Shown: one piece after another, positions 1 through 64,000 of the stretch
How positions within the stretch are numbered: position 1 is the stretch's first letter
Layout of the letters: each line of letters opens with the position of its first letter
Assembly (NCBI GenBank): GCA_001898035.1
Contig: MKRX01000002.1
Coordinates: 283,964-347,963, forward strand
Length of the DNA: 64,000 nucleotides
Origin: Armatimonadetes bacterium 55-13
Lineage (GTDB): Bacteria > Armatimonadota > Fimbriimonadia > Fimbriimonadales > Fimbriimonadaceae
Reading direction: 5' to 3'
Program-made: the position numbers and the translations under genes
Notes under the pieces: generated by a model
What the model saw: the letters and a program-made list of their open reading frames with translations, nothing else
What the model was told of the DNA's origin: nothing
The model's database searches: none

Positions 1-362
1 CCTCAGGGCTTTGCGCTCTTTGGTCGATGGCTTTGTTATTGGCGTCACCCTGAGGCATCTCGGCTTGAGTCATTCGGCTTTGGTGAAACGCTCTGTTTTA
101 GCCTCAGGGCTTGGCGCTCTTTGGTCAAAGGCTTTGTTATTGGCGTCACCCTGAGGCATCTAGGTTTGGGTTATTCGGCTTTGCTGATACGCTCTGTTTT
201 AGCCTCAGGGCTTTGCGCTCTTTGGTCGATGGCTTTGTTTTTGGCGTCACCCTGAGGCATCTAGGTTTGGGATATTCGGCTTTGTTGAAACGCTCTGTTT
301 AGCCTCCGAGCTTTGCGCTCTAAGGGCTGGATTTCGCCTTCGGCTTCATCCTGAGGCATCGG
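1..362. repeat. Tandem repeat of about 101 bp, three copies plus a diverged fourth
   Basis: Units begin at 1, 102, 203 and 303. Each opens with CCTCAGGG and carries CCCTGAGG about 40 bases later, so every unit holds an 8-bp inverted repeat able to fold as a hairpin. The fourth copy (from 303) is diverged and short. The window starts inside the array, so its true length is unknown. The array lies directly upstream of a RAYT transposase, which fits REP-type palindromes mobilised by that enzyme class. No convincing gene lies in the array; the short open frame here has a repetitive, low-complexity product. Confidence 0.8.
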
Positions 363-400
363 GGTTCTTGTTTCGTGATACATAAGTACATAATCTTGAA

Positions 401-925
401 GTGGTTCGGCAGCGGCATTGGGTGAATAGGGGCGGGGGTGGGGAGTGTGTGTTTATCACCGCCACCGTGCTTGATTTTGTGCATGCCTTTGCTCGGGAAG
501 AACCTCGGGATGCGTTGGTTTCGGTGATTAAAGGCGAGTGTCGCCGGACTGGTTCGAGACTCCATGCTTACGTGGTGATGCCTCACCACCTTCATATGGT
601 TCTGAATTTGCCAGAGAAGTTGGACCAGAGGAAGTTCATGGCAGGGTTCAAGCCGCGATCTTCGGCAAGGATCAAACCCTTGCTCACCCAAGACGAGCGG
701 GACGCGTTTTCTGAGCAGACCGGGCTCAACCGAAATACGTTTTGGCAGCGGTCTTTTCGCGGTTTAGTCATCGAGACTCCAGCGTTCTTTTGGCAGAAGG
801 TTAAGTACGTCCACGAGAATCCGAGAAGGGCGGGATATGTGGAGAATCCGGCGGAATACCGTTGGTCAAGTGCCCATGAGTGGGAAGCTGGTAGGTGGGA
901 CGAAGCGGAGGGGCTGTCTATCTAG
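401..925 (+). CDS. REP-associated tyrosine transposase (RAYT, Y1_Tnp family)
   Basis: The 174-residue product is close to the family's usual length. It has the metal-binding HxH motif in MPHHLHMV (around residue 60), and a C-terminal KYVHENPRRAGYVENP followed by YRWSS, the typical tail of IS200-like REP transposases, with the likely catalytic Tyr in KYVHENP. RAYTs are single-strand HUH-type nucleases acting on palindromic REP sequences in the chromosome. The start is GTG at 401 with no clear Shine-Dalgarno. Inverted-repeat-bearing repeats lie on both sides (1-362 and 1470-1826), which supports the assignment. The catalytic motifs look intact, so the gene may be active. Confidence 0.88.
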   Translation: MVRQRHWVNRGGGGECVFITATVLDFVHAFAREEPRDALVSVIKGECRRTGSRLHAYVVMPHHLHMVLNLPEKLDQRKFMAGFKPRSSARIKPLLTQDERDAFSEQTGLNRNTFWQRSFRGLVIETPAFFWQKVKYVHENPRRAGYVENPAEYRWSSAHEWEAGRWDEAEGLSI

Positions 926-971
926 ACGTTTCACCTTGCACCGAGAGTTTGAGGCGCAACGACGCGAACGA

Positions 972-1442
972 ATGCTGTTTTTGAACGGTCAAACCGGTGT
1001 GAAGATGGAGGAGAGGGTTCAGAAGCTGTGGGCGGAGATGGGGGATCTTGAGGAGGCTTTGATGCTCAAGGTGTCCTTTGGGAATCTGCTGAAAACAGTC
1101 ACGGTGACGGTGCTGCCTCGGGAGATGGCAGTGGAGAGTTTGAAGGGGGCGGCGGTGAAGGGGTTGCACTTTGAGCGGGTGCATCGGCTGGAGTTTCTTC
1201 ACCGAGGGGTCTCTTTGGCACTTACGGATTCGAACTGGAGTTGGGTGGAGTTCGCGGTGACTGAGCTGACGGCATCGGGCCATGGGTTCTTGATGCGGTT
1301 TCGTTGGGAAGGGGGTGGTCGGGTGCTGGAGATTGAGTGCGAGGACCTTTGGGTTTCGGATGAGATCTGGACCGAGGATGCCGATTTTCCGTTTCTGGAT
1401 AGCACCTATGTGACGGAAGAGGATTGGGCGGATTTCGTTTAG
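972..1442 (+). CDS. Hypothetical protein downstream of the RAYT gene
   Basis: A protein of about 156 residues that I do not recognise. It is acidic, with alternating hydrophobic segments and many Trp and Phe (VSFGNLLKTV, NWSWVEFAV, GFLMRFRWEGGG), suggesting a small beta-rich fold. The frame is open back to 837 inside the transposase gene, but ATG 972 (GAGGCG about 12 bases upstream) or ATG 1005 are more sensible starts. It lies between the transposase and the second repeat block and may be a passenger or an ordinary chromosomal gene. Reality of the gene is moderately supported by frame length and codon use. Confidence 0.5.
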   Translation: MLFLNGQTGVKMEERVQKLWAEMGDLEEALMLKVSFGNLLKTVTVTVLPREMAVESLKGAAVKGLHFERVHRLEFLHRGVSLALTDSNWSWVEFAVTELTASGHGFLMRFRWEGGGRVLEIECEDLWVSDEIWTEDADFPFLDSTYVTEEDWADFV

Positions 1443-1469
1443 GAGGTTCTGCAATGGCTCTACTTGGCT

Positions 1470-1826
1470 TTGCGGTGGCTCTGCTTGGCTTGGCGATGGC
1501 ATTGCATTGTGGCGACTTTTGTGCGCTCTAAATGTGGCATCCCCTCACCGGCGGAGGCATGGCGTTGGGCTACCGCTTTATGCCTCCGCCTCTTGAGGTG
1601 GAGGCTATCCGGGAGCGCTCGGTGGGATCGCCTCCACCGCGAGCGGCGGAGGCATGGCGTTTGTTCTGCATTGGGCTACCGCTGTTGTTGGTGGCACCCG
1701 GCGAAGGCAGGGAACCTTCGGCTAAACGACCTGCGGTCGTATTGGGGGCCTTGCGGTGGCTCTGCTTGGCTTGGCGACGGCTTTGCATTGTGGAGAGTTT
1801 TGTGCGCTCTAAATGTCGCTTCCCCT
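1470..1826. repeat. Repeat block with long inverted repeat downstream of RAYT
   Basis: A 76-base sequence occurs at 1470-1545 and again, slightly diverged, at 1751-1826. Between them an 11-bp perfect inverted repeat (GGCGGAGGCAT at 1550-1560, ATGCCTCCGCC at 1580-1590) can form a hairpin with a 19-base loop. The CGGCGGAGGCATGGCG half recurs from about 1644, followed by another GGGCTACCGCT. The words TGCGCTCT and GGCATC also occur in the upstream array. This 400-base gap has no convincing gene and resembles a BIME/REP cluster associated with the neighbouring transposase. Confidence 0.75.
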
Positions 1827-1847
1827 GAGCGGTGGCGGCATGGCTCA

Positions 1848-2585
1848 TTAGCGCTTGGTAGCGATCCACGCTGCCAGTTGGCGGGCTTCGGCGAGGAATT
1901 GGTCGTACCTCTTCTCTTTGAGGCGTCCTTTGGCGGTGAGGACGAGGTGGGGGCCGGCGAGGGAGAAGTCGTGGGTGAGGCCCTGGGTGATGGTAGTTTC
2001 TAGGTCGTTGGGGAGTTCGTTTTGGAGGAGGCCCCAAGCGTCGGCGTAGACGTAGAACGCCTTGTCGAGCGCAGGGTGGCCGGTGACGATATCGTCCTTG
2101 GGGAGGCCGTCGAGGAAGCCTCGGCGGCGGAAAGCAGTGTGGCCTTTGTTGGCATCGTATTCGAAGGCGATGGTGGTGTAGTGGTGTTCCTGGGTGTATT
2201 TGCCACTGCCGGTGAAGTAGTGCCACTCGAAGACTCGGGCGGGGAGATCGTCGATGGTTCCTTCCAAGATGTGCATGGCGGAGGCGCCGGCAAATTGGAA
2301 GAGACTGACATAGGGGTAGTTGGAGAGGGTCTGCGATCCGGCGTCCGATTCGGTCTTCATTAACCCCCGAGAGTTCTTGTCCTGATCGATCAGAACGAGG
2401 CCATGTTTGCGGCCCCAGGCTTCTCGACGCCTTCTCCGGCGGCGGTGGGTGGAGCGGCCGAGGACCACCATGACCAAGAGCAGGAGGAGGCCGCCAAAGA
2501 TGGCGATGCCCAAGAAGTAGGCCACCGCGGCCCAGTCTCCGTACTTGTGCATGACGTCGTCAGGCGACCACAGAGCCAACTCCAT
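1848..2585 (-). CDS. Hypothetical single-pass membrane protein
   Basis: About 245 residues. A strong transmembrane segment (AAVAYFLGIAIFGGLLLLLVMVV, roughly residues 19-41) is followed by an arginine-rich stretch (HRRRRRRR), giving an N-out, cytoplasmic-C topology by the positive-inside rule. The rest is a soluble domain with many aromatics and no motif I recognise; the layout recalls DUF3137-like proteins but that is only an impression. ATG 2585 is chosen because GAGGTG lies about 9 bases upstream; a TTG five codons earlier is less likely. No clear partner among neighbours. Confidence 0.7.
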   Translation of the reverse strand: MELALWSPDDVMHKYGDWAAVAYFLGIAIFGGLLLLLVMVVLGRSTHRRRRRRREAWGRKHGLVLIDQDKNSRGLMKTESDAGSQTLSNYPYVSLFQFAGASAMHILEGTIDDLPARVFEWHYFTGSGKYTQEHHYTTIAFEYDANKGHTAFRRRGFLDGLPKDDIVTGHPALDKAFYVYADAWGLLQNELPNDLETTITQGLTHDFSLAGPHLVLTAKGRLKEKRYDQFLAEARQLAAWIATKR

Positions 2586-2632
2586 TCCAAGACACCTCAA
2601 TACGAGTCTCGGAAGTATACAGGTTGTTGCGT

Positions 2633-2941
2633 TTAGCGGCCAACCCTTAGAAATTTACGCTCCAGCAACGCTGAAGCGACCACCCCCAGGAGCCCGGCAC
2701 AGGCGAGACATGCGGACGGCTCGGGATGACTCCAAACCAATGCGGCGGAGAAGACCCATGCGGACCACGCCAATAACCTAGCGACTTGAGCGAAATCTTG
2801 GTATTTGCGCGCTTTGTCGACGCGATTTCCCGCGCACCATTGGCGAGTGGGCCAGTCCGATGCTCGGAGATAGTCCCAGGCGACCGCGGCGAGGAATCCC
2901 GCGGACCAGATAAAACGAATCCACCAATCCATACGTGTCAT
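2633..2941 (-). CDS. Small multi-pass membrane protein, hypothetical
   Basis: About 102 residues with three hydrophobic segments (WWIRFIWSAGFLAAVAW, LLAWSAWVFSAALVW, ACAGLLGVVASALL), so an integral inner-membrane protein. Function unknown. The sequence before the start reads AAGGAGAC-ATG; the ribosome site is close to ATG 2941, and a second ATG at 2932 has the better spacing. The first gene of a possible pair with the short frame ending at 2956. Confidence 0.55.
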   Translation of the reverse strand: MTRMDWWIRFIWSAGFLAAVAWDYLRASDWPTRQWCAGNRVDKARKYQDFAQVARLLAWSAWVFSAALVWSHPEPSACLACAGLLGVVASALLERKFLRVGR

Positions 2942-2955
2942 GTCTCCTTCCTTGA

Positions 2956-3189
2956 CTAACCAGGTCCCTGTGGCCACCCCCGCAATGGGAACCGGTCAGA
3001 GAGGACCAAAAGAACGTCAAAGCGGTCTTCGGGATCGGTTCTGAATATCCGTTTAACGACACGGCGGACATTTTCAACCCCGTCCAGAATTTCATCGCCC
3101 ACGTCCGGCAATACCGCCGCGCAATATGAACCACCGCTTCGATAGAACCCCGGCTTGGCAGGGTCTGGAATCGACGTTTCAACCCGCAC
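2956..3189 (-). CDS. Small hypothetical protein
   Basis: A 77-residue frame starting at GTG 3189 with GAGGG six bases upstream, a good ribosome site. The product is acidic and Pro/Gly rich, with no domain I know. It ends 14 bases before the start of the small membrane protein at 2941, so both could be one transcript. Another frame overlaps the same DNA, so reality of this gene is uncertain. Confidence 0.35.
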   Translation of the reverse strand: MRVETSIPDPAKPGFYRSGGSYCAAVLPDVGDEILDGVENVRRVVKRIFRTDPEDRFDVLLVLSDRFPLRGWPQGPG

Positions 3190-3688
3190 GTCTGGCCCTC
3201 ACATTTGTTTAAGCGGGTGGGGGACGGCGAAGTTGACAGTTGGTTTTTTAAAAAGGTGTTAGGTGTTAGGTGTTAGGGTGCTTCGCACTAGGGACGAGGT
3301 GATAGGTATTAGGGTCGCTTCGCGACGAGGGGGTGGGTAGAGTTTGGGGATCTTATTGGAGGTCTTGGACCATGGAAAACTCTTACGAATACGAACTTCT
3401 TCACTTTGCCGACCTCGATAGCTTCTGCTTTTGAGGTGACGCGAAAGCGTCGCAAGGGTTATCCCTCGGAGACGAATGTTGGACGCGGCGTTCGGGTGGT
3501 GCGAGGGGAGAAGGTGCTTACGGAGAAACTTGGCCGGCGCGACCCATGTCCTTGCGGATCTGGGAGGCGTTTTTAGCCGGTGCTGCATGCTTTCGGGGCA
3601 GTTCGATGGGGCGCTTCGGAACGACTACATGCGGGAGTAGGCAGGCTCCCTGTTCTTTAGTAATTAGGGTTCCTAATGGGTTTATTGA
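3190..3688. other. Gene-poor gap with heptamer repeat and small hairpins
   Basis: No convincing gene in about 500 bases. It holds three AGGTGTT heptamers (3254-3274), small hairpins around CTTCGCAC and GTCGCTTCGCGAC (3280-3326), and a GACGC-GAAA-GCGTC tetraloop hairpin near 3440. A 6-bp hairpin ATTAGG/CCTAAT (3663-3677) lies 12 bases past the mcsB-like stop but has no T-run, so it is a weak terminator candidate. A similar GCGACGAGGG motif recurs near 28530. Confidence 0.6.
3254..3274. repeat. Heptanucleotide repeat AGGTGTT x3
   Basis: Three perfect tandem copies of AGGTGTT followed by AGGG. The same unit is found six times at 20355-20396 between flgC and fliE. See the findings for the third, related locus. 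Confidence 0.9.
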
Positions 3689-4711
3689 TTACGTTTGGAG
3701 GATCGACCGAACGTAGTCGGCCCTTAGGCGGCCGGCTTTTTCGTCGTCGTTGCTGGCGTGGAGTTCGAGGTGGGTGAGTTGGGCGTCGACTTCTCGGGGG
3801 TGCATGGCGAAGCCTTCGATTTCGGCGAGGGCGGCCCAGCGGGTCCAGGCGAAGACACGGAGGGCATCGGCGAGGGAAAGCGTGCGGGCGGAGATGGCGA
3901 AGTCTCGGACCTGAAGCGTTTTTTGGATCAATGTGGGGCGGGGAAGGGAGGTGCGGGCGAGGCGCTCTTCGCGCATGAGGTATTCGCACGCTCCGGTGAA
4001 TTCGGTTTTGCTGCCGCTGACGATGCTGACTTGGACGAACGCGCCGACGGCCCGGCTGCTTTCGCCGAAGAGCCCCCTCGCGACGATGCCTTGTTGGGCG
4101 AGGGCGCGGAGGACGGCAGGGAGTCGTTTGGTCTGGGCGAGGCCGATGAGGTGGCACATGGCGGAGAGGCGTTGACCTCGGCCCGCGTTGTAGGGGGAGG
4201 CGGCGAGGTAGCCGAAATCCGATGAGAAGGCGAACTCCATGTGCTCTCCCAGTTGGCGAACACAAGCACCAGACAGGGCTTGGGCGGTTTCGGCGGACCA
4301 TCCGGCGGTGAGAGCTTGGATGCGGAGATGGTCCTCCTCGTTCACCATGACGCTGAGAGAGCGGTGTTCATTGAGCATGAGCGCCCGACCGGGTTTGCTC
4401 CACTCGAAGTCGGGGGAGGCGAGGCGGCAGCCGACAAGGTATTCGCGCTCGGCGTTGGAGATGTGGCGGTGGATGGAGAAATCCAGGTTCGATTCACGCA
4501 CCGATCCGATGACCGTTTTGAGAATGAGTTGGAGCTCTTCCGAGTCGGCGATGTGAGGGAAGCGATGTTCGCGGAGGTTGCGAAGCAGTCGGGACCGGGT
4601 GCTGAGGACGACGTCCGCGTGCGGAGCGTCTCGATTCAGCCACGCGGGCTTGGGCATCGAGCGGAGCACGAGGCGTTTCCAGGCTTCCGCATCGCTCGCC
4701 GTCTGCGTCAT
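3689..4711 (-). CDS. mcsB: McsB-like protein arginine kinase (ATP:guanido phosphotransferase family)
   Basis: 340 residues, near the usual 350-360 of McsB. Family blocks are clear: VVLSTRSRLLRNLREHRFP (residues 34-52), VNEEDHLRIQ (123-132), FGYLAASPYNAGRG (166-179) and RGLFGESSRAVG (212-223). McsB phosphorylates protein arginines, marking proteins for ClpCP in Firmicutes. The block that normally carries the reactive Cys (xCPTN) reads ASPYN, so Cys is Ser. Arginine contacts and the NEEDH acid remain. No mcsA, ctsR or clpC is adjacent; instead it ends the fliM-flhB gene run, 7 bases after flhB. Activity is therefore uncertain although family membership is solid. Confidence 0.85.
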   Translation of the reverse strand: MTQTASDAEAWKRLVLRSMPKPAWLNRDAPHADVVLSTRSRLLRNLREHRFPHIADSEELQLILKTVIGSVRESNLDFSIHRHISNAEREYLVGCRLASPDFEWSKPGRALMLNEHRSLSVMVNEEDHLRIQALTAGWSAETAQALSGACVRQLGEHMEFAFSSDFGYLAASPYNAGRGQRLSAMCHLIGLAQTKRLPAVLRALAQQGIVARGLFGESSRAVGAFVQVSIVSGSKTEFTGACEYLMREERLARTSLPRPTLIQKTLQVRDFAISARTLSLADALRVFAWTRWAALAEIEGFAMHPREVDAQLTHLELHASNDDEKAGRLRADYVRSILQT

Positions 4712-4718
4712 ACGACGG

Positions 4719-5798
4719 CTATTTTACTGCTTTCATCTTCCGCATTCGCTTGAGGGTCTTGTAGACGTAGGCCAAGACTTCGGCGACCGGTTGGAAGAGT
4801 TCCTTGGGAACGGCGTCCCCGATCTCGCACTTCTTGTAGAGGGCGCGAGCGAGGGGAGGATTGGGAACCAGTGGAATCTTGTTCTCAGAAGCGAGTTCTC
4901 GAATCTTGGCGGCAAGAATATCGGCGCCCTTTGCCACCACGACGGGAGCGGCGTGTTTTTCTGGATCGTAGGCGATGGCGACGGCGTAGTGGGTCGGGTT
5001 CGTCACGACAACGTCGGCGGCTTTCATGGCCTGTTGCATGCTGGCGCGGCTGAGCTGGCGACGACGGCGGTGCTGAGCGGCCTTGAGTTCGGGAGACGTT
5101 TCCGAGTCCTTCATCTCTTGCTTCAGTTCTTCTTTGGTCATCTTGAGCTGCTTATCGACCTGTTTACGCTGGAAGAAATAGTCGAGCGCGGCAAGGACGA
5201 TCCAGCAAATGCCGACTTTGAGCGCGATGGATTTGAGCAAGAGGCCCACCGTTACCATTGCCATTTTGGGGGTTAGCCAAGACAGGCCCATGAGATTGCC
5301 CCAGTTCGAGGAGATGGCCGACCAGACGATGTATCCAAAGAGTCCGGCCTTGACAGCGGCTTTGGCGCCGTCAAAGAGGGCTCGAGAGGAAAACAGTCGC
5401 TTGAAACCTTCGAACGGGTTGATCTTGGCGAAGCTGGGCATGAGAGCCTCGCCACTGAGCACGAACCCGACTTGGGCGAAATTCGAGGCGACCCCGACGA
5501 CCATGATGGTGAAAACGAGGATGGCAAGACCAGGGAGCGATGGCTGGAGCGTTCGCCAAGCGAAGTTGCCCATGGTGCCGAAGCTCAGTTCGTGAGGAAG
5601 GTGCTCCAGGCTCGATCGCATTCCCGCGAGGAATCCGCCGCCCATGGTTCCTATGGCGCTAGGCATGACCATGATGGCGGCCATGAGCGCGAGCGAGCCG
5701 GTGAGGTCTACAGATTTGGCAACCGTGCCCTTCCGACGGGCGTCACGTTTACGCTTAGGTGTTGCCTCCTCTGTTCTTTCCTGACCACCTTCTGCCAT
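4719..5798 (-). CDS. flhB: Flagellar export gate protein FlhB
   Basis: 359 residues, typical length. The N-terminus carries the family's charged start (GGQERTEEATPKRKRDAR), then four membrane segments, then the cytoplasmic domain with the NPTH autocleavage site (about residue 270) that switches substrate specificity from rod/hook to filament export. The ATG abuts the fliR stop (TAA-ATG), implying translational coupling. It is an integral inner-membrane part of the flagellar type III export gate. flhA, often next, is absent; the mcsB-like gene follows instead. Confidence 0.97.
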   Translation of the reverse strand: MAEGGQERTEEATPKRKRDARRKGTVAKSVDLTGSLALMAAIMVMPSAIGTMGGGFLAGMRSSLEHLPHELSFGTMGNFAWRTLQPSLPGLAILVFTIMVVGVASNFAQVGFVLSGEALMPSFAKINPFEGFKRLFSSRALFDGAKAAVKAGLFGYIVWSAISSNWGNLMGLSWLTPKMAMVTVGLLLKSIALKVGICWIVLAALDYFFQRKQVDKQLKMTKEELKQEMKDSETSPELKAAQHRRRRQLSRASMQQAMKAADVVVTNPTHYAVAIAYDPEKHAAPVVVAKGADILAAKIRELASENKIPLVPNPPLARALYKKCEIGDAVPKELFQPVAEVLAYVYKTLKRMRKMKAVK

Positions 5799-6560
5799 TT
5801 ACATCCCCTTCAGGGTGCGGAGCAACCCTTCAAGTGCGACGCCCACGCCGGAATTGACGCCGGAAACGAGAGCGGGGAGGCCAACGCTGAGCGCGATGAG
5901 GCCGATTACGATCTTGGCGGGGAGGCCGATGACAACCACCTGCATTTGAGGAACCGCCTTGTTTACGATACCGAGAGCGGCATCGACAACCAGACTCACG
6001 CCGAGAACCGGCGCGGCCATTTGAAGGGAGAGGACACTGAGCGTCCCCATCAGTCCGACTAGGTTGTTCTTCATTTGCGGAAGGTGTTCCATGGTCATGC
6101 CGGGCATCGACCCGTAGCTATCCGCGAACGCTTTGAGCATCAGGTGGTGACCATTCACACTGAGGAAAATAACCACGGCCAGCATGAACTTAAACTGGGA
6201 GATAACCGTGCTGGAAACGCCGTTGATGGGGTTGAGCACTTGGCTCATGCTGAGACCCATCTGGGTGTCTACGAGGGTGCCCGCCATCTGGGCGGCCTGA
6301 AGAACAAAGCTCATGAATGTGCCAATCAGCAGACCCGCAAGCACCTCATGCGCAATGGCCATGACGAACAAATACATGTTCGCCGGAGGGGGACCTATGT
6401 TTGTTCCAAGTGCGGCGGTGAGCGCTCCGGCGATGGCTAGAGTCGTGAAGATCCGCACCATGATCGGCGTGTTTTGAGCCGAGAATACGGGCGATGAAAT
6501 GAACATGGCCGAGCACCGCACGAAGACGCAAAGGAATGAGTAGAGGAGGGTGGCGTCCAT
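5799..6560 (-). CDS. fliR: Flagellar export gate protein FliR
   Basis: 253 residues with about six hydrophobic segments and the family's conserved loop 'LNPINGVSSTVISQFKFM' (roughly residues 105-125). FliR forms the FliP5Q4R1 export channel with its neighbours. It precedes flhB with no gap. The gap to fliQ (64 bases) is filled by heptamer repeats at 6566-6605, the only large gap in this run. Confidence 0.97.
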   Translation of the reverse strand: MDATLLYSFLCVFVRCSAMFISSPVFSAQNTPIMVRIFTTLAIAGALTAALGTNIGPPPANMYLFVMAIAHEVLAGLLIGTFMSFVLQAAQMAGTLVDTQMGLSMSQVLNPINGVSSTVISQFKFMLAVVIFLSVNGHHLMLKAFADSYGSMPGMTMEHLPQMKNNLVGLMGTLSVLSLQMAAPVLGVSLVVDAALGIVNKAVPQMQVVVIGLPAKIVIGLIALSVGLPALVSGVNSGVGVALEGLLRTLKGM

Positions 6561-6565
6561 GTCTT

Positions 6566-6605
6566 CAGGGGTCAGGGGTCAGGGGTCAGTGGTCAGGGGT
6601 CAGGG
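6566..6605. repeat. Heptanucleotide repeat CAGGGGT, five copies plus partial, between fliQ and fliR
   Basis: Copies at 6566, 6573, 6580, 6587 (CAGTGGT variant) and 6594, then a partial. The array sits six bases before the fliR start codon on the fliR coding strand's 5' side, taking up the place where a ribosome site would be. On the coding (minus) strand it reads as repeated ACCCCTG, with no purine-rich Shine-Dalgarno. Confidence 0.9.
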
Positions 6606-6624
6606 TGCAGGGTGCCGAAATTGT

Positions 6625-6894
6625 CTAAGCGCCGAGCATGGAGGCTCTTTCGAAGCAGAGGTGCATGAACTGGACGAGAGTGGTTAGCATCCAGTTGCCC
6701 ATGAAGGCGAGGATGATGGCCACTCCAACGAGCTTGGGCACGAAGGTGAGCGTCATTTCTTGGACCTGGGTGACGGCTTGGAACACGCTGACCAGGAGGC
6801 CCAAAAAGAGGGTTACGGCGAGGATGGGAAGCGAGACCATGAGGGCGACTTCTACGCCCTGACGGCCCAAATCGAGAACGCTGCCCTGATTCAT
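6625..6894 (-). CDS. fliQ: Flagellar export gate protein FliQ
   Basis: 89 residues, the standard size, with two transmembrane helices (VALMVSLPILAVTLFLGLLVS and VGVAIILAFMGNWMLTTLVQF) and the conserved 'FQAVTQVQEMTLTFVPK' loop between them. It is part of the FliPQR channel. Its ATG follows the fliP stop directly (TAA-ATG), so translation is probably coupled. Confidence 0.97.
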   Translation of the reverse strand: MNQGSVLDLGRQGVEVALMVSLPILAVTLFLGLLVSVFQAVTQVQEMTLTFVPKLVGVAIILAFMGNWMLTTLVQFMHLCFERASMLGA

Positions 6895-7677
6895 TTAGCG
6901 ATACCCCTGGATGATGGCGGTGACGAGGGTCCCCCATCCATCAGCCAAGACGAAGACAAGGAGCTTGGCGGGAAGGGCGACGACAGTGGGAGGCATCATC
7001 ATCATGCCCATGCTCATGAGAGCGCTGGCGACAATGAGGTCGATGATGAGAAATGGGATGAAGATGTAAAAGCCGATGATGAAAGCCGTCTTCAGTTCGC
7101 TGATGATAAAGGCGGGAATGAGCGTGGTGAGATTGACATCCTTAGCTGACTTCGCGGTCTCGTGTCGCATGTTCATGAACAGCGTCAGGTCTTTCTCATA
7201 CGTGTTCTTGAGCATGAACTCTCGAATTGGCTCTTGGGCGAGTTCGATAGCTTGTTTCTGATCGATCTGGTGAGTTAATAGCGGTTGAAGCGCGCGATCA
7301 TTGATCTTCTGATAGGTTGGACCCATGATAAAGAAGGTCAAGAAGAGGCTAAGTCCGACAACCACCTGATTGGGCGGAATAGTGGGCGTGCCGATGGCCT
7401 GCCGGACAAAACTGAAGATGATCACGATACGCGTGAACGCGGTCGTGAGGATCATGATTGCCGGGGCAAGGCTCAGGATCGTGAGGAGGGCGAGAATCTG
7501 CAGGGACGTGCTGACCTCTTCACCCTTTTTAGGCGCGGCGCCTCCCATGTTCACGGAGATGTTTGGGATGGGCAGCGTGGCATTACCGGCTTGTTGCGCA
7601 AAGGCGGCCACGCCGAAGAGGCAGAGCGCGAGGATCAGGATGACGCGCAGGTTTCGACCTTGGGTAAGAAACTTCAT
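6895..7677 (-). CDS. fliP: Flagellar export gate protein FliP
   Basis: 260 residues. An N-terminal signal-peptide-like segment (LRVILILALCLFGVAAFA) is followed by a short periplasmic stretch and the FliP core with SLAPAIMILTTAFTRI and RQAIGTPTIPPNQV, then FIPFLIIDLIVASALMSMGM, the signature membrane region. It nucleates the export gate. The gene begins six bases after fliO and abuts fliQ. Confidence 0.98.
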   Translation of the reverse strand: MKFLTQGRNLRVILILALCLFGVAAFAQQAGNATLPIPNISVNMGGAAPKKGEEVSTSLQILALLTILSLAPAIMILTTAFTRIVIIFSFVRQAIGTPTIPPNQVVVGLSLFLTFFIMGPTYQKINDRALQPLLTHQIDQKQAIELAQEPIREFMLKNTYEKDLTLFMNMRHETAKSAKDVNLTTLIPAFIISELKTAFIIGFYIFIPFLIIDLIVASALMSMGMMMMPPTVVALPAKLLVFVLADGWGTLVTAIIQGYR

Positions 7678-7683
7678 TTTGGA

Positions 7684-8214
7684 TTAACCGGTCAGCCTGG
7701 AAAGTCGCTCAAGGGCGGTTTCGATGACGGCACTGTTGGCGGCAGCAACGGGAGCAGGCGCAGGATCAAGGGATTCGTCTACTTCGGGAAGCTCTTCGCC
7801 CGGGGCCATGTTGAACATGTCTTCGAAATCGGGCTCGGTTTTGACTTCTGGTTCGGTAACGTCGGCCAGGCAATTCACGCCTTGGGTCGAAACGCTGAGG
7901 AGCAGGGTCTTGCTGCGTGCGCGCACGATGTAGAGCGTGCCTCCAGCAAAGGTGGCGGACTCTTCAATTTTCAAGGAGCTGTTCACACCCGTGACCAGCT
8001 TCTTGTTCATCTTGCCCATCACTTTGGGGAGGACGAACTTGAGCAAGAGCATGACGATACCAAGGGCAAAAGCCATTTGGAGCATGGGCATCACTCCCAG
8101 GCCGCCTTGACCGGCGGGGGTGGTGACGGCATCTCCCTTGGTTCCTAGGACGCCGTCATCGGCCAGAGCGGCTCCGGCCAGGCACAATATGGTCAAAGAC
8201 GCGTGCGCGCGCAC
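7684..8214 (-). CDS. fliO: Flagellar protein FliO
   Basis: 176 residues. The frame is open far into fliN, but GTG 8214 is the likely start: GAGGT lies about 8 bases upstream and the product then begins with a signal peptide (RAHASLTILCLAGAALA). A transmembrane helix (LQMAFALGIVMLLLKFVLP) and a cytoplasmic SLKIEESATFAGGTLYIV domain follow, typical of FliO, which assists FliP assembly. The start lies within 5 bases of the fliN stop, so the two are probably translationally coupled. Confidence 0.9.
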   Translation of the reverse strand: MRAHASLTILCLAGAALADDGVLGTKGDAVTTPAGQGGLGVMPMLQMAFALGIVMLLLKFVLPKVMGKMNKKLVTGVNSSLKIEESATFAGGTLYIVRARSKTLLLSVSTQGVNCLADVTEPEVKTEPDFEDMFNMAPGEELPEVDESLDPAPAPVAAANSAVIETALERLSRLTG

Positions 8215-8215
8215 G

Positions 8216-9124
8216 TTAGGCGACCTCTCCCAGTTTCTGCAGTCTTTCTTGGGGATTGAGGATCTCAGTGAGTCGGACGCCGAAGTTATCTTCGATGACG
8301 ACGACTTCTCCCCGGGCAACCAGTCGGCCATTAACCATGACGTCCACAGGTTCACCAGCGGCCTTGTCGATTTCGACGATCGATCCGGTGCCGAGTTCGA
8401 CGACATCTTTGACGAGCATCTTGACCCGTCCGAGTTCCACGCTGATTTCCAGCGGGATATCCATCAGGAGGTCGAGGCCGTTGTTCTCTTCGGGGCCAGC
8501 GGGGCGGGCTCCGCCAAATCCGCCGGAGGCAGCGTTGACCTGTTGGAAAGGCATGGCGTCTGGCTCTTCCATGGTCACGCCGGTCACGAAGTGAGCGGTC
8601 TCTGAATCCATGAGCCAGATGACGGTGCCGTTCAGGTCATCGCCGGTCATGGCGATTTGAGTCCGAAGAATCTCTTCTGACTTTTGCAGGTTTGGTGGGA
8701 AGCTGAAAATCTGGAATCGGATGCTTAGGCCGCTGGCGACGATGGTTTCGTTCTTGATATTGCCGACGGCAAGGCAGATGCCTTGAACGATGCCTTCGAG
8801 GCTGTTTCGAAGTTCGGCGACCAGGTTCTCATCGATCTCTTGAACGGGCTCAGGAAGAACCAGGTTGGCGAGATCGGTTACCGTCTCCTGCGGGAGCAGC
8901 ACGACTTGGGAGTTCTCCGGCATGTTGGCGAAGGAGAACTGGACGACCATCATCGGTGCGCCGAATTCGGCGTAGAGATCACTTGTCTTCGCGCCCACAG
9001 TGAGGGGAGAAGAGAAGTTGATCGCCTGGCCGCAGGCCTCGCTGACCGACATGGAGGCGGTCTGCCAGATCTGGTTCTGGCTGCTCGCCAGTTTGTTGGT
9101 GACTTCGACAGGAATGTTCGACAT
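8216..9124 (-). CDS. fliY: Flagellar C-ring protein FliY/FliN with CheC-like N-terminus
   Basis: 302 residues, much longer than a plain FliN (about 140). The C-terminal third is the FliN/SpoA domain (MDIPLEISVELGRVKMLVKDV ... ARGEVVVIEDNFGVRLTEI), part of the rotor switch. The N-terminal part resembles CheC/FliY: a LVAELRNSLEGIVQGICLAVGN segment aligns with the CheC phosphatase helix, but the Asn of the E...N pair appears to be Gln, so CheY-P hydrolysis is doubtful. A Gly/Pro linker (about residues 200-215) joins the domains. It lies just after fliM, as expected for C-ring genes. Confidence 0.9.
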   Translation of the reverse strand: MSNIPVEVTNKLASSQNQIWQTASMSVSEACGQAINFSSPLTVGAKTSDLYAEFGAPMMVVQFSFANMPENSQVVLLPQETVTDLANLVLPEPVQEIDENLVAELRNSLEGIVQGICLAVGNIKNETIVASGLSIRFQIFSFPPNLQKSEEILRTQIAMTGDDLNGTVIWLMDSETAHFVTGVTMEEPDAMPFQQVNAASGGFGGARPAGPEENNGLDLLMDIPLEISVELGRVKMLVKDVVELGTGSIVEIDKAAGEPVDVMVNGRLVARGEVVVIEDNFGVRLTEILNPQERLQKLGEVA

Positions 9125-9129
9125 ATGTG

Positions 9130-10170
9130 CTACTCGGTGATGGCGTCGGTGACGGAAAAGACGAGCTTCTTACCCTGAAGCGCGGGCTTGCCTACGAACT
9201 TGGGAACTTGGCTCACGAGGAGGCGAAGGTCCTGTTCGGTCTTCTGATCCAAGCGAACGACGTCGCCAGGGCGCAGGGCAAGGAAATCTCGAATGTTGAT
9301 GCGGGTCCCGCCGAGGCGTACGGAGCAATCCACGGTCGAGTTGTTGACCTGGTAGGAGAGCATTCGTCGGCTGGCGGCGCTGTGGCGTCGGTTCGAGCCA
9401 GCGAACCACTTTTGGGCGCTGAGCTTGGTAGTAATGGGTTTGAGGACGAGATAAGGAATGCAGAGGCTCATAGCGCTCCGCTGATTTCCGATCTTAACCT
9501 CGAAGAGGATGGTGACAACGATATCGTTGGGCGGGGCGATTTGAACGAATTGGGAGCTCGTTTCCATGCCTTCAATGCCGGGATTGACGATGACGACGCC
9601 TTCCCAGGCACTCTTAAGAGCCAGGAACATTCGCTCGATAATCTGCTTGATTAGGGGGCGTTCGATGTCAGTGAGAACGTTTCGGGCGATGCCTTTACCG
9701 GGGCCGCCGAGCATTCGGTCGATCATGCTAAAGACGAGGCCGAATTCGATCTCCAATACCGCTTGTCCCGTTAGCGGGGGCAGAGACATGATGGTGAAGA
9801 CTGACTGGTTAATGCTTCTCAGATACTCTTCGTAGGGGACTTGCTCCAGTGAGATCAGATCAATGTTCACTTGGGAGCGGAGGTAAGCGGAGAGTCCCGA
9901 ACCAGCCAGGCGCGCAAAGGTTTCGTGAAGCATCTGGAGGGTTCGAAGTTGGTCCTTGCTAAATTTGTCCGGGCGACGGAAGTCGTAGACTTCGTAAGCG
10001 ACGGCGGCTTTCGATCCTGGGCGCGTGGCGGGGGCAAACGAGCCTAGGGGGGCGGAGGCCGCAGGGCGGGGTGCGGCGGCCATGGACCCAGCGCCGCCTC
10101 CACCGTCACTTTCTGGAGTGAGCGAGTTGAGTAGCGCTTCGATTTCGGATTGAGACAGGATCTCGGACAA
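9130..10170 (-). CDS. fliM: Flagellar motor switch protein FliM
   Basis: 346 residues. The N-terminal peptide LSQSEIEALL is the CheY-P binding motif; a Gly/Ala/Pro linker follows (about 20-55), then the middle domain (DFRRPDKFSKDQLRTLQMLHETFAR at about 63-87) and the C-terminal SpoA domain. The start codon is TTG 10170 with a weak AGGT upstream; no ATG upstream is better. FliM heads the fliM-fliY-fliO-P-Q-R-flhB-mcsB run and probably lies just after its promoter. Confidence 0.97.
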   Translation of the reverse strand: MSEILSQSEIEALLNSLTPESDGGGGAGSMAAAPRPAASAPLGSFAPATRPGSKAAVAYEVYDFRRPDKFSKDQLRTLQMLHETFARLAGSGLSAYLRSQVNIDLISLEQVPYEEYLRSINQSVFTIMSLPPLTGQAVLEIEFGLVFSMIDRMLGGPGKGIARNVLTDIERPLIKQIIERMFLALKSAWEGVVIVNPGIEGMETSSQFVQIAPPNDIVVTILFEVKIGNQRSAMSLCIPYLVLKPITTKLSAQKWFAGSNRRHSAASRRMLSYQVNNSTVDCSVRLGGTRINIRDFLALRPGDVVRLDQKTEQDLRLLVSQVPKFVGKPALQGKKLVFSVTDAITE

Positions 10171-10696
10171 CTTCTTGACCTACCTGATAACCTTGCGGGG
10201 GCGGTTCTTGCGATCCGCTTTCCGGGCCATCAGTATCATGTATCGGTGATTACCGGGGTTTCTTTAGCCTTGTCCCTTCAAAAACTTAAAGTTAATTGTC
10301 AGGCTTGGCGAGGGCCGTCTTCGACGTCTGACGACAAGAATTGTTCCAGCGAAGAAGTCGCTTCATGTAGTCTGAAATCAACATAATTCAGTTAGTTTTT
10401 AACTAATTCGAACGAAATGGCATTTTCAGACCGTTTAAAGGGTGTCCTTGGAAGGACAATTATGGACTGAGCCGCAACGAGAGACCGTTTTGACGGTCCA
10501 AAGAAGGTTCATGACACCGGCGATGGGGGGCGGGGCCGGATCGCGCGGGCGCCCGCGCGCTCACTTCTTCACTGCACCGACCCTCATCCCAGTATTTTTA
10601 ACGGGGATGTGGTGCAGATATGGATTCAATAACCAAGAATTATTTAGCAGAGCCCTTGGGCGTCGTGGCGTTCGTGGCTCAGGCTAAGTAAATCGT
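10171..10696. other. Divergent intergenic region between fliM and a glycosyltransferase gene
   Basis: 526 bases with no credible gene. It must hold the promoter of the fliM operon (minus) and of the plus-strand gene at 10697. An AT-rich patch (10380-10420) and a GC-rich palindrome (GCGCGGGCGCCCGCGCGC near 10543-10560) are visible. A candidate structured element occupies 10441-10518. Confidence 0.6.
10441..10518 (+). ncRNA. Candidate structured RNA or conserved intergenic element, copy 1
   Basis: GGTGTC (10441-10446) can pair with GACACC (10513-10518), enclosing a perfect hairpin GACCGT-TTTG-ACGGTC (10483-10498). A 35-base part (10442-10475) is nearly identical to 60648-60677, with GTGTCYTTGGAAGG and GGACTGAGCCGC conserved and only the spacer changed. 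Both copies lie in divergent intergenic regions. The strand is a guess based on the downstream gene. Function unknown. Confidence 0.45.
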
Positions 10697-11812
10697 TTGA
10701 AACTGAAAGTTCTGTTTGCGTATGGCGATCTAGCGGAACGGGCCAGTGTCGAATTCTTCGCGCGAGATTTGTGCATCGAACTGATTCGAAACGGGCACGA
10801 GGTCGTCATTCTTTCGTCTCATCCCGGTGCGATCCTTCCCGAGTTGGAAGGTATCGGTGTTCGCTTGGTGGCACATATCGACGAAGTCGGATCTGCTCCC
10901 GACGTCATTCAAACGAGTCGTCGCTATGACGCCATTTTGACGTCCCTGCGGTTTCCCCAAACTCCACTTGTTTGGTTCCTTCATGGGGGGGCGCCTTGGA
11001 TAGAGAGTCCACCTCGTCTGCCTTCCGTTCGCCAGCACGTGGTCTGCGACTATGCCTGGCAAGAGCCGGTGGCGCGCGACTTGGGCGCGGACGAGAACGA
11101 TGTGGTGGTCTTGCCTCTGTTCTTCGATCCCGAGCGGTGCGCGTCTCGTTTACCGCTCCCTGAAAAGCCAGAGCGCGCGGTCCTGATCGACGGAAACCGC
11201 CAAGGCACTCATATCCCATTTGTCCGCGAGGCTTGTCGACGGCATGGCGTCGATCTTGATGTGTTTGAGGAGCATTCGGACACGGTGTCTTACCGAATCC
11301 CCGATATTGTTTCCAAGTATGACTTGGTGTTTGCGCGTGGACAAGTTGCTCTTGAAGCGATTGCGGTTGGTTGTGCGGTTGTGCCCTGCGATGAAGCGGG
11401 GTGTGGTGAACTGGTGACCAAGAGCAACGTTCTTGAAATGTGGACTTCTGGATTTGGGCGCAGGATTATGACCGAGCCCTTGATGCCGCGCACCTTGGAG
11501 AGAATACTGAGCACCTACGACGCCAAGGCAATCGAGGCGTGCTCACAGTTTGTGCAGGCCTATTGTTCGACGGAAGCAGTTACCCCACAGGTGACGGATC
11601 TGTATGAAAACGTGATCACGTCAGTACGGGAGCATCCGAACGACACGGCGGCGTTGTGCATTGCCGCGGCGAAGGAACTGGCGAGCATCGGGGAATATGG
11701 CGATTCGATCCGTCCCTCAACGCTTCGAGATGAGGACCGCGCCGGAGGTCTTAAGACCGTGGGACAGAAGTTCAAGAGTCTGTTTAAGGGCTCAACCGCT
11801 TCAAAAGAGTAA
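10697..11812 (+). CDS. Glycosyltransferase-like protein, GT-B fold (family 4 type)
   Basis: 371 residues. It opens with a Rossmann-like VLFAYGDLAERASVEFFARDL and has, near residue 220, ALEAIAVGCAVVPCDEAGCGELV, matching the donor-site segment of GT4-type enzymes (EAMACGTPVV). It therefore probably transfers a sugar from a nucleotide donor; acceptor unknown. The start is TTG 10697 with a weak upstream site. Its end overlaps the tail of mutY by 12 bases. Function in flagellin or surface glycan modification is possible from location only. Confidence 0.65.
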   Translation: MKLKVLFAYGDLAERASVEFFARDLCIELIRNGHEVVILSSHPGAILPELEGIGVRLVAHIDEVGSAPDVIQTSRRYDAILTSLRFPQTPLVWFLHGGAPWIESPPRLPSVRQHVVCDYAWQEPVARDLGADENDVVVLPLFFDPERCASRLPLPEKPERAVLIDGNRQGTHIPFVREACRRHGVDLDVFEEHSDTVSYRIPDIVSKYDLVFARGQVALEAIAVGCAVVPCDEAGCGELVTKSNVLEMWTSGFGRRIMTEPLMPRTLERILSTYDAKAIEACSQFVQAYCSTEAVTPQVTDLYENVITSVREHPNDTAALCIAAAKELASIGEYGDSIRPSTLRDEDRAGGLKTVGQKFKSLFKGSTASKE

Positions 11813-12829
11813 AGGCTGCTCTGCCCTTATGTGAGCCAACGCGAGGCGAAGTACTTTTCTCTGGGGCGCTGGAAGAGCAACGCTTTCCAGTTCGGACAGT
11901 GTAAGCCACCGAAGTTCGGGCAGTTGATTAGTTAGATAGGCTAACGAAATAACTAACTTTATTTTATGCTTGGTGACCATGTGCTTAATGACCCCGACCT
12001 CGTGGATTTCGGCGGACTGGAGCCAGTGCGGTTGGGGGCAAGAGTTGGTAACGCGTGGGAACTCCCACATGCCAGCCCACCACTCCCCAGTGGTGATTTG
12101 GCGAATACCAAAACGGTCGTTATGGATGGGAACCCAGCAGAGGTGGGTAAGTTCTACGGCCTGTTCTTTCTTGCCGCCGATGGGAAGCTCATTTTGAACG
12201 CCTTGCCGATGGGCTTCGCACTTCTTGATGAGGGGGCACGCACCGCAGAGGGGGGCTCCCGGTTTGCACACCGTGGCGCCAAGCTCCATGAGGGCCTGGT
12301 TCCAATCGCCGGGGCGTTTGTGCGGTGTCACGCCCTCTGCCCATGTCCAGGCGGATTTTTTGAGCTGAGGACCGGAATCGCGGCAAGCGGTCAATCGGGA
12401 AAACACCCGTTCTACGTTGCCATCGACCAAGGGAGTGGGTTGATTGAAAGCGATCGAGGTGATGGCTCCGGCGGTGTAGGGACCGACGCCGGGAACTTTG
12501 CGCCATTCTTCGGCGGACTGGGGCCAATCGTTCTTCTCGGCGACAAAGCGCGCGCCTTCGAGAAGGAGGCGACAGCGGCGATAGTAGCCGAGACCTTGCC
12601 ATTGGGCAAGTACATCTTGATCGTCAGCTTCGGCGAGGGCTTGGACGGTGGGGAAGCGAGCGAGCCAGCGATGATAGTAGGGAATCACGGTGGCGACCTG
12701 CGTTTGCTGGAGCATGATCTCGCTAACCCAGATCGCATAAGGATCGTGGGTGTGTCGCCAAGGAAGGTCGCGCTTTTCGTCGTCATACCATGCGAGAAGC
12801 GCACGGTGCATTTCCTTTACATCGTCCAT
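11801..12829 (-). CDS. mutY: A/G-specific adenine glycosylase MutY
   Basis: 342 residues. Catalytic Glu in SEIMLQQTQV, the helix-hairpin-helix VPGVGPYTAGAI, and the 4Fe-4S ligands C-x6-C-x2-C-x5-C in CKPGAPLCGACPLIKKC all present, and a Nudix-like C-terminal domain recognising 8-oxoG follows. The enzyme removes adenine misincorporated opposite 8-oxoguanine. ATG 12829 is chosen; a TTG upstream and ATG 12811 are alternatives. It converges with the glycosyltransferase gene. Confidence 0.96.
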   Translation of the reverse strand: MDDVKEMHRALLAWYDDEKRDLPWRHTHDPYAIWVSEIMLQQTQVATVIPYYHRWLARFPTVQALAEADDQDVLAQWQGLGYYRRCRLLLEGARFVAEKNDWPQSAEEWRKVPGVGPYTAGAITSIAFNQPTPLVDGNVERVFSRLTACRDSGPQLKKSAWTWAEGVTPHKRPGDWNQALMELGATVCKPGAPLCGACPLIKKCEAHRQGVQNELPIGGKKEQAVELTHLCWVPIHNDRFGIRQITTGEWWAGMWEFPRVTNSCPQPHWLQSAEIHEVGVIKHMVTKHKIKLVISLAYLTNQLPELRWLTLSELESVALPAPQRKVLRLALAHIRAEQPLLF

Positions 12830-12909
12830 GAAACAAAACAAGAGGACGAGTCCGAAGACCCGTCCTGCTAGTGGAGGCAGGCTGTGAGGAGCCTTGCCTC
12901 ACTTGAATT

Positions 12910-13620
12910 CTACGCCAATCCGAGACTCTCGAGTCCTAACGATTCCAGAGCCTTCTCCGGATCTTCACATTGAGTAAGGGTGCGACCGATGACGAGATAG
13001 TTCGCGCCATCCATCAGGACTTGGCTGGCTTCGCCGGTTCGTTTTTGATCGTGAAGTTCGGCATTGGGGAGTCGGATGCCTGGCGTAACGATGACGCCGT
13101 GCTGTCCGATGGCTTTTCGGATGGCCTTCACCTCGTGGGGTGAGCAGACCACACCATCAAGATCGACGTTCATGGCGAGTTCGGAGAGATAGACCATGTG
13201 TTCTTCGATCGTCCGGTTTACGCCGAGGTGATCGGTGAGGACGTGCTGATCGAGAGAGGTGAGAACAGAGACGCCAACGAGGAGTGGCCCGTTGCCTTCT
13301 GTCCAGGCTCTTGCTTCAGCGACGGAGGCGGCAAGCATGGCAGGCCCTCCCGCGATGTGAAGCGTGATCATCCAGACTCCTCGTCGTGCAGCTTCGCCTA
13401 CGGCGAGGGCAACCGAGTTTGGGATGTCGTGGAACTTAAGGTCGAGAAAGATCCGGTTTGCGCCGGCATCTTGGAGTCGATCGATGACGTCAAGACCGTG
13501 AGGCAGCGTTAGCCCGTGACCGATCTTGAAAGCGCCAACGTAGGGCGAAAGCCGCTTGGTCATACGGATCGCTTCGTCCAGGTCGTGCGTGTCGAGCGCG
13601 CAGATAACTTTTCGGTTCAC
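12910..13620 (-). CDS. pyrF: Orotidine 5'-phosphate decarboxylase
   Basis: 236 residues, the normal length. VICALDTHDLDEA near the N-terminus, the catalytic DLKFHDIPNSV (Asp-Lys-...-Asp) around residue 60, and the phosphate-binding TPGIRLP and VIGRTLT segments define PyrF, the last step of UMP synthesis in the cytoplasm. Start is GTG 13620. It lies between the two flagellar blocks with no other pyr genes nearby. A partial GAGGC.../GCCTC hairpin around 12874-12900 lies after its stop. Confidence 0.97.
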   Translation of the reverse strand: MNRKVICALDTHDLDEAIRMTKRLSPYVGAFKIGHGLTLPHGLDVIDRLQDAGANRIFLDLKFHDIPNSVALAVGEAARRGVWMITLHIAGGPAMLAASVAEARAWTEGNGPLLVGVSVLTSLDQHVLTDHLGVNRTIEEHMVYLSELAMNVDLDGVVCSPHEVKAIRKAIGQHGVIVTPGIRLPNAELHDQKRTGEASQVLMDGANYLVIGRTLTQCEDPEKALESLGLESLGLA

Positions 13621-13721
13621 GTGTTTTTAACCCCGCAAGTAGATACGATTATTGTCCCCTTTTCCAGCGCCCAAAAACCGAAATTAATTTGAAAATTAAG
13701 TGTTCAGCGAACTTTTTGCAA

Positions 13722-14258
13722 TTACGAACCCGTCTCGCGCGGAACGATTGAGGCTTGTTTTTGGAGTTCGCGACTTAATTTAGACGCGCGTTTGGGATCG
13801 AGGCTACTCAGAAATTCTGCTACTTTTGCGGTGTCCATTCGCACCAGTATGCCTGCGAGGTCCTTTTCGTTCCAGTCCTTGGTGATACCGGAAAGGGTTG
13901 TGGGTTCCATTTCGTTCCAGAGCTTTGCGAGCTTCTTTTGACCGACCTCGGGCTTGTTTTCGAAGGCGTCGACCACAACTTTGGGAGGGGTCTTCTTGTC
14001 ATCCTTCTTGGGGGTTTCTTTCTTCGGCGGTTCATTTTTGGCGACGGCAGTTGATTTGCCGTCTTTAGCGCCGGTGGGAGCTTTGCCGTCCTTGTCTGCG
14101 GTGTAAAGACTGTTTGCCTTATCCGCAGCATAGAGATCGTTCGCCTTTTGCTTGGGACCCAAATTAACACCCGGGATTTTCACCTTTCCGGTAAAGACTA
14201 AGAAGCCGCCGACGCCAAGAAGGACTAAGGGAAGAAGGAAAATGATTGCCTTTTTCAC
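13722..14258 (-). CDS. MotE/YlxF-like flagellar protein with MgtE-N-type domain
   Basis: 178 residues: one N-terminal membrane helix (AIIFLLPLVLLGVGGFLVF), a Lys/Pro/Thr-rich linker (about 35-95), then a helical domain (LAKLWNEMEPTTLSGITKDW ... LSSLDPKRASKLSREL) resembling the MgtE N-terminal fold seen in YlxF/MotE, a chaperone of the stator protein MotC/MotB. Its place after fliJ matches the Bacillus fla/che order. Start is GTG 14258, overlapping the slt stop as GTGA. It is the last gene of the block. Confidence 0.75.
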   Translation of the reverse strand: MKKAIIFLLPLVLLGVGGFLVFTGKVKIPGVNLGPKQKANDLYAADKANSLYTADKDGKAPTGAKDGKSTAVAKNEPPKKETPKKDDKKTPPKVVVDAFENKPEVGQKKLAKLWNEMEPTTLSGITKDWNEKDLAGILVRMDTAKVAEFLSSLDPKRASKLSRELQKQASIVPRETGS

Positions 14259-14869
14259 GGCCTAACCCCTCGATAGCGCTCAAGAATTCGGCGCACGTAG
14301 TTCTTGGTTTCTTCGTAGTTCGGTACGCCTCCCGCCTTTTCAACGGCGCCGGGGCCAGCATTGTAAGCGGCAAGGGCCTTTTCCAAGTCGCCGTCGAATC
14401 GAGTAATCATCATGGAGAGATACTTGGCGCCGCCCTGGAGGCTCTGTGCCGGGTCTAAGGGGTTGGTGACTCCCAGACTTCGGGCCGTGTCGGGCATCAA
14501 TTGGGTCAGACCGGCGGCTCGTTTGCTGGAGATTGCGCTGGGATTGTAGTCGCTTTCTGCGGCAACCAGGGCGTCAAGGAGCGCAGGGTCGACATTGTTG
14601 TCGTTTGCCGCTTTATCGATGAGCGCTTTGAGTTGGGCGGGTGCGATGGATGGTTGCACTTGAGCGCCGGAGCCAAACGGATTAAATGGGGCGAACTCAT
14701 TCTTTGTTCCGCCTGGAGAAATCTGACCGGAAAGTCCGCTCTGTCCGTTGGCCGCATTCATCTGCTGTTGAAACGCGGGGGCGAAAGATTCAGGTTCAAG
14801 GCCATTACTGCGCCGAAACTCCGCCAACTTTTCCTGCATGGCCTGCATACCTAGGGGCCTGAGCGTCAT
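14255..14869 (-). CDS. Lytic transglycosylase, SLT domain (flagellar-associated)
   Basis: About 204 residues from ATG 14869, which overlaps the fliJ stop as ATGA. A Gln/Asn/Gly-rich N-terminal half is followed by the SLT domain: catalytic Glu in AAESDYNPSAIS, then GLTQLMPDTARSLGV and LAAYNAGPGAV. It would cleave peptidoglycan to let the rod pass, a job done in other phyla by FlgJ. No signal peptide is visible at this start, which suggests export through the flagellar system or a mis-set start. Confidence 0.9.
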   Translation of the reverse strand: MTLRPLGMQAMQEKLAEFRRSNGLEPESFAPAFQQQMNAANGQSGLSGQISPGGTKNEFAPFNPFGSGAQVQPSIAPAQLKALIDKAANDNNVDPALLDALVAAESDYNPSAISSKRAAGLTQLMPDTARSLGVTNPLDPAQSLQGGAKYLSMMITRFDGDLEKALAAYNAGPGAVEKAGGVPNYEETKNYVRRILERYRGVRP

Positions 14870-15285
14870 GCGGCCCTCCGGGTCACGGACCACTCGTCGA
14901 GTTCTTTCTGTTCCTCCAATCCTTCTTCTTTCCGATACTCCTCGATCGCCTTTTCGTGGAGTTTAACGAGTACCTCGTACTCCTTCTTCGCGTTCTGCCA
15001 GTGTTGGAGGGCTTGGGCCTCCTCCTCTTGAAGGACCGAGATGACGGTGTATTGCGCGCGAACTTCGTCGTCCAGGCGCACCATCATGCCTTCAATCGCT
15101 TGGTGTGCGTCGATCGTGGTGCAAGGTTCGCGAAGCATTTCCAAGCGTCGGCTTTCGATGGAGGAGATGACGGCTTCCGCTTCGAGTCGTTGGGCGCGGG
15201 CGTCAAGGTAAGCATCTTTCGCGAGGGATTCCATGGCTTCGCGGAAATCCATCACCTTTTGGAGTCGGAACTTAAACTTCTTCAT
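14866..15285 (-). CDS. fliJ: Flagellar export protein FliJ
   Basis: 139 residues, almost all helical and charged, predicted coiled coil from end to end; begins KKFKFRLQKVMDFREAMES, the usual FliJ start. It binds in the central pore of the FliI hexamer. Its start lies inside the fliI end (14-base overlap) and its stop overlaps the slt start. Confidence 0.93.
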   Translation of the reverse strand: MKKFKFRLQKVMDFREAMESLAKDAYLDARAQRLEAEAVISSIESRRLEMLREPCTTIDAHQAIEGMMVRLDDEVRAQYTVISVLQEEEAQALQHWQNAKKEYEVLVKLHEKAIEEYRKEEGLEEQKELDEWSVTRRAA

Positions 15286-16594
15286 GGACTAGTGCCTCCA
15301 TTTCAGAGAGAGTCGTGTCGAGCGGAGAACCGTCGGCTTTGTCTTGGCGGAGAAACTTATTGATGGGGTCCCACTTCTTCAGAGCGCGATCCGCAATGGG
15401 CTTGGAACCTTCTTTGTAAGCGCCAATGCTGACCAGATCCTCAATATCCGAATAGGCGGCCATGAGCTCTCGGATCTCTCGTGCCTGTTGCACCTGATCC
15501 GGGGTCACGACAAAAGGCATGGTTCGGCTCAGGCTTTGAAGCACGTCGATCGGCGGATAGTGACCTCGACCGGTCAGACGACGGGAGAGAACGACGTGTC
15601 CGTCCAGGATGGATCGGGCGGCGTCGGCGATCGGTTCGTTCGTGTCGTCGCCGTCGACGAGGACGGTGTAGAGGGCAGTGATGGCGCCTTTAGCGCCGTT
15701 GCCGGCTCTTTCCATCAGTTTGGGAAGGAGGGCGAAAACGCTGGGGGTGTAGCCCTTGGTGCTGGGCGGTTCGCCTACAGCAAGTCCGACTTCTCGCTGG
15801 GCCATGGCGAATCGAGTCACGGAGTCCATCATCAGGAGGACGCTTTTGCCCTGATCGCGATAGTATTCGGCGATGGCAGTGGCGGTGAGGGCGGCCTTTA
15901 TGCGGACCATGGCGGGCTGCTCTGAAGTGGCGCAGACGATGACGCTCTTTCGGAGTCCTTCCTCGCCCAAATCGTGCTCGATGAATTCTTTAACTTCTCG
16001 CCCGCGCTCTCCGACGAGAGCGATGACGTTGACGTCGGCCTCGCAGTTTCGAGCGATCATCCCGAGCAGTGTGCTCTTACCGACGCCAGAACCGGCGAAG
16101 ATGCCCATGCGCTGGCCTTGACCAAGCGTCAACATGCCATCGATGGCGCGCACGCCGGTGGCCAACGGCTGGGTGATCATCTGGCGCTCAAGGGGATTGG
16201 GCGGAAGGGCGATGACGGGATAGCGTTTGTTGCACCGAAGCGGTCCCAGACCATCCATGGGTTCGCCGAGGCCGTCCAGGGCGCGACCGAGGAGTTCGGG
16301 GCCTACGGGGACGCGGAGGCAATGACCAGTGGCTTCAACCAAGCATCCCGCTCGGACGCCAGAGAGTTCGCCGAGAGGCATTAGGAGGACGCGATCACCT
16401 CGAAAGCCCACGACTTCCGATTGAACCACGCCATCGTTTTCGGTGTGGATCAGGCAGATGTCACCTACCCGGGCATTGGGGCCGTTGGACTCGATAACGA
16501 GTCCTACGACCTCGGCGACGCGACCGGTCACTTTGATCCAGTTGGTTCGTTCCAGAGCGGCTTTGACGGAGGCGAATTCGGGGGCGGTCGTCAC
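15272..16594 (-). CDS. fliI: Flagellar export ATPase FliI
   Basis: 440 residues. Walker A GSGVGKST at about 168-175, then GERGREVKEFIEHDLG (typical of FliI/YscN), Walker B LLMMDSVTRFAMAQRE, and the DVLQSLSRTM region. It is the soluble ATPase energising type III export. The GTG start at 16594 overlaps the fliH stop (GTGA). Homologous to F1-beta, but the FliI-type GRGHYPPIDVL segment and context settle the call. Confidence 0.98.
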   Translation of the reverse strand: MTTAPEFASVKAALERTNWIKVTGRVAEVVGLVIESNGPNARVGDICLIHTENDGVVQSEVVGFRGDRVLLMPLGELSGVRAGCLVEATGHCLRVPVGPELLGRALDGLGEPMDGLGPLRCNKRYPVIALPPNPLERQMITQPLATGVRAIDGMLTLGQGQRMGIFAGSGVGKSTLLGMIARNCEADVNVIALVGERGREVKEFIEHDLGEEGLRKSVIVCATSEQPAMVRIKAALTATAIAEYYRDQGKSVLLMMDSVTRFAMAQREVGLAVGEPPSTKGYTPSVFALLPKLMERAGNGAKGAITALYTVLVDGDDTNEPIADAARSILDGHVVLSRRLTGRGHYPPIDVLQSLSRTMPFVVTPDQVQQAREIRELMAAYSDIEDLVSIGAYKEGSKPIADRALKKWDPINKFLRQDKADGSPLDTTLSEMEALVHEEV

Positions 16595-17301
16595 GCGGCG
16601 TCTCCCAGTTCTTCTCGGAATTGATTCAGCTTGCCTTCGATGGTGGCGTCAATGATGCCGCCGTCCGTTTCGATCACACAACCGCCCGCAATGGCTTCGT
16701 CTTCCACGAGTTCGAGCTTTCGGATCGATTTAGCCGCGGCGATGATCGCAGCTTTGTTTTCGTTCAGGATCTCGGAGTCGAGAGGATTGATTCTAATTCG
16801 GGCGAATTCAGAATGGGTCGCCTCGGCGATGGCATGCTTGACGATGGCGAGGATCGATTCCCGGCTTGTGCCAAGCTCGGTCTGGAGAACTTGCTCGGCG
16901 ATGTGGCTGACGATCGCGGTGAGATCGGTTTCCGCGCTACGGGTCCAGTTTTCGAGCGCATCGAAGACACTCTGAACGGTGCCTTGGAGGTCGGCGGCGA
17001 AGCGGTCGAGCATTGCGCGGGAGATTTCGTCGGCTTCGGCTTTAGCTTTTGCATAGGCGTCTGCGTATGCCTGATCGTAGCCTTCCGCGGTTCCGGCTTC
17101 TACTCCTCGGGAATAGCCTTCGTCGTACGCCTCGTTCATGATGGTCTGGCGGAGTTGCTCCAATTGATTCGCGGTACGGCCACCTCGACCTTCTCGACTG
17201 ACCGCCGCCTGAATAGCGGAAGGGACCACGGTGGGAAGCATCGTTGCAAACGCTTGCACTTTCGGCGCGGAGGCGGCCTTGAGGATGGACGGGTTAGACA
17301 A
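16591..17301 (-). CDS. fliH: Flagellar assembly protein FliH
   Basis: 236 residues, with an Ala/Gly-rich N-terminal region containing EGRGGRTAN, a long helix (about 40-100) and the FliH/V-ATPase E-like C-terminal domain (LTAIVSHIAEQVLQTELG ... GGCVIETDGGIIDATIE). It regulates FliI and docks it at the C ring. Start TTG 17301 lies in the fliG end (8-base overlap). Confidence 0.92.
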   Translation of the reverse strand: MSNPSILKAASAPKVQAFATMLPTVVPSAIQAAVSREGRGGRTANQLEQLRQTIMNEAYDEGYSRGVEAGTAEGYDQAYADAYAKAKAEADEISRAMLDRFAADLQGTVQSVFDALENWTRSAETDLTAIVSHIAEQVLQTELGTSRESILAIVKHAIAEATHSEFARIRINPLDSEILNENKAAIIAAAKSIRKLELVEDEAIAGGCVIETDGGIIDATIEGKLNQFREELGDAA

Positions 17302-18307
17302 GGATGTCCTCCTCTCCCGACCGACCGATCACAACCTCTCCGGTCTCTTCCAGCTTTCGGATGATGCCGACGACTTTTTGCTGCGACTCTTCTACAACGC
17401 GCAATCGAACCGGTCCCATGAATTCCATGTCTTCCTTGAGCATTGCAACGGCGCGTTCGGACATGTTCTTGAAGATCTTTTCTTGGACCTCTTGAGCCGT
17501 GCCCTTGAGCGCGGTGGCGAGTTCCTTCATGTCGACTTCCTTCATGATCGCTTGGATGGCGCGGTCGTCCAGATGAACGACGTCCTCGAAGACGAACATC
17601 ATGTTCTTCACGGTATCGGCCAGTTCCGGATTGGATTCGCTGAGAGAGTCCATGATCAGACGCTCAGTGGATCGGTCGACACGGTTCAAGAGATCGACCA
17701 GGGCCTTCGGGCCGCCCGCCTGAGTCATCTCTTGTGAGATCAGGCTGGAGACTTTCTTTTCCAACACCTGCTCGACTCGGCGGATGACTTCGGGTGGCGT
17801 TTGCTCCATCATCGCGATGCGGCCAGCTACGTCCGCCCGAAGCTCGCTGGAAAGCTTCGAGATGATGAGAGCCGCATTGTTAATGGGCATGTAGGCCAAG
17901 ATGAGCGCAATGGTTTGGGGATGCTCATCCTGGATGAAGCTGAGGACTTGGCTGGGATCGGCTTTCTTTAGGAATTCAAAGGGCACGACCTGCATTGCGG
18001 CGATGATTCGTTTAACGACCTCATCGGCGCGCTCTTCGCCAAAGGCTTCCTCAAGCATCTTTCGGGCGTGTTCCACACCGCCCTCCGCGATGAAGTCTTG
18101 GGCGATGGCGACTTCATAGAATTCGTTGATGACCTGCTCGCGTTGCTCCGGGGTGACCTTGTCCAGTCGGGCAAGTTCTAAGGAGAGAACTTCAATTTGA
18201 TCTTCGTCCAGGTGGCGCACCACATTGCCAGCAGATTGAGGGCCGAGTACCATGAGCATGACGGCGGCTTTCTGGCGCATGCTCAGTTCTTCTTGACGCT
18301 TTCTCAT
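17294..18307 (-). CDS. fliG: Flagellar motor switch protein FliG
   Basis: 337 residues. N-terminal KAAVMLMVLGPQSAGNV, the EHPQ motif in QDEHPQTIALILAYM (about residue 125), and the C-terminal torque helix region (DDRAIQAIMKEVDMKELATALKG) are all present. It forms the C ring with FliM and FliY and contacts MotA. ATG 18307 overlaps the fliF stop. Confidence 0.98.
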   Translation of the reverse strand: MRKRQEELSMRQKAAVMLMVLGPQSAGNVVRHLDEDQIEVLSLELARLDKVTPEQREQVINEFYEVAIAQDFIAEGGVEHARKMLEEAFGEERADEVVKRIIAAMQVVPFEFLKKADPSQVLSFIQDEHPQTIALILAYMPINNAALIISKLSSELRADVAGRIAMMEQTPPEVIRRVEQVLEKKVSSLISQEMTQAGGPKALVDLLNRVDRSTERLIMDSLSESNPELADTVKNMMFVFEDVVHLDDRAIQAIMKEVDMKELATALKGTAQEVQEKIFKNMSERAVAMLKEDMEFMGPVRLRVVEESQQKVVGIIRKLEETGEVVIGRSGEEDILV

Positions 18308-19986
18308 CGGCGGATGCCCTCCTCGAGAAGCCAGCTCTTGAGGAGCATTGCAACGACGTCGGGTCTGTCTTGACTCATTTTCTTAATCTGTTCGAGAGGT
18401 ACGTTAATCTTGTTGCCGATCGATGGGATGTCGACATCGTCCGCACCCACATGCTTTTGAGCTTCGGCAAGAGCGGCGGCGAGGTTATCGTCGACGACTC
18501 CAGATTCGAGCGCTTTTTGAACGGCTTCGTGGGGGATTGAAAGCGATTGAGCTGCCAACTCGGTTGCGCTCATCGACATGGGCAGAGATGGTCCACCGGC
18601 TCCGGCCAATACCAGTTGCTGAGTTGTTGCGGTCTTGCCCATTTTTCCGAGGGATCTCATGACCAGGAAGGCGACGATGACGAGGGCGGCGATGGGAAGC
18701 ATCGAGAGGATCTGCTGCATTCGAGCGGAACTCTTGGCGGCGGCATCAGCCTTGGCGCTTTCCACTTGCGCGGTGTTGTCGAACTTGTAGGCGATGACTT
18801 TCGCAGTGAAATTCGCGGTGTCGGCAACTCGGGGTCCAAGCTTGCCGTTTGCCAACTCCTGGATCTTGTCGATGTCGGCTTGTTCGGTCACCTTCTCGCT
18901 GTTGACGAGGATCGTGATTCCCATCGATTTGATTTCGCCGGGAGCTTGTTCCGTGGTCTTTACCATGTTGCTCACGCCGCGCTCAATCCGCTCTTGCTGG
19001 ACTTTGTAAGCGCTTGAGTCGGCGCTGGAGGGAGTGGATGGGGCGGTCTGACCGTTGAGCCCGGAGACTCCACCGGGAGTTGAGGCGCCACCACCCTCCA
19101 TCGTTTCCTTCACGCTTTCTTTGGTGATGGGATCTTCCGTGGGAGTAGTGATGTTTTCCGTCTTGCTAATCTTATCCAGATCCAGCGTGACGTCGACGGT
19201 GGCGAGGGCGTTGCCTGCTCCGACAATTCGATTCAGTTGCTCTTGGAGATCATCGCGTATGTCTCGTCCGGTCTGATTCTCCATTTCCAGTTTGGTTACC
19301 GCGCGGCCATTGGAACCGCTGACTTCCTCACCATCCCAAATGGCGCGGCCGTCCCGGCTGAAGATCGTGACTTTGCTGGGATCGAGTCCAGAAACCGAAC
19401 TGGCCACGAGCATGGCCATGGCGCGTCCTTGGTCGGGAGTGACGCCCATTCCCACTTTCTCGGCGATCGTTACGTTGGCGGTGGACTCGTGCCGTTGGTC
19501 AAGAAGCGGTGAATCGTTCCCCTTCGTGACGTGAACCTGGGCGGAATCCACGCCGGTAAACATCTCGATCGACTCTGCGAGTTCACCTTCGGTGATTGCG
19601 AGGAGGCGCTCTTCTTCGACCCGGGGAGGAGACATGACGGGCATATTTCCCAGGTCCTTCTTGGTCATATGGTTGGAAGGACGAGGCAGCTTGCCGTTCA
19701 TGGCGAGCGTGGCGCGAATTTGAGGCAATTTGTCGGCAGGAGCGGAAATGTTGCCGGCCGCATCGTAATCCACCGGAATTCCCATACCTTGAATCTCGGC
19801 GACGACCATGCCGGTATCGGCCGGCGAAAGCCCGGCGAAGGCGATGACCATCTTTGGCTTCGTCGCGAAGACGAAGATGCCCGCGAGAAGAAGCGTTAAG
19901 AGGGCGATGCCACCGATGGAAATCAGTTTCTGATTTCGATCTGCGGTATCCCACCAAGATTTGAGTTTTATTACCAATCCACCCAT
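18304..19986 (-). CDS. fliF: Flagellar MS-ring protein FliF
   Basis: 560 residues: an N-terminal membrane helix (about 24-44), the periplasmic ring-building domains (GLSPADTGMVVAEIQGMGIP), a Ser/Gly-rich insert (about 290-320), a second membrane helix (about 430-450) and the C-terminal FliG-binding tail DRPDVVAMLLKSWL. FliF forms the MS ring, the assembly base of the basal body. Usual length. Confidence 0.98.
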   Translation of the reverse strand: MGGLVIKLKSWWDTADRNQKLISIGGIALLTLLLAGIFVFATKPKMVIAFAGLSPADTGMVVAEIQGMGIPVDYDAAGNISAPADKLPQIRATLAMNGKLPRPSNHMTKKDLGNMPVMSPPRVEEERLLAITEGELAESIEMFTGVDSAQVHVTKGNDSPLLDQRHESTANVTIAEKVGMGVTPDQGRAMAMLVASSVSGLDPSKVTIFSRDGRAIWDGEEVSGSNGRAVTKLEMENQTGRDIRDDLQEQLNRIVGAGNALATVDVTLDLDKISKTENITTPTEDPITKESVKETMEGGGASTPGGVSGLNGQTAPSTPSSADSSAYKVQQERIERGVSNMVKTTEQAPGEIKSMGITILVNSEKVTEQADIDKIQELANGKLGPRVADTANFTAKVIAYKFDNTAQVESAKADAAAKSSARMQQILSMLPIAALVIVAFLVMRSLGKMGKTATTQQLVLAGAGGPSLPMSMSATELAAQSLSIPHEAVQKALESGVVDDNLAAALAEAQKHVGADDVDIPSIGNKINVPLEQIKKMSQDRPDVVAMLLKSWLLEEGIRR

Positions 19987-20029
19987 GGCGATTCAATGCT
20001 GTCCATGGGGTCCAATTACTACGACGAGA

Positions 20030-20347
20030 CTAAATCTGCATTCGGCTGATCTCTTGGTACGCTTCGAGAAGCTTGTTTCTTACTTGCATCGTAAGATTCA
20101 TCGAAACACTCGCGCGCTCCATAGCGATCATCAAGTCGTGATAATCGACCCCTTGTCGACCCGTCATGAAGTCTTCTCCGACTTGTTTAGCCTTCATTTG
20201 GCTGTCGTTTACTTCTTCTAAGACGTCCATCAACTGCTGCGCGAAGTCATCACCGCCAGCCTTGGCACTACCCGCATTACCGCCACCCTGAGAAGCGAGC
20301 TTCTCAATGGCTGGGTTCTGGATATTGTTCAGGCCGCCGATGTTCAT
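20030..20347 (-). CDS. fliE: Flagellar hook-basal body protein FliE
   Basis: 105 residues, standard size. The C-terminal block VDYHDLMIAMERASVSMNLT followed by RNKLLEAYQEISRMQI is the FliE signature. It connects MS ring and rod. The 47-base gap to flgC is filled with a heptamer array, so its ribosome site is unusual. Confidence 0.96.
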   Translation of the reverse strand: MNIGGLNNIQNPAIEKLASQGGGNAGSAKAGGDDFAQQLMDVLEEVNDSQMKAKQVGEDFMTGRQGVDYHDLMIAMERASVSMNLTMQVRNKLLEAYQEISRMQI

Positions 20348-20354
20348 GTTCGTT

Positions 20355-20396
20355 AGGTGTTAGGTGTTAGGTGTTAGGTGTTAGGTGTTAGGTGTT
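20355..20396. repeat. Heptanucleotide repeat AGGTGTT x6 between flgC and fliE
   Basis: Six perfect copies fill nearly the whole flgC-fliE gap and provide the flgC stop codon (TAA at 20397-20395 on the minus strand). On the coding strand the array reads CCTAACA-type repeats, without a Shine-Dalgarno. The unit is identical to that at 3254-3274. Confidence 0.95.
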
Positions 20397-20784
20397 AAAC
20401 CTTGCCGATTTGGAGGGCGGCTTTTACCATTCCTTTGGCTGAATTGAAAGCTTGGATATTGGCCTCATATGCCCGGCTAGCGGACATCATGTTGACCATC
20501 TCAGAGAGCGGGTCTACGTTCGAGTACCGGACGATTCCTTTCTCATCCGCGTAGGGATTGTTTGGTTCATGCTTTTCGATGTACTCGTCAGGGTTGGATG
20601 TGGTCCCGACGATTCGTACGCCGTCTTCGTCGCCCGCGAGGATGACATCCTGTCGGTGCCAAGCATCTTTGCCGGGCATCTTGACGGTATTCGCGTTGGC
20701 AATGTTGGTCGAGATGGTGTCCATTCGATATCGCTCGGCGGCGAGACCGGAGGAGCTAATTCGCATTGCGGAGTTCAAGTTCAT
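20395..20784 (-). CDS. flgC: Flagellar basal-body rod protein FlgC
   Basis: 129 residues, slightly short. N-terminal SGLAAERYRMDTISTNIANA and C-terminal MMSASRAYEANIQAFNSAKG are the conserved rod-protein ends. It forms the proximal rod with FlgB. The last codons run into the heptamer array. Confidence 0.97.
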   Translation of the reverse strand: MNLNSAMRISSSGLAAERYRMDTISTNIANANTVKMPGKDAWHRQDVILAGDEDGVRIVGTTSNPDEYIEKHEPNNPYADEKGIVRYSNVDPLSEMVNMMSASRAYEANIQAFNSAKGMVKAALQIGKV

Positions 20785-20809
20785 GGTGATTTTCGATCCC
20801 GTCTAGGGT

Positions 20810-21187
20810 TTAGCGACCTTCCCGAATGACATTCTTCAGACCGGAGAAGTAGCTCGCAGTCATATCGGTGAGGGCTTGGTAGCGAAGTTCGGTTTCAGCC
20901 AGAGACATGACTTCTCGTTCCATGTCGACGTTGCTGCCGTCGAGACGGATACTGCTGCGATCCGAGCGCATTTGAGCCTGCCGGTCTCGCATTTCCTGCA
21001 TTCGAACGTCGGACGGATGCAGTTCCGCATCCAGGACGATGTTAAAGTCCATGTCCTTTCGCTTGTAGCCGGGGGTGTTCGCGTTCGCGAGATTTCCGGT
21101 CAGCATAGCTTGCCGCTCGGTGGTCCGCCCCATGGCGTTTTGCAGGTTATTCAGTTGTTGTGAAAAAAGCTGATCTAGAATTCGCAC
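20810..21187 (-). CDS. flgB: Flagellar basal-body rod protein FlgB
   Basis: About 125 residues from GTG 21187, which has GGAG at good spacing; ATG 21208 in the same frame is an alternative adding seven residues. The GNLANANTPGYKRKDMDF signature sits near residue 40 and the C-terminal helix (AETELRYQALTDMTASYFSGL) is typical. First gene of the flgB-motE-like block, so the promoter should lie in 21188-21363. Confidence 0.96.
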   Translation of the reverse strand: MRILDQLFSQQLNNLQNAMGRTTERQAMLTGNLANANTPGYKRKDMDFNIVLDAELHPSDVRMQEMRDRQAQMRSDRSSIRLDGSNVDMEREVMSLAETELRYQALTDMTASYFSGLKNVIREGR

Positions 21188-21363
21188 GGTCGGTTCTCCG
21201 CCGCGCATCCCTTCGCTGTGTGCCGAATCCGATCCTTGGATTCGCAGACCTGACTAGGCCCATCAGTCTTATCGGCATCGACGCAGGGATCTTGAGGGGA
21301 AAGGACCGTATTTTTTAGGGGGCGTTCGAATCTGGGCCAGGAAGGGGAACGTATTGCCTCGGA

Positions 21364-21999
21364 CTAAGCTCGTCGTCGCTTGCGAATAAGGAAGAGAGCA
21401 GGTGTGAGGACAAGGAGGGTGGTGGGCTCAGGGACCGGGGGCAAAGCCGAAACAAACTTGAAATTCCCTGCGCCATATTGAGCCACGTTAAAGTCGATGG
21501 TGGTGGGGAACGTGCCAAAGGCTCCGTTGCGACTCTTTCCCGTAAACTGAATCAGACCGCCGCCCGTTTCAAGGCTGGTGGCGTAAGTGCTGGAAGGATT
21601 GAAAGAGTTTCCGTTCCTTTCGAGGATGCCGTAGCCCTGGGCCACGATGGTGGCGTGAAATCCGGCAGGAAGATACACAGGCGTGGCCAGATCGAGAAAG
21701 TTGGAGGAGCCATCGCCAATGCCCATGTTCGATGGTGAAAAGGCTTTGCTGGCAACCGCGGCTTTTGTATCGCGGTTATACAGGATGCAGTCGATATTGT
21801 TCTTGATGCCGTCCTGAGCGCTATCGAAGATGCCGAGGGCAGTGATCTTGATGGGCACGATCACGTCGAAGTCCATTCCCAACGCGCCGCCGTATGCCTG
21901 GTTTCCGGTGACCTTGGGGTACTTGTAGGCCACAAACTGCGCCGAGGCGAGATTGACCGCAAGCAGCGAGGCGAGGCAAAGAAAGGGTCGGCAATTCAT
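21364..21999 (-). CDS. PEP-CTERM anchored secreted protein
   Basis: About 211 residues from ATG 21999. Signal peptide (CRPFLCLASLLAVNLASA), a beta-rich middle, and a C-terminal VPEPTTLLVLTPALFLIRKRRRA sorting signal: the PEP motif, a hydrophobic helix and a basic tail. Such proteins are processed by an exosortase and displayed or secreted. No exosortase is in the window. The frame extends upstream over gcvT's end but the start and signal peptide fix it here. Confidence 0.85.
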   Translation of the reverse strand: MNCRPFLCLASLLAVNLASAQFVAYKYPKVTGNQAYGGALGMDFDVIVPIKITALGIFDSAQDGIKNNIDCILYNRDTKAAVASKAFSPSNMGIGDGSSNFLDLATPVYLPAGFHATIVAQGYGILERNGNSFNPSSTYATSLETGGGLIQFTGKSRNGAFGTFPTTIDFNVAQYGAGNFKFVSALPPVPEPTTLLVLTPALFLIRKRRRA

Positions 22000-22075
22000 A
22001 CAGGCGAGAGTGAGTGTAGCGACCTCCCGGCGCCAATCCCAAGGAGGTCTTAAAAACCCAGCAGGAGTGCGGGGA

Positions 22076-23161
22076 TTATTTGGCTCGTTTATAGAAGCGT
22101 TTGCTGACGATGGTTCCGGGCTCCATCTTTCCTCGAACCTCAATTTCGCAGGGAGTGTTGAGGGCGATTGAGCTATCGATGAAGGCGAAGGCGATTCCGC
22201 AATCGAGAGTCGGGCTGTAAACACCGCTCGATACCTCTCCAACTTCCTTGCCCTCCACAAAGACCTTCATCTCCGGGGTGATGAGGCGTTTGGATTGGAG
22301 CTTTATGCCTTGAAGCTTGCGCGGGGTGCCATTGGCCCGTGCTTCGTTGATGAGGTCCGAGCCGATAAACGATTTGGTTTTGGAGATCACCCAGCCGAGA
22401 CCGGCGGCCATGGGGCTGAGGTCCTCGTTTAATTCGTGACCGTAGAGCGGCAAGCCAGCTTCCACGCGCAGAGCGTCTCTTGATGCCAGTCCACAGGGCG
22501 CGATTCCCATACCCAGAAGGGCTTGCCAGAGCTCAGCGGCTTCCTCGGCGTGGCAAATCAATTCGTAGCCGTCTTCTCCGGTGTAACCAGATCGGGCACA
22601 GAAGCAGTCAATGCCTCCAATCTGGGCTTGAACAACGCCGAAAGCGGGAGCGTTTACCAGGGAATCGTGGCTATCCGAGTGCTCGGCCAGAAGGGGCACG
22701 GCACGTGGGCCCTGCACGGCGATCATTGCGGTGTCTTTGGTTTCGTCCTTGATTTCGACATCATAGGTGTTCTGCTTGAGCAGCCAAGCCAGATCTTTCT
22801 CGTGATTGGCGGCGTTCACGACCATGGCATATTTGTGCGGTTCAAGCCGGTAAACGATGATGTCGTCCACGCAGCCGCCCTGATCGTTGGGAAGCAGAGA
22901 GTATTGTCCGGTGTCATCGGTCAGTTTGCTCACATCGTTGGCGGTGATGTGCTCAAGATATTCGAGCACTCGTTCGCCCTTGAGAGCGAGCCGGACCATG
23001 TGGCTCACATCGAACATTCCGGCGCCTTCTCGGACGGCTTTCCCTTCGGCAATGACGCTGGCGTACTGGACAGGCATCTCCCATCCGGCAAAGGGAACCA
23101 TACGGCCTCCGGCTTCGACATGGCAGTCGTAAAGAGGCGTGCGCAAGAGCGATTCGGACAT
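22076..23161 (-). CDS. gcvT: Glycine cleavage system aminomethyltransferase (T protein)
   Basis: 361 residues, typical. Conserved blocks: MVPFAGWEMPVQY, FDVSHM, YSLLPNDQGGCVDDIIVYR, ARSGYTGEDGYEL, and DALRVEAGLPLYGHEL. It moves the aminomethyl carbon of glycine to tetrahydrofolate. ATG 23161 is preferred over upstream frame starts. gcvH and gcvP are not in the window. A switch-like leader (23214-23280) lies about 50 bases upstream. Confidence 0.97.
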   Translation of the reverse strand: MSESLLRTPLYDCHVEAGGRMVPFAGWEMPVQYASVIAEGKAVREGAGMFDVSHMVRLALKGERVLEYLEHITANDVSKLTDDTGQYSLLPNDQGGCVDDIIVYRLEPHKYAMVVNAANHEKDLAWLLKQNTYDVEIKDETKDTAMIAVQGPRAVPLLAEHSDSHDSLVNAPAFGVVQAQIGGIDCFCARSGYTGEDGYELICHAEEAAELWQALLGMGIAPCGLASRDALRVEAGLPLYGHELNEDLSPMAAGLGWVISKTKSFIGSDLINEARANGTPRKLQGIKLQSKRLITPEMKVFVEGKEVGEVSSGVYSPTLDCGIAFAFIDSSIALNTPCEIEVRGKMEPGTIVSKRFYKRAK

Positions 23162-23213
23162 AGGATTGATTGTACCGAGCGAGCGAGTTAGGCTTGATGG
23201 ATAGTGGGAAAGC

Positions 23214-23280
23214 CGGAGAGATTGCATCGTCACCGGCGAGAGAGCCATCACTTCGGAATCTGACACAGGGGTGCTCTCCG
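23214..23280 (-). promoter_or_regulatory. Candidate cis-regulatory leader of gcvT with two competing stems
   Basis: Read on the gcvT strand, CGGAGAG (23280-23274) can pair with CTCTCCG (23220-23214), a perfect 7-bp stem around 53 bases. The GAGAGC starting two bases into that left arm (23278-23273) can instead pair with an inner GCTCTC (23245-23240). The two folds exclude each other, a switch-like layout. It lies about 50 bases before the gcvT start. It does not match the glycine riboswitch consensus well. A faint likeness to folate riboswitch segments exists but the core pairing is absent. Confidence 0.4.
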
Positions 23281-23334
23281 AACGTGGCTATCCTTCGGAA
23301 TCTTAACCGCGACTTTCCGGTTACAAATTGTAAG

Positions 23335-25425
23335 ATGACGACTTTTGCCATGCTGTGCGCCGTAGCCGGCCTGCAGGTTCAAAAAATCGACTTCGAAGTT
23401 CGAGCTACGACCGTCGCGAATGCCCTAGGGAAGTTGAGTCGAATTTCAGGTCAGGTCTATAAGCCGGAAGACAAGTTGGCGAGCGAAATCATCTGCGCTC
23501 GGGCAAAGCAAGTATCGGCAGATGAGTTTGCGGACAAGCTTGCCGAGGCAATGCAGTGCGAATGGCGGACTACCGACCAGGGAAAAATTCTATTCCGTTC
23601 GGAAGAAAAAACTCGGGAACTCGAAGAGTCAAGGATTCAGGCGCAAATGAAATACCTGGACAAGCTTTTTGAACCGAAGCGACGCGAGCTAGAGAAGATC
23701 GGAACGCCTTACGATCAGGCCCTGAAGTTGACCAAGGCAATCAAAGACTTAGAAGATAGGATCGCGGAGAAGCCGAAAGGAATGAGCCTGGACGGTCCAC
23801 GGTTGGCAGCGCCGTCCAGCACGCTGACGACGCAACTGATGCTTGGCATTCCCTTGAGAACCCTGGCGTCTTTGCCAGAGGGAAGGATGACGGTGTTTGC
23901 GAATGAACCCAATCGAGCTCAACTGCCTTTGGGAAAAGAAGCGGGCGCCCAGATCAATAATTTCGAATTGGCGGAGTCGCAGGCGGCGGGACTCTTGCCG
24001 CAGAAGCGACCTGAAGGCATAGCAGCGGGACTTCTCGACGATATTTACGCTTCCGTCACGAACCCGGATGGGGTGGGGAAAGTGCTGTTCACCGCACGTC
24101 GTCAGGGGCGGTTCATGACGTTTAACACGTCCATTTATTCTGGCAAGGGGAAATTGCGCAGCTGGGGGTTCACGAGTACCTACCAGTTGGGTGACGACAG
24201 TTTTTCGGCGGAGCGTCAGGCAGGCGCTCAGGTTCGGCCAGCGTGGGTGAAGTTAAGCCCGGGAAGCGTTGCATTTTTGGAAATCGCTAACCTTGAGCCA
24301 GATGTAAGTCAGTTCGAGCACGAGGTCAAGGACAAGCAAGAAGGTCCTTCCGATGCGGGGATGAAGATTTTGCTTCACCCCGACGAAATCGATCCCCTTT
24401 CCTTGGCAACAACCGATGGCTGCAACGCCCTTGCGGATCGAGAAGGGAAGCCGTATGTGGCCTATCTAAGCGACTCTAGCGAGCGGGCGGGAAGATTGGC
24501 GGCAGAAGATGGGAAGCTGAACCTTTCGCGATTCGAAGCTTTGTTAAAAAACTCCGGTCACCGCATCTCGACGAAAGACGGATGGCTGACGATCGCGAAT
24601 ACAAGCCCATTGTTTTGCCAAATTTATCGGTTGCCAAGGGCCCCGCTGGGCCGATTCTTGAGATTGGCGGCGCAGGCAGGCGCGATCGATTTGGAACCTT
24701 TGTGCCGATTTCATTACGAAGCGGGCTTTCCGGCGATGTCCAGTTCGCTCGAACGGCTCTATCGCAAATCCTTGACCGACGCGGGAGTGATGCCGCTGGG
24801 CGGGCAGGAATCGCATTCTCACGATAGTTTTGCCGCCCTCGGCGCGCTCACTCCCAACCAATGGCAAGAGCTTCGGCGAGGGGGCGCGATTCGGTTGGGT
24901 CAGACTCCCGCCCGAATTAGAAAGTTTGAGGACGATTGGCTGCTTCAGGGAACGCTTTGGTTGCGGGCGAACCCGTCTGAGCCTATTCCCGATCTTTATC
25001 AGCAGGCCACGGAGTTTGCGCCGGGAGGAATGCCCGCAGGGGCAATGCTCAGATTGAAGCTTTCCGATATTGCCGCTTTGAACCCGATAAACCAGATGAA
25101 ATTGCTGGATGGACGTACCATCGTCGGCTATTCGGGTGATGGACGGGGATATTCGCTGCAGCAGACGGCGAAAGGATACGCAACTGGCGGATATTACAAG
25201 TCTTGGAATGAGTGTTTGGATTCGATGCGACGTGGCCGATTCCAGATCTTTCGGCGGACGGACTACGAGTTTATTCTCGACGCACTTCCCACCCACCGCT
25301 TCACGGAGACCTTCAGCGGCGCGGCGAAGGACGTGGCAATCAAGTCGTTCGACGACTGGCCGGCGAACTTTCGACGAGAGTTTGAGGAGATATTTAAACG
25401 GGAGTTCAAGGGTGGAGGTGACTAA
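23335..25425 (+). CDS. Large exported protein with N-terminal STN/secretin-like domain
   Basis: About 696 residues from ATG 23335. A hydrophobic start (TTFAMLCAVAGLQ) suggests export. Residues 15-75 (IDFEVRATTVANALGKLSRISG ... ADKLAEAMQCEWR) resemble the STN/secretin N-terminal fold that precedes TonB receptors and secretins, but no barrel follows. The remainder is not recognised; several 'gain by aromatic/charged' segments of about 100 residues recur without clear repeat. Divergently transcribed from gcvT. The opposite-strand long open frame at its end is a shadow. Confidence 0.65.
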   Translation: MTTFAMLCAVAGLQVQKIDFEVRATTVANALGKLSRISGQVYKPEDKLASEIICARAKQVSADEFADKLAEAMQCEWRTTDQGKILFRSEEKTRELEESRIQAQMKYLDKLFEPKRRELEKIGTPYDQALKLTKAIKDLEDRIAEKPKGMSLDGPRLAAPSSTLTTQLMLGIPLRTLASLPEGRMTVFANEPNRAQLPLGKEAGAQINNFELAESQAAGLLPQKRPEGIAAGLLDDIYASVTNPDGVGKVLFTARRQGRFMTFNTSIYSGKGKLRSWGFTSTYQLGDDSFSAERQAGAQVRPAWVKLSPGSVAFLEIANLEPDVSQFEHEVKDKQEGPSDAGMKILLHPDEIDPLSLATTDGCNALADREGKPYVAYLSDSSERAGRLAAEDGKLNLSRFEALLKNSGHRISTKDGWLTIANTSPLFCQIYRLPRAPLGRFLRLAAQAGAIDLEPLCRFHYEAGFPAMSSSLERLYRKSLTDAGVMPLGGQESHSHDSFAALGALTPNQWQELRRGGAIRLGQTPARIRKFEDDWLLQGTLWLRANPSEPIPDLYQQATEFAPGGMPAGAMLRLKLSDIAALNPINQMKLLDGRTIVGYSGDGRGYSLQQTAKGYATGGYYKSWNECLDSMRRGRFQIFRRTDYEFILDALPTHRFTETFSGAAKDVAIKSFDDWPANFRREFEEIFKREFKGGGD

Positions 25426-25476
25426 GGAACGGTTTTCGTAGGAAGGCGAGTCCGAGTAACAGTGAGGTGAATCACG

Positions 25477-25764
25477 ATGCCACGAGGCGACAAGAGCAAG
25501 TACACGGACAAGCAGAAACGACAGGCTGAACACATCGAAGAGAGCTACGAAGACCGTGGACTTTCGGAGAAAGAAGCCGAGCGACGTGCTTGGGCAACGG
25601 TGAATAAGGCGACGGGCGGCGGGAAGAAGGCTGGTGGGAGCGGTCGAGGGAAGAAAGACGACTACGAATCCATCAGCGAGAGCCGAAAGGAACGGAAGGC
25701 AAAGCGAAGCGCGGCGGCGAAGAAGGGATGGGAAACCAGGCGGCGCAACGCGAAGAAGAGTTAA
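25477..25764 (+). CDS. Small basic protein, 'MPRGDKSKYT' type plasmid-stabilisation-like family
   Basis: 95 residues, strongly basic. The start PRGDKSKYTDKQKRQAEHIE and EKEAERRAWATVNKATGGG match a widespread small family often annotated plasmid stabilisation protein, usually with a Lys/Arg tail as here (KAKRSAAAKKGWETRR). The family's function is not established; DNA binding is plausible from charge only. Start has a good GAGGTGA six bases upstream. A 10-base gap follows to the methyltransferase. Confidence 0.8.
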   Translation: MPRGDKSKYTDKQKRQAEHIEESYEDRGLSEKEAERRAWATVNKATGGGKKAGGSGRGKKDDYESISESRKERKAKRSAAAKKGWETRRRNAKKS

Positions 25765-25774
25765 ACTCGCGCCC

Positions 25775-26434
25775 ATGAGTCGCTCATTTTTGGTTCCCGA
25801 TGCGCTGGGAGACTACATCGAAGCAACGTGGCTTCGCGAGCCCGAAGTTCTTCGAGAGCTTCGTGAAGAGACGGCGAAGATGGAGAATGCCAGCATGCAA
25901 ATCGGTCCGGACCAGGGCCAGTTTATGGCGTTCTTGGTCCGGGCAATCGGCGCGAAGCGGTGTTTGGAAGTGGGTGTCTTCACCGGATACTCCTCCACCG
26001 TCGTCGCCTTGGCATTGCCTGAAGATGGCAAGATCGTGGCTTGTGACCTAAGCGAAGAATTCACCGCGAAGGCACGGGAATGCTGGTCGAGGGCGGGGGT
26101 CTCCGATAAGATTGAACTGAGGTTGGGACCTGGTCTCGAAACATTGGACAATCTGGTGGCGGAGGGGCAGGCTGGCTCCTTCGATTTCGTCTTCATCGAT
26201 GCCGACAAGCCGAACTATATGGGCTACTACGAAGCCGCCCTGAACTTAGTGAGGAAAGGCGGCGTCATCGCTATCGACAACGTTCTATGGAGCGGCAAAG
26301 TTGCGGACAAGGAGGAGCTCGACGAATCGACAACGGCGATTCGCCAGCTAAACGAACATCTGCATCATGATGAGCGAATCGATCTTGCCCTGATTCCCAT
26401 TGGTGACGGTCTAACTTTGGCTCTGAAGAAATAA
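25775..26434 (+). CDS. SAM-dependent O-methyltransferase (class I, family 3)
   Basis: 219 residues. Residues around 62-80 read KRCLEVGVFTGYSSTVVALAL (SAM motif I), then DLSEEFTAKARECWSRAG, FVFIDADKPNYMGYYE and VIAIDNVLWSGKV, the CCoAOMT/COMT family markers. It would methylate a catechol-like or small phenolic acceptor; the true substrate is unknown. Start is ATG 25775. Confidence 0.92.
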   Translation: MSRSFLVPDALGDYIEATWLREPEVLRELREETAKMENASMQIGPDQGQFMAFLVRAIGAKRCLEVGVFTGYSSTVVALALPEDGKIVACDLSEEFTAKARECWSRAGVSDKIELRLGPGLETLDNLVAEGQAGSFDFVFIDADKPNYMGYYEAALNLVRKGGVIAIDNVLWSGKVADKEELDESTTAIRQLNEHLHHDERIDLALIPIGDGLTLALKK

Positions 26435-27283
26435 ATGCTGAGTTTGCTGGTGGGAATGGCAATGTTTCAAAGTCAGGGTCTGCCCGTACCCCCGCCGATG
26501 ACCAAGCGGACGATTATGCCTCCAGCGGTGGCTCCGGCAGGGAAGCAAATCAAACTCTACGGCGATGACAAATATGTGCTTTTTGTGCCAGACGCTTGGA
26601 AACCGGTCAGCCATACGGGGATCACGCTTCACTTTCATGGAGCCATTTGGTTTGCCATCGATGAGCACTTGAGGCGAGGACTGAAGGAGCCTTTGATTGC
26701 GGTCTACGTTGGGGAGGGTTCAACGGTTTACCGGAACGCATTTGAAGATCCAGCGGCTTGGACAAGACTGCTGGCGGTTGCCTCGGCAGAATTGGGAGCG
26801 TCGATCAATCGGGTTGACGTTACGAGTTTTAGCGCTGGGTATGGCGCGGTGCGGGAACTGCTTCAGCAGCCCGATCCTTTTCGGTTGATTCGTCGGGTGG
26901 TGCTTGCGGATTCTATGTACGCCAGCTTCACCTCGGACGCGGATCATACGCCGCTTAAGACGCAGATCGATCCCTACGTCGCCTTCGCAGAGGCGGCCGT
27001 TCGGGGCGAGAAGGATTTTGTGGTGACCTTCAGTCAGGTGCCTACGGAGGCTTATGCCAATTCGGCGGCCTGCGCGGCGGCGTTGGTTGCCCGCGTAGGC
27101 GGTTCTCTGGTTCCGGTGGAAAAAGGCAGTTTGCCCGCGACGCAAGACGAGCATTTTCCGTTGCTAAGCCGGTTCGATCAAGGCAATTTTCACGTTTGGG
27201 GATATGGCGGAGTGGATGCGCAAGCGCACATGACTCATCCCCGCCACATCGCCGACGTGTGGAAAGCCGTCTTTTCGGACTAG
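26435..27283 (+). CDS. Secreted alpha/beta-hydrolase-like protein
   Basis: 282 residues, beginning directly after the O-methyltransferase stop (TAA-ATG), so co-transcribed. The N-terminus is hydrophobic (LSLLVGMAMFQSQG), a probable signal. SFSAGYGAVRELL (about residue 130) looks like a nucleophile elbow S-x-S-x-G, weaker than the classical GxSxG. FHGAIWF precedes it as an oxyanion-hole type segment, and QAHMTHPRH near the end could supply the His. Esterase or peptidase role is possible. Confidence 0.6.
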   Translation: MLSLLVGMAMFQSQGLPVPPPMTKRTIMPPAVAPAGKQIKLYGDDKYVLFVPDAWKPVSHTGITLHFHGAIWFAIDEHLRRGLKEPLIAVYVGEGSTVYRNAFEDPAAWTRLLAVASAELGASINRVDVTSFSAGYGAVRELLQQPDPFRLIRRVVLADSMYASFTSDADHTPLKTQIDPYVAFAEAAVRGEKDFVVTFSQVPTEAYANSAACAAALVARVGGSLVPVEKGSLPATQDEHFPLLSRFDQGNFHVWGYGGVDAQAHMTHPRHIADVWKAVFSD

Positions 27284-27696
27284 CCCTTATAGATCGCGTA
27301 GGCGTTCCATTCTGAATTGCATCCCAGTCTTGCCAAGCAGACTTGTCCCACGTGATAGTAGTCATGGGCAATGATGTAGGCGTGAGCTTTCATGGCTCCA
27401 TCCGGGCTTGAAAGCGTGGTCTCAACCGCTTTGCTTCGCAGTTCAGAAGCGATCTTCCAAAGACCTGGCCAGGAGGTATCGGGAGCGACGTAGGAGCCCC
27501 ACTCGTGCTGGCGTCCCGCGGCATCTTCGATTACCGCGTAGTAGGCCTCGCTTAAGTGGACCAAGGTTTCTCGGGGCGTCATAGCATCCTTGGTGATCCG
27601 GTGGTCGAGAGTCGATTCGTCGATGCCTTCATACGCTTTCTCCAGTTGGTATCCGGCGTCCTCAAGCTGATTGATAAGTAACTCCTTTGCGGTCAT
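27280..27696 (-). CDS. DinB family protein
   Basis: About 138 residues. It has the four-helix DinB layout with metal-site His in HLSEAYYAV and AHDYYHVGQVCLARLG. Members include thiol S-transferases and unknown enzymes. The tail overlaps the hydrolase gene by four bases (convergent). ATG 27696 is used; a second Met one codon upstream is equivalent. Confidence 0.85.
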   Translation of the reverse strand: MTAKELLINQLEDAGYQLEKAYEGIDESTLDHRITKDAMTPRETLVHLSEAYYAVIEDAAGRQHEWGSYVAPDTSWPGLWKIASELRSKAVETTLSSPDGAMKAHAYIIAHDYYHVGQVCLARLGCNSEWNAYAIYKG

Positions 27697-27772
27697 CACA
27701 GGGAAATCATATCACGGAATGGTAGACGTGTGAACACGTTTTTTCTCATTCCAGCTAGTGATTAACCTGAGT

Positions 27773-28519
27773 TCAGCGGAGAAGATTGAGGTCGGCAAGA
27801 ATCTCTTTCGTGATTCTTCTTGCTTCAGGTCCCCAAGCGGTTTTTCCGGTGATGTTGGTGGCAAAGACATAGCGTTTCCCACCGGTCTTTATCGATCCAA
27901 CAAACCAGCCAAGGTCAATTCCGTTTGGTCCGTTACCGGAGCCGGTTTTGCCGCTAAATGTGTAGTGGCCAGGCTTGTCTTCGATGACCATGATCTTGCG
28001 CAAGATCGTTTGAGAGCGTTGGCTGAAAGGCACTTTGCCTGCGTAAATGCTTTGAAGCAGATCGACTTGTTGGCGCGCGGTGATCTTCATCGATGACATC
28101 AGCCAAAACTTATCGATCCCGCCTGAGATATCGCGGTTTCCATATCCAAGTCGGTCCACAAAGAACTGCATCCGCTTGGGGCCAACCGATCGAGCGATGC
28201 GCTGGTAGTACCAGAGCACGGAGTTCTCGAAGGCGGACGCGAGGGTGTGATCCTGGTTCCAAGCTTCTCGCCCCTTGTCCTTTCCGTCCCATTTGAAGAG
28301 GGTGTTCTCATCTTTCACCACGCCGGTTTCAAGACCAATCAGCGAGTTGGGAATCTTGAATGTGGAGCAGGGCGGGAAAGCTTGGTTCACGCGCTTGGCA
28401 TTGTAGATCGTCTCCTTGCCCGTGCCGGTCTCGCGGAGGATGAAGCAGGCGTCGTAACCTTTAAACCAGGTGGCGAAGTCGGTCTGGGGGGCGAAGAGAA
28501 GCGGCAGTAGGTGGAGCAT
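27773..28519 (-). CDS. Class D (OXA-type) beta-lactamase
   Basis: 248 residues with a short hydrophobic N-terminus. Class D motifs: S52-T-F-K55 (PCSTFKIPNS), S100-V-L (NSVLWYYQR), Y126-G-N (YGNRDISGGIDKFWL) and K191-T-G (SGKTGSG); W139 in FWL also kept. SxV has Leu for Val at its third position, as in some Gram-positive class D and BlaR sensors (SVxW). An intact serine enzyme is likely, though activity on beta-lactams or penicillin-binding sensing cannot be told apart from sequence. No regulator or mobile element is adjacent. Confidence 0.93.
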   Translation of the reverse strand: MLHLLPLLFAPQTDFATWFKGYDACFILRETGTGKETIYNAKRVNQAFPPCSTFKIPNSLIGLETGVVKDENTLFKWDGKDKGREAWNQDHTLASAFENSVLWYYQRIARSVGPKRMQFFVDRLGYGNRDISGGIDKFWLMSSMKITARQQVDLLQSIYAGKVPFSQRSQTILRKIMVIEDKPGHYTFSGKTGSGNGPNGIDLGWFVGSIKTGGKRYVFATNITGKTAWGPEARRITKEILADLNLLR

Positions 28520-28561
28520 GGGTTGATAGGATCGCTGCGCGACGAGGGCGTTGGGACTAAT

Positions 28562-28933
28562 TTAGGTGACGACTTCTGAGTAGTGGCAGCGAACTTCTTT
28601 GGCTTTGCCGGTTTCGTCGAGGATGTGGACTTCGTTGGCCAGCATTCCGTTGACACTTATGTAGTTAAGAACGATGCTTCCCAGGCCGACTCCAGTGCGG
28701 TGGAGTTGGAAGCGGACGTGGGGATAGGCTTCCATGCCTCGGGCGAGGTATTCGCGGAGGGCGGGCTTGCCCCTTACGACGCCTTGTTCCTCGTCATTGA
28801 GCTTCTTGACGAACGGGGAGTGGAAAACGACGTCTTCGGCATAGTGTTCCATCATGGCGTCGAGGTCGTGGTTGTTCCAGGCTTCGGTCCAGTTTTTGGC
28901 CATTTGTTCGGCTTGAGCAGGGTCCATAGGCAT
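28562..28933 (-). CDS. SnoaL-like/NTF2-like small protein
   Basis: About 123 residues. The core MAKNWTEAWNNHDLDAMMEHYAEDVVFHSPF is the NTF2/SnoaL polyketide-cyclase-like start, followed by GKPALREYLARGM. Function of such proteins ranges from cyclases to ligand binding and cannot be assigned. ATG 28933 is used; the frame runs further upstream into trmFO, but that part is a shadow. Head-to-head with trmFO, starts 28 bases apart, so promoters must overlap. Confidence 0.8.
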   Translation of the reverse strand: MPMDPAQAEQMAKNWTEAWNNHDLDAMMEHYAEDVVFHSPFVKKLNDEEQGVVRGKPALREYLARGMEAYPHVRFQLHRTGVGLGSIVLNYISVNGMLANEVHILDETGKAKEVRCHYSEVVT

Positions 28934-28960
28934 TAGGATAGCCGAGTCATAATCTTGGGC

Positions 28961-30409
28961 ATGATCACAGTTGTCGGCGCCGGGTTCGCCGGAGTCGAAG
29001 CGGCGTGGGCATTGGCATCTCGGGGGGAGAAGGTTCGGTTGTACGAGATGCGTCCCCAGCGCATGACACCCGCCCACACAACCTCCTGGTTTGCCGAGCT
29101 GGTTTGTTCGAACTCGCTCAAGTCGAAGCTCCCCACCTCTCCCGCCGGACAGTTGAAGACCGAAATGGCGGCCCTGGGATCAATCGTTTTGCAGACGGCG
29201 TTGGAGCATGAAGTGCCGGCGGGCGAGGCGCTGGGGGTTGATCGCGAGGCGTTTGGGGAAGCGATTACGTGCAAGCTAGAAGAAAATCCACTGATCGAGA
29301 TCGTGCGAGAGGAATTCACCCCAGCGCTGGCCGAGGAACTGCTTTCGGCTGGTCAAATCGTTATCTTGGCGACGGGACCGTTGACCTCGCCCGAGATGAG
29401 CGATTGGTTGGCGTCTCTCACCGGGCGGAAGCACTTGTACTTCTATGATGCGGTGAGCCCGACGGTGGAGGCATCGTCGCTGGATCGCTCGATCGTCTTT
29501 GCGCAGTCTCGTTACGACAAGGGCGAAGGGGACGACTATTTGAACTGTCCCTTTGGTAAGGAATCTTACGAGGCGTTTGTTGAGGCTCTGGTTTCGGCGG
29601 AGCGGGCTCCGATTCATGCGTTTGAAGCGGGCGGAGTTCGGGGGGAGACCTCGGTGGATGAGGGGTACCAACTTGGAGAGGCGCCAGTCGGGGGCGGGAC
29701 GTTGGAAGAGCGATTCCTGGAGAAGATCAAGTACTTCGCGGGCTGTACGCCCATTGAGGCGATTGCGGAGAAAGGAGCGCGTTCATTGGCGTTCGGCAAC
29801 TTTAAGCCTGTCGGTCTAACGGATCCCCGGACCGGGCGACGGCCCTGGGCGGCGTTGCAACTACGGCCTGAGAACAAGGAAAAGACGCTTTACTCGCTGG
29901 TGGCCTGTCAAACCCGGTTGAAGTGGGGGGAGCAGAAGAGGATTTTCCGGATGGTGCCGGGGATGGAGAACGCGGAGTTTGTCCGGTTCGGAGTGATCCA
30001 TCGAAACACCTATCTGGAGGCGCCGAAGGCGCTTCATGAGACGCTTGAGCTAAGAGATCGGCCCGGGCTCTATGTAGCGGGGCAGTTGACGGGTGTGGAA
30101 GGATACGTCGAATCGGCGGCGATGGGAATCTATGCGGGGCTGAGTGTTTTGGCTCGGATTCGAGGGACCGAGTTCGCCGTTCCGGGACGGGCCTGCGCGT
30201 ATGGCTCTTTGATTGGGCACCTTCAAGATGAGACGGAGCGGGAATTTGCGCCGATGAACGTGAACTGGGGGCTATTCCCGGATCCAGAGGAGCCGACACG
30301 CGACAAGGGCGTGAAGCGAGCCCGGAAGCTGGAAGCCGCGAAGCGGGATTTCGCAGAATGGACTTCCGCGCTTTCGAGCGGCGAGCTTTTGAGCGCAAGT
30401 ACCAACTAG
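28961..30409 (+). CDS. trmFO: tRNA (uracil-5)-methyltransferase TrmFO
   Basis: 482 residues. FAD-binding GAGFAGVEAAWALASRG at the N-terminus, RPQRMTPAHTT and VCSNSLKSK, NCPFGKESYEAF, and VEGYVESAAMG near the C-terminus are TrmFO/Gid signatures. It makes m5U54 in tRNA using methylenetetrahydrofolate and FAD. Length is normal plus a charged tail of about 35 residues. ATG 28961 is chosen over GTG-like starts upstream. Confidence 0.97.
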   Translation: MITVVGAGFAGVEAAWALASRGEKVRLYEMRPQRMTPAHTTSWFAELVCSNSLKSKLPTSPAGQLKTEMAALGSIVLQTALEHEVPAGEALGVDREAFGEAITCKLEENPLIEIVREEFTPALAEELLSAGQIVILATGPLTSPEMSDWLASLTGRKHLYFYDAVSPTVEASSLDRSIVFAQSRYDKGEGDDYLNCPFGKESYEAFVEALVSAERAPIHAFEAGGVRGETSVDEGYQLGEAPVGGGTLEERFLEKIKYFAGCTPIEAIAEKGARSLAFGNFKPVGLTDPRTGRRPWAALQLRPENKEKTLYSLVACQTRLKWGEQKRIFRMVPGMENAEFVRFGVIHRNTYLEAPKALHETLELRDRPGLYVAGQLTGVEGYVESAAMGIYAGLSVLARIRGTEFAVPGRACAYGSLIGHLQDETEREFAPMNVNWGLFPDPEEPTRDKGVKRARKLEAAKRDFAEWTSALSSGELLSASTN

Positions 30410-30417
30410 AATCGGAT

Positions 30418-31140
30418 GTGCTAAGTCCGCAGCTTCAACTTGACTTACGTGAGCGTCCTGAAGGGCGCCGCGCAATGGTTCAGAAGTGGCGGGACCTGAC
30501 GTTCCTTCACTATTCGGTTGAGCCGGAGGTTGTTCAGAGCAAGCTTCCCCCTGGTCTGACGGTGGACACGTTTGATGGGAAAGCCTGGGTGGCTTTGGTG
30601 CCGTTTTGGATGACGGGGATTCGGTTTCCGTGGTTGCCGGCGGTGCCAGGAACTCACACCTTTCCGGAGACGAACGTTCGGACCTACGTGCACCGAGACG
30701 GGAAGGAGCCGGGGGTGTGGTTCTTCAGCTTGGATGCGGCCAATAGCTTGGCCGTCCAGTTCGCGAGACGTTTTTACAATCTCCCGTATTTCCGCTCGGA
30801 CATGAAAGTCACGGAAACGGGAATTGTCTCCTATGAAGCGGTGCGGCGTCGTTCGGGAGCCAAGCACTCGATTGAGACAGAGATTGGGGATTTGTTAGTC
30901 CTGCCCCAGCCCGGATCTTTGGAGTTCTTTTTGGTGGAGCGTTATTTGCTCTACTCAGAGAGAGGAGGACGCTTGTTTACCGGACGCGTTGCTCATCCGC
31001 CGTACGAGATACGGGAGGCAAGAGCGCTTCGATGTAAAGAAACGATGCTGGAAGCATCGGGGCTCCCATCTCTGCCCTGGGAGCACATCTGTTTTAGCCG
31101 GGGGGTTGATGTGGATGTCTTTTCAATCCGACCCGTTTAG
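30418..31140 (+). CDS. DUF2071 family protein (COG3361/YqjF-like)
   Basis: About 240 residues. The family order is clear: WRDLTFLHYSVEPE, LPPGLTVDTFDGKAWVALVPF, TFPETNVRTYV, GVWFFSLDAANSLAVQFARR, and FYNLPYF. Function of the family is unknown. GTG 30418 lies nine bases after the trmFO stop; the frame also permits ATG 30358 (overlapping trmFO) or ATG 30475. Probably co-transcribed with trmFO. Confidence 0.88.
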   Translation: MLSPQLQLDLRERPEGRRAMVQKWRDLTFLHYSVEPEVVQSKLPPGLTVDTFDGKAWVALVPFWMTGIRFPWLPAVPGTHTFPETNVRTYVHRDGKEPGVWFFSLDAANSLAVQFARRFYNLPYFRSDMKVTETGIVSYEAVRRRSGAKHSIETEIGDLLVLPQPGSLEFFLVERYLLYSERGGRLFTGRVAHPPYEIREARALRCKETMLEASGLPSLPWEHICFSRGVDVDVFSIRPV

Positions 31141-31349
31141 GCGGCGTCCAAGCCCCAATCGTCTACTTCCATGCTCTTGGCTGGTTCGGCGTTAACGATA
31201 TCCCAATTATCGCAGTCGAGGCGTCGGCAGTAAATCATGCGCTGATGGGTTCCCGCTTCCGTCTCAACGTCGGCGGTCTGAGCGAAGCGACATTCGAGAC
31301 ACAACTCGGGCTCCAACAAACGAACAATTTTTAACTGCTTACGTGCCAT
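31137..31349 (-). CDS. Small Cys-rich protein, possible zinc ribbon
   Basis: 70 residues with two Cys pairs (CLEC at 17-20, and C41-C46 in YCRRLDC), a spacing that allows zinc binding. C-terminus acidic. The stop overlaps the end of the DUF2071 gene by four bases (convergent). No known family. Confidence 0.6.
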   Translation of the reverse strand: MARKQLKIVRLLEPELCLECRFAQTADVETEAGTHQRMIYCRRLDCDNWDIVNAEPAKSMEVDDWGLDAA

Positions 31350-31490
31350 TCCTGCACCTATCCTTAGAGTTCTTCTGAGGTTCTGGTCCTTCCATAGACG
31401 ACCTCCAACACAGAAGCGATTAACCAGATATTCGGTTTAAGGGTTGAGTATCCGGGTCGGAAAAATTGCTGGGTTGCGCAAAATAACAGG

Positions 31491-32144
31491 GTGCATCTCA
31501 TCAATTGGAAAGAGCGCCACCGGCGTATGGATGCCGCGTTAGAGGAATCGTGGCGAGAAGGAGGCAAGGATGCTCACGATCCTGGGCTTAGAGAGCAATA
31601 TCGCGATATCCCAAAGGCTCCAATCCGTTTGATCGTCATGCCTCTGGGTAAGGCTATTAATCAGGGAGGAATGACCCGGGTGGCGGACGCCTTTCGGCTT
31701 GAGCGCGTGGACTTCCAAAAGGAGCAAGACGGGGCGATCGACTTTGCGGGGCAGCGGGGAACCAAGGGTTGGCAGCCTTGGCGGTGGGTTCCCGTTGAAC
31801 AAGCTCTGAAGGAAGCGAAAGCGGAAGGCTACACCCTGGCGGCGTTGACCCTTTCCGAGCGTTCCGTCGACATTGAAACGGCCCCTTGGAAGTTTCCTCT
31901 GGCGCTGGTGATCGGTGAGGAGCAGAATGGTATTCCAGAAGCGCTGGAGGCGCAGTGCGATCTCTCGGTAGCGATTCCGCTGTATGGATTGGTCACTTCA
32001 CTTAATGTGGTGACAGCGACGGCGTTGGCAGTTCATTCGGCCGTTCGTGCCTACCGTCAAGAGTGCCCAGAGTTTGAACCGGTTCGGACAATGAGCCGTG
32101 GACTGATGGGACTCGATCCGCTGGAGTTTAGGGCGGACGAGTAG
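31491..32144 (+). CDS. SpoU (TrmH) family RNA 2'-O-methyltransferase
   Basis: 217 residues. Motif 1 NQGGMTRVADAF, motif 2 ALVIGEEQNGIPE and motif 3 IPLYGLVTSLNVVTATALAV give the knotted SPOUT fold that methylates a ribose in rRNA or tRNA. The motif 3 SLN carries the essential residues. The target is not determinable. The start is GTG 31491, or ATG 31527. Followed after 102 bases by the MetH fragment with a strong hairpin between them. Confidence 0.9.
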   Translation: MHLINWKERHRRMDAALEESWREGGKDAHDPGLREQYRDIPKAPIRLIVMPLGKAINQGGMTRVADAFRLERVDFQKEQDGAIDFAGQRGTKGWQPWRWVPVEQALKEAKAEGYTLAALTLSERSVDIETAPWKFPLALVIGEEQNGIPEALEAQCDLSVAIPLYGLVTSLNVVTATALAVHSAVRAYRQECPEFEPVRTMSRGLMGLDPLEFRADE

Positions 32145-32202
32145 GCCGTTTTGATCGTTTTGCGAATGCGCGGTTTAGCCTAAGAAACTACGTCACCCTG
32201 CT

Positions 32203-32232
32203 CCTTCTCAGGTTCATTTGAACCTGGGAAGG
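32203..32232 (+). promoter_or_regulatory. 13-bp hairpin that buries the ribosome site of the MetH-like gene
   Basis: CCTTCTCAGGTTC (32203-32215) pairs with GAACCTGGGAAGG (32220-32232), loop ATTT, one G-U pair. The right arm contains GGGAAGG, the only purine-rich Shine-Dalgarno-like sequence before ATG 32247. Folding would hide it. There is no T-run after the hairpin on either strand, so a terminator for the SpoU gene is less likely. Confidence 0.6.
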
Positions 32233-32246
32233 TATTCTCTTAGGCC

Positions 32247-33947
32247 ATGCCCCCTTCCGAGCCTACGGTTGAGCGAACGGTGACCTACGATCCTCTGATC
32301 GAATTCATGGCCCGTTTCGAGAACGTCAAGGCGACCTCATCGAGCGCCGATCCGTTTGAGGGACTCTCGATTGAGGACAGACTTAAGAAGCACATCGTCG
32401 ATGGGATTAAGAAGAACCTAGATCGCGACGTGGCCGAGGCGTTGGAACAGTATTCGCCCCTGGACATCATCAACGAGATTTTGCTGGACGGAATGAAAAC
32501 GGTCGGCGAATTGTTTGGTGCGGGAAAGATGCAACTCCCGTTCGTTTTGCAGAGCGCGGAGGTTATGAAGGCAGCGGTTCGTCAGCTAGAGCCGCTGATG
32601 GAGAAAGTAGAAGGGAGCGAGAAGGGTTCGATTTTGCTCGCGACGGTGGCAGGCGACGTTCATGACATTGGGAAAAACTTGGTGGACATCATCTTGTCCA
32701 ACAATGGCTACCGGGTCGTTAACATTGGAATCAAGCAGCCCATTAACACCATTTTGGACGAGGCCAAGAAGAACAAAACTCAAGTGATTGGACTTAGTGG
32801 GCTTTTGGTGAAGAGCACTCTGATCATGCGTGACAACCTGCTTGAAATGAACGAGCGAGGGTTGCACGGCTTTCCAGTCATTTTGGGGGGAGCGGCGCTT
32901 ACGCGTGGCTACGTCGAGGAGGACCTGCGCAGCCAATACAAAGGGCGCGTCTTCTACGCTCAGGATGCCTTTGAAGGGCTCAAGTTGATGGGCGATCTGT
33001 GCGGAGGCTCCGGAGATACGCCGCTTCCCATCGCCGCAGAGGCTGAAGAAGGCGAAACTGGATACCAACGAGTATCCAGTCATCGCGTGGGGGAAGTGGA
33101 TCAAGACCTCTACGTCTTCGATGGCACAAAGTCCGATGTCGAGGCAGTAGCGACCTCGCCCGCCTTGCCTTTTTATGGGGCGCGGCGCTTTGAGAAGTTC
33201 GACATTTTCGAGGTCTACAAATACATCAATCCCATCGCCTTGGTAAGAGGTCAGTGGCAGTTCCGAAGGCCCGAGGGTATGGGGAACGTTGAGTTCACCG
33301 AGTGGTTGGAAGCCGAGTCGGGGCCGATCTTTGAGCGTCTCAAAAAAGAACTGGCAAGCGTGCTCAAGCCGAAAGTGAAGTGGGGATATTTCCCATGTGC
33401 GTCCGAGGGGAACGACCTCATCATTTATCGAGACGACGAGCGGACCGAATGGCTAAGGTTCACGTTCCCTCGTCAGCGTGACGGCAAGAGACTCTGCTTG
33501 AGCGATTTCTTCCGCAGTAAAGACGCAGACAAAAGAGACACGGTGGGATTTCACATCGTGACGGTGGGCGAAGACGTCTCCAAAGTGGAAAAGAAGCTCT
33601 TCGCCGATGGGAATTATCAAGACTATCTTTTCGTTCACGGAATGGGTGTAGAGACGGCAGAGGCGCTGGCCGAGTACTGGCACAAGCAGATCCGACAAGA
33701 GATGGGCATTGCCGATCAGGAGCCCGAGGAGATGCGCTTGCTGTTCAGCGCCAAGTATCACGGCGCCCGATATTCGTTTGGATACCCGGCGTGCCCCAAC
33801 CTTGAAGATCAGGCAAAGTTGTTTGAATTGCTACAACCGCAAGATATAGGCATCGAACTGAGCGAGGAGTTTATGTTGGTTCCTGAGCAATCGACAAGTG
33901 CGATCATCGTTCACCATCCGGAAGCCAAGTACTTCAACATTCGCTAA
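32247..33947 (+). CDS. MetH-like protein with only cobalamin-binding and activation domains
   Basis: 566 residues against about 1200 for MetH. Residues 40-120 match the helical cap; D137-V-H139-D-I-G142 (GDVHDIGKN) is the cobalamin His site; RYSFGYPACPNLEDQAKL near the C-terminus is the SAM-dependent activation domain. Homocysteine and methyltetrahydrofolate (pterin) domains are absent. The split-MetH model, with those domains encoded elsewhere, explains this better than degeneration because all catalytic cobalamin residues remain. The start is ATG 32247, with a hairpin around its ribosome site. Confidence 0.93.
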   Translation: MPPSEPTVERTVTYDPLIEFMARFENVKATSSSADPFEGLSIEDRLKKHIVDGIKKNLDRDVAEALEQYSPLDIINEILLDGMKTVGELFGAGKMQLPFVLQSAEVMKAAVRQLEPLMEKVEGSEKGSILLATVAGDVHDIGKNLVDIILSNNGYRVVNIGIKQPINTILDEAKKNKTQVIGLSGLLVKSTLIMRDNLLEMNERGLHGFPVILGGAALTRGYVEEDLRSQYKGRVFYAQDAFEGLKLMGDLCGGSGDTPLPIAAEAEEGETGYQRVSSHRVGEVDQDLYVFDGTKSDVEAVATSPALPFYGARRFEKFDIFEVYKYINPIALVRGQWQFRRPEGMGNVEFTEWLEAESGPIFERLKKELASVLKPKVKWGYFPCASEGNDLIIYRDDERTEWLRFTFPRQRDGKRLCLSDFFRSKDADKRDTVGFHIVTVGEDVSKVEKKLFADGNYQDYLFVHGMGVETAEALAEYWHKQIRQEMGIADQEPEEMRLLFSAKYHGARYSFGYPACPNLEDQAKLFELLQPQDIGIELSEEFMLVPEQSTSAIIVHHPEAKYFNIR

Positions 33948-33968
33948 TTGAGCGAAGGCTCGTTCAGA

Positions 33969-34922
33969 ATGGGAGCGATGAGTTTGCTCCGAAGTTTGCG
34001 TCGATTCGCACTCTGGCTCTACTTTGTTCGGAGCGTAGGGCCGAAGTGGGCCAAGCTACTTTCGCGATATTGGTTCACTCGGATTCCGGGGTGTACGGTT
34101 GATGGTGCGGGGGCACTGATCGTGCCCGGCCTTGGGTCGCCAATCCCCGAGCCGAATTTGGGGGCGGTTGCGATCCTTAAGGCGATCCGCACAGCGATCG
34201 AACTCCACTTACGAGCGGGGGCTTCGTTCGAGGTCCGTGAAAACGAGGTTCTCATTCGCGTCATGGGAATCCAAGGAATCGCGCTCTCCGAAGTTGACAT
34301 CGGGGTTTTTGCGGAGGTCTTTCTTGAAAAACTTTACACGTTCGAGGAGCCTGGGAAATTCTTGGTTCTGGATGTGGGGGCGAATATTGGGGCGGCGACA
34401 CTTTTCTTTGCCGAGAGGTACGAGGCCGAGGTGGAGTCCTTCGAACTGATGCCTAGCACGGCCGCAATCGCTCGCCGGAATGTTGCGTTGAATCCAGAAT
34501 TGGCACCAAGAATCACGCTGCAAGAATGGGGACTTTCCGATCAGGACGGAGAGTTTGAGATACCGTCAAATCCTGACTACAGACCCAGCAACTCACTGTT
34601 CGTTCCCGTTCCTGCGGGTGCCGGAGGCATGGAGAAGGTTCAGGTTAAAGACATCGCGCCGGTGATCCGAGCGGCAATGGATCGGCTAGCTGGACGCAAA
34701 CTCGTGGTGAAAATAGATGCGGAAGGGGCCGAGTACGAGATCATCGACCGGTTAGCAGAAACCCAATTGCTGGGCAAAATCGACCTCATCTTGCTGGAGT
34801 GGCATCAAAGAACCGGGAAGGATCCCGATTCGATTCGAACGGCGCTCCGGTCCAGCGGCTTTCGCTGGACCGAGCGGGAGCACCATGAGGCGCCGGTAGG
34901 ATTTATCGGAGCCTATCGCTAG
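33969..34922 (+). CDS. FkbM family methyltransferase
   Basis: About 317 residues. FLVLDVGANIGAATLFFAERY is SAM motif I, then EAEVESFELMPSTAAIARRNV and KIDAEGAEYEIIDRL typical of FkbM. The N-terminal 100 residues have a hydrophobic stretch. Acceptor probably a sugar or glycan by family. Start ATG 33969 or ATG 33978; the TTG right after the MetH stop is also in frame. Likely co-transcribed with the MetH fragment. Confidence 0.88.
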   Translation: MGAMSLLRSLRRFALWLYFVRSVGPKWAKLLSRYWFTRIPGCTVDGAGALIVPGLGSPIPEPNLGAVAILKAIRTAIELHLRAGASFEVRENEVLIRVMGIQGIALSEVDIGVFAEVFLEKLYTFEEPGKFLVLDVGANIGAATLFFAERYEAEVESFELMPSTAAIARRNVALNPELAPRITLQEWGLSDQDGEFEIPSNPDYRPSNSLFVPVPAGAGGMEKVQVKDIAPVIRAAMDRLAGRKLVVKIDAEGAEYEIIDRLAETQLLGKIDLILLEWHQRTGKDPDSIRTALRSSGFRWTEREHHEAPVGFIGAYR

Positions 34923-36922
34923 CGTTTATCTACGGTGACCCCGGGCCAAGCGTCGGTGCGGAAGGGCGAGGCGGGGAGTCCATATTTGTTGATGAGATTA
35001 CAGGCAGGATTATCTGCCCAGGCGTAGCGAACCGCGACCGGTTTGGCGACTTGAGGGGACCAGACCACGACCGTATCTCCTTCGATCTTGGCTTGCGCCC
35101 AGGTGAACTTTCTGTCCTCGCCGGCAATGGCAAAGCCGATCAAGGGCTGTCCAGATAGGCTGGCGAGTCCGGTATCTGCATACTCGAACTTGATGCGAAT
35201 TCGGCTGCCCTCTGCGGTCATCGACTTATAGAGCGGACCCGAGGGCGCCACATCTTTGTCATAGTCTTTGGCAAGCGCCCATTTGGCCAATCGCTCTCCC
35301 ACCGCTTCCTTGTTGAGCGGATGAATGTCATTGGCTTCACCGACGTCGATGGCCACGGCCATACCGGTGTTCTTCAGGCGGAGCGTCATCGCTTGGGCTT
35401 CGCGAAGTTCAGCCCAGCTGCTCTCTGCTGGATCAACTTTGCGGGCCATATAGTTGGCAAGTTGGACGAAGTAGAAAGGAAAGTCACCCCGTCCCCACGC
35501 GTTGCGCCAGTCCTTTATCATGCCGGGGAACAGTGAGCGGTATTGATAGGCACGATCTGCGTTGGACTCTCCCTGGTACCAGATCACTCCCTTAATGGCG
35601 TAAGGAACCAGAGGATTCACCATGCCATTCCAGAGATTGCTAGGGGCAATGGCGCTGCCTGGGCCATAAGGTTGCTGGGGTTGGGTGTTGTAAAATCGCT
35701 GGTCCAGCGAAGGGCGGGCGGATTCGATGCCGTACTTCCAAGGACCATCGATCTTGACCGGACCGTTTGAAAGGTCGCTCACGGTAAGTCTCATCGGACC
35801 ACCGACAAATCCTCCTCCTCCCATCCAGTCATAGACGCGCACGGCAATCGTCGCCTTACCGGCTTTAACCGCGCTTGCAGGAACGTGGTAAATACGCGGC
35901 ACTTGCCAACTGTTGGGAGTGGTGATGGGTGTCTGGCCGATTTCAACTCCATTCCAGTAGGTGATATCGGCATCGTCGATGGGCCCGAGTTCGAGGGTTA
36001 CGTCTCGTCCCGCCCAGTCGGCGGGAATGTTTACCTCCTTGCGAAACCAGACGATCCCGTCAATATCCAAGTCTTTCTTGCCAGAGGATTCCCAAGCGGA
36101 GGGTAAAGCGACAGTGGGCCATGTGGAGTCGTTGAAATTGGCGTCGGCCCAACCTTTTTCGACTCCCGCATTGCCGGAATCCTTAAAATAAGCTTTCTCG
36201 TTCCACTCGGCCAGCTTCTGCTGGTACTCGGCCATGGTGCCCTCATAGTCGCTACTGATCGCGCGGTAGTGATCCACCATGACTTTGCAGTCATCCAGGG
36301 TCTCGAGTGTGGAAAGTCGAGTCCAGGCTTCGGCGGGAGTGCCTCCCCAGTACGTGCCTATGACTCCCAGCGGAATTTGGGTTTCTTCGAAGATGCGGCG
36401 AGCGAAGAAGAACGAGACCAACGAGAAGCTCTTCATGGTCTCGGCATCGCACACCACCCACTTTCCTTTGAGGTCCGTCTCGGGGATGCCGGTGGCTTTT
36501 CTTTCAACCTGGAAGAAGCGGACTTCTGGGAAGTCGGCCTTGCCAACGGGATGGCGGCGATTGGCGGAAAAACTATTCCAGGTCCACTCCATGTTGGATT
36601 GTCCGCTGGCGATCCAGACATCGCCAACGAGAACGTTCTGGAATGTGAGCGTCTTCTTCCCCTTAATCGTCATGACGTATGGGCCACCGAGAGGAAGGTT
36701 TCGGAACTCGACCTGCCAGGAACCATCGCGACCGGCATAGACCAACCGGTGCTGCCCTGCGATATCGACATCGATTCTCTCATTGGGATCGGCCTTTCCC
36801 CAAACAGGTACGCGACCAGCTTGCTGGAGCACCATGTTATCGCCAAAGATAGCGGGGACATTTGGGTCGGCGTGGGCGATGGGAGTGAGAGCCAAAGGAA
36901 GGTAGGAGATGAGCTTTTTCAT
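34919..36922 (-). CDS. Sialate O-acetylesterase-like secreted SGNH esterase
   Basis: About 667 residues with a signal peptide (KKLISYLPLALTPIAHA). SGNH blocks: GQSNMEW (about residue 107, catalytic Ser), WYQGESNADRAY, and DIHPLNKEAVGERLA (catalytic Asp and His). An inserted jelly-roll-like domain (WFRKEVNIPADWAGRD) is a family feature. It removes acetyl groups from sugars, often on plant polysaccharides. Ends four bases into fkbM's tail (convergent). Downstream of a sugar oxidoreductase and isomerase gene pair. Confidence 0.93.
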   Translation of the reverse strand: MKKLISYLPLALTPIAHADPNVPAIFGDNMVLQQAGRVPVWGKADPNERIDVDIAGQHRLVYAGRDGSWQVEFRNLPLGGPYVMTIKGKKTLTFQNVLVGDVWIASGQSNMEWTWNSFSANRRHPVGKADFPEVRFFQVERKATGIPETDLKGKWVVCDAETMKSFSLVSFFFARRIFEETQIPLGVIGTYWGGTPAEAWTRLSTLETLDDCKVMVDHYRAISSDYEGTMAEYQQKLAEWNEKAYFKDSGNAGVEKGWADANFNDSTWPTVALPSAWESSGKKDLDIDGIVWFRKEVNIPADWAGRDVTLELGPIDDADITYWNGVEIGQTPITTPNSWQVPRIYHVPASAVKAGKATIAVRVYDWMGGGGFVGGPMRLTVSDLSNGPVKIDGPWKYGIESARPSLDQRFYNTQPQQPYGPGSAIAPSNLWNGMVNPLVPYAIKGVIWYQGESNADRAYQYRSLFPGMIKDWRNAWGRGDFPFYFVQLANYMARKVDPAESSWAELREAQAMTLRLKNTGMAVAIDVGEANDIHPLNKEAVGERLAKWALAKDYDKDVAPSGPLYKSMTAEGSRIRIKFEYADTGLASLSGQPLIGFAIAGEDRKFTWAQAKIEGDTVVVWSPQVAKPVAVRYAWADNPACNLINKYGLPASPFRTDAWPGVTVDKR

Positions 36923-36943
36923 AGGCAAACTTGAGGGCTGAGA

Positions 36944-38029
36944 CTAGACTACCGAATCGATCTCCACGCGGCGACCGCCTTCCCGGGCGCTTTGGTAAAT
37001 CGCGAGAATGATCTTCAGCGGTTCCAGGGAGTCCCGGCCGGTAAGGAAGGGGGCTCGGTCTTCTTGCACCGCACGTACGAAGTCCTCGAGTTGTAGCCGA
37101 TGCTGCTCTCCCCAAACGCATGACGGATCTACCTGCGATGATTCAATAATTGCTGCTTCATTAGAATCGGCAACATGCTGACTGGGAGTCGGTTGCATCA
37201 TGACCCCCCCGCCATAGAGACCCTCGGCCGCCGCGATGGGATCAGCTTTCCAAAACTTCACGCGGTCGCCTTCAAGAATGACGGTGCCGTGTCTTCCATG
37301 GACTTCCAGTCGCTCCGCCATTCCTGGATAGAAGGAAGTGGAACCATAGATAATGCCGATGGCGCCGTTCTTGTACTCGACCAGGGCTTGAGCAATGTCT
37401 TCGACTTCAATGGAATGCGCGGCCGTTCGGGTTTGGGCTTGAACGGCATGGACGCCACCCATGATCCACTGAATCATATCGATCATGTGGACCCCCTGGT
37501 TCATCAGGCAGCCTCCGCCGTCCATGACGAGGGTGCCTCGCCAGTCTCCACTATCGTAATATGCTTGGGTGCGATACCACTTGATATAGGCATCGCCGGC
37601 CAAGAGAGTTCCGAGTTCTCCACCTTGCGCCGCCTCGCGAAGTCGCTGGACGGGGGCGGCGAATCGATGTTGGCTGATGGTGGCGAGTTTGACTCCCGCG
37701 CGTTCGCAAGTTTCGACAAGGGCGCAGGCTTTTGGGTAGGTCACGTCGATCGGTTTCTCGACGATGACGTGCTTACCACGGCTGGCAGCGACCAGGCCAA
37801 TATCGGCATGGCTACCGCTGGGAGTGCAGATGACGACGACGTCGGATTCGGCGAAGAGGTCATCTAAGGATTCGACGGCGAGACAATTGAACTTTTCCGC
37901 GGCCTCGAGGGTCGTCCGGGGACCGAGGTCAAAGACTGCTTGAAGTTTGGCCCCATTGATGTTCTGGAGGGCCGTTGCGTGGACAGGGAAGATGGCGCCG
38001 CAACCCACTATTCCGAACCGAACGCTCAA
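36944..38029 (-). CDS. Gfo/Idh/MocA family oxidoreductase
   Basis: 361 residues. RFGIVGCGAIFPVHATAL is the NAD(P)-binding Rossmann motif, EKPIDV carries the family's conserved Lys, and DGGGCLMNQGVHMIDM the conserved substrate-side His. It oxidises or reduces a sugar or inositol derivative, substrate unknown. TTG 38029 overlaps the stop of the preceding TIM-barrel gene (TTGA), so the two are coupled. Confidence 0.95.
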   Translation of the reverse strand: MSVRFGIVGCGAIFPVHATALQNINGAKLQAVFDLGPRTTLEAAEKFNCLAVESLDDLFAESDVVVICTPSGSHADIGLVAASRGKHVIVEKPIDVTYPKACALVETCERAGVKLATISQHRFAAPVQRLREAAQGGELGTLLAGDAYIKWYRTQAYYDSGDWRGTLVMDGGGCLMNQGVHMIDMIQWIMGGVHAVQAQTRTAAHSIEVEDIAQALVEYKNGAIGIIYGSTSFYPGMAERLEVHGRHGTVILEGDRVKFWKADPIAAAEGLYGGGVMMQPTPSQHVADSNEAAIIESSQVDPSCVWGEQHRLQLEDFVRAVQEDRAPFLTGRDSLEPLKIILAIYQSAREGGRRVEIDSVV

Positions 38030-38853
38030 GCTTCGGCTCCGACTTCCTTCACTACGCCGCGTAACGCGACAACCGCCGCTTCAAAGAGTTGGTCGCCTGA
38101 GAAACCGCCGAACTTGCCAGCGCTGGCCAGATGCGGTTCGATTGTGAGGGGGCCACTCCAGTTTTGGGAGATAAGCCAACGCAGAGTTTCCACCATCTGG
38201 CCGTCCCCTTCACCGGCAGGTACCACCTTGTGATCAGACTCAATGGCGTCCTTAATGTGCAAAGTATGGAGGTGAGGGAGGAGCCAAGGGAACCAGTCAT
38301 TCATGGCCCTAAAACCGATAAGGACGGTATTTGCGAAGTCAAAGGCGGCACGGAAGTTTGGGCATCCCAACTCGCCAAAGAGTCGCCGGGCGTTTTCGGG
38401 ATAGGCGCCATAAAACTTGGCGTCGTTTTCGTGCAAGAGGACGATGCCGTGTTCACCCGCCTCCTCAATTTGCTCCTGCATCCATTCTTTCACTCCGGGC
38501 CAAGCCGACTCCGCTTGAGACTCATCAACTTCAGGCGAAAAAATTCGGATTTTGTCGGTGTTGGTGCGCTTGGCGGCGTGGATGGCTCTACGGAGCTTTT
38601 CGAGCTCTTGGGGGCGGTTTTCGGAGGTGAACCGTACTTTATTGACGGGAGAACCGATCGCTTGAACGTGAAGACCGTTGGCATCGCATTGTTCCGCGAC
38701 CTCATCGAGTTGAGCATCGGTGAGGCTGAGGACATTAACGTTTTCAACGCTACGAAGATCTAGCCCCGTGACATCCAGGCGTTTCAGCGTGGCGATCTGA
38801 GTGTCCAGATTGGGACTGATTTCATCAGCGAAAGCAGAGAGGGCGAACCGCAT
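38026..38853 (-). CDS. Sugar phosphate isomerase/epimerase, xylose isomerase-like TIM barrel
   Basis: 275 residues. TIM-barrel epimerase features: LRSVENVNVLSLTD, LLHENDAKFYGAYPENARR, AFDFANTVLIGF, LHIKDAIESDHKVVPAGEGDG and LTIEPHL, with metal-binding Glu, Asp and His. Works on a keto or hexose derivative with the neighbouring oxidoreductase, by analogy to myo-inositol type pathways. Start ATG 38853. Confidence 0.93.
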   Translation of the reverse strand: MRFALSAFADEISPNLDTQIATLKRLDVTGLDLRSVENVNVLSLTDAQLDEVAEQCDANGLHVQAIGSPVNKVRFTSENRPQELEKLRRAIHAAKRTNTDKIRIFSPEVDESQAESAWPGVKEWMQEQIEEAGEHGIVLLHENDAKFYGAYPENARRLFGELGCPNFRAAFDFANTVLIGFRAMNDWFPWLLPHLHTLHIKDAIESDHKVVPAGEGDGQMVETLRWLISQNWSGPLTIEPHLASAGKFGGFSGDQLFEAAVVALRGVVKEVGAEA

Positions 38854-38889
38854 CGCCTGAACGTTACCTGGAAGCTAAAAGGTAAATGG

Positions 38890-41154
38890 TCAGTGGCTTA
38901 AAACGAATCGTCGCAATTCTTCGATGGGCGAAGGATTATCGTAAAGCACATGGCAGTTCTGGAGGATTCTCTTGGAGAGTTCGGCGTGCCAATCTCGATC
39001 GTTTGCCAACCTCAAAGCGAGCTCGACAAAGTGATCTGGATCTCTGGCAATGAGATCATCGATCCCCATCATTCGATATTGGGCTAGGGTGATTCGACCA
39101 CGCAGCAATTGACCGGGCCAGGTTACGATGGGGGTTCCGGCGGAGAAGGCTTCCAGACTCGTATTGCCGCCGCCAAAGTAGAAGGTGTCCAAGACGGCGT
39201 CGGCGAGGGAGTTGAGGGCGATGAAGTTCTCGGTGGAGAGCTTTTCGACAAAGACGATTCGATGCGCCACCTCGGGCATAAGGGATTGAAATCGTTGTTT
39301 AAGAAGTCGATCCCAGTGGCTTTCCAATCCCTGAATGAGAACGATTTGAGCTTCGGGGTCTTGGCGAAGAATCTTGGCGAAGACTTGATCGAAGTCGGGA
39401 TGGAGCTTGAATGACGTCTGAGGACAAACATAAATCCGCTTGTCCTCAGGCAAACCCAAGTCTGCTCGCGTGGCCGTTGGAAGTTCGGGGCGCGTGAAAA
39501 CAGTCATCAGATTTTTGAACTTCACCAGCTTCTCCGAATAGTCGTCTTCGGAATGTTCGCGCTCCAAGTCGTCGCTTGAAAGGAAGTAGTCCATGTAAGG
39601 AAGCGCGGTTGAAGAAGGATGACCCCACGTCGTCATTTGAACTGGGGCGAGGCGGCTAAACGCCAAGTAATACGTGAGCTTGTCCATTCCCAGATCGGGA
39701 TAGAAAAGGACGTCGAGCTTCTGATCGGCGATTAGCTGGCGAGAGGCAAAGAGGTCTCCAGTGAGCAGGTAAGAGCGATCGGCGCCATCGATCACCTCTT
39801 TGGTCCAATCATCTGTACGGCTGGACGCATCGAAGAAAACGACTTCAATATCGTCTGACCGGAGCCCAATAATGAGTCGCCGAAAAAGTTTGCCAATGGT
39901 GTGACGGTTCAAGTTCGCCGAGCAAACGCCAACTCTCGTTTTGGCGTTTCGCCCCTTCACTTCACAGCAATGGGGAGCGATCCAGGCGAGATCGGGACAA
40001 GACCGCTGGTATGCCTCGACGGCGGCGCGCTGCATGGTCAGATCCCCTTCTGAATGGTAGGCCCAGTAGAAGTTGGTCTGACCGACCTCGCGGTAGGGGT
40101 CGGCAATGGGGAAGGGCTCGGCGGCAATCGATTCTAGTTCTCGTATGACCCTCTGTCGATGCGTTTCCATCTCTTCGATCGACTGCGGAATCACCGGAAC
40201 GAGGAGCGCGTGGAGGAATCTTCGGGCAGGAGAGGGCGCCTGCTCCAGGAGGGTGAGCGCGGCATCGATCTGCCCCGTCTGATGGAGGCAGGAAGCCAGG
40301 GCAATAGTGGTTCGGTCGGTAGGCGACAGATCATAGGCTTTCTGTAAGGATGCGATCGCGTTTTCGTTTTGGCGAAAGCTCCGATAGAGAATCCCCAGAA
40401 GGAGGTGATGATCAGGAGTTCTGGGACTCAAATCGACCGCGGTCTTGGCGGCTCGAATGGCGCTTTCTCTTTGTCCCAGACCACTCAGGGCAGACGCCAG
40501 ACTGTGGTAAGCATTGGCGGTGGGGCGAATGGCGATCGAGCGTCTGAGGACCTGCTCGGCTTCCGCAGGTTTGCGCATTTCGACGAGGGCGCTGCCCCAA
40601 TTTCCGAGAGCTTCATGGTCGTTGGGACGGTAGGTGAGGACCCTCTGAAATGCCTGAGCGGCGCCAGCAAAGTCTAGCTCAGCATGTAACGAGTTGCCGA
40701 GGTTGAACCATGCGTCCGGGAAGTTTTGGGCTAGGTCCAGGGCATGACGAAAGCTTGTCATGGCTTCGCCATGACGTTCAAGCTGTTGGAGAACGAAGCC
40801 CCTCTTGTTGAGCAGCTCCGGATTGCTGGGCATAAGAGCGATTGCCCGTTCGAGAGTGAACAGAGCGCTGGTGTAGTCGCCATCCTCGGTCTGCACAACC
40901 GCGAGATTTGAAAGAGCTTCGACGTGGTTGGGGTCGATGGAGAGGGCTTGCCGAAGCAAGTCGGCGCCTTCTGCGCGACGGTTGGTCTGAAAGCAGAGAA
41001 CGCCGAGGAGTTGCAGGACCGTCGGATTGTCCTTCGGCAAGATGCGGTAGATAGCCTCGGCATCGGCGAGTCGCCCGCCTTGATGCAGGGCAATGGCCCT
41101 TTCAAGGGCTTCCTCCGGTTTAAAAGGGGTGGCGTGGCGATGCTTCTTTCCCAC
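38890..41154 (-). CDS. TPR-containing OGT-like glycosyltransferase (GT41)
   Basis: 754 residues. About nine TPR repeats occupy residues 10-320 (for example ALSIDPNHVEALSNLAVVQ). The GT41 catalytic domain fills 370-754: VGVCSANLNRHTIGKLFRRL, VQMTTWGHPSSTALPYMDYFLSS, CPQTSFKLHPDFDQVF, and YFGGGNTSLEAFSAGTPIVTWPG, the UDP-sugar site. Such enzymes add a sugar to protein Ser/Thr. The acceptor is unknown; flagellin or pilin is possible from context only. Confidence 0.93.
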   Translation of the reverse strand: MGKKHRHATPFKPEEALERAIALHQGGRLADAEAIYRILPKDNPTVLQLLGVLCFQTNRRAEGADLLRQALSIDPNHVEALSNLAVVQTEDGDYTSALFTLERAIALMPSNPELLNKRGFVLQQLERHGEAMTSFRHALDLAQNFPDAWFNLGNSLHAELDFAGAAQAFQRVLTYRPNDHEALGNWGSALVEMRKPAEAEQVLRRSIAIRPTANAYHSLASALSGLGQRESAIRAAKTAVDLSPRTPDHHLLLGILYRSFRQNENAIASLQKAYDLSPTDRTTIALASCLHQTGQIDAALTLLEQAPSPARRFLHALLVPVIPQSIEEMETHRQRVIRELESIAAEPFPIADPYREVGQTNFYWAYHSEGDLTMQRAAVEAYQRSCPDLAWIAPHCCEVKGRNAKTRVGVCSANLNRHTIGKLFRRLIIGLRSDDIEVVFFDASSRTDDWTKEVIDGADRSYLLTGDLFASRQLIADQKLDVLFYPDLGMDKLTYYLAFSRLAPVQMTTWGHPSSTALPYMDYFLSSDDLEREHSEDDYSEKLVKFKNLMTVFTRPELPTATRADLGLPEDKRIYVCPQTSFKLHPDFDQVFAKILRQDPEAQIVLIQGLESHWDRLLKQRFQSLMPEVAHRIVFVEKLSTENFIALNSLADAVLDTFYFGGGNTSLEAFSAGTPIVTWPGQLLRGRITLAQYRMMGIDDLIARDPDHFVELALRLANDRDWHAELSKRILQNCHVLYDNPSPIEELRRFVLSH

Positions 41155-41181
41155 GGGCGGAAGTTAACCTGATTGGGCAGG

Positions 41182-42039
41182 TTACTTGCCGCCGGTGGTG
41201 GAAATGCCCTGGATAAACGTTTTCTGAGCGAAGAAGAATAGGATGATGATGGGTATCGTAAAGATCGTGCTCGCCGCCATAAGCTGAGCGTGTTTGCCGC
41301 CGTAGAGTGTGACGAACTGTTGAAGTCCATAGGCCAAGGGGTACTTCGCGGGGTCGTTAATGTAAAGCAACGGACCGAGAAAGTCGTTCCAGGTTCCGAT
41401 GAACTGGAACAGGGCGCAGGTGGCTAGCGCGGGCTTGGAAAGCGGCAAGATGAGACGGGTGAAGATCGTCCATTCTCCCGCGCCATCGACTCGAGCCGCC
41501 TCCGACATTTCGTTTGGAATGGTGCGGAAGAACTGCGTCATCAAGAAGACGTAGTAAGCGGACGCAGTAAATGCCGGGACAATGATGGGGAGATAGGTGC
41601 CATACCAACCCAGCGAGCGGTAAAGACTAAAAACCGGAATCATGGTGACCTGACCGGGAAGGGCCATGGTCGCGATCATCAGCATAAACAGTGTGTTCTT
41701 TCCCGTGAAATTGACCTTGGCGAATCCGTAGGCGACGACGGCACTGGAAACCACCGCGCCAAGGACCGTGCAGATGCATAGGAACAACGTGTTGCGCAGA
41801 TAGACCAAAAAGGGAAGGGTATTTAATGCGTCAGGGTAGTTCTCCGGGTGCAGTGGGGACGGAACCAGAGTCGAGAGCGAAAGTCCGTGATCGGTGGCGT
41901 TATAGATCTGCGTATCGCCCTTGAGCGAGGTTGAAATCATCCAGACCAAAGGGAGCAACGCAGGAAGACAGAGCAGTGTTAACACCACGTAGGTGGCGAC
42001 CTTCGATCCGAGGTTGAGCTTGGGGCCATCAGTTGTCAT
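41182..42039 (-). CDS. Sugar ABC transporter permease (MalG type)
   Basis: 285 residues from ATG 42039, with AAGGAGGG upstream and 11 bases inside the end of the binding-protein gene. Six hydrophobic segments; the EAA loop reads EMSEAARVDGAGEWTIFTRL (about residue 195). It forms the inner-membrane channel with the MalF-type partner at 43365-44258. No ATPase gene in the cluster, so a shared MsmX/UgpC-type ATPase is presumed. Confidence 0.95.
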   Translation of the reverse strand: MTTDGPKLNLGSKVATYVVLTLLCLPALLPLVWMISTSLKGDTQIYNATDHGLSLSTLVPSPLHPENYPDALNTLPFLVYLRNTLFLCICTVLGAVVSSAVVAYGFAKVNFTGKNTLFMLMIATMALPGQVTMIPVFSLYRSLGWYGTYLPIIVPAFTASAYYVFLMTQFFRTIPNEMSEAARVDGAGEWTIFTRLILPLSKPALATCALFQFIGTWNDFLGPLLYINDPAKYPLAYGLQQFVTLYGGKHAQLMAASTIFTIPIIILFFFAQKTFIQGISTTGGK

Positions 42040-43372
42040 AGCCGAGCGCCCTCCTTCGGTCGAGTTCTTTCTTGTAGTTGGCTTCGAGCTCTTCGAGCGC
42101 TTGCTTCGGCGTGACGGTTCCACGTACCGCCTGGTCTTCTGCGCGCGAGATTTGATCGTTCAGAAATTGGAGATTTGCGATGGCGGGCATCGGTTTGCAG
42201 TTCGGACTGGCGAGGATCTGGAGGAATGCCTTGAATTGGGGGTTTTCTTTCAGCCATGCCTGGAAGTTGGGCGAATTGGTGACAGCAGGAGATAAGGGCA
42301 GCCAGCCGCCGAGATTGTAGAATTTTGCGGCTCGATTCGGATCGTCCAGACCGGACCAGAACTTGATGAACTCCCATGCTCCTTCCTTCTGTTTTGCGGA
42401 GGAGGGAACGATCATGAAGTTTCCGCTGATCGTTCCGGCAAGGGGTTTGCCATTTTGAGCGGGGGGCGGGACCGGATAGACGCGGTATTCCAGATCGGGG
42501 CGGAACTTGCGAAGTTCTTCGACACGCCATTGGCCGTCGAAGGTGATTGAGAGATCGCCGGTCATGAAGGGCCAAGCAGCGGCTCCCGCAGAGTTCTTGA
42601 GACCCGCGTTAAACCGCAGTACCTTTTCAAATCCCAGCTTCTTGCGCTCGTCGACGATGCGTTGGAGAGCGCGGAGGTTCTGCGGCGTGTTCAAATCGTA
42701 GGTGCCGTCTGGATGGACGTAAAATCCGCCGCCGAACAGGTAGGCGATGTAGTCGAGACTGCTTAGAACAAAGCCGAGGCGCGTGAGATTTCCGTTCTTA
42801 TCGTATTGATTGAGTTTGTCGCCCCAGCGCTCCAACTCTTCAAGCGTAGTGGGGAAATGGTCGGGATCTAAGCCTGCTTCACGACATTGCTTGACATTGA
42901 CATAGAGGGCGTAAAGATCGGAACCGATAGTGATTCCGTACACTCTTCCTTTATACATGCCGCTATCTCTGATGACCGGATAGCTGTCGTTAAAGTACGC
43001 CTTCTTTTCTTCTGGCGACATGAGCGTTTCCAGAGGGGTCAAGAAGCCGTTATCCGCCATGTTAGGGATGGCGCCATTCCACATTGACATGACGTCGGGG
43101 GGATCGCCGCCGATGACGCCCATGATGAACTTAGAGTCTGCCCCGGACGCGGGTGTGCTGAGGGCAATGACCTCGTATTTGTCCTGACTCTCGTTGAAAG
43201 CGTCCACGATCTTCTGGACCTGCTTTTCCCAATCGCCTTGCCATCGGTGCCAAAAACGCACCGGAATTCTGGCGGGGTATCTGCGAGGCGTGGATTGGTT
43301 CGTGGCGAACACCACGACGGTAACAATCGCTACAAACGCGATGCTGAACCACTTTTTGATCTGCTTACCCAC
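42029..43372 (-). CDS. Extracellular sugar-binding protein, ABC family 1
   Basis: 447 residues. N-terminal hydrophobic signal (WFSIAFVAIVTVVVFA), then RFWHRWQGDWEKQVQKIVDAFN, MSMWNGAIPNMADNGFLTPL and the YGITIGSDLYALYVN family features. No lipobox Cys is evident, so it may be held by an uncleaved helix or be periplasmic. Gene order permease-binding protein-permease, with the binding protein in the middle, is unusual; binding protein first is the common arrangement. Confidence 0.93.
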   Translation of the reverse strand: MGKQIKKWFSIAFVAIVTVVVFATNQSTPRRYPARIPVRFWHRWQGDWEKQVQKIVDAFNESQDKYEVIALSTPASGADSKFIMGVIGGDPPDVMSMWNGAIPNMADNGFLTPLETLMSPEEKKAYFNDSYPVIRDSGMYKGRVYGITIGSDLYALYVNVKQCREAGLDPDHFPTTLEELERWGDKLNQYDKNGNLTRLGFVLSSLDYIAYLFGGGFYVHPDGTYDLNTPQNLRALQRIVDERKKLGFEKVLRFNAGLKNSAGAAAWPFMTGDLSITFDGQWRVEELRKFRPDLEYRVYPVPPPAQNGKPLAGTISGNFMIVPSSAKQKEGAWEFIKFWSGLDDPNRAAKFYNLGGWLPLSPAVTNSPNFQAWLKENPQFKAFLQILASPNCKPMPAIANLQFLNDQISRAEDQAVRGTVTPKQALEELEANYKKELDRRRALGYDN

Positions 43373-44258
43373 CGTAGTGCACCCACTTCTTCTGAGTTCG
43401 GAATACCAACCCCGTCAGGACGATGACGACGAGGAAGAGAATCCACGCCATGGCGCTGGCATAGCCCATATCCAGATACTTCCAAGCTCGGTTGTAGAGG
43501 TAAAGCGAGTAGAAATAGGTGCTGTCCTCGGGCCCCCCATTGGGGGTCATCACGAATGCTTGCGTGAAGTACTGGAAGGCGCTGATGATTCCCATAACCA
43601 GGTTGAAGAAGATCACCGGGGTCATCATCGGAAGGGTGACATAGCGAAGCTTCTTGACACTGCTTGCTCCATCCAGAGTCGCAGCCTCGTAAAGATGAAC
43701 CGGGATGTCCTTCAGACCAGCCAAGTAGATGACCATGCTGCCACCTACACCCCACAGCGCCATCATGATCAGGCTGTTAAAGGCCCAAGGGGACGTGCTG
43801 AGCCAAGCAGGGCCCTGAACGCCGACTACGGCGAGGATGCGATTTACGAGTCCAATGTTGGGGTTCAGAAGCCACATGAATACAACCGATGTGGCGACCG
43901 TCGGAACGATAGATGGTAGGTAAAAAATGGTGCGGAAGACCGACATCCCCTTCACGTTGATATTCAGCAACAAGGCCAAGGCAACTCCGGCGACGATTCC
44001 GAGGGGAACGGCTACGATTGCATATTTGATCGTGACCCATGCCGACTTATAGAAAAGTTCGTCCTGGGTCAGGAGCATCTTGTAGTTCGCCAACCCCACC
44101 CACTTTGGTTCGGTCACGATGTTATAGCGGGTAAAGGAAAGGTAGATGCTACGGATAAAGGGCCAAAACGTAAAGGCGATGAACCCAATCAGCCAGGGGC
44201 TGATGAATAGGTAACCCACCAAGTTTTGCTTTGCCTTGTCTCGATTTCCGCGCGGCAT
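43365..44258 (-). CDS. Sugar ABC transporter permease (MalF/UgpA type)
   Basis: 297 residues. Six membrane segments; the EAA loop is YEAATLDGASSVKKLRYVTLP (about 200). The N-terminus GYLFISPWLIGFIAFTFWPF is typical of MalF-type permeases. Its stop overlaps the binding-protein start by eight bases. Promoter expected in the 46-base gap to the pseudopilin gene. Confidence 0.95.
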   Translation of the reverse strand: MPRGNRDKAKQNLVGYLFISPWLIGFIAFTFWPFIRSIYLSFTRYNIVTEPKWVGLANYKMLLTQDELFYKSAWVTIKYAIVAVPLGIVAGVALALLLNINVKGMSVFRTIFYLPSIVPTVATSVVFMWLLNPNIGLVNRILAVVGVQGPAWLSTSPWAFNSLIMMALWGVGGSMVIYLAGLKDIPVHLYEAATLDGASSVKKLRYVTLPMMTPVIFFNLVMGIISAFQYFTQAFVMTPNGGPEDSTYFYSLYLYNRAWKYLDMGYASAMAWILFLVVIVLTGLVFRTQKKWVHYGG

Positions 44259-44304
44259 TGGGTGCTATCTTAACGGTTCTCCTAAACCTTGGCTAAAGCC
44301 TAGC

Positions 44305-45003
44305 TCAATTGGTGCGAACATCTCGCAACCATTTTGCATGGGTGTCTAGGAAGAGCCGATTTCGGCCACCTGAATGCGAGGTCTTTCCCCGTAGCTCGAC
44401 CGGCGTAGTGGGAATCGTTCTTGGGAAGTAAGGATCAACTGCCAGCTCGACGTCTGCTACGCCTTCGGGCATTCCGACTTGAGCGTTATTGGCGGCGCGA
44501 AGGTCCTCAACCGACTGATCAGGCGACTTTCCCCAAAGATTGTCGAGGGGTATCGGATCGTCCAGGTGGTCAAACCGCCAGAGCCAGTAAGTGGTCTGGA
44601 CAGAGTTTGGTTGACTGGACGTGGCCTGTCTTACTTGAACCGCGTTCGCAAAGATTCCTTGTGAACTGGGACAGACCCATATCTGATCGTTCTTTGTGTA
44701 AGGTTGGAGGACGACCGATGCCCAGCCCCCACGAGGGTCTGAGGGCGGCCAGGTGGTCCAAGGTCGGAACCCTCCTGGGAGGCTTGACTTCAAGTCTCGA
44801 CGATCGGGCAAGCGGTCATCGTAGTCGTTTCCGTACATCGCAAACGCCATACCGATTTGGCGGAGGTTGCTTAAGCAAACACTCTTCTTGGCCGCCTCCT
44901 TTGCCTGGCTAAAGACCGGGAAGAGAATCGCCGCCAGAATCGCGATGATCGCGATCACCACGAGGAGTTCGATTAGGGTAAATCCCCGGGCTTTGGGGGT
45001 CAT
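44305..45003 (-). CDS. Type IV pseudopilin-like protein with N-methylation motif (DUF1559-like)
   Basis: 232 residues. Prepilin peptidase motif [20 protein letters not shown] near the N-terminus (cleavage after Gly), then [20 protein letters not shown] and [14 protein letters not shown], the DUF1559/H-X9-DG family found in Armatimonadota and Planctomycetes. The C-terminal H-x9-D is kept ([11 protein letters not shown]) but followed by Thr, not Gly. Secreted and pilus or T2SS related. No pilus genes are adjacent. Confidence 0.9.
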
Positions 45004-45021
45004 GCCCTATTCTTCCCGATC

Positions 45022-46524
45022 TTAGTAGTCCATCGCGATGCGTTCGGTATTGACGAGGCTAAACGGGACTTCCAATGCGCTTGGATCGATGACGGCAAAC
45101 GTCTCCTTTCGGCCCTTAGCCGCCAAATAGAGGCTAACCATGCTTTCCAAATTCTCGAGATAGCTGATGGGCAGCAAGAAGAGGAAGCGAGAGTTGGGCA
45201 GTCCTTGTTCCTGTCCGACCAGCCGACGGAGGTGAGTAATGACCGGCTTGCGCTGCTCTCCCAACTTGTCTATAGTCGCCTTCGTGGGAGCGATGAACGC
45301 TTCGTAATTGTTCGGGAACGACTCGCGGAGCACGATTATTCGTTGCAATAGGCTGTGCATCGCTCGGAGAACATCTATGGGAGTGCTCTCAAGTTTCTCA
45401 CCGTTTGGAAGGACGGGGCGTACCTCAGAATGGAGAAACTCCTTAGAAAAGCGCATGCCTTTCGAAAGCAGTTCCCGCTGGACGGGAGTTAATTCCGTGC
45501 TGTCCAAGAGCCATGCGGGGAGAAGCTGTTTGATGACGCTCAAGAAATTGTATTCGGGCAGGACTTCGGCCCTTGAGGCTTCCACGACGATACGCTCTTC
45601 GTTGATATCCAAGTCCGCTTTGTAGTTCTTCACGAACATGTTCCGGAGAGTCGACGCAGGAAGGGACGGCAAGATTCGGCATCCAAGCTCCTTGGGCATG
45701 GAAACCGTGCCGAAGTGCAGGGGTTCGACTTTGCCGCCACCAAAAAAGGTTTTGCAGATGCCTTGAGCGACCACGAAGCTGCCCGATTTGGGTTCGAGAT
45801 ATGACTTTGTGAACGGTTCGACGTCGATATTGAACATCGACCAGCGAGCGGCACAGTCAAACTTCCAGTTGAGCTTTCCGCGCAACTCGTCGTAGCCGAT
45901 CCAGCTCGCCTTGCCGCAGCGTTCGCATTCAATGTGAACCTCAGTTTCATTCGCGGACGCCACATGCGTGCAGTCGATGTACCCGCAAGTGGGGCAGACC
46001 GGCCAGTAGAGCTTTTCTGGATGATAGCCAGCGAACGTGTCTTCCAGATATTTTATTATCGTATCTTTGTTTAAAAGTACTTCTCTCACATATGGCGTGT
46101 ACATGCCACGTGAATAGAGACTGGAAGTGCGAATTAGCGTGGGGTGACAATCAAGCGAAGATAGCCGATTAAGAAACTGATTTTCGAAGTGTTTTGCCCA
46201 GGTTAATTTATCATCGAACGGTGATCGGATATCGCTAATGGGCTTGCCGCAAAATGGCTCAAATTGATCGATGATCGATTGATCTTTGTTAACCGCGACC
46301 CGCAATTGTCGATAATTGAGAGGGTCCATATCATCGTCAAACAATAAGAAATGGACGATGTGTCCTTCATTTCGAAGGGCTTTTACTAATTCATCGGCGA
46401 CGAGGTATTCCCGAAGGTTCCTCTCGTCGCCGAGAAATGCGCAGGTGATGCCAGCGGCTATCGTTACTGATGCGCGATCCTTAAACCGTTCGACCCAGTC
46501 GTTTCCAAAGACCTGATTGCTCAC
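45022..46524 (-). CDS. Class I lysyl-tRNA synthetase-like protein lacking HIGH and KMSKS motifs
   Basis: 500 residues, close to class I LysRS. DRASVTIAAGITCAFLGD aligns with the 'VxxGITPSGxxHIGN' region but has FLGD (30-33) in place of HIGH; LREYLVADELVKALRN continues the family pattern. Four zinc-ligand Cys remain (C177, C180, C200, C203). The expected K-M-S-K-S segment reads SMPKELGCRI (275-284). It is therefore probably not an aminoacylating enzyme; regulatory, amino-acid-binding or tRNA-mimic recognition roles are open. AT-richer patches occur (46040-46100). Cannot be excluded that it charges a non-standard substrate. Confidence 0.78.
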   Translation of the reverse strand: MSNQVFGNDWVERFKDRASVTIAAGITCAFLGDERNLREYLVADELVKALRNEGHIVHFLLFDDDMDPLNYRQLRVAVNKDQSIIDQFEPFCGKPISDIRSPFDDKLTWAKHFENQFLNRLSSLDCHPTLIRTSSLYSRGMYTPYVREVLLNKDTIIKYLEDTFAGYHPEKLYWPVCPTCGYIDCTHVASANETEVHIECERCGKASWIGYDELRGKLNWKFDCAARWSMFNIDVEPFTKSYLEPKSGSFVVAQGICKTFFGGGKVEPLHFGTVSMPKELGCRILPSLPASTLRNMFVKNYKADLDINEERIVVEASRAEVLPEYNFLSVIKQLLPAWLLDSTELTPVQRELLSKGMRFSKEFLHSEVRPVLPNGEKLESTPIDVLRAMHSLLQRIIVLRESFPNNYEAFIAPTKATIDKLGEQRKPVITHLRRLVGQEQGLPNSRFLFLLPISYLENLESMVSLYLAAKGRKETFAVIDPSALEVPFSLVNTERIAMDY

Positions 46525-46611
46525 TGGCCCTCAGTATCGTACATGACGCCAAAAATTGGAATAGCGTCCTTAGGCACTTCTCACGGTTTTGCGCCATATC
46601 CAACAATAATC

Positions 46612-49296
46612 CTAGGCCGCTTTTCGTACCGGGATGTCGGTGACTTCGGCCAGAAGACCGCGTTTATTACAGGCGTTAATAAATGCATCGGCCATGGTCG
46701 GATCGAATTGTGTACCCATTCCCGCTCGGATCTCTCCAATTGCTACGGAGAAGTCCATCCCTTTTCGATAGGGTCTATCGGTAGTCATTGCGCTAAATGC
46801 GTCGGCTACTGCCAATAGTCTCCCCATAAAGGGAATTTGTTCCCCAGCAAGTTGATCAGGATAACCCTGTCCGTCCCAGCGTTCATGGTGAGAACGAACC
46901 GCATCAATAATCGACTCCATTCCCGGGATTCCACCGACGATGAGCTCTCCCAATCGAGGGTGGCGCTTCATGATCTCGTATTCTTCCGGAGTAAGTCGTC
47001 CTGGCTTGCGAAGGATATCGTCTGGTACGCCGATCTTGCCAACGTCGTGAAGGAGGCCGCCGATGCGAATGGTTCGCATCGTCTCCTCGGACAAACCGAG
47101 TTCCTCGGCCGTCCAAAGCGCGTACTCGGTCACATCTTCGGAGTGCTTTCGCGTGTAGCGGTCTTTGTTGTCGACGGCGGTAATCAGAGCGTCCAGGACT
47201 TCGAAGGACGCCTCGGCTCTTAACTCGCGATTTGCGCGCTGAGAATCACTCGTCCAGGCTATTCCGGTGTCCGTGTTCTTGGCGGAGTATAGATTCGAGT
47301 CCGCGATGGTCAGTAGTTCGTGTCGGCTTTCCCCGTCGTCCGGGAAGCACGCAATGCCGAAGCTGAGAGAAATCGGAATCGTTCGTTCGTCGGTGGATCG
47401 GCAGAAGCCTTCGCTTTGCAAACGAGTCCGGATTCCGGTTGCCATGACGTGAGCTTTTTCTGCGGATGCTCCGGGGATGATGATGATGAATTCGTCGCCA
47501 CCGTAGCGGGCCGCCAGCGCGCCATCGCCAACTTCTTCAGTCAATACCTTGGCAACGGTCTTGAGAACTTGGTCACCGATGACGTGTCCATAAGTGTCGT
47601 TGAACAGTTTGAAGTTATTGAGGTCCACCATCATGATCGCCAGCGATTGTTCCTCTTGCTTGGCGGCCTTGAACATCCGCTCAAGACGCTGGTGAACGGC
47701 TCGGTGATTCAGAAGGTTGGTGACCGAATCTCGGTCGGCGGCGGCCAACGCGTTCGAGTGCTCGCGAGCATGTTCGAGCGCGGTACCGATTTCGAGTCCA
47801 ATACTTTCCAGCAGATCTTCATCCGCATGGCTGAACGTATTGTTTTCTCGAAGCACGCCGATCATGCCGATTTGCCGGTGTTGCCATGTTAAGGGCGCAC
47901 GGAGGCAGTTCCAGGTCTCATCGGAGGTAGATCTGAGGATAAGCGACTCTACGGTTGGTCGCAGAGGCATATCTTCCAGTTGCAATCGGAAGGGAATATC
48001 TGCCGGGAGTCCTTCGGCCGTATGGAGTTTGACCTTCATCGGTTGTCCAGATTCGCCCTCTTCATTGAGCCACACCACTACGCCGCCGGCATTCAAGGCG
48101 ATCTTGGAGTGGCGAAGCGACTCGCTCAGCACTTCTTCGAATTTGAGCGTATTGTTGACGGCTCGAGTGAGCTTTTGAATGGCGGTGAGCTGGCTCGTTC
48201 GCTGTTCGACCAGGCTTTCAAGATTTTCATTGAGAGCCGACATCTGTCGGGAGAGTGATACGTTCTCCGCGAGCATGAAGACTTGACGTAGCATCACGAG
48301 CGTAAAGACGATGATGGCTTCCGTATACACCGAGGTCGAAATCTGTCGATCCCGGATGAAGTCGTCTACGATGACGATTCCGAGGGCGACGATAACCAAG
48401 ATGTAGGGAGCAACCACTCGAACCATGTTCGCCGCGTTTCGCAGGCGTTGGTTGATATGTCGCTGCTGATGAGCCGAGTCTGACTTGGGCCACCAGTGTG
48501 CGGTAATGGCGCCGAATCCAATCGCCAAGAAGCCAAACGACCAACCCCAATCCGCCCAGGAACCCGTCTCGTAGGTCTCCTTGAGGTTCATGTACTGAAA
48601 GTTGCCGTCGGCCAAAGAAATCATGGCTAAGCCCGTTGCGATGAAGGCAATGGAACGTCGCAAGGAACTGGATCGTGCACAGCCCTTCAGGATGACCGTG
48701 GCCATGAAGATGGCGGCAAAGTCTCCGATGGGGTAGGCGGCGCTAATGATCTTATTCAAGAGCGAATCGTCGCTTCCCACCCACATCTTCTCAATCAGGA
48801 AGTACCACATCAGGATTGCCAAACTGGCAACGGTGATGGTGCTATCCAGGAAGAGGCGTGCCCGGCTGGCCACGTGTTGGCTGTATAGAAGCATACAGAC
48901 GCCCACGAGCAAGAACGGATATGAACCCAGATAACCGACATCGGGCCAACCTGGGAACGGCACCTCTTGACCCATGAAGGTCTCGATCACCGTCCAAGTG
49001 GTTTGCCCCGCCGTAAACGAGAGACACCCAAGTCCAATCAGCCACCAAGCCGCCTTTTGCGATTTAGTCTCGTGCTTAGGACTTCGAGCGTAGACGAAGC
49101 AGGCAAAGCTCGCCCAAAGCGGAGCGAGAATTTGGTAAATATTCTGAAATCCGTGATAGAAGTCTTTGCTTCCGGGCCTCACGGTTAGCATAAAGACGAA
49201 CAGAGCCATGTATCCCAGTGACATGACCAGCGTAATCTTCTGCAGTCGCGAGCACTTCTTCCAGAAGGCGTAACTTCGTTTAATCCCTCGACCCAT
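46612..49296 (-). CDS. Membrane GAF-GGDEF-HD-GYP c-di-GMP turnover sensor
   Basis: 894 residues. About nine membrane segments at 20-340, a coiled-coil (about 350-390), a GAF-like domain (about 390-530), GGDEF with RYGGDEF (about residue 597), and HD-GYP with HDVGKIG (about 747) and HHERWDGQGYP (about 797). Both enzymatic motifs are intact, so diguanylate cyclase and phosphodiesterase activity are both possible, with the membrane part as sensor. It would set the motile versus sessile balance. Start ATG 49296. Confidence 0.95.
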   Translation of the reverse strand: MGRGIKRSYAFWKKCSRLQKITLVMSLGYMALFVFMLTVRPGSKDFYHGFQNIYQILAPLWASFACFVYARSPKHETKSQKAAWWLIGLGCLSFTAGQTTWTVIETFMGQEVPFPGWPDVGYLGSYPFLLVGVCMLLYSQHVASRARLFLDSTITVASLAILMWYFLIEKMWVGSDDSLLNKIISAAYPIGDFAAIFMATVILKGCARSSSLRRSIAFIATGLAMISLADGNFQYMNLKETYETGSWADWGWSFGFLAIGFGAITAHWWPKSDSAHQQRHINQRLRNAANMVRVVAPYILVIVALGIVIVDDFIRDRQISTSVYTEAIIVFTLVMLRQVFMLAENVSLSRQMSALNENLESLVEQRTSQLTAIQKLTRAVNNTLKFEEVLSESLRHSKIALNAGGVVVWLNEEGESGQPMKVKLHTAEGLPADIPFRLQLEDMPLRPTVESLILRSTSDETWNCLRAPLTWQHRQIGMIGVLRENNTFSHADEDLLESIGLEIGTALEHAREHSNALAAADRDSVTNLLNHRAVHQRLERMFKAAKQEEQSLAIMMVDLNNFKLFNDTYGHVIGDQVLKTVAKVLTEEVGDGALAARYGGDEFIIIIPGASAEKAHVMATGIRTRLQSEGFCRSTDERTIPISLSFGIACFPDDGESRHELLTIADSNLYSAKNTDTGIAWTSDSQRANRELRAEASFEVLDALITAVDNKDRYTRKHSEDVTEYALWTAEELGLSEETMRTIRIGGLLHDVGKIGVPDDILRKPGRLTPEEYEIMKRHPRLGELIVGGIPGMESIIDAVRSHHERWDGQGYPDQLAGEQIPFMGRLLAVADAFSAMTTDRPYRKGMDFSVAIGEIRAGMGTQFDPTMADAFINACNKRGLLAEVTDIPVRKAA

Positions 49297-49435
49297 GTGA
49301 ACCCATCCAGAGAGGCATAGGAATACTTCTCAATGGGCTGATTCCATGTTCTTGCTGTTCTTTCACACATATTTGCGAGGAATTGACGATTTTTCGGCGT
49401 ATCTGGCGGGATAAGATGCCAGCCTATTAGGCGAC

Positions 49436-50293
49436 ATGGGAGTCGTTTTTGGATTAGCGGCGGCAATCTGCTGGGGTGTGGGGGACTTTGTCATCACTAC
49501 TCTCGCACGATATATGGGCAGCACGAAAAGCTTGCTGTACATTCAAATATTCAGCTTGCTCTCTTGGTTAGTGTTGATTCCAGTATTTCCACACGACTCC
49601 AAGGGTGGCCCGAATATCTGGGCCATCGCCGTTGCCGCGGGCGTCTTTCACGTCGGCGGTCTAGTCTTGACTTACAAAGCCTTCGAGATCGGAACTCTAT
49701 CTCTGGTCTCCCCTATTGCGTCCAGTTTTGCCATTGTGACAGCATTCCTGACCCTTGTCTTTGGTCCCCAGCCGCCAGCAATGGCATTGGCAGGAACGGT
49801 GCTACTGGTGGCAGGTGTGGCCGTCGTAAGTCGCTCAACGGGTTCGGAAGGGCCGGTCTCCATCAAGGGAGTCCCTCAAGCGGTGGGCAGCGCCATCGCG
49901 TTTGGCGTGATGTTTTGGATCATCGACTTCTACGTTCAGAAACCGCTTGGTTACGTATATCCCTTGATCGTCCTGAAGATCATGGCCTCTTCCTACGCCT
50001 TTCTTATGGCGGGGCTGGCCAGGCGCCGGGGTGTTGAGGAAGAGGTTCAGCCAACCAAGCGAAACGTTTGGGGATTGGCAGTATTGGCGGCGCTTCTGGA
50101 TTCGGGAGCGTGGGTGGCCTGGTTGTTCGGGAACAGGGAGGCGAATACGGCGGTCGTAACAGCGTTAGCCTCCCTGTTTAGTGCGGTGACCGTGGTAATG
50201 GCATGGATCTTTCTCAAAGAACGGCTGAACCGATTCCAGTGGGTTGGCGTTGCGGTCATCCTCGCCGGGATCTTGTTGGTCAGCCTTCCATGA
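49436..50293 (+). CDS. EamA/DMT family transporter
   Basis: 285 residues, ten hydrophobic segments in two repeats (GVVFGLAAAICWGVGDFVI and GVPQAVGSAIAFGVMFWII). Drug/metabolite transporter fold in the inner membrane; substrate unknown. Its stop overlaps the following ALDH-like gene's start as ATGA, so the two are one unit. Confidence 0.92.
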   Translation: MGVVFGLAAAICWGVGDFVITTLARYMGSTKSLLYIQIFSLLSWLVLIPVFPHDSKGGPNIWAIAVAAGVFHVGGLVLTYKAFEIGTLSLVSPIASSFAIVTAFLTLVFGPQPPAMALAGTVLLVAGVAVVSRSTGSEGPVSIKGVPQAVGSAIAFGVMFWIIDFYVQKPLGYVYPLIVLKIMASSYAFLMAGLARRRGVEEEVQPTKRNVWGLAVLAALLDSGAWVAWLFGNREANTAVVTALASLFSAVTVVMAWIFLKERLNRFQWVGVAVILAGILLVSLP

Positions 50294-51657
50294 ATGAACT
50301 TAGAATCGACAAACCGAGCTTAATTTGGGGACAGCCATCTGGCGAAGGGGAGCCTATATCCACGGTCTCTCCTCTAGGGACTACCGTCACAACGTTCAAG
50401 GGACTCTCCGAGGAGGAGTTGGATGCGTTGTTTCAACAACGGCACCCGCGCGAGGAATGTAATGTAGAAGCGTTTGCGGAAGCACTCGCAGATCGATTGA
50501 AGCAGCGTAGAGTCGAATTTGCCGATGCGATGCGGATCGGCACGGGCTTTAACCGGGGCGACTGCGGAGAAATGGTCGATGGCGCGGTTGAACTCCTGCG
50601 GACGTGGGACAATGCAACATCCCCACTGTGCCAACCGATTTCCTATCCCGGACGTGTGATGGAATTGCACCGAGCGCCTTGGGGGACGGTGAGCGTGATT
50701 TTGCCCCAGAACGCTTTTCTGCTTATCGGTCTTACGAGTCTCCTATCGGCGCTTTCCACCGGAAACCGCATCGTGCTTCGTGCGCCTTCGTCAGAGGCTC
50801 AATCGGCGGTTTTGCTTGGTGAAGCCTTAAAGGAAGTCGGCCTTAGTTCAGACTTGTATAGCCTTGTGCTTTGCGATGCTCGGGACTTTATTCGGATGGC
50901 GATTTCTTCCCCAATCCATCCCCTGATTCACCTGCTGGGTAGCTCTCGACATGGAATCGACCTGGTGGCTCGCGGTCTAGAAGAAGGATGCGCTACATTG
51001 GTCGATGGCGACGGCAACACTTGGGTCTATGTAGACAAAGATTGGGAGCCAAGGGAAGCGGCGAATTTGCTTTGGCAAGGCGCGATTCGGTATTCGGGAC
51101 AGACGTGTACCTCGATTAACGGCGCAGTGATTCATCCAGATGTTTACCCTCAGGTGCGGGATCACCTCAGGCAGTTCACACAATCGACAAAGTTTGGCTT
51201 TGGAGACGAGCCGGTGGGCCCCCTTTTCAGTGAAGGACAGGCCAAGGCCGCCGAGGAGCGCATTTGCGAGAGCAAGGGAGCGATGGGAAGAGTCGGCAAT
51301 AGTCGAGGCAATCTGGTTCCGCCAACTTTGGTGGAAGATCCGGATTGGGATTCTCGATTGGTCACGGAAGGTGTTTTCGCCCCCGCGCTTTGGATCCGAA
51401 GCGGGGACTTTAAAGCATTTGCCGATAAGTGGCCCACGAACAAATACCCTCTTTCGGTCGGCGTTTGTTCGCATCGACTAGATGGTGCTCACATCCTTTC
51501 CCAGCTTAGCGGGGCCGCCCGCGTAATGTTAAATGGCGATCCAAGTCTGGAGCACGTTCGGGAGCCATGGGGCGGTTATCCGGCCAGCGGAAACAACCCG
51601 GTGAGTCCTTGGATCGATAAGTACACCCGGGTCGTTCAACTGGATCGTCCCAGTTAG
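50290..51657 (+). CDS. Aldehyde dehydrogenase superfamily protein
   Basis: 455 residues from ATG 50290. The nucleophile is present in YSGQTCTSINGAVIHP, and the GSSRHG and P-R-A-PWGTVSVILPQN segments follow the ALDH order. The usual LELGG block that supplies the general base Glu reads LVDGDG, so deacylation by hydrolysis may differ; a CoA- or transfer-type acylation is possible. Substrate unknown. A frame extending upstream overlaps the EamA gene and is not used. Confidence 0.85.
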   Translation: MNELRIDKPSLIWGQPSGEGEPISTVSPLGTTVTTFKGLSEEELDALFQQRHPREECNVEAFAEALADRLKQRRVEFADAMRIGTGFNRGDCGEMVDGAVELLRTWDNATSPLCQPISYPGRVMELHRAPWGTVSVILPQNAFLLIGLTSLLSALSTGNRIVLRAPSSEAQSAVLLGEALKEVGLSSDLYSLVLCDARDFIRMAISSPIHPLIHLLGSSRHGIDLVARGLEEGCATLVDGDGNTWVYVDKDWEPREAANLLWQGAIRYSGQTCTSINGAVIHPDVYPQVRDHLRQFTQSTKFGFGDEPVGPLFSEGQAKAAEERICESKGAMGRVGNSRGNLVPPTLVEDPDWDSRLVTEGVFAPALWIRSGDFKAFADKWPTNKYPLSVGVCSHRLDGAHILSQLSGAARVMLNGDPSLEHVREPWGGYPASGNNPVSPWIDKYTRVVQLDRPS

Positions 51658-52067
51658 CTTCGGCTTAGGACAATGCCGTTTTTGACGGACAAAGATTGGC
51701 CGTCCGCGGAAAGGGTTAAGGATTCGGGTTGCTTTTCTACGGCGGAGTCCGGAGCTTCTCCATCGAATTCCTCCGCAACGAGCTTGAGTTTATCTCCCTC
51801 AAGGATCACCTTTCCTTTGGCGGTATGGCTCTCCGTTCGCGTTTGACCCGCATCGGTAAAGCTGACGGTTCCGGTGGCAATGAACTTGCCGACTTCGTCG
51901 ATGGTGATTTGGTAGCTCTTGTTATCCTTCTTTCCCGTCCAGTCTCCGACGACGGATGCAAAGGGGCCAGCTGGCTTAGGGGGTGCGGGCTCGACGGTCT
52001 TAGAGGGGCCACATCCTAAGGTTAAACCCAAGGAGAGCACCGCGAGGATCGTTGGCAGGTACCTCAT
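51654..52067 (-). CDS. Small lipoprotein, hypothetical
   Basis: About 137 residues from ATG 52067. Signal sequence and lipobox (LSLGLTLGC, Cys around residue 19), then a Pro-rich linker and a small beta-rich domain (GDWTGKKDNKSYQITIDEVGKF) resembling lipocalin-like or DUF-type folds. Outer- or inner-membrane lipoprotein. Converges with the ALDH-like gene (4-base overlap). Confidence 0.8.
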   Translation of the reverse strand: MRYLPTILAVLSLGLTLGCGPSKTVEPAPPKPAGPFASVVGDWTGKKDNKSYQITIDEVGKFIATGTVSFTDAGQTRTESHTAKGKVILEGDKLKLVAEEFDGEAPDSAVEKQPESLTLSADGQSLSVKNGIVLSRS

Positions 52068-52205
52068 GGAGCTATTTTGGCAGGTTTTGAAAAGGGGGCT
52101 TCCTGGTCCCAGACTGTGTAGGCTGCCGGGGCCCAATCTTGCGCATATCGGCGCATTACCTACACCCTGTCTAATTAGGCTCAAATCAACTCCGATAACG
52201 AAAGC

Positions 52206-52598
52206 ATGAACGAAGCACGGGAGGAGGAATTGAAGGTGATCGATGACAGTCACTCCACCGTGTCGGAGCTACCCGTCTTCCAACGGGCGCAACTGGAGAC
52301 GACATCGGGAGGAGATCGACAGTTTGCCGATCAAGTACTTCGCGTGTTTGTCTCGGAGATTCCCAGCAGAATTCGCTCGATTCGTCGAGCGGTAGAGTCC
52401 GGGGAGTACCGTAACCTTCGCTACCATGCAAGGGCGGCGAAGTGTGGGAGCCAAGCGGTAGGCGCCATCCGGTTGGCAGAAGTTTGTTCCGAACTTGAGG
52501 AACGAGCTCAAGGCGGCGACGTTCTACCGGTCATTAGCTCTCTCGTGAAAGAAGCCCGAAGGTTTCGGACGCACGTGAATCAGCAAAACGTCTTCTAA
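52206..52598 (+). CDS. Hpt domain phosphotransfer protein
   Basis: 130 residues. The phospho-acceptor His is H74 in YHARAAKCGSQAVGAIRLAE, matching H-x-L-K-G-S-x-x-x-x-G-A though the Leu/Lys are changed. FVSEIPSRIRSIRRAVESGE is the preceding Hpt helix. It would relay phosphate between response regulators; no partner kinase is in the window. A GTGTAGG/CCTACAC stem (about 52115-52173) lies just upstream. Confidence 0.85.
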   Translation: MNEAREEELKVIDDSHSTVSELPVFQRAQLETTSGGDRQFADQVLRVFVSEIPSRIRSIRRAVESGEYRNLRYHARAAKCGSQAVGAIRLAEVCSELEERAQGGDVLPVISSLVKEARRFRTHVNQQNVF

Positions 52599-52633
52599 GT
52601 TTTCTTCTCCTTCATTGCCTCTCCCAGCACCCA

Positions 52634-52668
52634 GGCCCCTCCTCTCGATTCCCAGCGAGAGAGGGGCC
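52634..52668. terminator. Bidirectional terminator-like hairpin
   Basis: GGCCCCT-C-CTCTCG (52634-52647) pairs with CGAGAG-AGGGGCC (52656-52668), with one bulge and an 8-base loop. It lies between the convergent Hpt gene and the 1136-residue protein. No strong T-run follows on either side, so efficiency is uncertain. Confidence 0.55.
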
Positions 52669-52677
52669 CCACCATTT

Positions 52678-55600
52678 TCAGGCGGCCATCCTTTGTCGCG
52701 CAAAGGGTTCCATCACTCGGATGACGTTCTGGTATTGGCAACTCGTGGCAAGGACGAGGTGCGAGTCGGCTACGATCAGGTCGGCTCGAGCTTGGCCCGC
52801 TGCGCAGACCTTTGTCTCTTCGCCTGACTTGGGATCAATCATCACCACACGTCCTACCGGTTTGCCGTTGTCGCAAGTCAGGGCAAACAATAAACTCTGC
52901 GAACCGTGGTGAATCCCTATAAATCGGCGTAGCGCGGTCACGCCTTGGAAACACGTCTCGGAAGTGGCCGACATCTTCTTGAGGTTGATCGTAAAAAGCC
53001 GCCCCCCGATTGTGTCGGCGATATATAGCTTGTGCCCGATGAGGACAGGATCAATGGCGATGGTTTCGACTTCGAGCTCAATCATCTTTTCCGCACCGCC
53101 GAAGTGAATGCAGAGGACCCCGGGCTGTAAAGCGAACAAAGCGAGAGGGCGCCCCTGGTGCAGGCAGAGATGCAACAAACGTGATCCCTCGGGCCCCGAA
53201 GCATATTCATCCAGTCCATTTTCAGAAACTTCCAGAATCTTTCCGTTTGATAGCCCAGCAAACACGTGCTTCGCATCGCCGCAGAGTTTGAGGCCCTCAA
53301 CCGGACTCCCAAGACGGACGGGATCCCCCAGGAGCTGTCCGCGATGGTTCCTAAACTCGAGCAGGGCGTTCCCATCGTCTTTTACGCCGATCCACTGATG
53401 CGGGGTGACCAGTTGATCGACATATTCGCCCGCGAACTGCTCCATGGCGTACCAACCGTGCGTATTGACGATTCGAACCCGATTTCTCTGAGCGATGAAG
53501 AGGTTCTGGCCGTGGGTGGCCAGACGCCACGCCTCAAGCGCGATCGGTTCGTCCAGACCAAAGCTACGGTCGTCTTTACCTGGCCAGAAGCCATGCAGTG
53601 TCGGTCCACAGGTGTAGATGACTCGTCCACCCGCGTAGAGGACGGCCCCAATCTCGTTCCCAATTGGCGCCGTGCCGATCGGGGTCATTGGTTTGAGATC
53701 ATTCTCAAAGGCAACCAAGTCGAGGGGAAGAGGACTGTGGACGCTCCAAGTCTTTGCCGAGGATGCTCCCAACCCTTCCCAAGATTGCGCATCCATTGAA
53801 ATGGGTTCGGCATCCACTTCTTCCACATCGTCAACTTTGGATATCTCAGGTTCGGTCTGATTTGCGATCAGGTCCTGAAGGACCTCAGATACGGCGTCGT
53901 CGGAGATCTCAGCGCTACTGTCTTTGGGGGCGTGGAAGACGGACAGAGTGCTATTTGCCTCACCGTCTTCGAACGTCTCCAAGTGATCTGGAAGCGGATC
54001 GAGATGGAAAGTCATGGTAGGAACGAAGTTGGATTCTTCCTCGGCTACCGGTTCGGGAATATTGGAGAGCCGGGCGACTTCGTTCGCAAAGTGAAATTCG
54101 GGAATTTCTACAATTTGGACCGTTCCAGGTTCCGGTTCTGGTTCGACTTCCGTCTCCAGTGTGGCTTCTCCTTCAGGTTCCGGTTCCGGCTCGACCGCAT
54201 CGAGATCCTCAAGGGTCTGTTGCTCGATTGAAGGCTCGTCTGCCGCGAGATCCTCTGTCTCAGCTGACTCGGGAGCTTCCCAGTGAGATTCTTGTTCGTG
54301 GTCCGTAGAGGCTTCCTGCTCGATATCGGGTTCAGTCGGAAGTATCACGACCTCGGGCGCCTGGGATTCGGCAACCGCTTCTTCAAGGACTTCTTCGGGT
54401 AAATCCGATTGGTCTTCATCGGGTGCGCTGATCTCATCGTGGATGTATTCCGTGAATTCAGGCACCTCGGGCTCGACCTCAATGACTTGGGCGTTCTCGG
54501 CTTCGTCGTCGGACTGAGGAGCCTCATTCTCCGGTGCAATCTTCGCTTCCGCTACGGCTACGGTCTCGTCCCCGTCCTTTTCCCCATCAATGACTTCCAA
54601 TACAGGAGGATCACTTTCGACGACTTCCTCGGGTTCGGCTGGTGGGGCAAAGCTGTGCGCCGCAATCAACTCCGCCAACTCGCTATGTCGTTCGGCGCTT
54701 GAGCCCGTTAGGCCGCTGATTTGGGTCAGGATGTTCTCGTGGATGCGTCCAATTTCCTCGGTGAGCCCATCGATCCGCTCGGGCATTGCCTCCAGATTAG
54801 TTTTGATCTCAGACAAAGGAGTCAGACTTTCTTCAATCGACTCAAGACGGTCTAGCTTAGAATCCAAGACATCGAAATGGCCTAGCTTGTCCTCGATAGA
54901 ACTCAGGCGGTCTAGCTTGACTTCAACGGCATCCAGATTCGGCAATGAGGCGCGTACCGATTCAATGGCAGCGGGAATAGCGGAGACGCTTGTGCCGACG
55001 GCTTCCAGTTGAGACGGCATGGACTCCAACGAAAGTTGACTCTTTCGCAGTTCCGCGATTTCGGCTCGAAGATGCTCGGATTGAGCGCGAGCCTGTTGCT
55101 CTGCTTGGGACACACTAGCTTCCGCCTCGGCCAACTGGGCCTCCATCTTTGCCAGCCTTTCCGCTAGTTGGTCGGCTTTCGCCTGAATCGAAGGCAAAGC
55201 AGCGAGATCCTCTTTAATGGCGATTTGCATTTTTGCAAACTGATCGAGATGGCTCTTAACGGCTTCAATATCGCGAGCCAACAGGGTATGCCCTTGGGCA
55301 AGCTCAGTCCGGTTTGATTCTAATTTCGAGAGCAGGGCCGCTTGGCGTTCGCTACCCAACTGGACTTCAGCGGCGGCTTTAGCCAAAGTCTCGCCCGATT
55401 CCTTATCCTGCTTCTCCATGCGAGTGAGACGAGCTTCGAAGCCTTCAATTTGAGCACGGAACGTGCGGACCACTGGAGGATTCTTCACGAGGCTGTGTTG
55501 ACTATTCTCAATTTTCTCCAGCCGGTCGACGATGCTCTTGACGGTCTCTAGGTAAAGACTCTTGGCTTCTTTCGACATGCTGGTCGTGAATGCCTGAGAG

Positions 55601-56088
55601 CGACGATTCATCAGGAACATTGCGGCCAGAATCACGCCAAAGCCAATACCGATGTACATCCAGGGAAGGTTGTAAACCTGATGGATGATGGGCTGTACGA
55701 GCGAACTCAACTTTCCCTTTTCCGATCCAGTAGCCGCAGGGACATCGACGGTGATCGAGGCAGGAATAACCTTCTTTGTCGGCCTCGCCCCGGCGGCAAG
55801 AACCTTGCCCCCATACACCTGAATGTCCGGCCCGAGGGCGACCTGTGTGGACGCTCCGGTCGTATCAAGGCTGACGACACAGTTTGCGTCGATCGCCTCG
55901 CCCGCCGAGAAGGTGATCGACGTGATGCGATCCTCCTTCGAAAGCCGCAGGTTCGCTCCATAAAGCACCAATGCCGGAGCCTGGCGAACGTTATGGTCGT
56001 CAGTGGCGACCACAAGGCGGTAGTCGGTAGCAAGGACCGTGACAACGGTGGCCAAAAAGAGGCATAAGAGCGTGCCAAAGCGCAGCAT
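52678..56088 (-). CDS. Large membrane protein with coiled coil, acidic linker and propeller-like C-terminus
   Basis: 1136 residues, unlike any family I know. Signal-like helix (FGTLLCLFLATVVTVLA, 4-20), an exported beta-rich domain (22-125), a membrane helix (LPWMYIGIGFGVILAAMFLM, 141-160) followed by NRR, coiled coil (about 175-470, with heptad-like VEVKLDRLSSIEDKLGHFDVLDSKLDRLESIEESL), a Glu/Pro-rich acidic linker (about 475-760) and a C-terminal domain (about 780-1136) of repeating sheet-like segments that looks like a beta-propeller. Topology puts coil and propeller in the cytoplasm. Scaffold role is plausible; no enzymatic motif seen. Confidence 0.8.
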   Translation of the reverse strand: MLRFGTLLCLFLATVVTVLATDYRLVVATDDHNVRQAPALVLYGANLRLSKEDRITSITFSAGEAIDANCVVSLDTTGASTQVALGPDIQVYGGKVLAAGARPTKKVIPASITVDVPAATGSEKGKLSSLVQPIIHQVYNLPWMYIGIGFGVILAAMFLMNRRSQAFTTSMSKEAKSLYLETVKSIVDRLEKIENSQHSLVKNPPVVRTFRAQIEGFEARLTRMEKQDKESGETLAKAAAEVQLGSERQAALLSKLESNRTELAQGHTLLARDIEAVKSHLDQFAKMQIAIKEDLAALPSIQAKADQLAERLAKMEAQLAEAEASVSQAEQQARAQSEHLRAEIAELRKSQLSLESMPSQLEAVGTSVSAIPAAIESVRASLPNLDAVEVKLDRLSSIEDKLGHFDVLDSKLDRLESIEESLTPLSEIKTNLEAMPERIDGLTEEIGRIHENILTQISGLTGSSAERHSELAELIAAHSFAPPAEPEEVVESDPPVLEVIDGEKDGDETVAVAEAKIAPENEAPQSDDEAENAQVIEVEPEVPEFTEYIHDEISAPDEDQSDLPEEVLEEAVAESQAPEVVILPTEPDIEQEASTDHEQESHWEAPESAETEDLAADEPSIEQQTLEDLDAVEPEPEPEGEATLETEVEPEPEPGTVQIVEIPEFHFANEVARLSNIPEPVAEEESNFVPTMTFHLDPLPDHLETFEDGEANSTLSVFHAPKDSSAEISDDAVSEVLQDLIANQTEPEISKVDDVEEVDAEPISMDAQSWEGLGASSAKTWSVHSPLPLDLVAFENDLKPMTPIGTAPIGNEIGAVLYAGGRVIYTCGPTLHGFWPGKDDRSFGLDEPIALEAWRLATHGQNLFIAQRNRVRIVNTHGWYAMEQFAGEYVDQLVTPHQWIGVKDDGNALLEFRNHRGQLLGDPVRLGSPVEGLKLCGDAKHVFAGLSNGKILEVSENGLDEYASGPEGSRLLHLCLHQGRPLALFALQPGVLCIHFGGAEKMIELEVETIAIDPVLIGHKLYIADTIGGRLFTINLKKMSATSETCFQGVTALRRFIGIHHGSQSLLFALTCDNGKPVGRVVMIDPKSGEETKVCAAGQARADLIVADSHLVLATSCQYQNVIRVMEPFARQRMAA

Positions 56089-56136
56089 AGCAAGTAAATT
56101 CCGCTATTGAGCCTAGGCTGATTCTAGAAAAAATAC

Positions 56137-56165
56137 GGGGTCGAATCAAATCTTGATTCGACCCC
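56137..56165 (-). terminator. Rho-independent terminator of the ABC-DUF1854 operon
   Basis: On the minus strand a 13-bp perfect stem (GGGGTCGAATCAA / TTGATTCGACCCC, loop of 3) is followed by GTATTTTTTC. It lies 23 bases past the DUF1854 stop at 56188. A textbook intrinsic terminator for the operon at 56188-60399. Confidence 0.92.
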
Positions 56166-56187
56166 TCTTTGGTCCTCAACACCTTGG

Positions 56188-56691
56188 TTAGAGCATAGCT
56201 TCGATAAAGGCCTGACTCTTTTCGTCGAGCGACTTTGTATCGACAATCTCGAAACGGTTTCCATCGACATCGATGAGCATGAGGTGAGTGGGACCGAGCC
56301 ATTGAGCATTTTCCTGGAGGCTTTGGGTGACAAAGTCTCGCTCGCCACGATCGGTAACCACGTGCCAATAGGTCGAGCCAAACTCGCCTTTTGCGTGAGT
56401 GACGCGGTGGACGGTCGCCGTGAGATACCGACGACGCAGTTCCTCTTCGACCGCGGTTCGAGAGTCATCCGGGAGTTCCTTTGGATCGACGATGGTAGCG
56501 ATTTCTTCTCCCTTGCCATTGAGAAGCGCCAAGTACTTGCCAGGCCGACTGAGAGGCGCTGACCAGGCAGGCTTGACGGTGGGATAGGACCGATCGTTCG
56601 GAACGGTCATTCGGAGTCGATCTTTCGGGTGATAGAAGATCTGTAACTCCTTGGGTTGAATTGCGGTTTCGTTCAAGAGGGTCTTCTCCAT
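56188..56691 (-). CDS. DUF1854 family protein
   Basis: 167 residues. The HPKDRLRMTVPNDRSYPTV start and VDRGERDFVTQSLQENAQWL pattern match DUF1854, annotated in other genomes as cyanophycin-metabolism-associated and found next to an ABC exporter. That is family knowledge; no cyanophycin synthetase or cyanophycinase is seen here. ATG 56691 lies within the acetyltransferase end (19-base overlap), so it is the last gene of the operon. Confidence 0.88.
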   Translation of the reverse strand: MEKTLLNETAIQPKELQIFYHPKDRLRMTVPNDRSYPTVKPAWSAPLSRPGKYLALLNGKGEEIATIVDPKELPDDSRTAVEEELRRRYLTATVHRVTHAKGEFGSTYWHVVTDRGERDFVTQSLQENAQWLGPTHLMLIDVDGNRFEIVDTKSLDEKSQAFIEAML

Positions 56692-57650
56692 TCAAAGTCA
56701 AATTGCCCTGGTTTTGGCTGGTAGCCGAACTTGGCGTTGATGCCCAGCATGGGCGCGTTATCCGAGTCGTTGTTGGTCCGAATCACGGTTCCGCCCTTTT
56801 GTTTTACGTAGCGAAGAGCGAGCGCCTTGAGTGCGGTGGCGATGCCTCGGCCCCGATACTCGCGATAAACCCCGGCGTGTTGGTTGTAATACTCTCCGGG
56901 TGAGATCTCGGCAATGCCACTGACGGCTACCCACCGCTCTCCGTCGAGCGCGACGAATTCTCCGGCAGGATCGAACCAGGACGCGGTGAAGAGGCTATCT
57001 CGGGTGTCTTCCCACGAGGGGATCTCATCGGCGTCGAGGTTAGGGATGTCACGGTCGGTGACCGCTTCTATCTCCCAGAGTTTGTAGCGGTTTTCTTCGG
57101 TATCGCCGAGCTCGGCTAGCGTCGTCAACCGAATCCCTTGCTCTTCGACTCTTTGAATCGCCCCCTGCCATTGATCGAAGTCAAAATCGGCGAGGGCCAG
57201 CGTGGATTCGAACATGTGATTCCTGACCACAAATCCCCGGTCCTCGGCGAATCGGCGGGCTGTGGGATGCGTTTCGCTAGTTGAGACAAAGATTTTGTTG
57301 GAGTCTTGCCACAACTCGTTCGATAGCATCTCCTGATAAAGCGCCGCACCGATGCGTTGCCCTTGAGCTTCCGGGTTCACCGAGAGTCGCAAGTAGGCGC
57401 ATCCCGGGGCGCCAGACTCGACCAGTTCGATCCATCCGACAACTTGTCCTTCGCGTTCGGCTACCCTCTCAAACCGGCGTTTGCGGGCATACCGTCCGCG
57501 GCGCTCGGCCAGCGTAGATTCGTTGTATTTCACCACGTTCACCTGATTCAACAGGCTAACGATGGCGGTTTCGTCCTCTGGACAATTTGGCCTTACTAGG
57601 GCCGTTTCCAATCCTGGTTGATGCGTGAGCAGATCACGTGATCCTCCCAT
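56673..57650 (-). CDS. Tandem GNAT acetyltransferase
   Basis: 325 residues with two GNAT domains, residues 15-155 (LRLSVNPEAQGQRIGAALYQEM is the acetyl-CoA loop) and about 165-325 (YREYRGRGIATALKALAL). Substrate unknown. ATG 57650 falls inside the upstream gene's end (55-base overlap); TTG 57611 is an alternative. Sits between the RimJ-like gene and DUF1854. Confidence 0.88.
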   Translation of the reverse strand: MGGSRDLLTHQPGLETALVRPNCPEDETAIVSLLNQVNVVKYNESTLAERRGRYARKRRFERVAEREGQVVGWIELVESGAPGCAYLRLSVNPEAQGQRIGAALYQEMLSNELWQDSNKIFVSTSETHPTARRFAEDRGFVVRNHMFESTLALADFDFDQWQGAIQRVEEQGIRLTTLAELGDTEENRYKLWEIEAVTDRDIPNLDADEIPSWEDTRDSLFTASWFDPAGEFVALDGERWVAVSGIAEISPGEYYNQHAGVYREYRGRGIATALKALALRYVKQKGGTVIRTNNDSDNAPMLGINAKFGYQPKPGQFDFEWRRPS

Positions 57651-58201
57651 TTCCCGTTCACCTCCAGTGAACTGCGCAAGAGTCCTTCTCGGACAAAGTG
57701 TAAAGACTGTAAGAGCCGCTCTGACCGCACGTTATTGGGCATGTAGCACGCTTCGATTCGCCGGAGATTGAGGTCGTTGAATCCAAACTCAATGACCGAG
57801 GCGACGGCTTCGCGCATGAGACCCAACCCCTGGTAACGATGGTCGAGCGAGTAGCCGAGGGTGGCGTTCCAGCAGGCAAGGTAGGCGATGTCTCGCAGAC
57901 TGATCGTCCCGATAAAATCGTCCGTTCCTTGGCGAAGCAGGAGTCGAAATCGAAAGGCGATTCGACTGCGGGCTTCTTGCTGATCCCGCTCAGGTGCGCC
58001 GATCCAAGAGGCATCGTGGAAATACGAGTCCTCTCGGTACGGCTCCCAAGGCTGCAAGTGGTCGCGATTCGCGCGCAGGTAACCCACGATCTTGCTCAAC
58101 TCATCGTCTGCCGCCACACGGAGGACCATCCTGGAAGTTTCCAGGATGGGCAGTCCGTTTTCCCAACGGGAAGAGTAGGTAGGAGAGTTGAGTTGGGCCA
58201 T
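57596..58201 (-). CDS. RimJ/RimL-type GNAT acetyltransferase
   Basis: 201 residues. ILETSRMVLRVAADDE, a YSLDHRYQGLGLMREAVASV acetyl-CoA segment and NNVRSERLLQSLHFVREG define this ribosomal-protein N-acetyltransferase-like family. Its true acceptor is not known. ATG 58201 is three bases from the stop of the ABC gene. Confidence 0.9.
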   Translation of the reverse strand: MAQLNSPTYSSRWENGLPILETSRMVLRVAADDELSKIVGYLRANRDHLQPWEPYREDSYFHDASWIGAPERDQQEARSRIAFRFRLLLRQGTDDFIGTISLRDIAYLACWNATLGYSLDHRYQGLGLMREAVASVIEFGFNDLNLRRIEACYMPNNVRSERLLQSLHFVREGLLRSSLEVNGKWEDHVICSRINQDWKRP

Positions 58202-58203
58202 GG

Positions 58204-60399
58204 TTAGGCTCCGGCCCCGATTCCGATAATCTCGTTCAACGCGGTCTGAGACTGCACCAGCTTGTAGAAGTGTCCTTCCTTGGCCATCAGTTCTTCGTGC
58301 GTACCGATCTCTGCGATCTCTCCCTTTTCGAGGACGATCAATCGGGACGCATTGCGAAGAGTTGAGAGTCGGTGCGCGATCGCAAACGTGGTTCGACCCT
58401 TGATGAGGCGACCAATCGCTTCCTGAATCTGGCGTTCTGTCTCCACGTCGACCGAGGAGGTAGCTTCGTCCAAGATCAGGATCTTCGGGTCGTGCAGGAT
58501 GGCGCGAGCGATGGAGACGCGCTGGCGCTCTCCACCCGAGAGCTTGCCGCCCTTTTCGCCGACCATCGTGTCGTAACCATCCGCCTTTCCCAGGATGAAG
58601 CTGTGAGCGTTTGCGGCCTTCGCCGCCTCGATGATCTCCTCGAAGGTGGCATCCGGCTTTCCGTAAGCGATGTTCTCCGCAATGGTGCCATTGAAGAGGA
58701 ACGGCTCTTGGAGCACGATTCCGATCTGGTTTCGCAGGTCTTGCAGCGAGATGTCTCGGTAGTCTTGGCCATCGATTCGAATCGCTCCGGCGTCCGGTTC
58801 ATAGAATCGGCAGATCAGGTTAATCGTGGTCGATTTCCCGGCACCGGATTTTCCGACCAGACCGATCATTTCTCCCGGCGCGGCGGTGAAGTCGATGCCC
58901 TTCAGGACCGGATTCGATTTGTCGTATCCGAACCGAACGTTCTCAAACTGGACCTCTCCCGCAATCTGGACCTTCTTGCCGGGATCGCCATAGGATTCCG
59001 GAGTCATGTCCATGATCTCGAAGATTCGGTCGGCGCCTGCCATGGCGCGGCTGAACCAGTTGTTCACGGCGGCGAACCATTGAAGCGGGCCGTAGACCAA
59101 GCTCAGGTACGCCTGGATCATCCAGAACTGACTGAGCGTGAGCTTGCCGTTGACGACGAGGTATCCGCCGACCGCCCAACAGAGCAACGTACCCATGGTG
59201 GTGCAGAAGATCATCGCGCCGAAGATGGTGAACCAGCGCGCATCGGCGTTCTTGCCCGCGTCGCGGAGTTCGTGATTTCGGTTACGGAACTTGTCGTATT
59301 CGGTGTCTTCCTTGGCGAACGCTTTGACGACACGGATGCCGTGGAGCGACTCGTTGAGGTGGACATGGAATCGAGCCCATTTCTGTCCCACTCGGTGGAA
59401 CATTTGGGACATCGGCTTCCAGAACCGAACTCCGATTCCGACAACCATGGGGATGGGTAGCAGGATCACTCCCGCCATGAGCGGGTTGATGTAGATGAGG
59501 AAGCCCACCACGCCGAAGAGCATGAGCCCGTTCAGCATGAAGTAGGGAACACCCTCTACCAAGAATCCCCAAACGCGGTCCGTGTCACTGGTGACGCGGC
59601 TGGCAATGGCTCCCACCTGTTTCTTATCGAAGAAAGTGAGCTGCAAGAACTCCACGGCCCGGTAGACCGCGGCGCGAAGATCCGCGGCAATGTGACCCGC
59701 CAAACGCGCGACCATTCGATCTCGCGTGATGTTGACGACGGTCGCCACGAGAGCGATGCCCAACCAGCCCAAGACGAACTGATAGAGCATGCCCAAGTTG
59801 GATCTCTTCTCGAAGACTTCGCCGATGATTCGACCCTGCAGATACGGCGGGGCAAGATTGAGCAGAGTGGTGGTCAAGGAAAGGGTGCCGAGCAGTACCG
59901 CTTGCTTCTTGTATGGGCGCATGAACTGCGCCACGCGGAGCAGAGTCTTTCCGCGATTAACACAAGCCGGGCAGATGCCGTCCTTTTCCGGCAGGAGCCG
60001 ATTGCACTTGGGACAGCGCAATAACTCTTGCTTAAGATTGATCATGAGAGGCTCGCCCTTGGCAAGCTGCTCAACACCTCGCGCCGCTTCGCTGAACTTT
60101 GCGGCGAGCGTGAGGCTATAGGAAATAATGGGGACGATTTCGCCAGTGGTCGTCACGACCTCCAAGCGTCCTCCTCCTACTAGTGGCTCATTGCGAGCGC
60201 TTTTGATCTCGGCAATCGGGATCTGGAATGAGGCAGCCCCATTGGTTTCGACCACCTTTACATGGGTGGGCGTCACTTCCAAGATTCTCTTGCCAAATTG
60301 ACCGTCTTCACCGAAGTCGGCCTCAAGCTGGATGAGCGTACTCTCGGCTACAACAACTGCCGAGGCGTCACCGGGCTCGTCCTTTACGTGAATCGACAT
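58204..60399 (-). CDS. ABC exporter with N-terminal PH-like and zinc-ribbon extensions
   Basis: 731 residues. A 120-residue cytoplasmic N-terminal region is followed by a four-Cys ribbon (C129, C132, C143, C146; LRCPKCNRLLPEKDGICPAC), six membrane helices (about 160-440) and the ATPase: Walker A GKSGAGKST, signature LSGGERQR, Walker B ILILDEATSSVD. A half-transporter that works as a dimer. It heads the operon with DUF1854, matching the pair known from cyanophycin-associated neighbourhoods; substrate unknown. Confidence 0.94.
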   Translation of the reverse strand: MSIHVKDEPGDASAVVVAESTLIQLEADFGEDGQFGKRILEVTPTHVKVVETNGAASFQIPIAEIKSARNEPLVGGGRLEVVTTTGEIVPIISYSLTLAAKFSEAARGVEQLAKGEPLMINLKQELLRCPKCNRLLPEKDGICPACVNRGKTLLRVAQFMRPYKKQAVLLGTLSLTTTLLNLAPPYLQGRIIGEVFEKRSNLGMLYQFVLGWLGIALVATVVNITRDRMVARLAGHIAADLRAAVYRAVEFLQLTFFDKKQVGAIASRVTSDTDRVWGFLVEGVPYFMLNGLMLFGVVGFLIYINPLMAGVILLPIPMVVGIGVRFWKPMSQMFHRVGQKWARFHVHLNESLHGIRVVKAFAKEDTEYDKFRNRNHELRDAGKNADARWFTIFGAMIFCTTMGTLLCWAVGGYLVVNGKLTLSQFWMIQAYLSLVYGPLQWFAAVNNWFSRAMAGADRIFEIMDMTPESYGDPGKKVQIAGEVQFENVRFGYDKSNPVLKGIDFTAAPGEMIGLVGKSGAGKSTTINLICRFYEPDAGAIRIDGQDYRDISLQDLRNQIGIVLQEPFLFNGTIAENIAYGKPDATFEEIIEAAKAANAHSFILGKADGYDTMVGEKGGKLSGGERQRVSIARAILHDPKILILDEATSSVDVETERQIQEAIGRLIKGRTTFAIAHRLSTLRNASRLIVLEKGEIAEIGTHEELMAKEGHFYKLVQSQTALNEIIGIGAGA

Positions 60400-60903
60400 G
60401 TGTCCCTCCGGGAGACATGACAGGGCCTGTATGGTTGCCAGCCATCAGGGCGCGTACGAGATGTAGAGCTACGACCCCTTATTGTAAGAGGGAACTCGTC
60501 AGTACTTCGAAGATTCTTCAGCGATGCCCAATTCAAAAGCCGGGCGCGGTCAGCAAGCAACGCTGAGGACGACATGTTACACCGTTGAAATAGAGGTGTC
60601 AAGAAGGACTAGGACCAGATTTGTTAAAAGACGGGCGGCTTAGGTATGTGTCTTTGGAAGGGATGGGACTGAGCCGCCCAAATGCAGGTCTCTTTCGTTT
60701 GCGCGCCTTTAGCGCTGCAGGGATATTTTAGACGGCTAATGCACCGAAGACAACCAAAAATCCCAATTTGTACGCAAATTTCACGACAAATTTAAACGCT
60801 TAACTGGGTCGAGGCCGAAGTTTAAGCTGATTGAACGTTAATTTTAACAATTTACTCGAGGGATGGGTCTAGGACATTTGGTGGTTTGCTAAGCTTCCAC
60901 TAG
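60400..60903. other. Divergent intergenic region with AT-rich stretch and conserved element
   Basis: 504 bases without a credible gene. It should hold promoters for the ABC operon (minus) and the rhamnose isomerase-like gene (plus). 60720-60895 is AT-rich. The conserved element (60633-60679) lies in the middle. Confidence 0.6.
60633..60679 (+). ncRNA. Candidate structured RNA or conserved intergenic element, copy 2
   Basis: GGGCGGCT (60633-60640) and AGCCGCCC (60672-60679) form a perfect 8-bp stem enclosing the conserved GTGTCTTTGGAAGG and GGGACTG. Inside, GTCT can pair with GGAC; in the other copy GTCC pairs with GGAC, a compatible change. This supports RNA structure but two copies are too few. 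Strand assumed from the downstream gene. Confidence 0.45.
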
Positions 60904-62094
60904 ATGCAGGATCGCGACCAAATATTAAGCAAACTCAATGCATTTGAGGTTGAAACACCGAGTTGGGGCTACGCCGATACGGGCACGCGCTTTGGAAAAT
61001 TCTTCCAAGATGCGGCCGCAATTACCATCGAAGACAAGCTTCAGGATGCGGGCACGGTTCATCGATTCACCGGATGCTGCCCAAGCGTCGCCGTTCACGT
61101 TCTCTGGGACTTCGCAGAAGGAACTGACCCTGGGCAAGTAGGGAAACTGGCAGAGGCACAGGGAGTGCGGATCGGCTCCATCAATCCCAACCTATTTCAG
61201 GACCAAACCTATAAGTTTGGTTCAGTGTGCAGCCCGAATCCCGACGCCCGAGCGGCGGCCGACGAGCACGTTCGGCGTTGCATCGAAATCGGGAAGGCAA
61301 CGGGCTCGGGGCTTCTGAGTCTTTGGTTTGCCGATGGCACGAACTATCCCGGGCAAGACGACCTCATCAGCCGGAAGCGGTTGATGCAGGACGCACTTCG
61401 GCGTTGGCACTCGTGGATGCCGGATGACATGACGATGTTGGTGGAGTACAAGCCTTTCGAGCCGGCGTTCTATCACACGGATATTGCCGACTGGGGCATG
61501 TCATACGCCTTCTCCAAGTTTGCTGGGCCGCAGGCCAAGGTGCTCGTCGATACGGGGCATCACTTCCAGGGCGTCAATATCGAACACATCGTTTCGTTTC
61601 TCCTTGATGAAGGCATGTTAGGCGGGTTCCACTTCAATGATCGGAAGTACGCCGACGACGATTTGACGACGGGTTCCATCGATCCCTATGCGGTCTTCCG
61701 GATCTTTTTAGCGATTCGTCTTGCCGAGGAGCGACATGGATTGGACGCTTCTGGAATCGCTTACATGGTCGATCAATCGCACAATCTCAAGCCAAAGATC
61801 GAGGCGATGATTCAGACGGTGACGACGGCACAAGAGATGTTCCTGAAGGCTCAGATGGTGGACTTGGACGGACTTGCCGCCGCCCAAGCTTCGATGAACA
61901 TCGTGGATGCGGAGAACTATCTTCGAGAAGGCTTTGAGGAAGACGTTCGGCCCCTCTTGCGCGAGTGGCGTTCCTTTAAGGGAATGGCGGCAGAACCGTT
62001 GCTTGCGTTCCGAGAGAGTGGCTATGAGGCCAAAGTTGGCGCAGAGCGGAAGGCACGGCGGGGCGATGCCGCACCGGCCTCCAGCTACGCCTAA
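60904..62094 (+). CDS. Sugar isomerase, L-rhamnose isomerase-like
   Basis: 396 residues. Metal and substrate residues sit in LVEYKPFEPAF, LVDTGHHFQGVNIEH and GGFHFNDRKYADDDL, the layout of Pseudomonas-type L-rhamnose/sugar isomerases; length is a little short of 430. It interconverts an aldose and a ketose. Start is ATG 60904. Convergent with an EEP-family gene one base away. Confidence 0.9.
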   Translation: MQDRDQILSKLNAFEVETPSWGYADTGTRFGKFFQDAAAITIEDKLQDAGTVHRFTGCCPSVAVHVLWDFAEGTDPGQVGKLAEAQGVRIGSINPNLFQDQTYKFGSVCSPNPDARAAADEHVRRCIEIGKATGSGLLSLWFADGTNYPGQDDLISRKRLMQDALRRWHSWMPDDMTMLVEYKPFEPAFYHTDIADWGMSYAFSKFAGPQAKVLVDTGHHFQGVNIEHIVSFLLDEGMLGGFHFNDRKYADDDLTTGSIDPYAVFRIFLAIRLAEERHGLDASGIAYMVDQSHNLKPKIEAMIQTVTTAQEMFLKAQMVDLDGLAAAQASMNIVDAENYLREGFEEDVRPLLREWRSFKGMAAEPLLAFRESGYEAKVGAERKARRGDAAPASSYA

Positions 62095-62095
62095 G

Positions 62096-62920
62096 CTATT
62101 GAGCTTCGATGGTGGCGACGACAGGAAGGTGATCGGATATCCAGAATCCCTTCACCTTCGTGGTCAATATCTCGGCGCTTAGGACTTTAAATCCCGAATT
62201 GACCCAAACGTAGTCGATCTTGTCCGCGCCTCGGTCTTTCCACCCATTGAAGGTTCCTACCGTCTTCTCGTCTGGATGGAGCACTCGGAAGGAGTCCAAA
62301 AGTCCGCCTTGCTTGAGAATGGTCGCAACGGGATTGTCTTCTCCCACATTGAAATCGCCGGTGACGATCACGGGGTCTTGAGTGCTGCGGGTCTTGATCC
62401 GATCCAAGATCATGGCCGCGCTCTTTTCTCGGCTGGGCTGGGATTGATGGTCCAGGTGGGTGTTGTAGTGATAGAAGTATTTCTTGGTGTTCAAATCCTG
62501 GAAGTAAGCCCACGTGCAGATTCGGGTGATCTGGTTGCCCCAGTTGGTGGAGTTGGGAACATTTGGAGTGTCGGAGTACCAGAACGTATCGGAACGAAGC
62601 AATCGAAATCGTTTGGCATCGTAAACGATGGCCGAGTACTCGCCTTGGGCTTTGCCGTCCTCTCGACCCACGCCAACCGCTTGGTATCCGGGAAGGGCAT
62701 CGCGAACTTGTTCGACCTGGAAACTCAGAGCTTCTTGTAAGCCGATGATGGCGGGGTGGCGCTTTTTGAGGGCCTCAAGGGTGCGTGGACGCCGCACCTC
62801 CCACCGGTTATCTCCGTCGTTGGCGGTGCCGTACCGGATGTTGAAGGTCATGACTTCGAAACTGGGTGCGGGAGCGGGGATGGGGAAGCTGAGAACGGTC
62901 ATCAGCGCAAGAGCGATCAT
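62096..62920 (-). CDS. Secreted endonuclease/exonuclease/phosphatase family protein
   Basis: 274 residues with a signal peptide (ALALMTVLSFPIPAPA). EEP motifs: MTFNIRYGTANDGDN, GLQEA, VTGDFNVGE and ISDHLPVVA. It is probably a phosphodiesterase or nuclease outside the cytoplasm, often linked to sugar-phosphate or nucleotide scavenging. Single-gene unit. Confidence 0.92.
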   Translation of the reverse strand: MIALALMTVLSFPIPAPAPSFEVMTFNIRYGTANDGDNRWEVRRPRTLEALKKRHPAIIGLQEALSFQVEQVRDALPGYQAVGVGREDGKAQGEYSAIVYDAKRFRLLRSDTFWYSDTPNVPNSTNWGNQITRICTWAYFQDLNTKKYFYHYNTHLDHQSQPSREKSAAMILDRIKTRSTQDPVIVTGDFNVGEDNPVATILKQGGLLDSFRVLHPDEKTVGTFNGWKDRGADKIDYVWVNSGFKVLSAEILTTKVKGFWISDHLPVVATIEAQ

Positions 62921-63022
62921 GGGTTGAGGGTACCTGTCTGCTCAGTTCGACAAGGTTAACGTTAAAGGCGGGAATAGCACTAGATCGGTATCTGGGCGGA
63001 CGGTCATAATTCGACACTTACC

Positions 63023-64000
63023 ATGATCCTAGAAATCAGTACAACGCATGTGCCAGCGACGGATCTGGGTTATTTGCTCCACAAGAACCCGGATCGGATT
63101 CATACCGCAGAAATGACCTTTGGCGAAGCCAAAGTGTTTTTCCCAGAAGCGAGTCCCGAACGTTGCACCGCGGAACTGATGATTGAGGTGGACCCGGTCA
63201 AATTGGTCCGGGGACGATCTGGACCTTCTGGAGAAGGCGGGCTCTTGGAGCAGTATGTCAACGACCGACCCTATGTGGCGTCGTCATTTCTGAGCAGCGC
63301 CATTGGAGAGTTCTTCTCGACCGCCATGGGAGGAAGGAGTAAGGAGCGCCCAGAGCTTGCGGCGATGCCGATTCCTCTTGCGATTAGAATCCCCGTGTTA
63401 GCATGTCGGGGTGGTGAGTCGCTGTTTCGGCGATTCTTCGAGCCCTTGGGCTACGAGATCGAGGCCAAGGGCATCGAGTTAGACGAAACCTTTCCTGACT
63501 GGGGAGCTAGTCACTACTTGGATGTCACCTTGCGAATCACTGCGCTGATCAAGGACGTCTTGGCGCACCTCTATGTGCTAATTCCCGTGCTGGATAACAA
63601 CAAGCACTATTGGGTGGGCGAAGACGAGGTTCAGAAGCTGCTCCGCCGAGGCAAAGGCTGGCTTGAGTCGCACCCTGAAAAGGAGTTGATCTCCAAGCGG
63701 TACTTGGCTCATCAACGTAACCTGACTCGCCTCGCTCTTGCGCATCTCTCCGAAGCGGAGGGTGATCCAGATCCCGACGCTCAGGTTGAAGAGAAGAATG
63801 CCGAAGAAGAAAAGGTTGAGCGAAAGCTCAGCCTTCACGAGCAGCGTCTCTCGACGGTGTTTGCCGCCCTCAAGGCCTCCGGCGCGCACCGGGTCATCGA
63901 TCTCGGGTGTGGGGAAGGAAAGCTGCTCACCTTGTTGCTCAAAGACAAGCAGTTCACTGAGATCGTGGGCGTGGACGTGGTGTTCAGTGTGTTGGAAAGG
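63023..64000 (+). CDS. hen1: 3'-terminal RNA ribose 2'-O-methyltransferase Hen1 (C-terminus beyond window)
   Basis: 326 codons are visible without a stop. Residues 1-240 match the bacterial Hen1 N-terminal domain (start ILEISTTHVPATDLGYLLHKNP; also ERCTAELMIEVDPVKLVRG and PYVASSFLSSAIGEFF), which activates the partner Pnkp ligase. An acidic linker (about 245-275) leads to the methyltransferase domain with SAM motif I VIDLGCGEGKL (about 298-308). The enzyme marks the 3' end of broken RNA before ligation by Pnkp. The metal-binding His/Glu core lies past the end. Pnkp is expected just downstream but is not in the window. Confidence 0.95.
   Translation, partial: MILEISTTHVPATDLGYLLHKNPDRIHTAEMTFGEAKVFFPEASPERCTAELMIEVDPVKLVRGRSGPSGEGGLLEQYVNDRPYVASSFLSSAIGEFFSTAMGGRSKERPELAAMPIPLAIRIPVLACRGGESLFRRFFEPLGYEIEAKGIELDETFPDWGASHYLDVTLRITALIKDVLAHLYVLIPVLDNNKHYWVGEDEVQKLLRRGKGWLESHPEKELISKRYLAHQRNLTRLALAHLSEAEGDPDPDAQVEEKNAEEEKVERKLSLHEQRLSTVFAALKASGAHRVIDLGCGEGKLLTLLLKDKQFTEIVGVDVVFSVLER

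Follow-up and report, generated by a model that had tools for sequence, protein, structure and literature searches.

Aminoacyl-tRNA synthetases repurposed in other lineages have given rise to new chemistry, as in cyclodipeptides, mycothiol and AcmF. LysU, PoxA and LysX are derivatives of class II lysyl-tRNA synthetase (LysRS). They are the only LysRS derivatives listed in a review of duplicated synthetases (PMC9437257), and where LysRS1 and LysRS2 are known to coexist, the proteins are treated as two LysRS enzymes (PMC1475646). AcmF (ascamycin) is AlaRS-like, lacks most ATP-binding residues and uses Ala-tRNA in a biosynthetic cluster, and SbzA (SB-203207) is IleRS-like and takes the aminoacyl group from Ile-tRNA; cyclodipeptide synthases combine a class I synthetase fold with an aminoacyl-tRNA substrate and a covalent aminoacyl-Ser (PMC12945691).

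The 64,000-nucleotide stretch of Armatimonadetes bacterium 55-13 DNA considered here (MKRX01000002.1, positions 283,964 to 347,963; the window) encodes a protein that an earlier note, made from the sequence, described as a class I LysRS (LysRS-I)-like pseudo-synthetase with a possible new role. This description is strongly supported by the presence of the organism's own class II LysRS, by phylogeny and by conserved neighbors, and the protein is very probably a neofunctionalized, non-activating LysRS-I paralogue, recruited into a small-molecule or signaling module. It represents a class I LysRS lineage from which the ATP site has been removed and which is locked to an aldehyde-dehydrogenase-like (ALDH-like) enzyme and a c-di-GMP sensor. 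A literature search found no report of such an ATP-site-less LysRS-I family, and no paper combining Armatimonad- with lysyl-tRNA synthetase.

Catalytic domain, zinc site and ATP-site motifs

The gene and the sites discussed in this section are as follows:

45022..46524, (-) strand: pseudo class I lysyl-tRNA synthetase (pseudo-LysRS), 500 aa, assigned by PF01921, 1irx and orthologues
46435..46443, (-) strand: residues 28–30, CAF, replacing the invariant Pro-Ser-Gly; Cys28 is invariant in the six orthologues (alignment)
46417..46428, (-) strand: "HIGH" position, residues 33–36, DERN, where genuine LysRS-I has HxGN/HIGT (alignment)
45916..45996, (-) strand: zinc cysteines C177, C180, C200 and C203, invariant in the six orthologues
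45853..45867, (-) strand: residues 220–224, WKFDC, with Trp220, Lys221 and Asp223 kept and a Trp replaced by Cys224 in all orthologues (alignment)
45799..45810, (-) strand: residues 239–242, TKSY, replacing GKD(H/L), the third ATP-contact motif (alignment)
45679..45705, (-) strand: KMSKS loop position, residues 274–282, shortened, motif absent (alignment)

The reading frame is open throughout and starts with GTG, with GAGG just 5' of the start. Residues 17–272 match Pfam PF01921 (E 1.1e-41; 143 bits, cut-off 27), and the score against the NCBIfam LysRS-I equivalog TIGR00467, 128.3 bits, falls below the cut-off of 147.55. Among solved chains, Pyrococcus LysRS-I (1irx) is the only convincing relative, with E 4e-17 for the single sequence and E 1e-29 for a six-row orthologue profile. 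Judged by its sequence the protein is thus a LysRS-I homologue, yet by the defining motifs it is no LysRS-I.

We compared the motifs in an alignment of the six pseudo-LysRS orthologues with 13 motif-retaining LysRS-I proteins. The "HIGH" stretch PSGxxHxG reads CA(F/Y)LGDER in the orthologues, all P-S-G-x-x-H-x-G residues being replaced, and C28, A29, F/Y30, D33 and R35 are uniform in 6/6; the His and Gly of HxG are lost in 6/6 and retained in 13/13 genuine LysRS-I. The loss of HIGH noted earlier therefore stands, whereas its assignment to FLGD was out of register: D33-E34-R35-N36 is the segment that lies opposite HxGN in 1irx and HIGT/HLGN in other LysRS-I, and FLGD precedes this position with a one-residue overlap. 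KMSKS is absent, as had also been noted, the loop being ~11 residues shorter and K/S/S giving way to variable residues. A third motif, which the earlier note did not mention, is lost as well: in GKD(H), G239 and D241 are replaced, so that GxD reads xx(S/A). We take the GKD position to be a ribose contact, as GxDQ is elsewhere among class I synthetases.

Many other LysRS-I invariants are retained, namely G25, E39, D64, D67, R72, G93, P95, P102, Y137, G140 and Y167, and further K217-L218-W220-K221, D223, R227-W228 and E236. The assignment of residues as ATP- or lysine-contacting follows established knowledge on class I synthetases. The active-site region has gained two new invariant cysteines, at the former Pro28 and at the former Trp224. 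All four zinc ligands remain in all six orthologues, in line with the original observation; such cysteines are a feature of the archaeal-type LysRS-I subgroup. Taken together, pseudo-LysRS has lost all three ATP-contact motifs and has kept its zinc site, the remaining catalytic-domain fold and the part of the active site that does not face ATP.

Overall length is likewise kept, as claimed, but we could not identify the last 220 residues as a LysRS anticodon domain. Residues 283–500 contain a GQxxG element colinear with LysRS-I, and the conserved GPR is changed to GLP; in profile comparison, the hhalign probability for this region is below 2, so tRNA binding by pseudo-LysRS cannot be assumed. 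The structure model, whose input was the window and selected loci sequences only, has a mean pLDDT of 57.7, with ~75 in the catalytic domain and poor values past residue 270, and this narrow input explains why the C-terminal half is modeled poorly.

A fold search with the model returned 1irx first (Z 25.7, 263 residues, 2.7 Å), followed by BshC (4wbd; Z 15.6) and ArgRS (Z 14.7), which tie within the stated margin; MshC was also among the matches. The position of BshC directly after 1irx, and the presence of MshC, would suit a BshC-like ligase that couples a small acceptor with lysine, or with a different amino acid, through non-canonical chemistry of the kind used to make low-molecular-weight thiols. 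We consider such a ligase unlikely, since the fold is common to all class I synthetases, as the tie with ArgRS illustrates, since the BshC family gave no match to pseudo-LysRS in Pfam/NCBIfam at E up to 1, and since a non-canonical ATP site would be required. The cyclodipeptide synthase (CDPS) family gave no match in these two databases either, at E up to 1.

Orthologues, selection and the housekeeping synthetase

Five full-length orthologues (genomes G092, G101, G108, G119 and G120; 46–51% identity) come from other families of the phylum, and in G002, of the same genus as the window genome, the pseudo-LysRS N-terminus lies at a contig edge. Two other phylum matches, in G141 and G106, retain HIGH/KMSKS-type motifs (KLSSS in G141). 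In a tree with LysRS-I, a check proposed at the outset, the six pseudo-LysRS proteins form one clade with 100/100 support, on a long stem that makes its placement among LysRS-I uncertain; these sequences indicate that the lineage arose once. For G119 against G120, the sole close pair (the remaining pairs are saturated or unreliable), dN/dS is 0.108/1.61, or ~0.07, which indicates that purifying selection acts on pseudo-LysRS.

The loss of motifs itself, and the low GC of the 5' third of the gene, could be taken as marks of a chance ORF or of a pseudogene in decay. Several families have full-length orthologues, the replacements are identical in six species and dN/dS is ~0.07; the motif loss is therefore not chance decay, and we regard both explanations as already refuted by conservation and dN/dS. 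The GC content of window 46024–46524, the first third of the gene, is 45%, against 56% for the window, and the remainder of the gene is near average. AT-rich patches had been read as a hint of acquisition; recent acquisition is not indicated by the 45% GC part, because another member of the genus shows the same arrangement and several of the phylum's families have orthologues.

An origin as a phage or plasmid gene was also considered and rejected. A phage search with pseudo-LysRS gave no match, and plasmid matches are 25–28% identical and carry intact LysRS-I motifs. Nothing was found in a viral-contig scan with the six-orthologue profile, and the same kind of scan with a mixed alignment returned only proteins bearing HIGH and KMSKS. 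A single-sequence scan of genome contigs, which is weak as a negative owing to its over-specific peptide patterns, gave one match, a genuine alphaproteobacterial LysRS-I.

A genuine lysS, which the earlier note had suggested looking for, is present in the window genome as a class II LysRS. Class II LysRS scores above cut-off in the pseudo-LysRS carriers G000, G002, G092, G101 and G119 and is absent from G141 and G106, the genomes with intact LysRS-I; the assemblies of G001, G108 and G120 are incomplete, so these three carry little weight in this test. That pseudo-LysRS is the sole LysRS of the cell is ruled out by the class II enzyme in the same genome. The retained fold and zinc site would also fit an active, divergent lysyl-tRNA synthetase in which substitute residues take over the function of HIGH and KMSKS, but the joint alteration of all three ATP motifs, the shorter loop and the presence of a class II LysRS make this scarcely credible.

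A conserved gene module

Three genes upstream of or divergent from pseudo-LysRS define the surrounding locus in the window:

46612..49296, (-) strand: membrane GGDEF/HD-GYP sensor, directly upstream of pseudo-LysRS with an 87-bp gap (Pfam GGDEF, HD_5)
49436..50293, (+) strand: EamA-family transporter, divergent (PF00892), also found in two genus members and G092
50290..51657, (+) strand: ALDH-like enzyme (PF00171, 1.5e-43)

The start of the ALDH-like gene overlaps the EamA stop (ATGA). At every complete locus an orthologous membrane GGDEF/HD-GYP gene lies upstream of pseudo-LysRS on the same strand and the ALDH-like gene is divergent; gene order in G002 and G001 matches up to the contig ends, the start of the ALDH-like gene in G002 falling at such an end, and the G120 locus is split across two contigs. 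The GGDEF/HD-GYP neighbor had been thought possibly fortuitous, and its position at all complete loci contradicts this. The check for conserved neighbors that the earlier note proposed likewise comes out in favor of a new role. The pseudopilin gene (window 44305–45003; N-terminal methylation motif, DUF1559-like) adjoins pseudo-LysRS in the window genome only, and here the suspicion of chance appears justified.

An orthologue of the ALDH-like gene occurs in 7/291 phylum genomes. Six of these seven also carry pseudo-LysRS, corresponding to six of the seven pseudo-LysRS genomes (hypergeometric p 6e-11, a value that counts genomes as independent and so overstates the significance); the exception is G001, a fragmentary genus member. 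An NNMT-family methyltransferase is found in 5/291 phylum genomes, all of them pseudo-LysRS carriers, and a porin-like protein, by a weak match in a search of the eight module genomes, in the same five. The window genome's own genus has neither. The EamA transporter, an MFS transporter in G108 and the porin-like genes are accessory. The module thus comprises a GGDEF/HD-GYP sensor, pseudo-LysRS and a divergent ALDH-like enzyme, to which an NNMT-family methyltransferase, a transporter and a porin-like protein may be added. Among the conserved neighbors we recognized no further enzyme that activates amino acids.

Several loci carry further genes. A small lipoprotein-like ORF follows the ALDH-like gene in the window (51654–52253), and the ORF in the same place in G001 (L050:2627–3025) is 34% identical to it, so within the genus this ORF may belong to the cluster. 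Just past the ALDH-like gene of G092 lie an S-adenosylmethionine decarboxylase-like gene (L012:6093–6647) and an aldo/keto reductase gene (7364–8572), both absent from the other loci examined. G101 has a second NNMT-family methyltransferase away from the cluster (L077:6202–6993), with no other cluster genes found nearby.

The head-to-tail arrangement with the sensor gene at all complete loci, and the loss of ATP motifs combined with retention of the pocket side, which suits a binding protein, raise the possibility that pseudo-LysRS is itself a ligand sensor. It would bind lysine, a related amine or uncharged or charged tRNA and control the GGDEF/HD-GYP protein, coupling the level of an amino acid or product to c-di-GMP, with the ALDH genes as regulated output. 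Synthetase-like proteins are known to act as sensors in the cases of HisZ and Gcn2. Other observations make this role slightly less likely than the lysyl transfer proposed below. The N-terminal region of the GGDEF sensor occurs in 28/291 phylum genomes, most of them without pseudo-LysRS, and the GGDEF gene beside pseudo-LysRS in G108 (L023:4604–5386) is an in-frame fusion of membrane region and HD-GYP from which the GGDEF part is deleted, yet pseudo-LysRS stays conserved there. This loss is either a real deletion or an assembly error. On another G108 contig a diverged, intact sensor copy (L076:1341–4175; 74–79% DNA identity in matching pieces) adjoins the methyltransferase gene. The wider occurrence of the sensor and the GGDEF loss in G108 make the enzymes, ALDH and methyltransferase, the tighter partners of pseudo-LysRS.

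Proposed function and comparison with known systems

We tentatively propose, by analogy with other repurposed synthetases, that pseudo-LysRS performs an ATP-independent step on lysine or a pre-activated lysyl group and so feeds the ALDH-like enzyme. The lysyl donor would most plausibly be Lys-tRNA charged by the class II LysRS, and the invariant Cys28, a candidate nucleophile, could provide a route of lysyl transfer. The ALDH-like enzyme would then process the product, followed in most lineages by the methyltransferase, and the module as a whole may make and export a small molecule under c-di-GMP-linked control. Several observations count against lysyl transfer: some pocket residues are replaced (Y242 for H/L, C224 for W), the C-terminal region has no significant match to the LysRS-I anticodon domain, the window genome's genus does without methyltransferase and porin, and the structure model is of moderate quality.

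A more specific version of the lysyl-transfer proposal, which we regard as a long shot, is a tRNA-dependent reductive pathway in which a lysyl group from Lys-tRNA, bound as a thioester to Cys28, would pass to the ALDH-fold enzyme and be reduced there to an amino-aldehyde for N-methylation and export under c-di-GMP control. Such a pathway would resemble glutamyl-tRNA reductase, with a synthetase and an aldehyde dehydrogenase as its components. In any event the pseudo-LysRS module is a defined gene set, the product and logic of which are directly testable.

With LysRS1 (lysK; 1irx), pseudo-LysRS shares the catalytic-domain fold, the zinc cysteines, its size and ~24% catalytic-domain identity; it differs in that HIGH, GxD and KMSKS are lost, the C-terminal domain is unrecognizable and a class II LysRS coexists with it. 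BshC and MshC show a synthetase fold that couples an amino acid in small-molecule synthesis, as may hold for pseudo-LysRS, but MshC is related to CysRS and depends on ATP, and BshC has no sequence match to pseudo-LysRS. Cyclodipeptide synthases (AlbC, Rv2275) likewise have a class I synthetase-like fold, and aminoacyl-tRNA replaces ATP activation; they are Tyr/TrpRS-like, a separate lineage, and use a Ser nucleophile, whereas Cys28 of pseudo-LysRS is a candidate nucleophile only. AcmF and SbzA are, like pseudo-LysRS, synthetase paralogues in metabolic gene clusters, and AcmF is also depleted of ATP-binding residues; AcmF is a class II protein, SbzA keeps HYGH and AMSKA, and neither derives from LysRS-I. 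Pseudo-LysRS resembles both in its setting, a paralogue encoded in a conserved cluster of enzyme genes while an intact synthetase serves the housekeeping role, and, if the proposed lysyl transfer holds, would work like AcmF and SbzA while lying outside those families.
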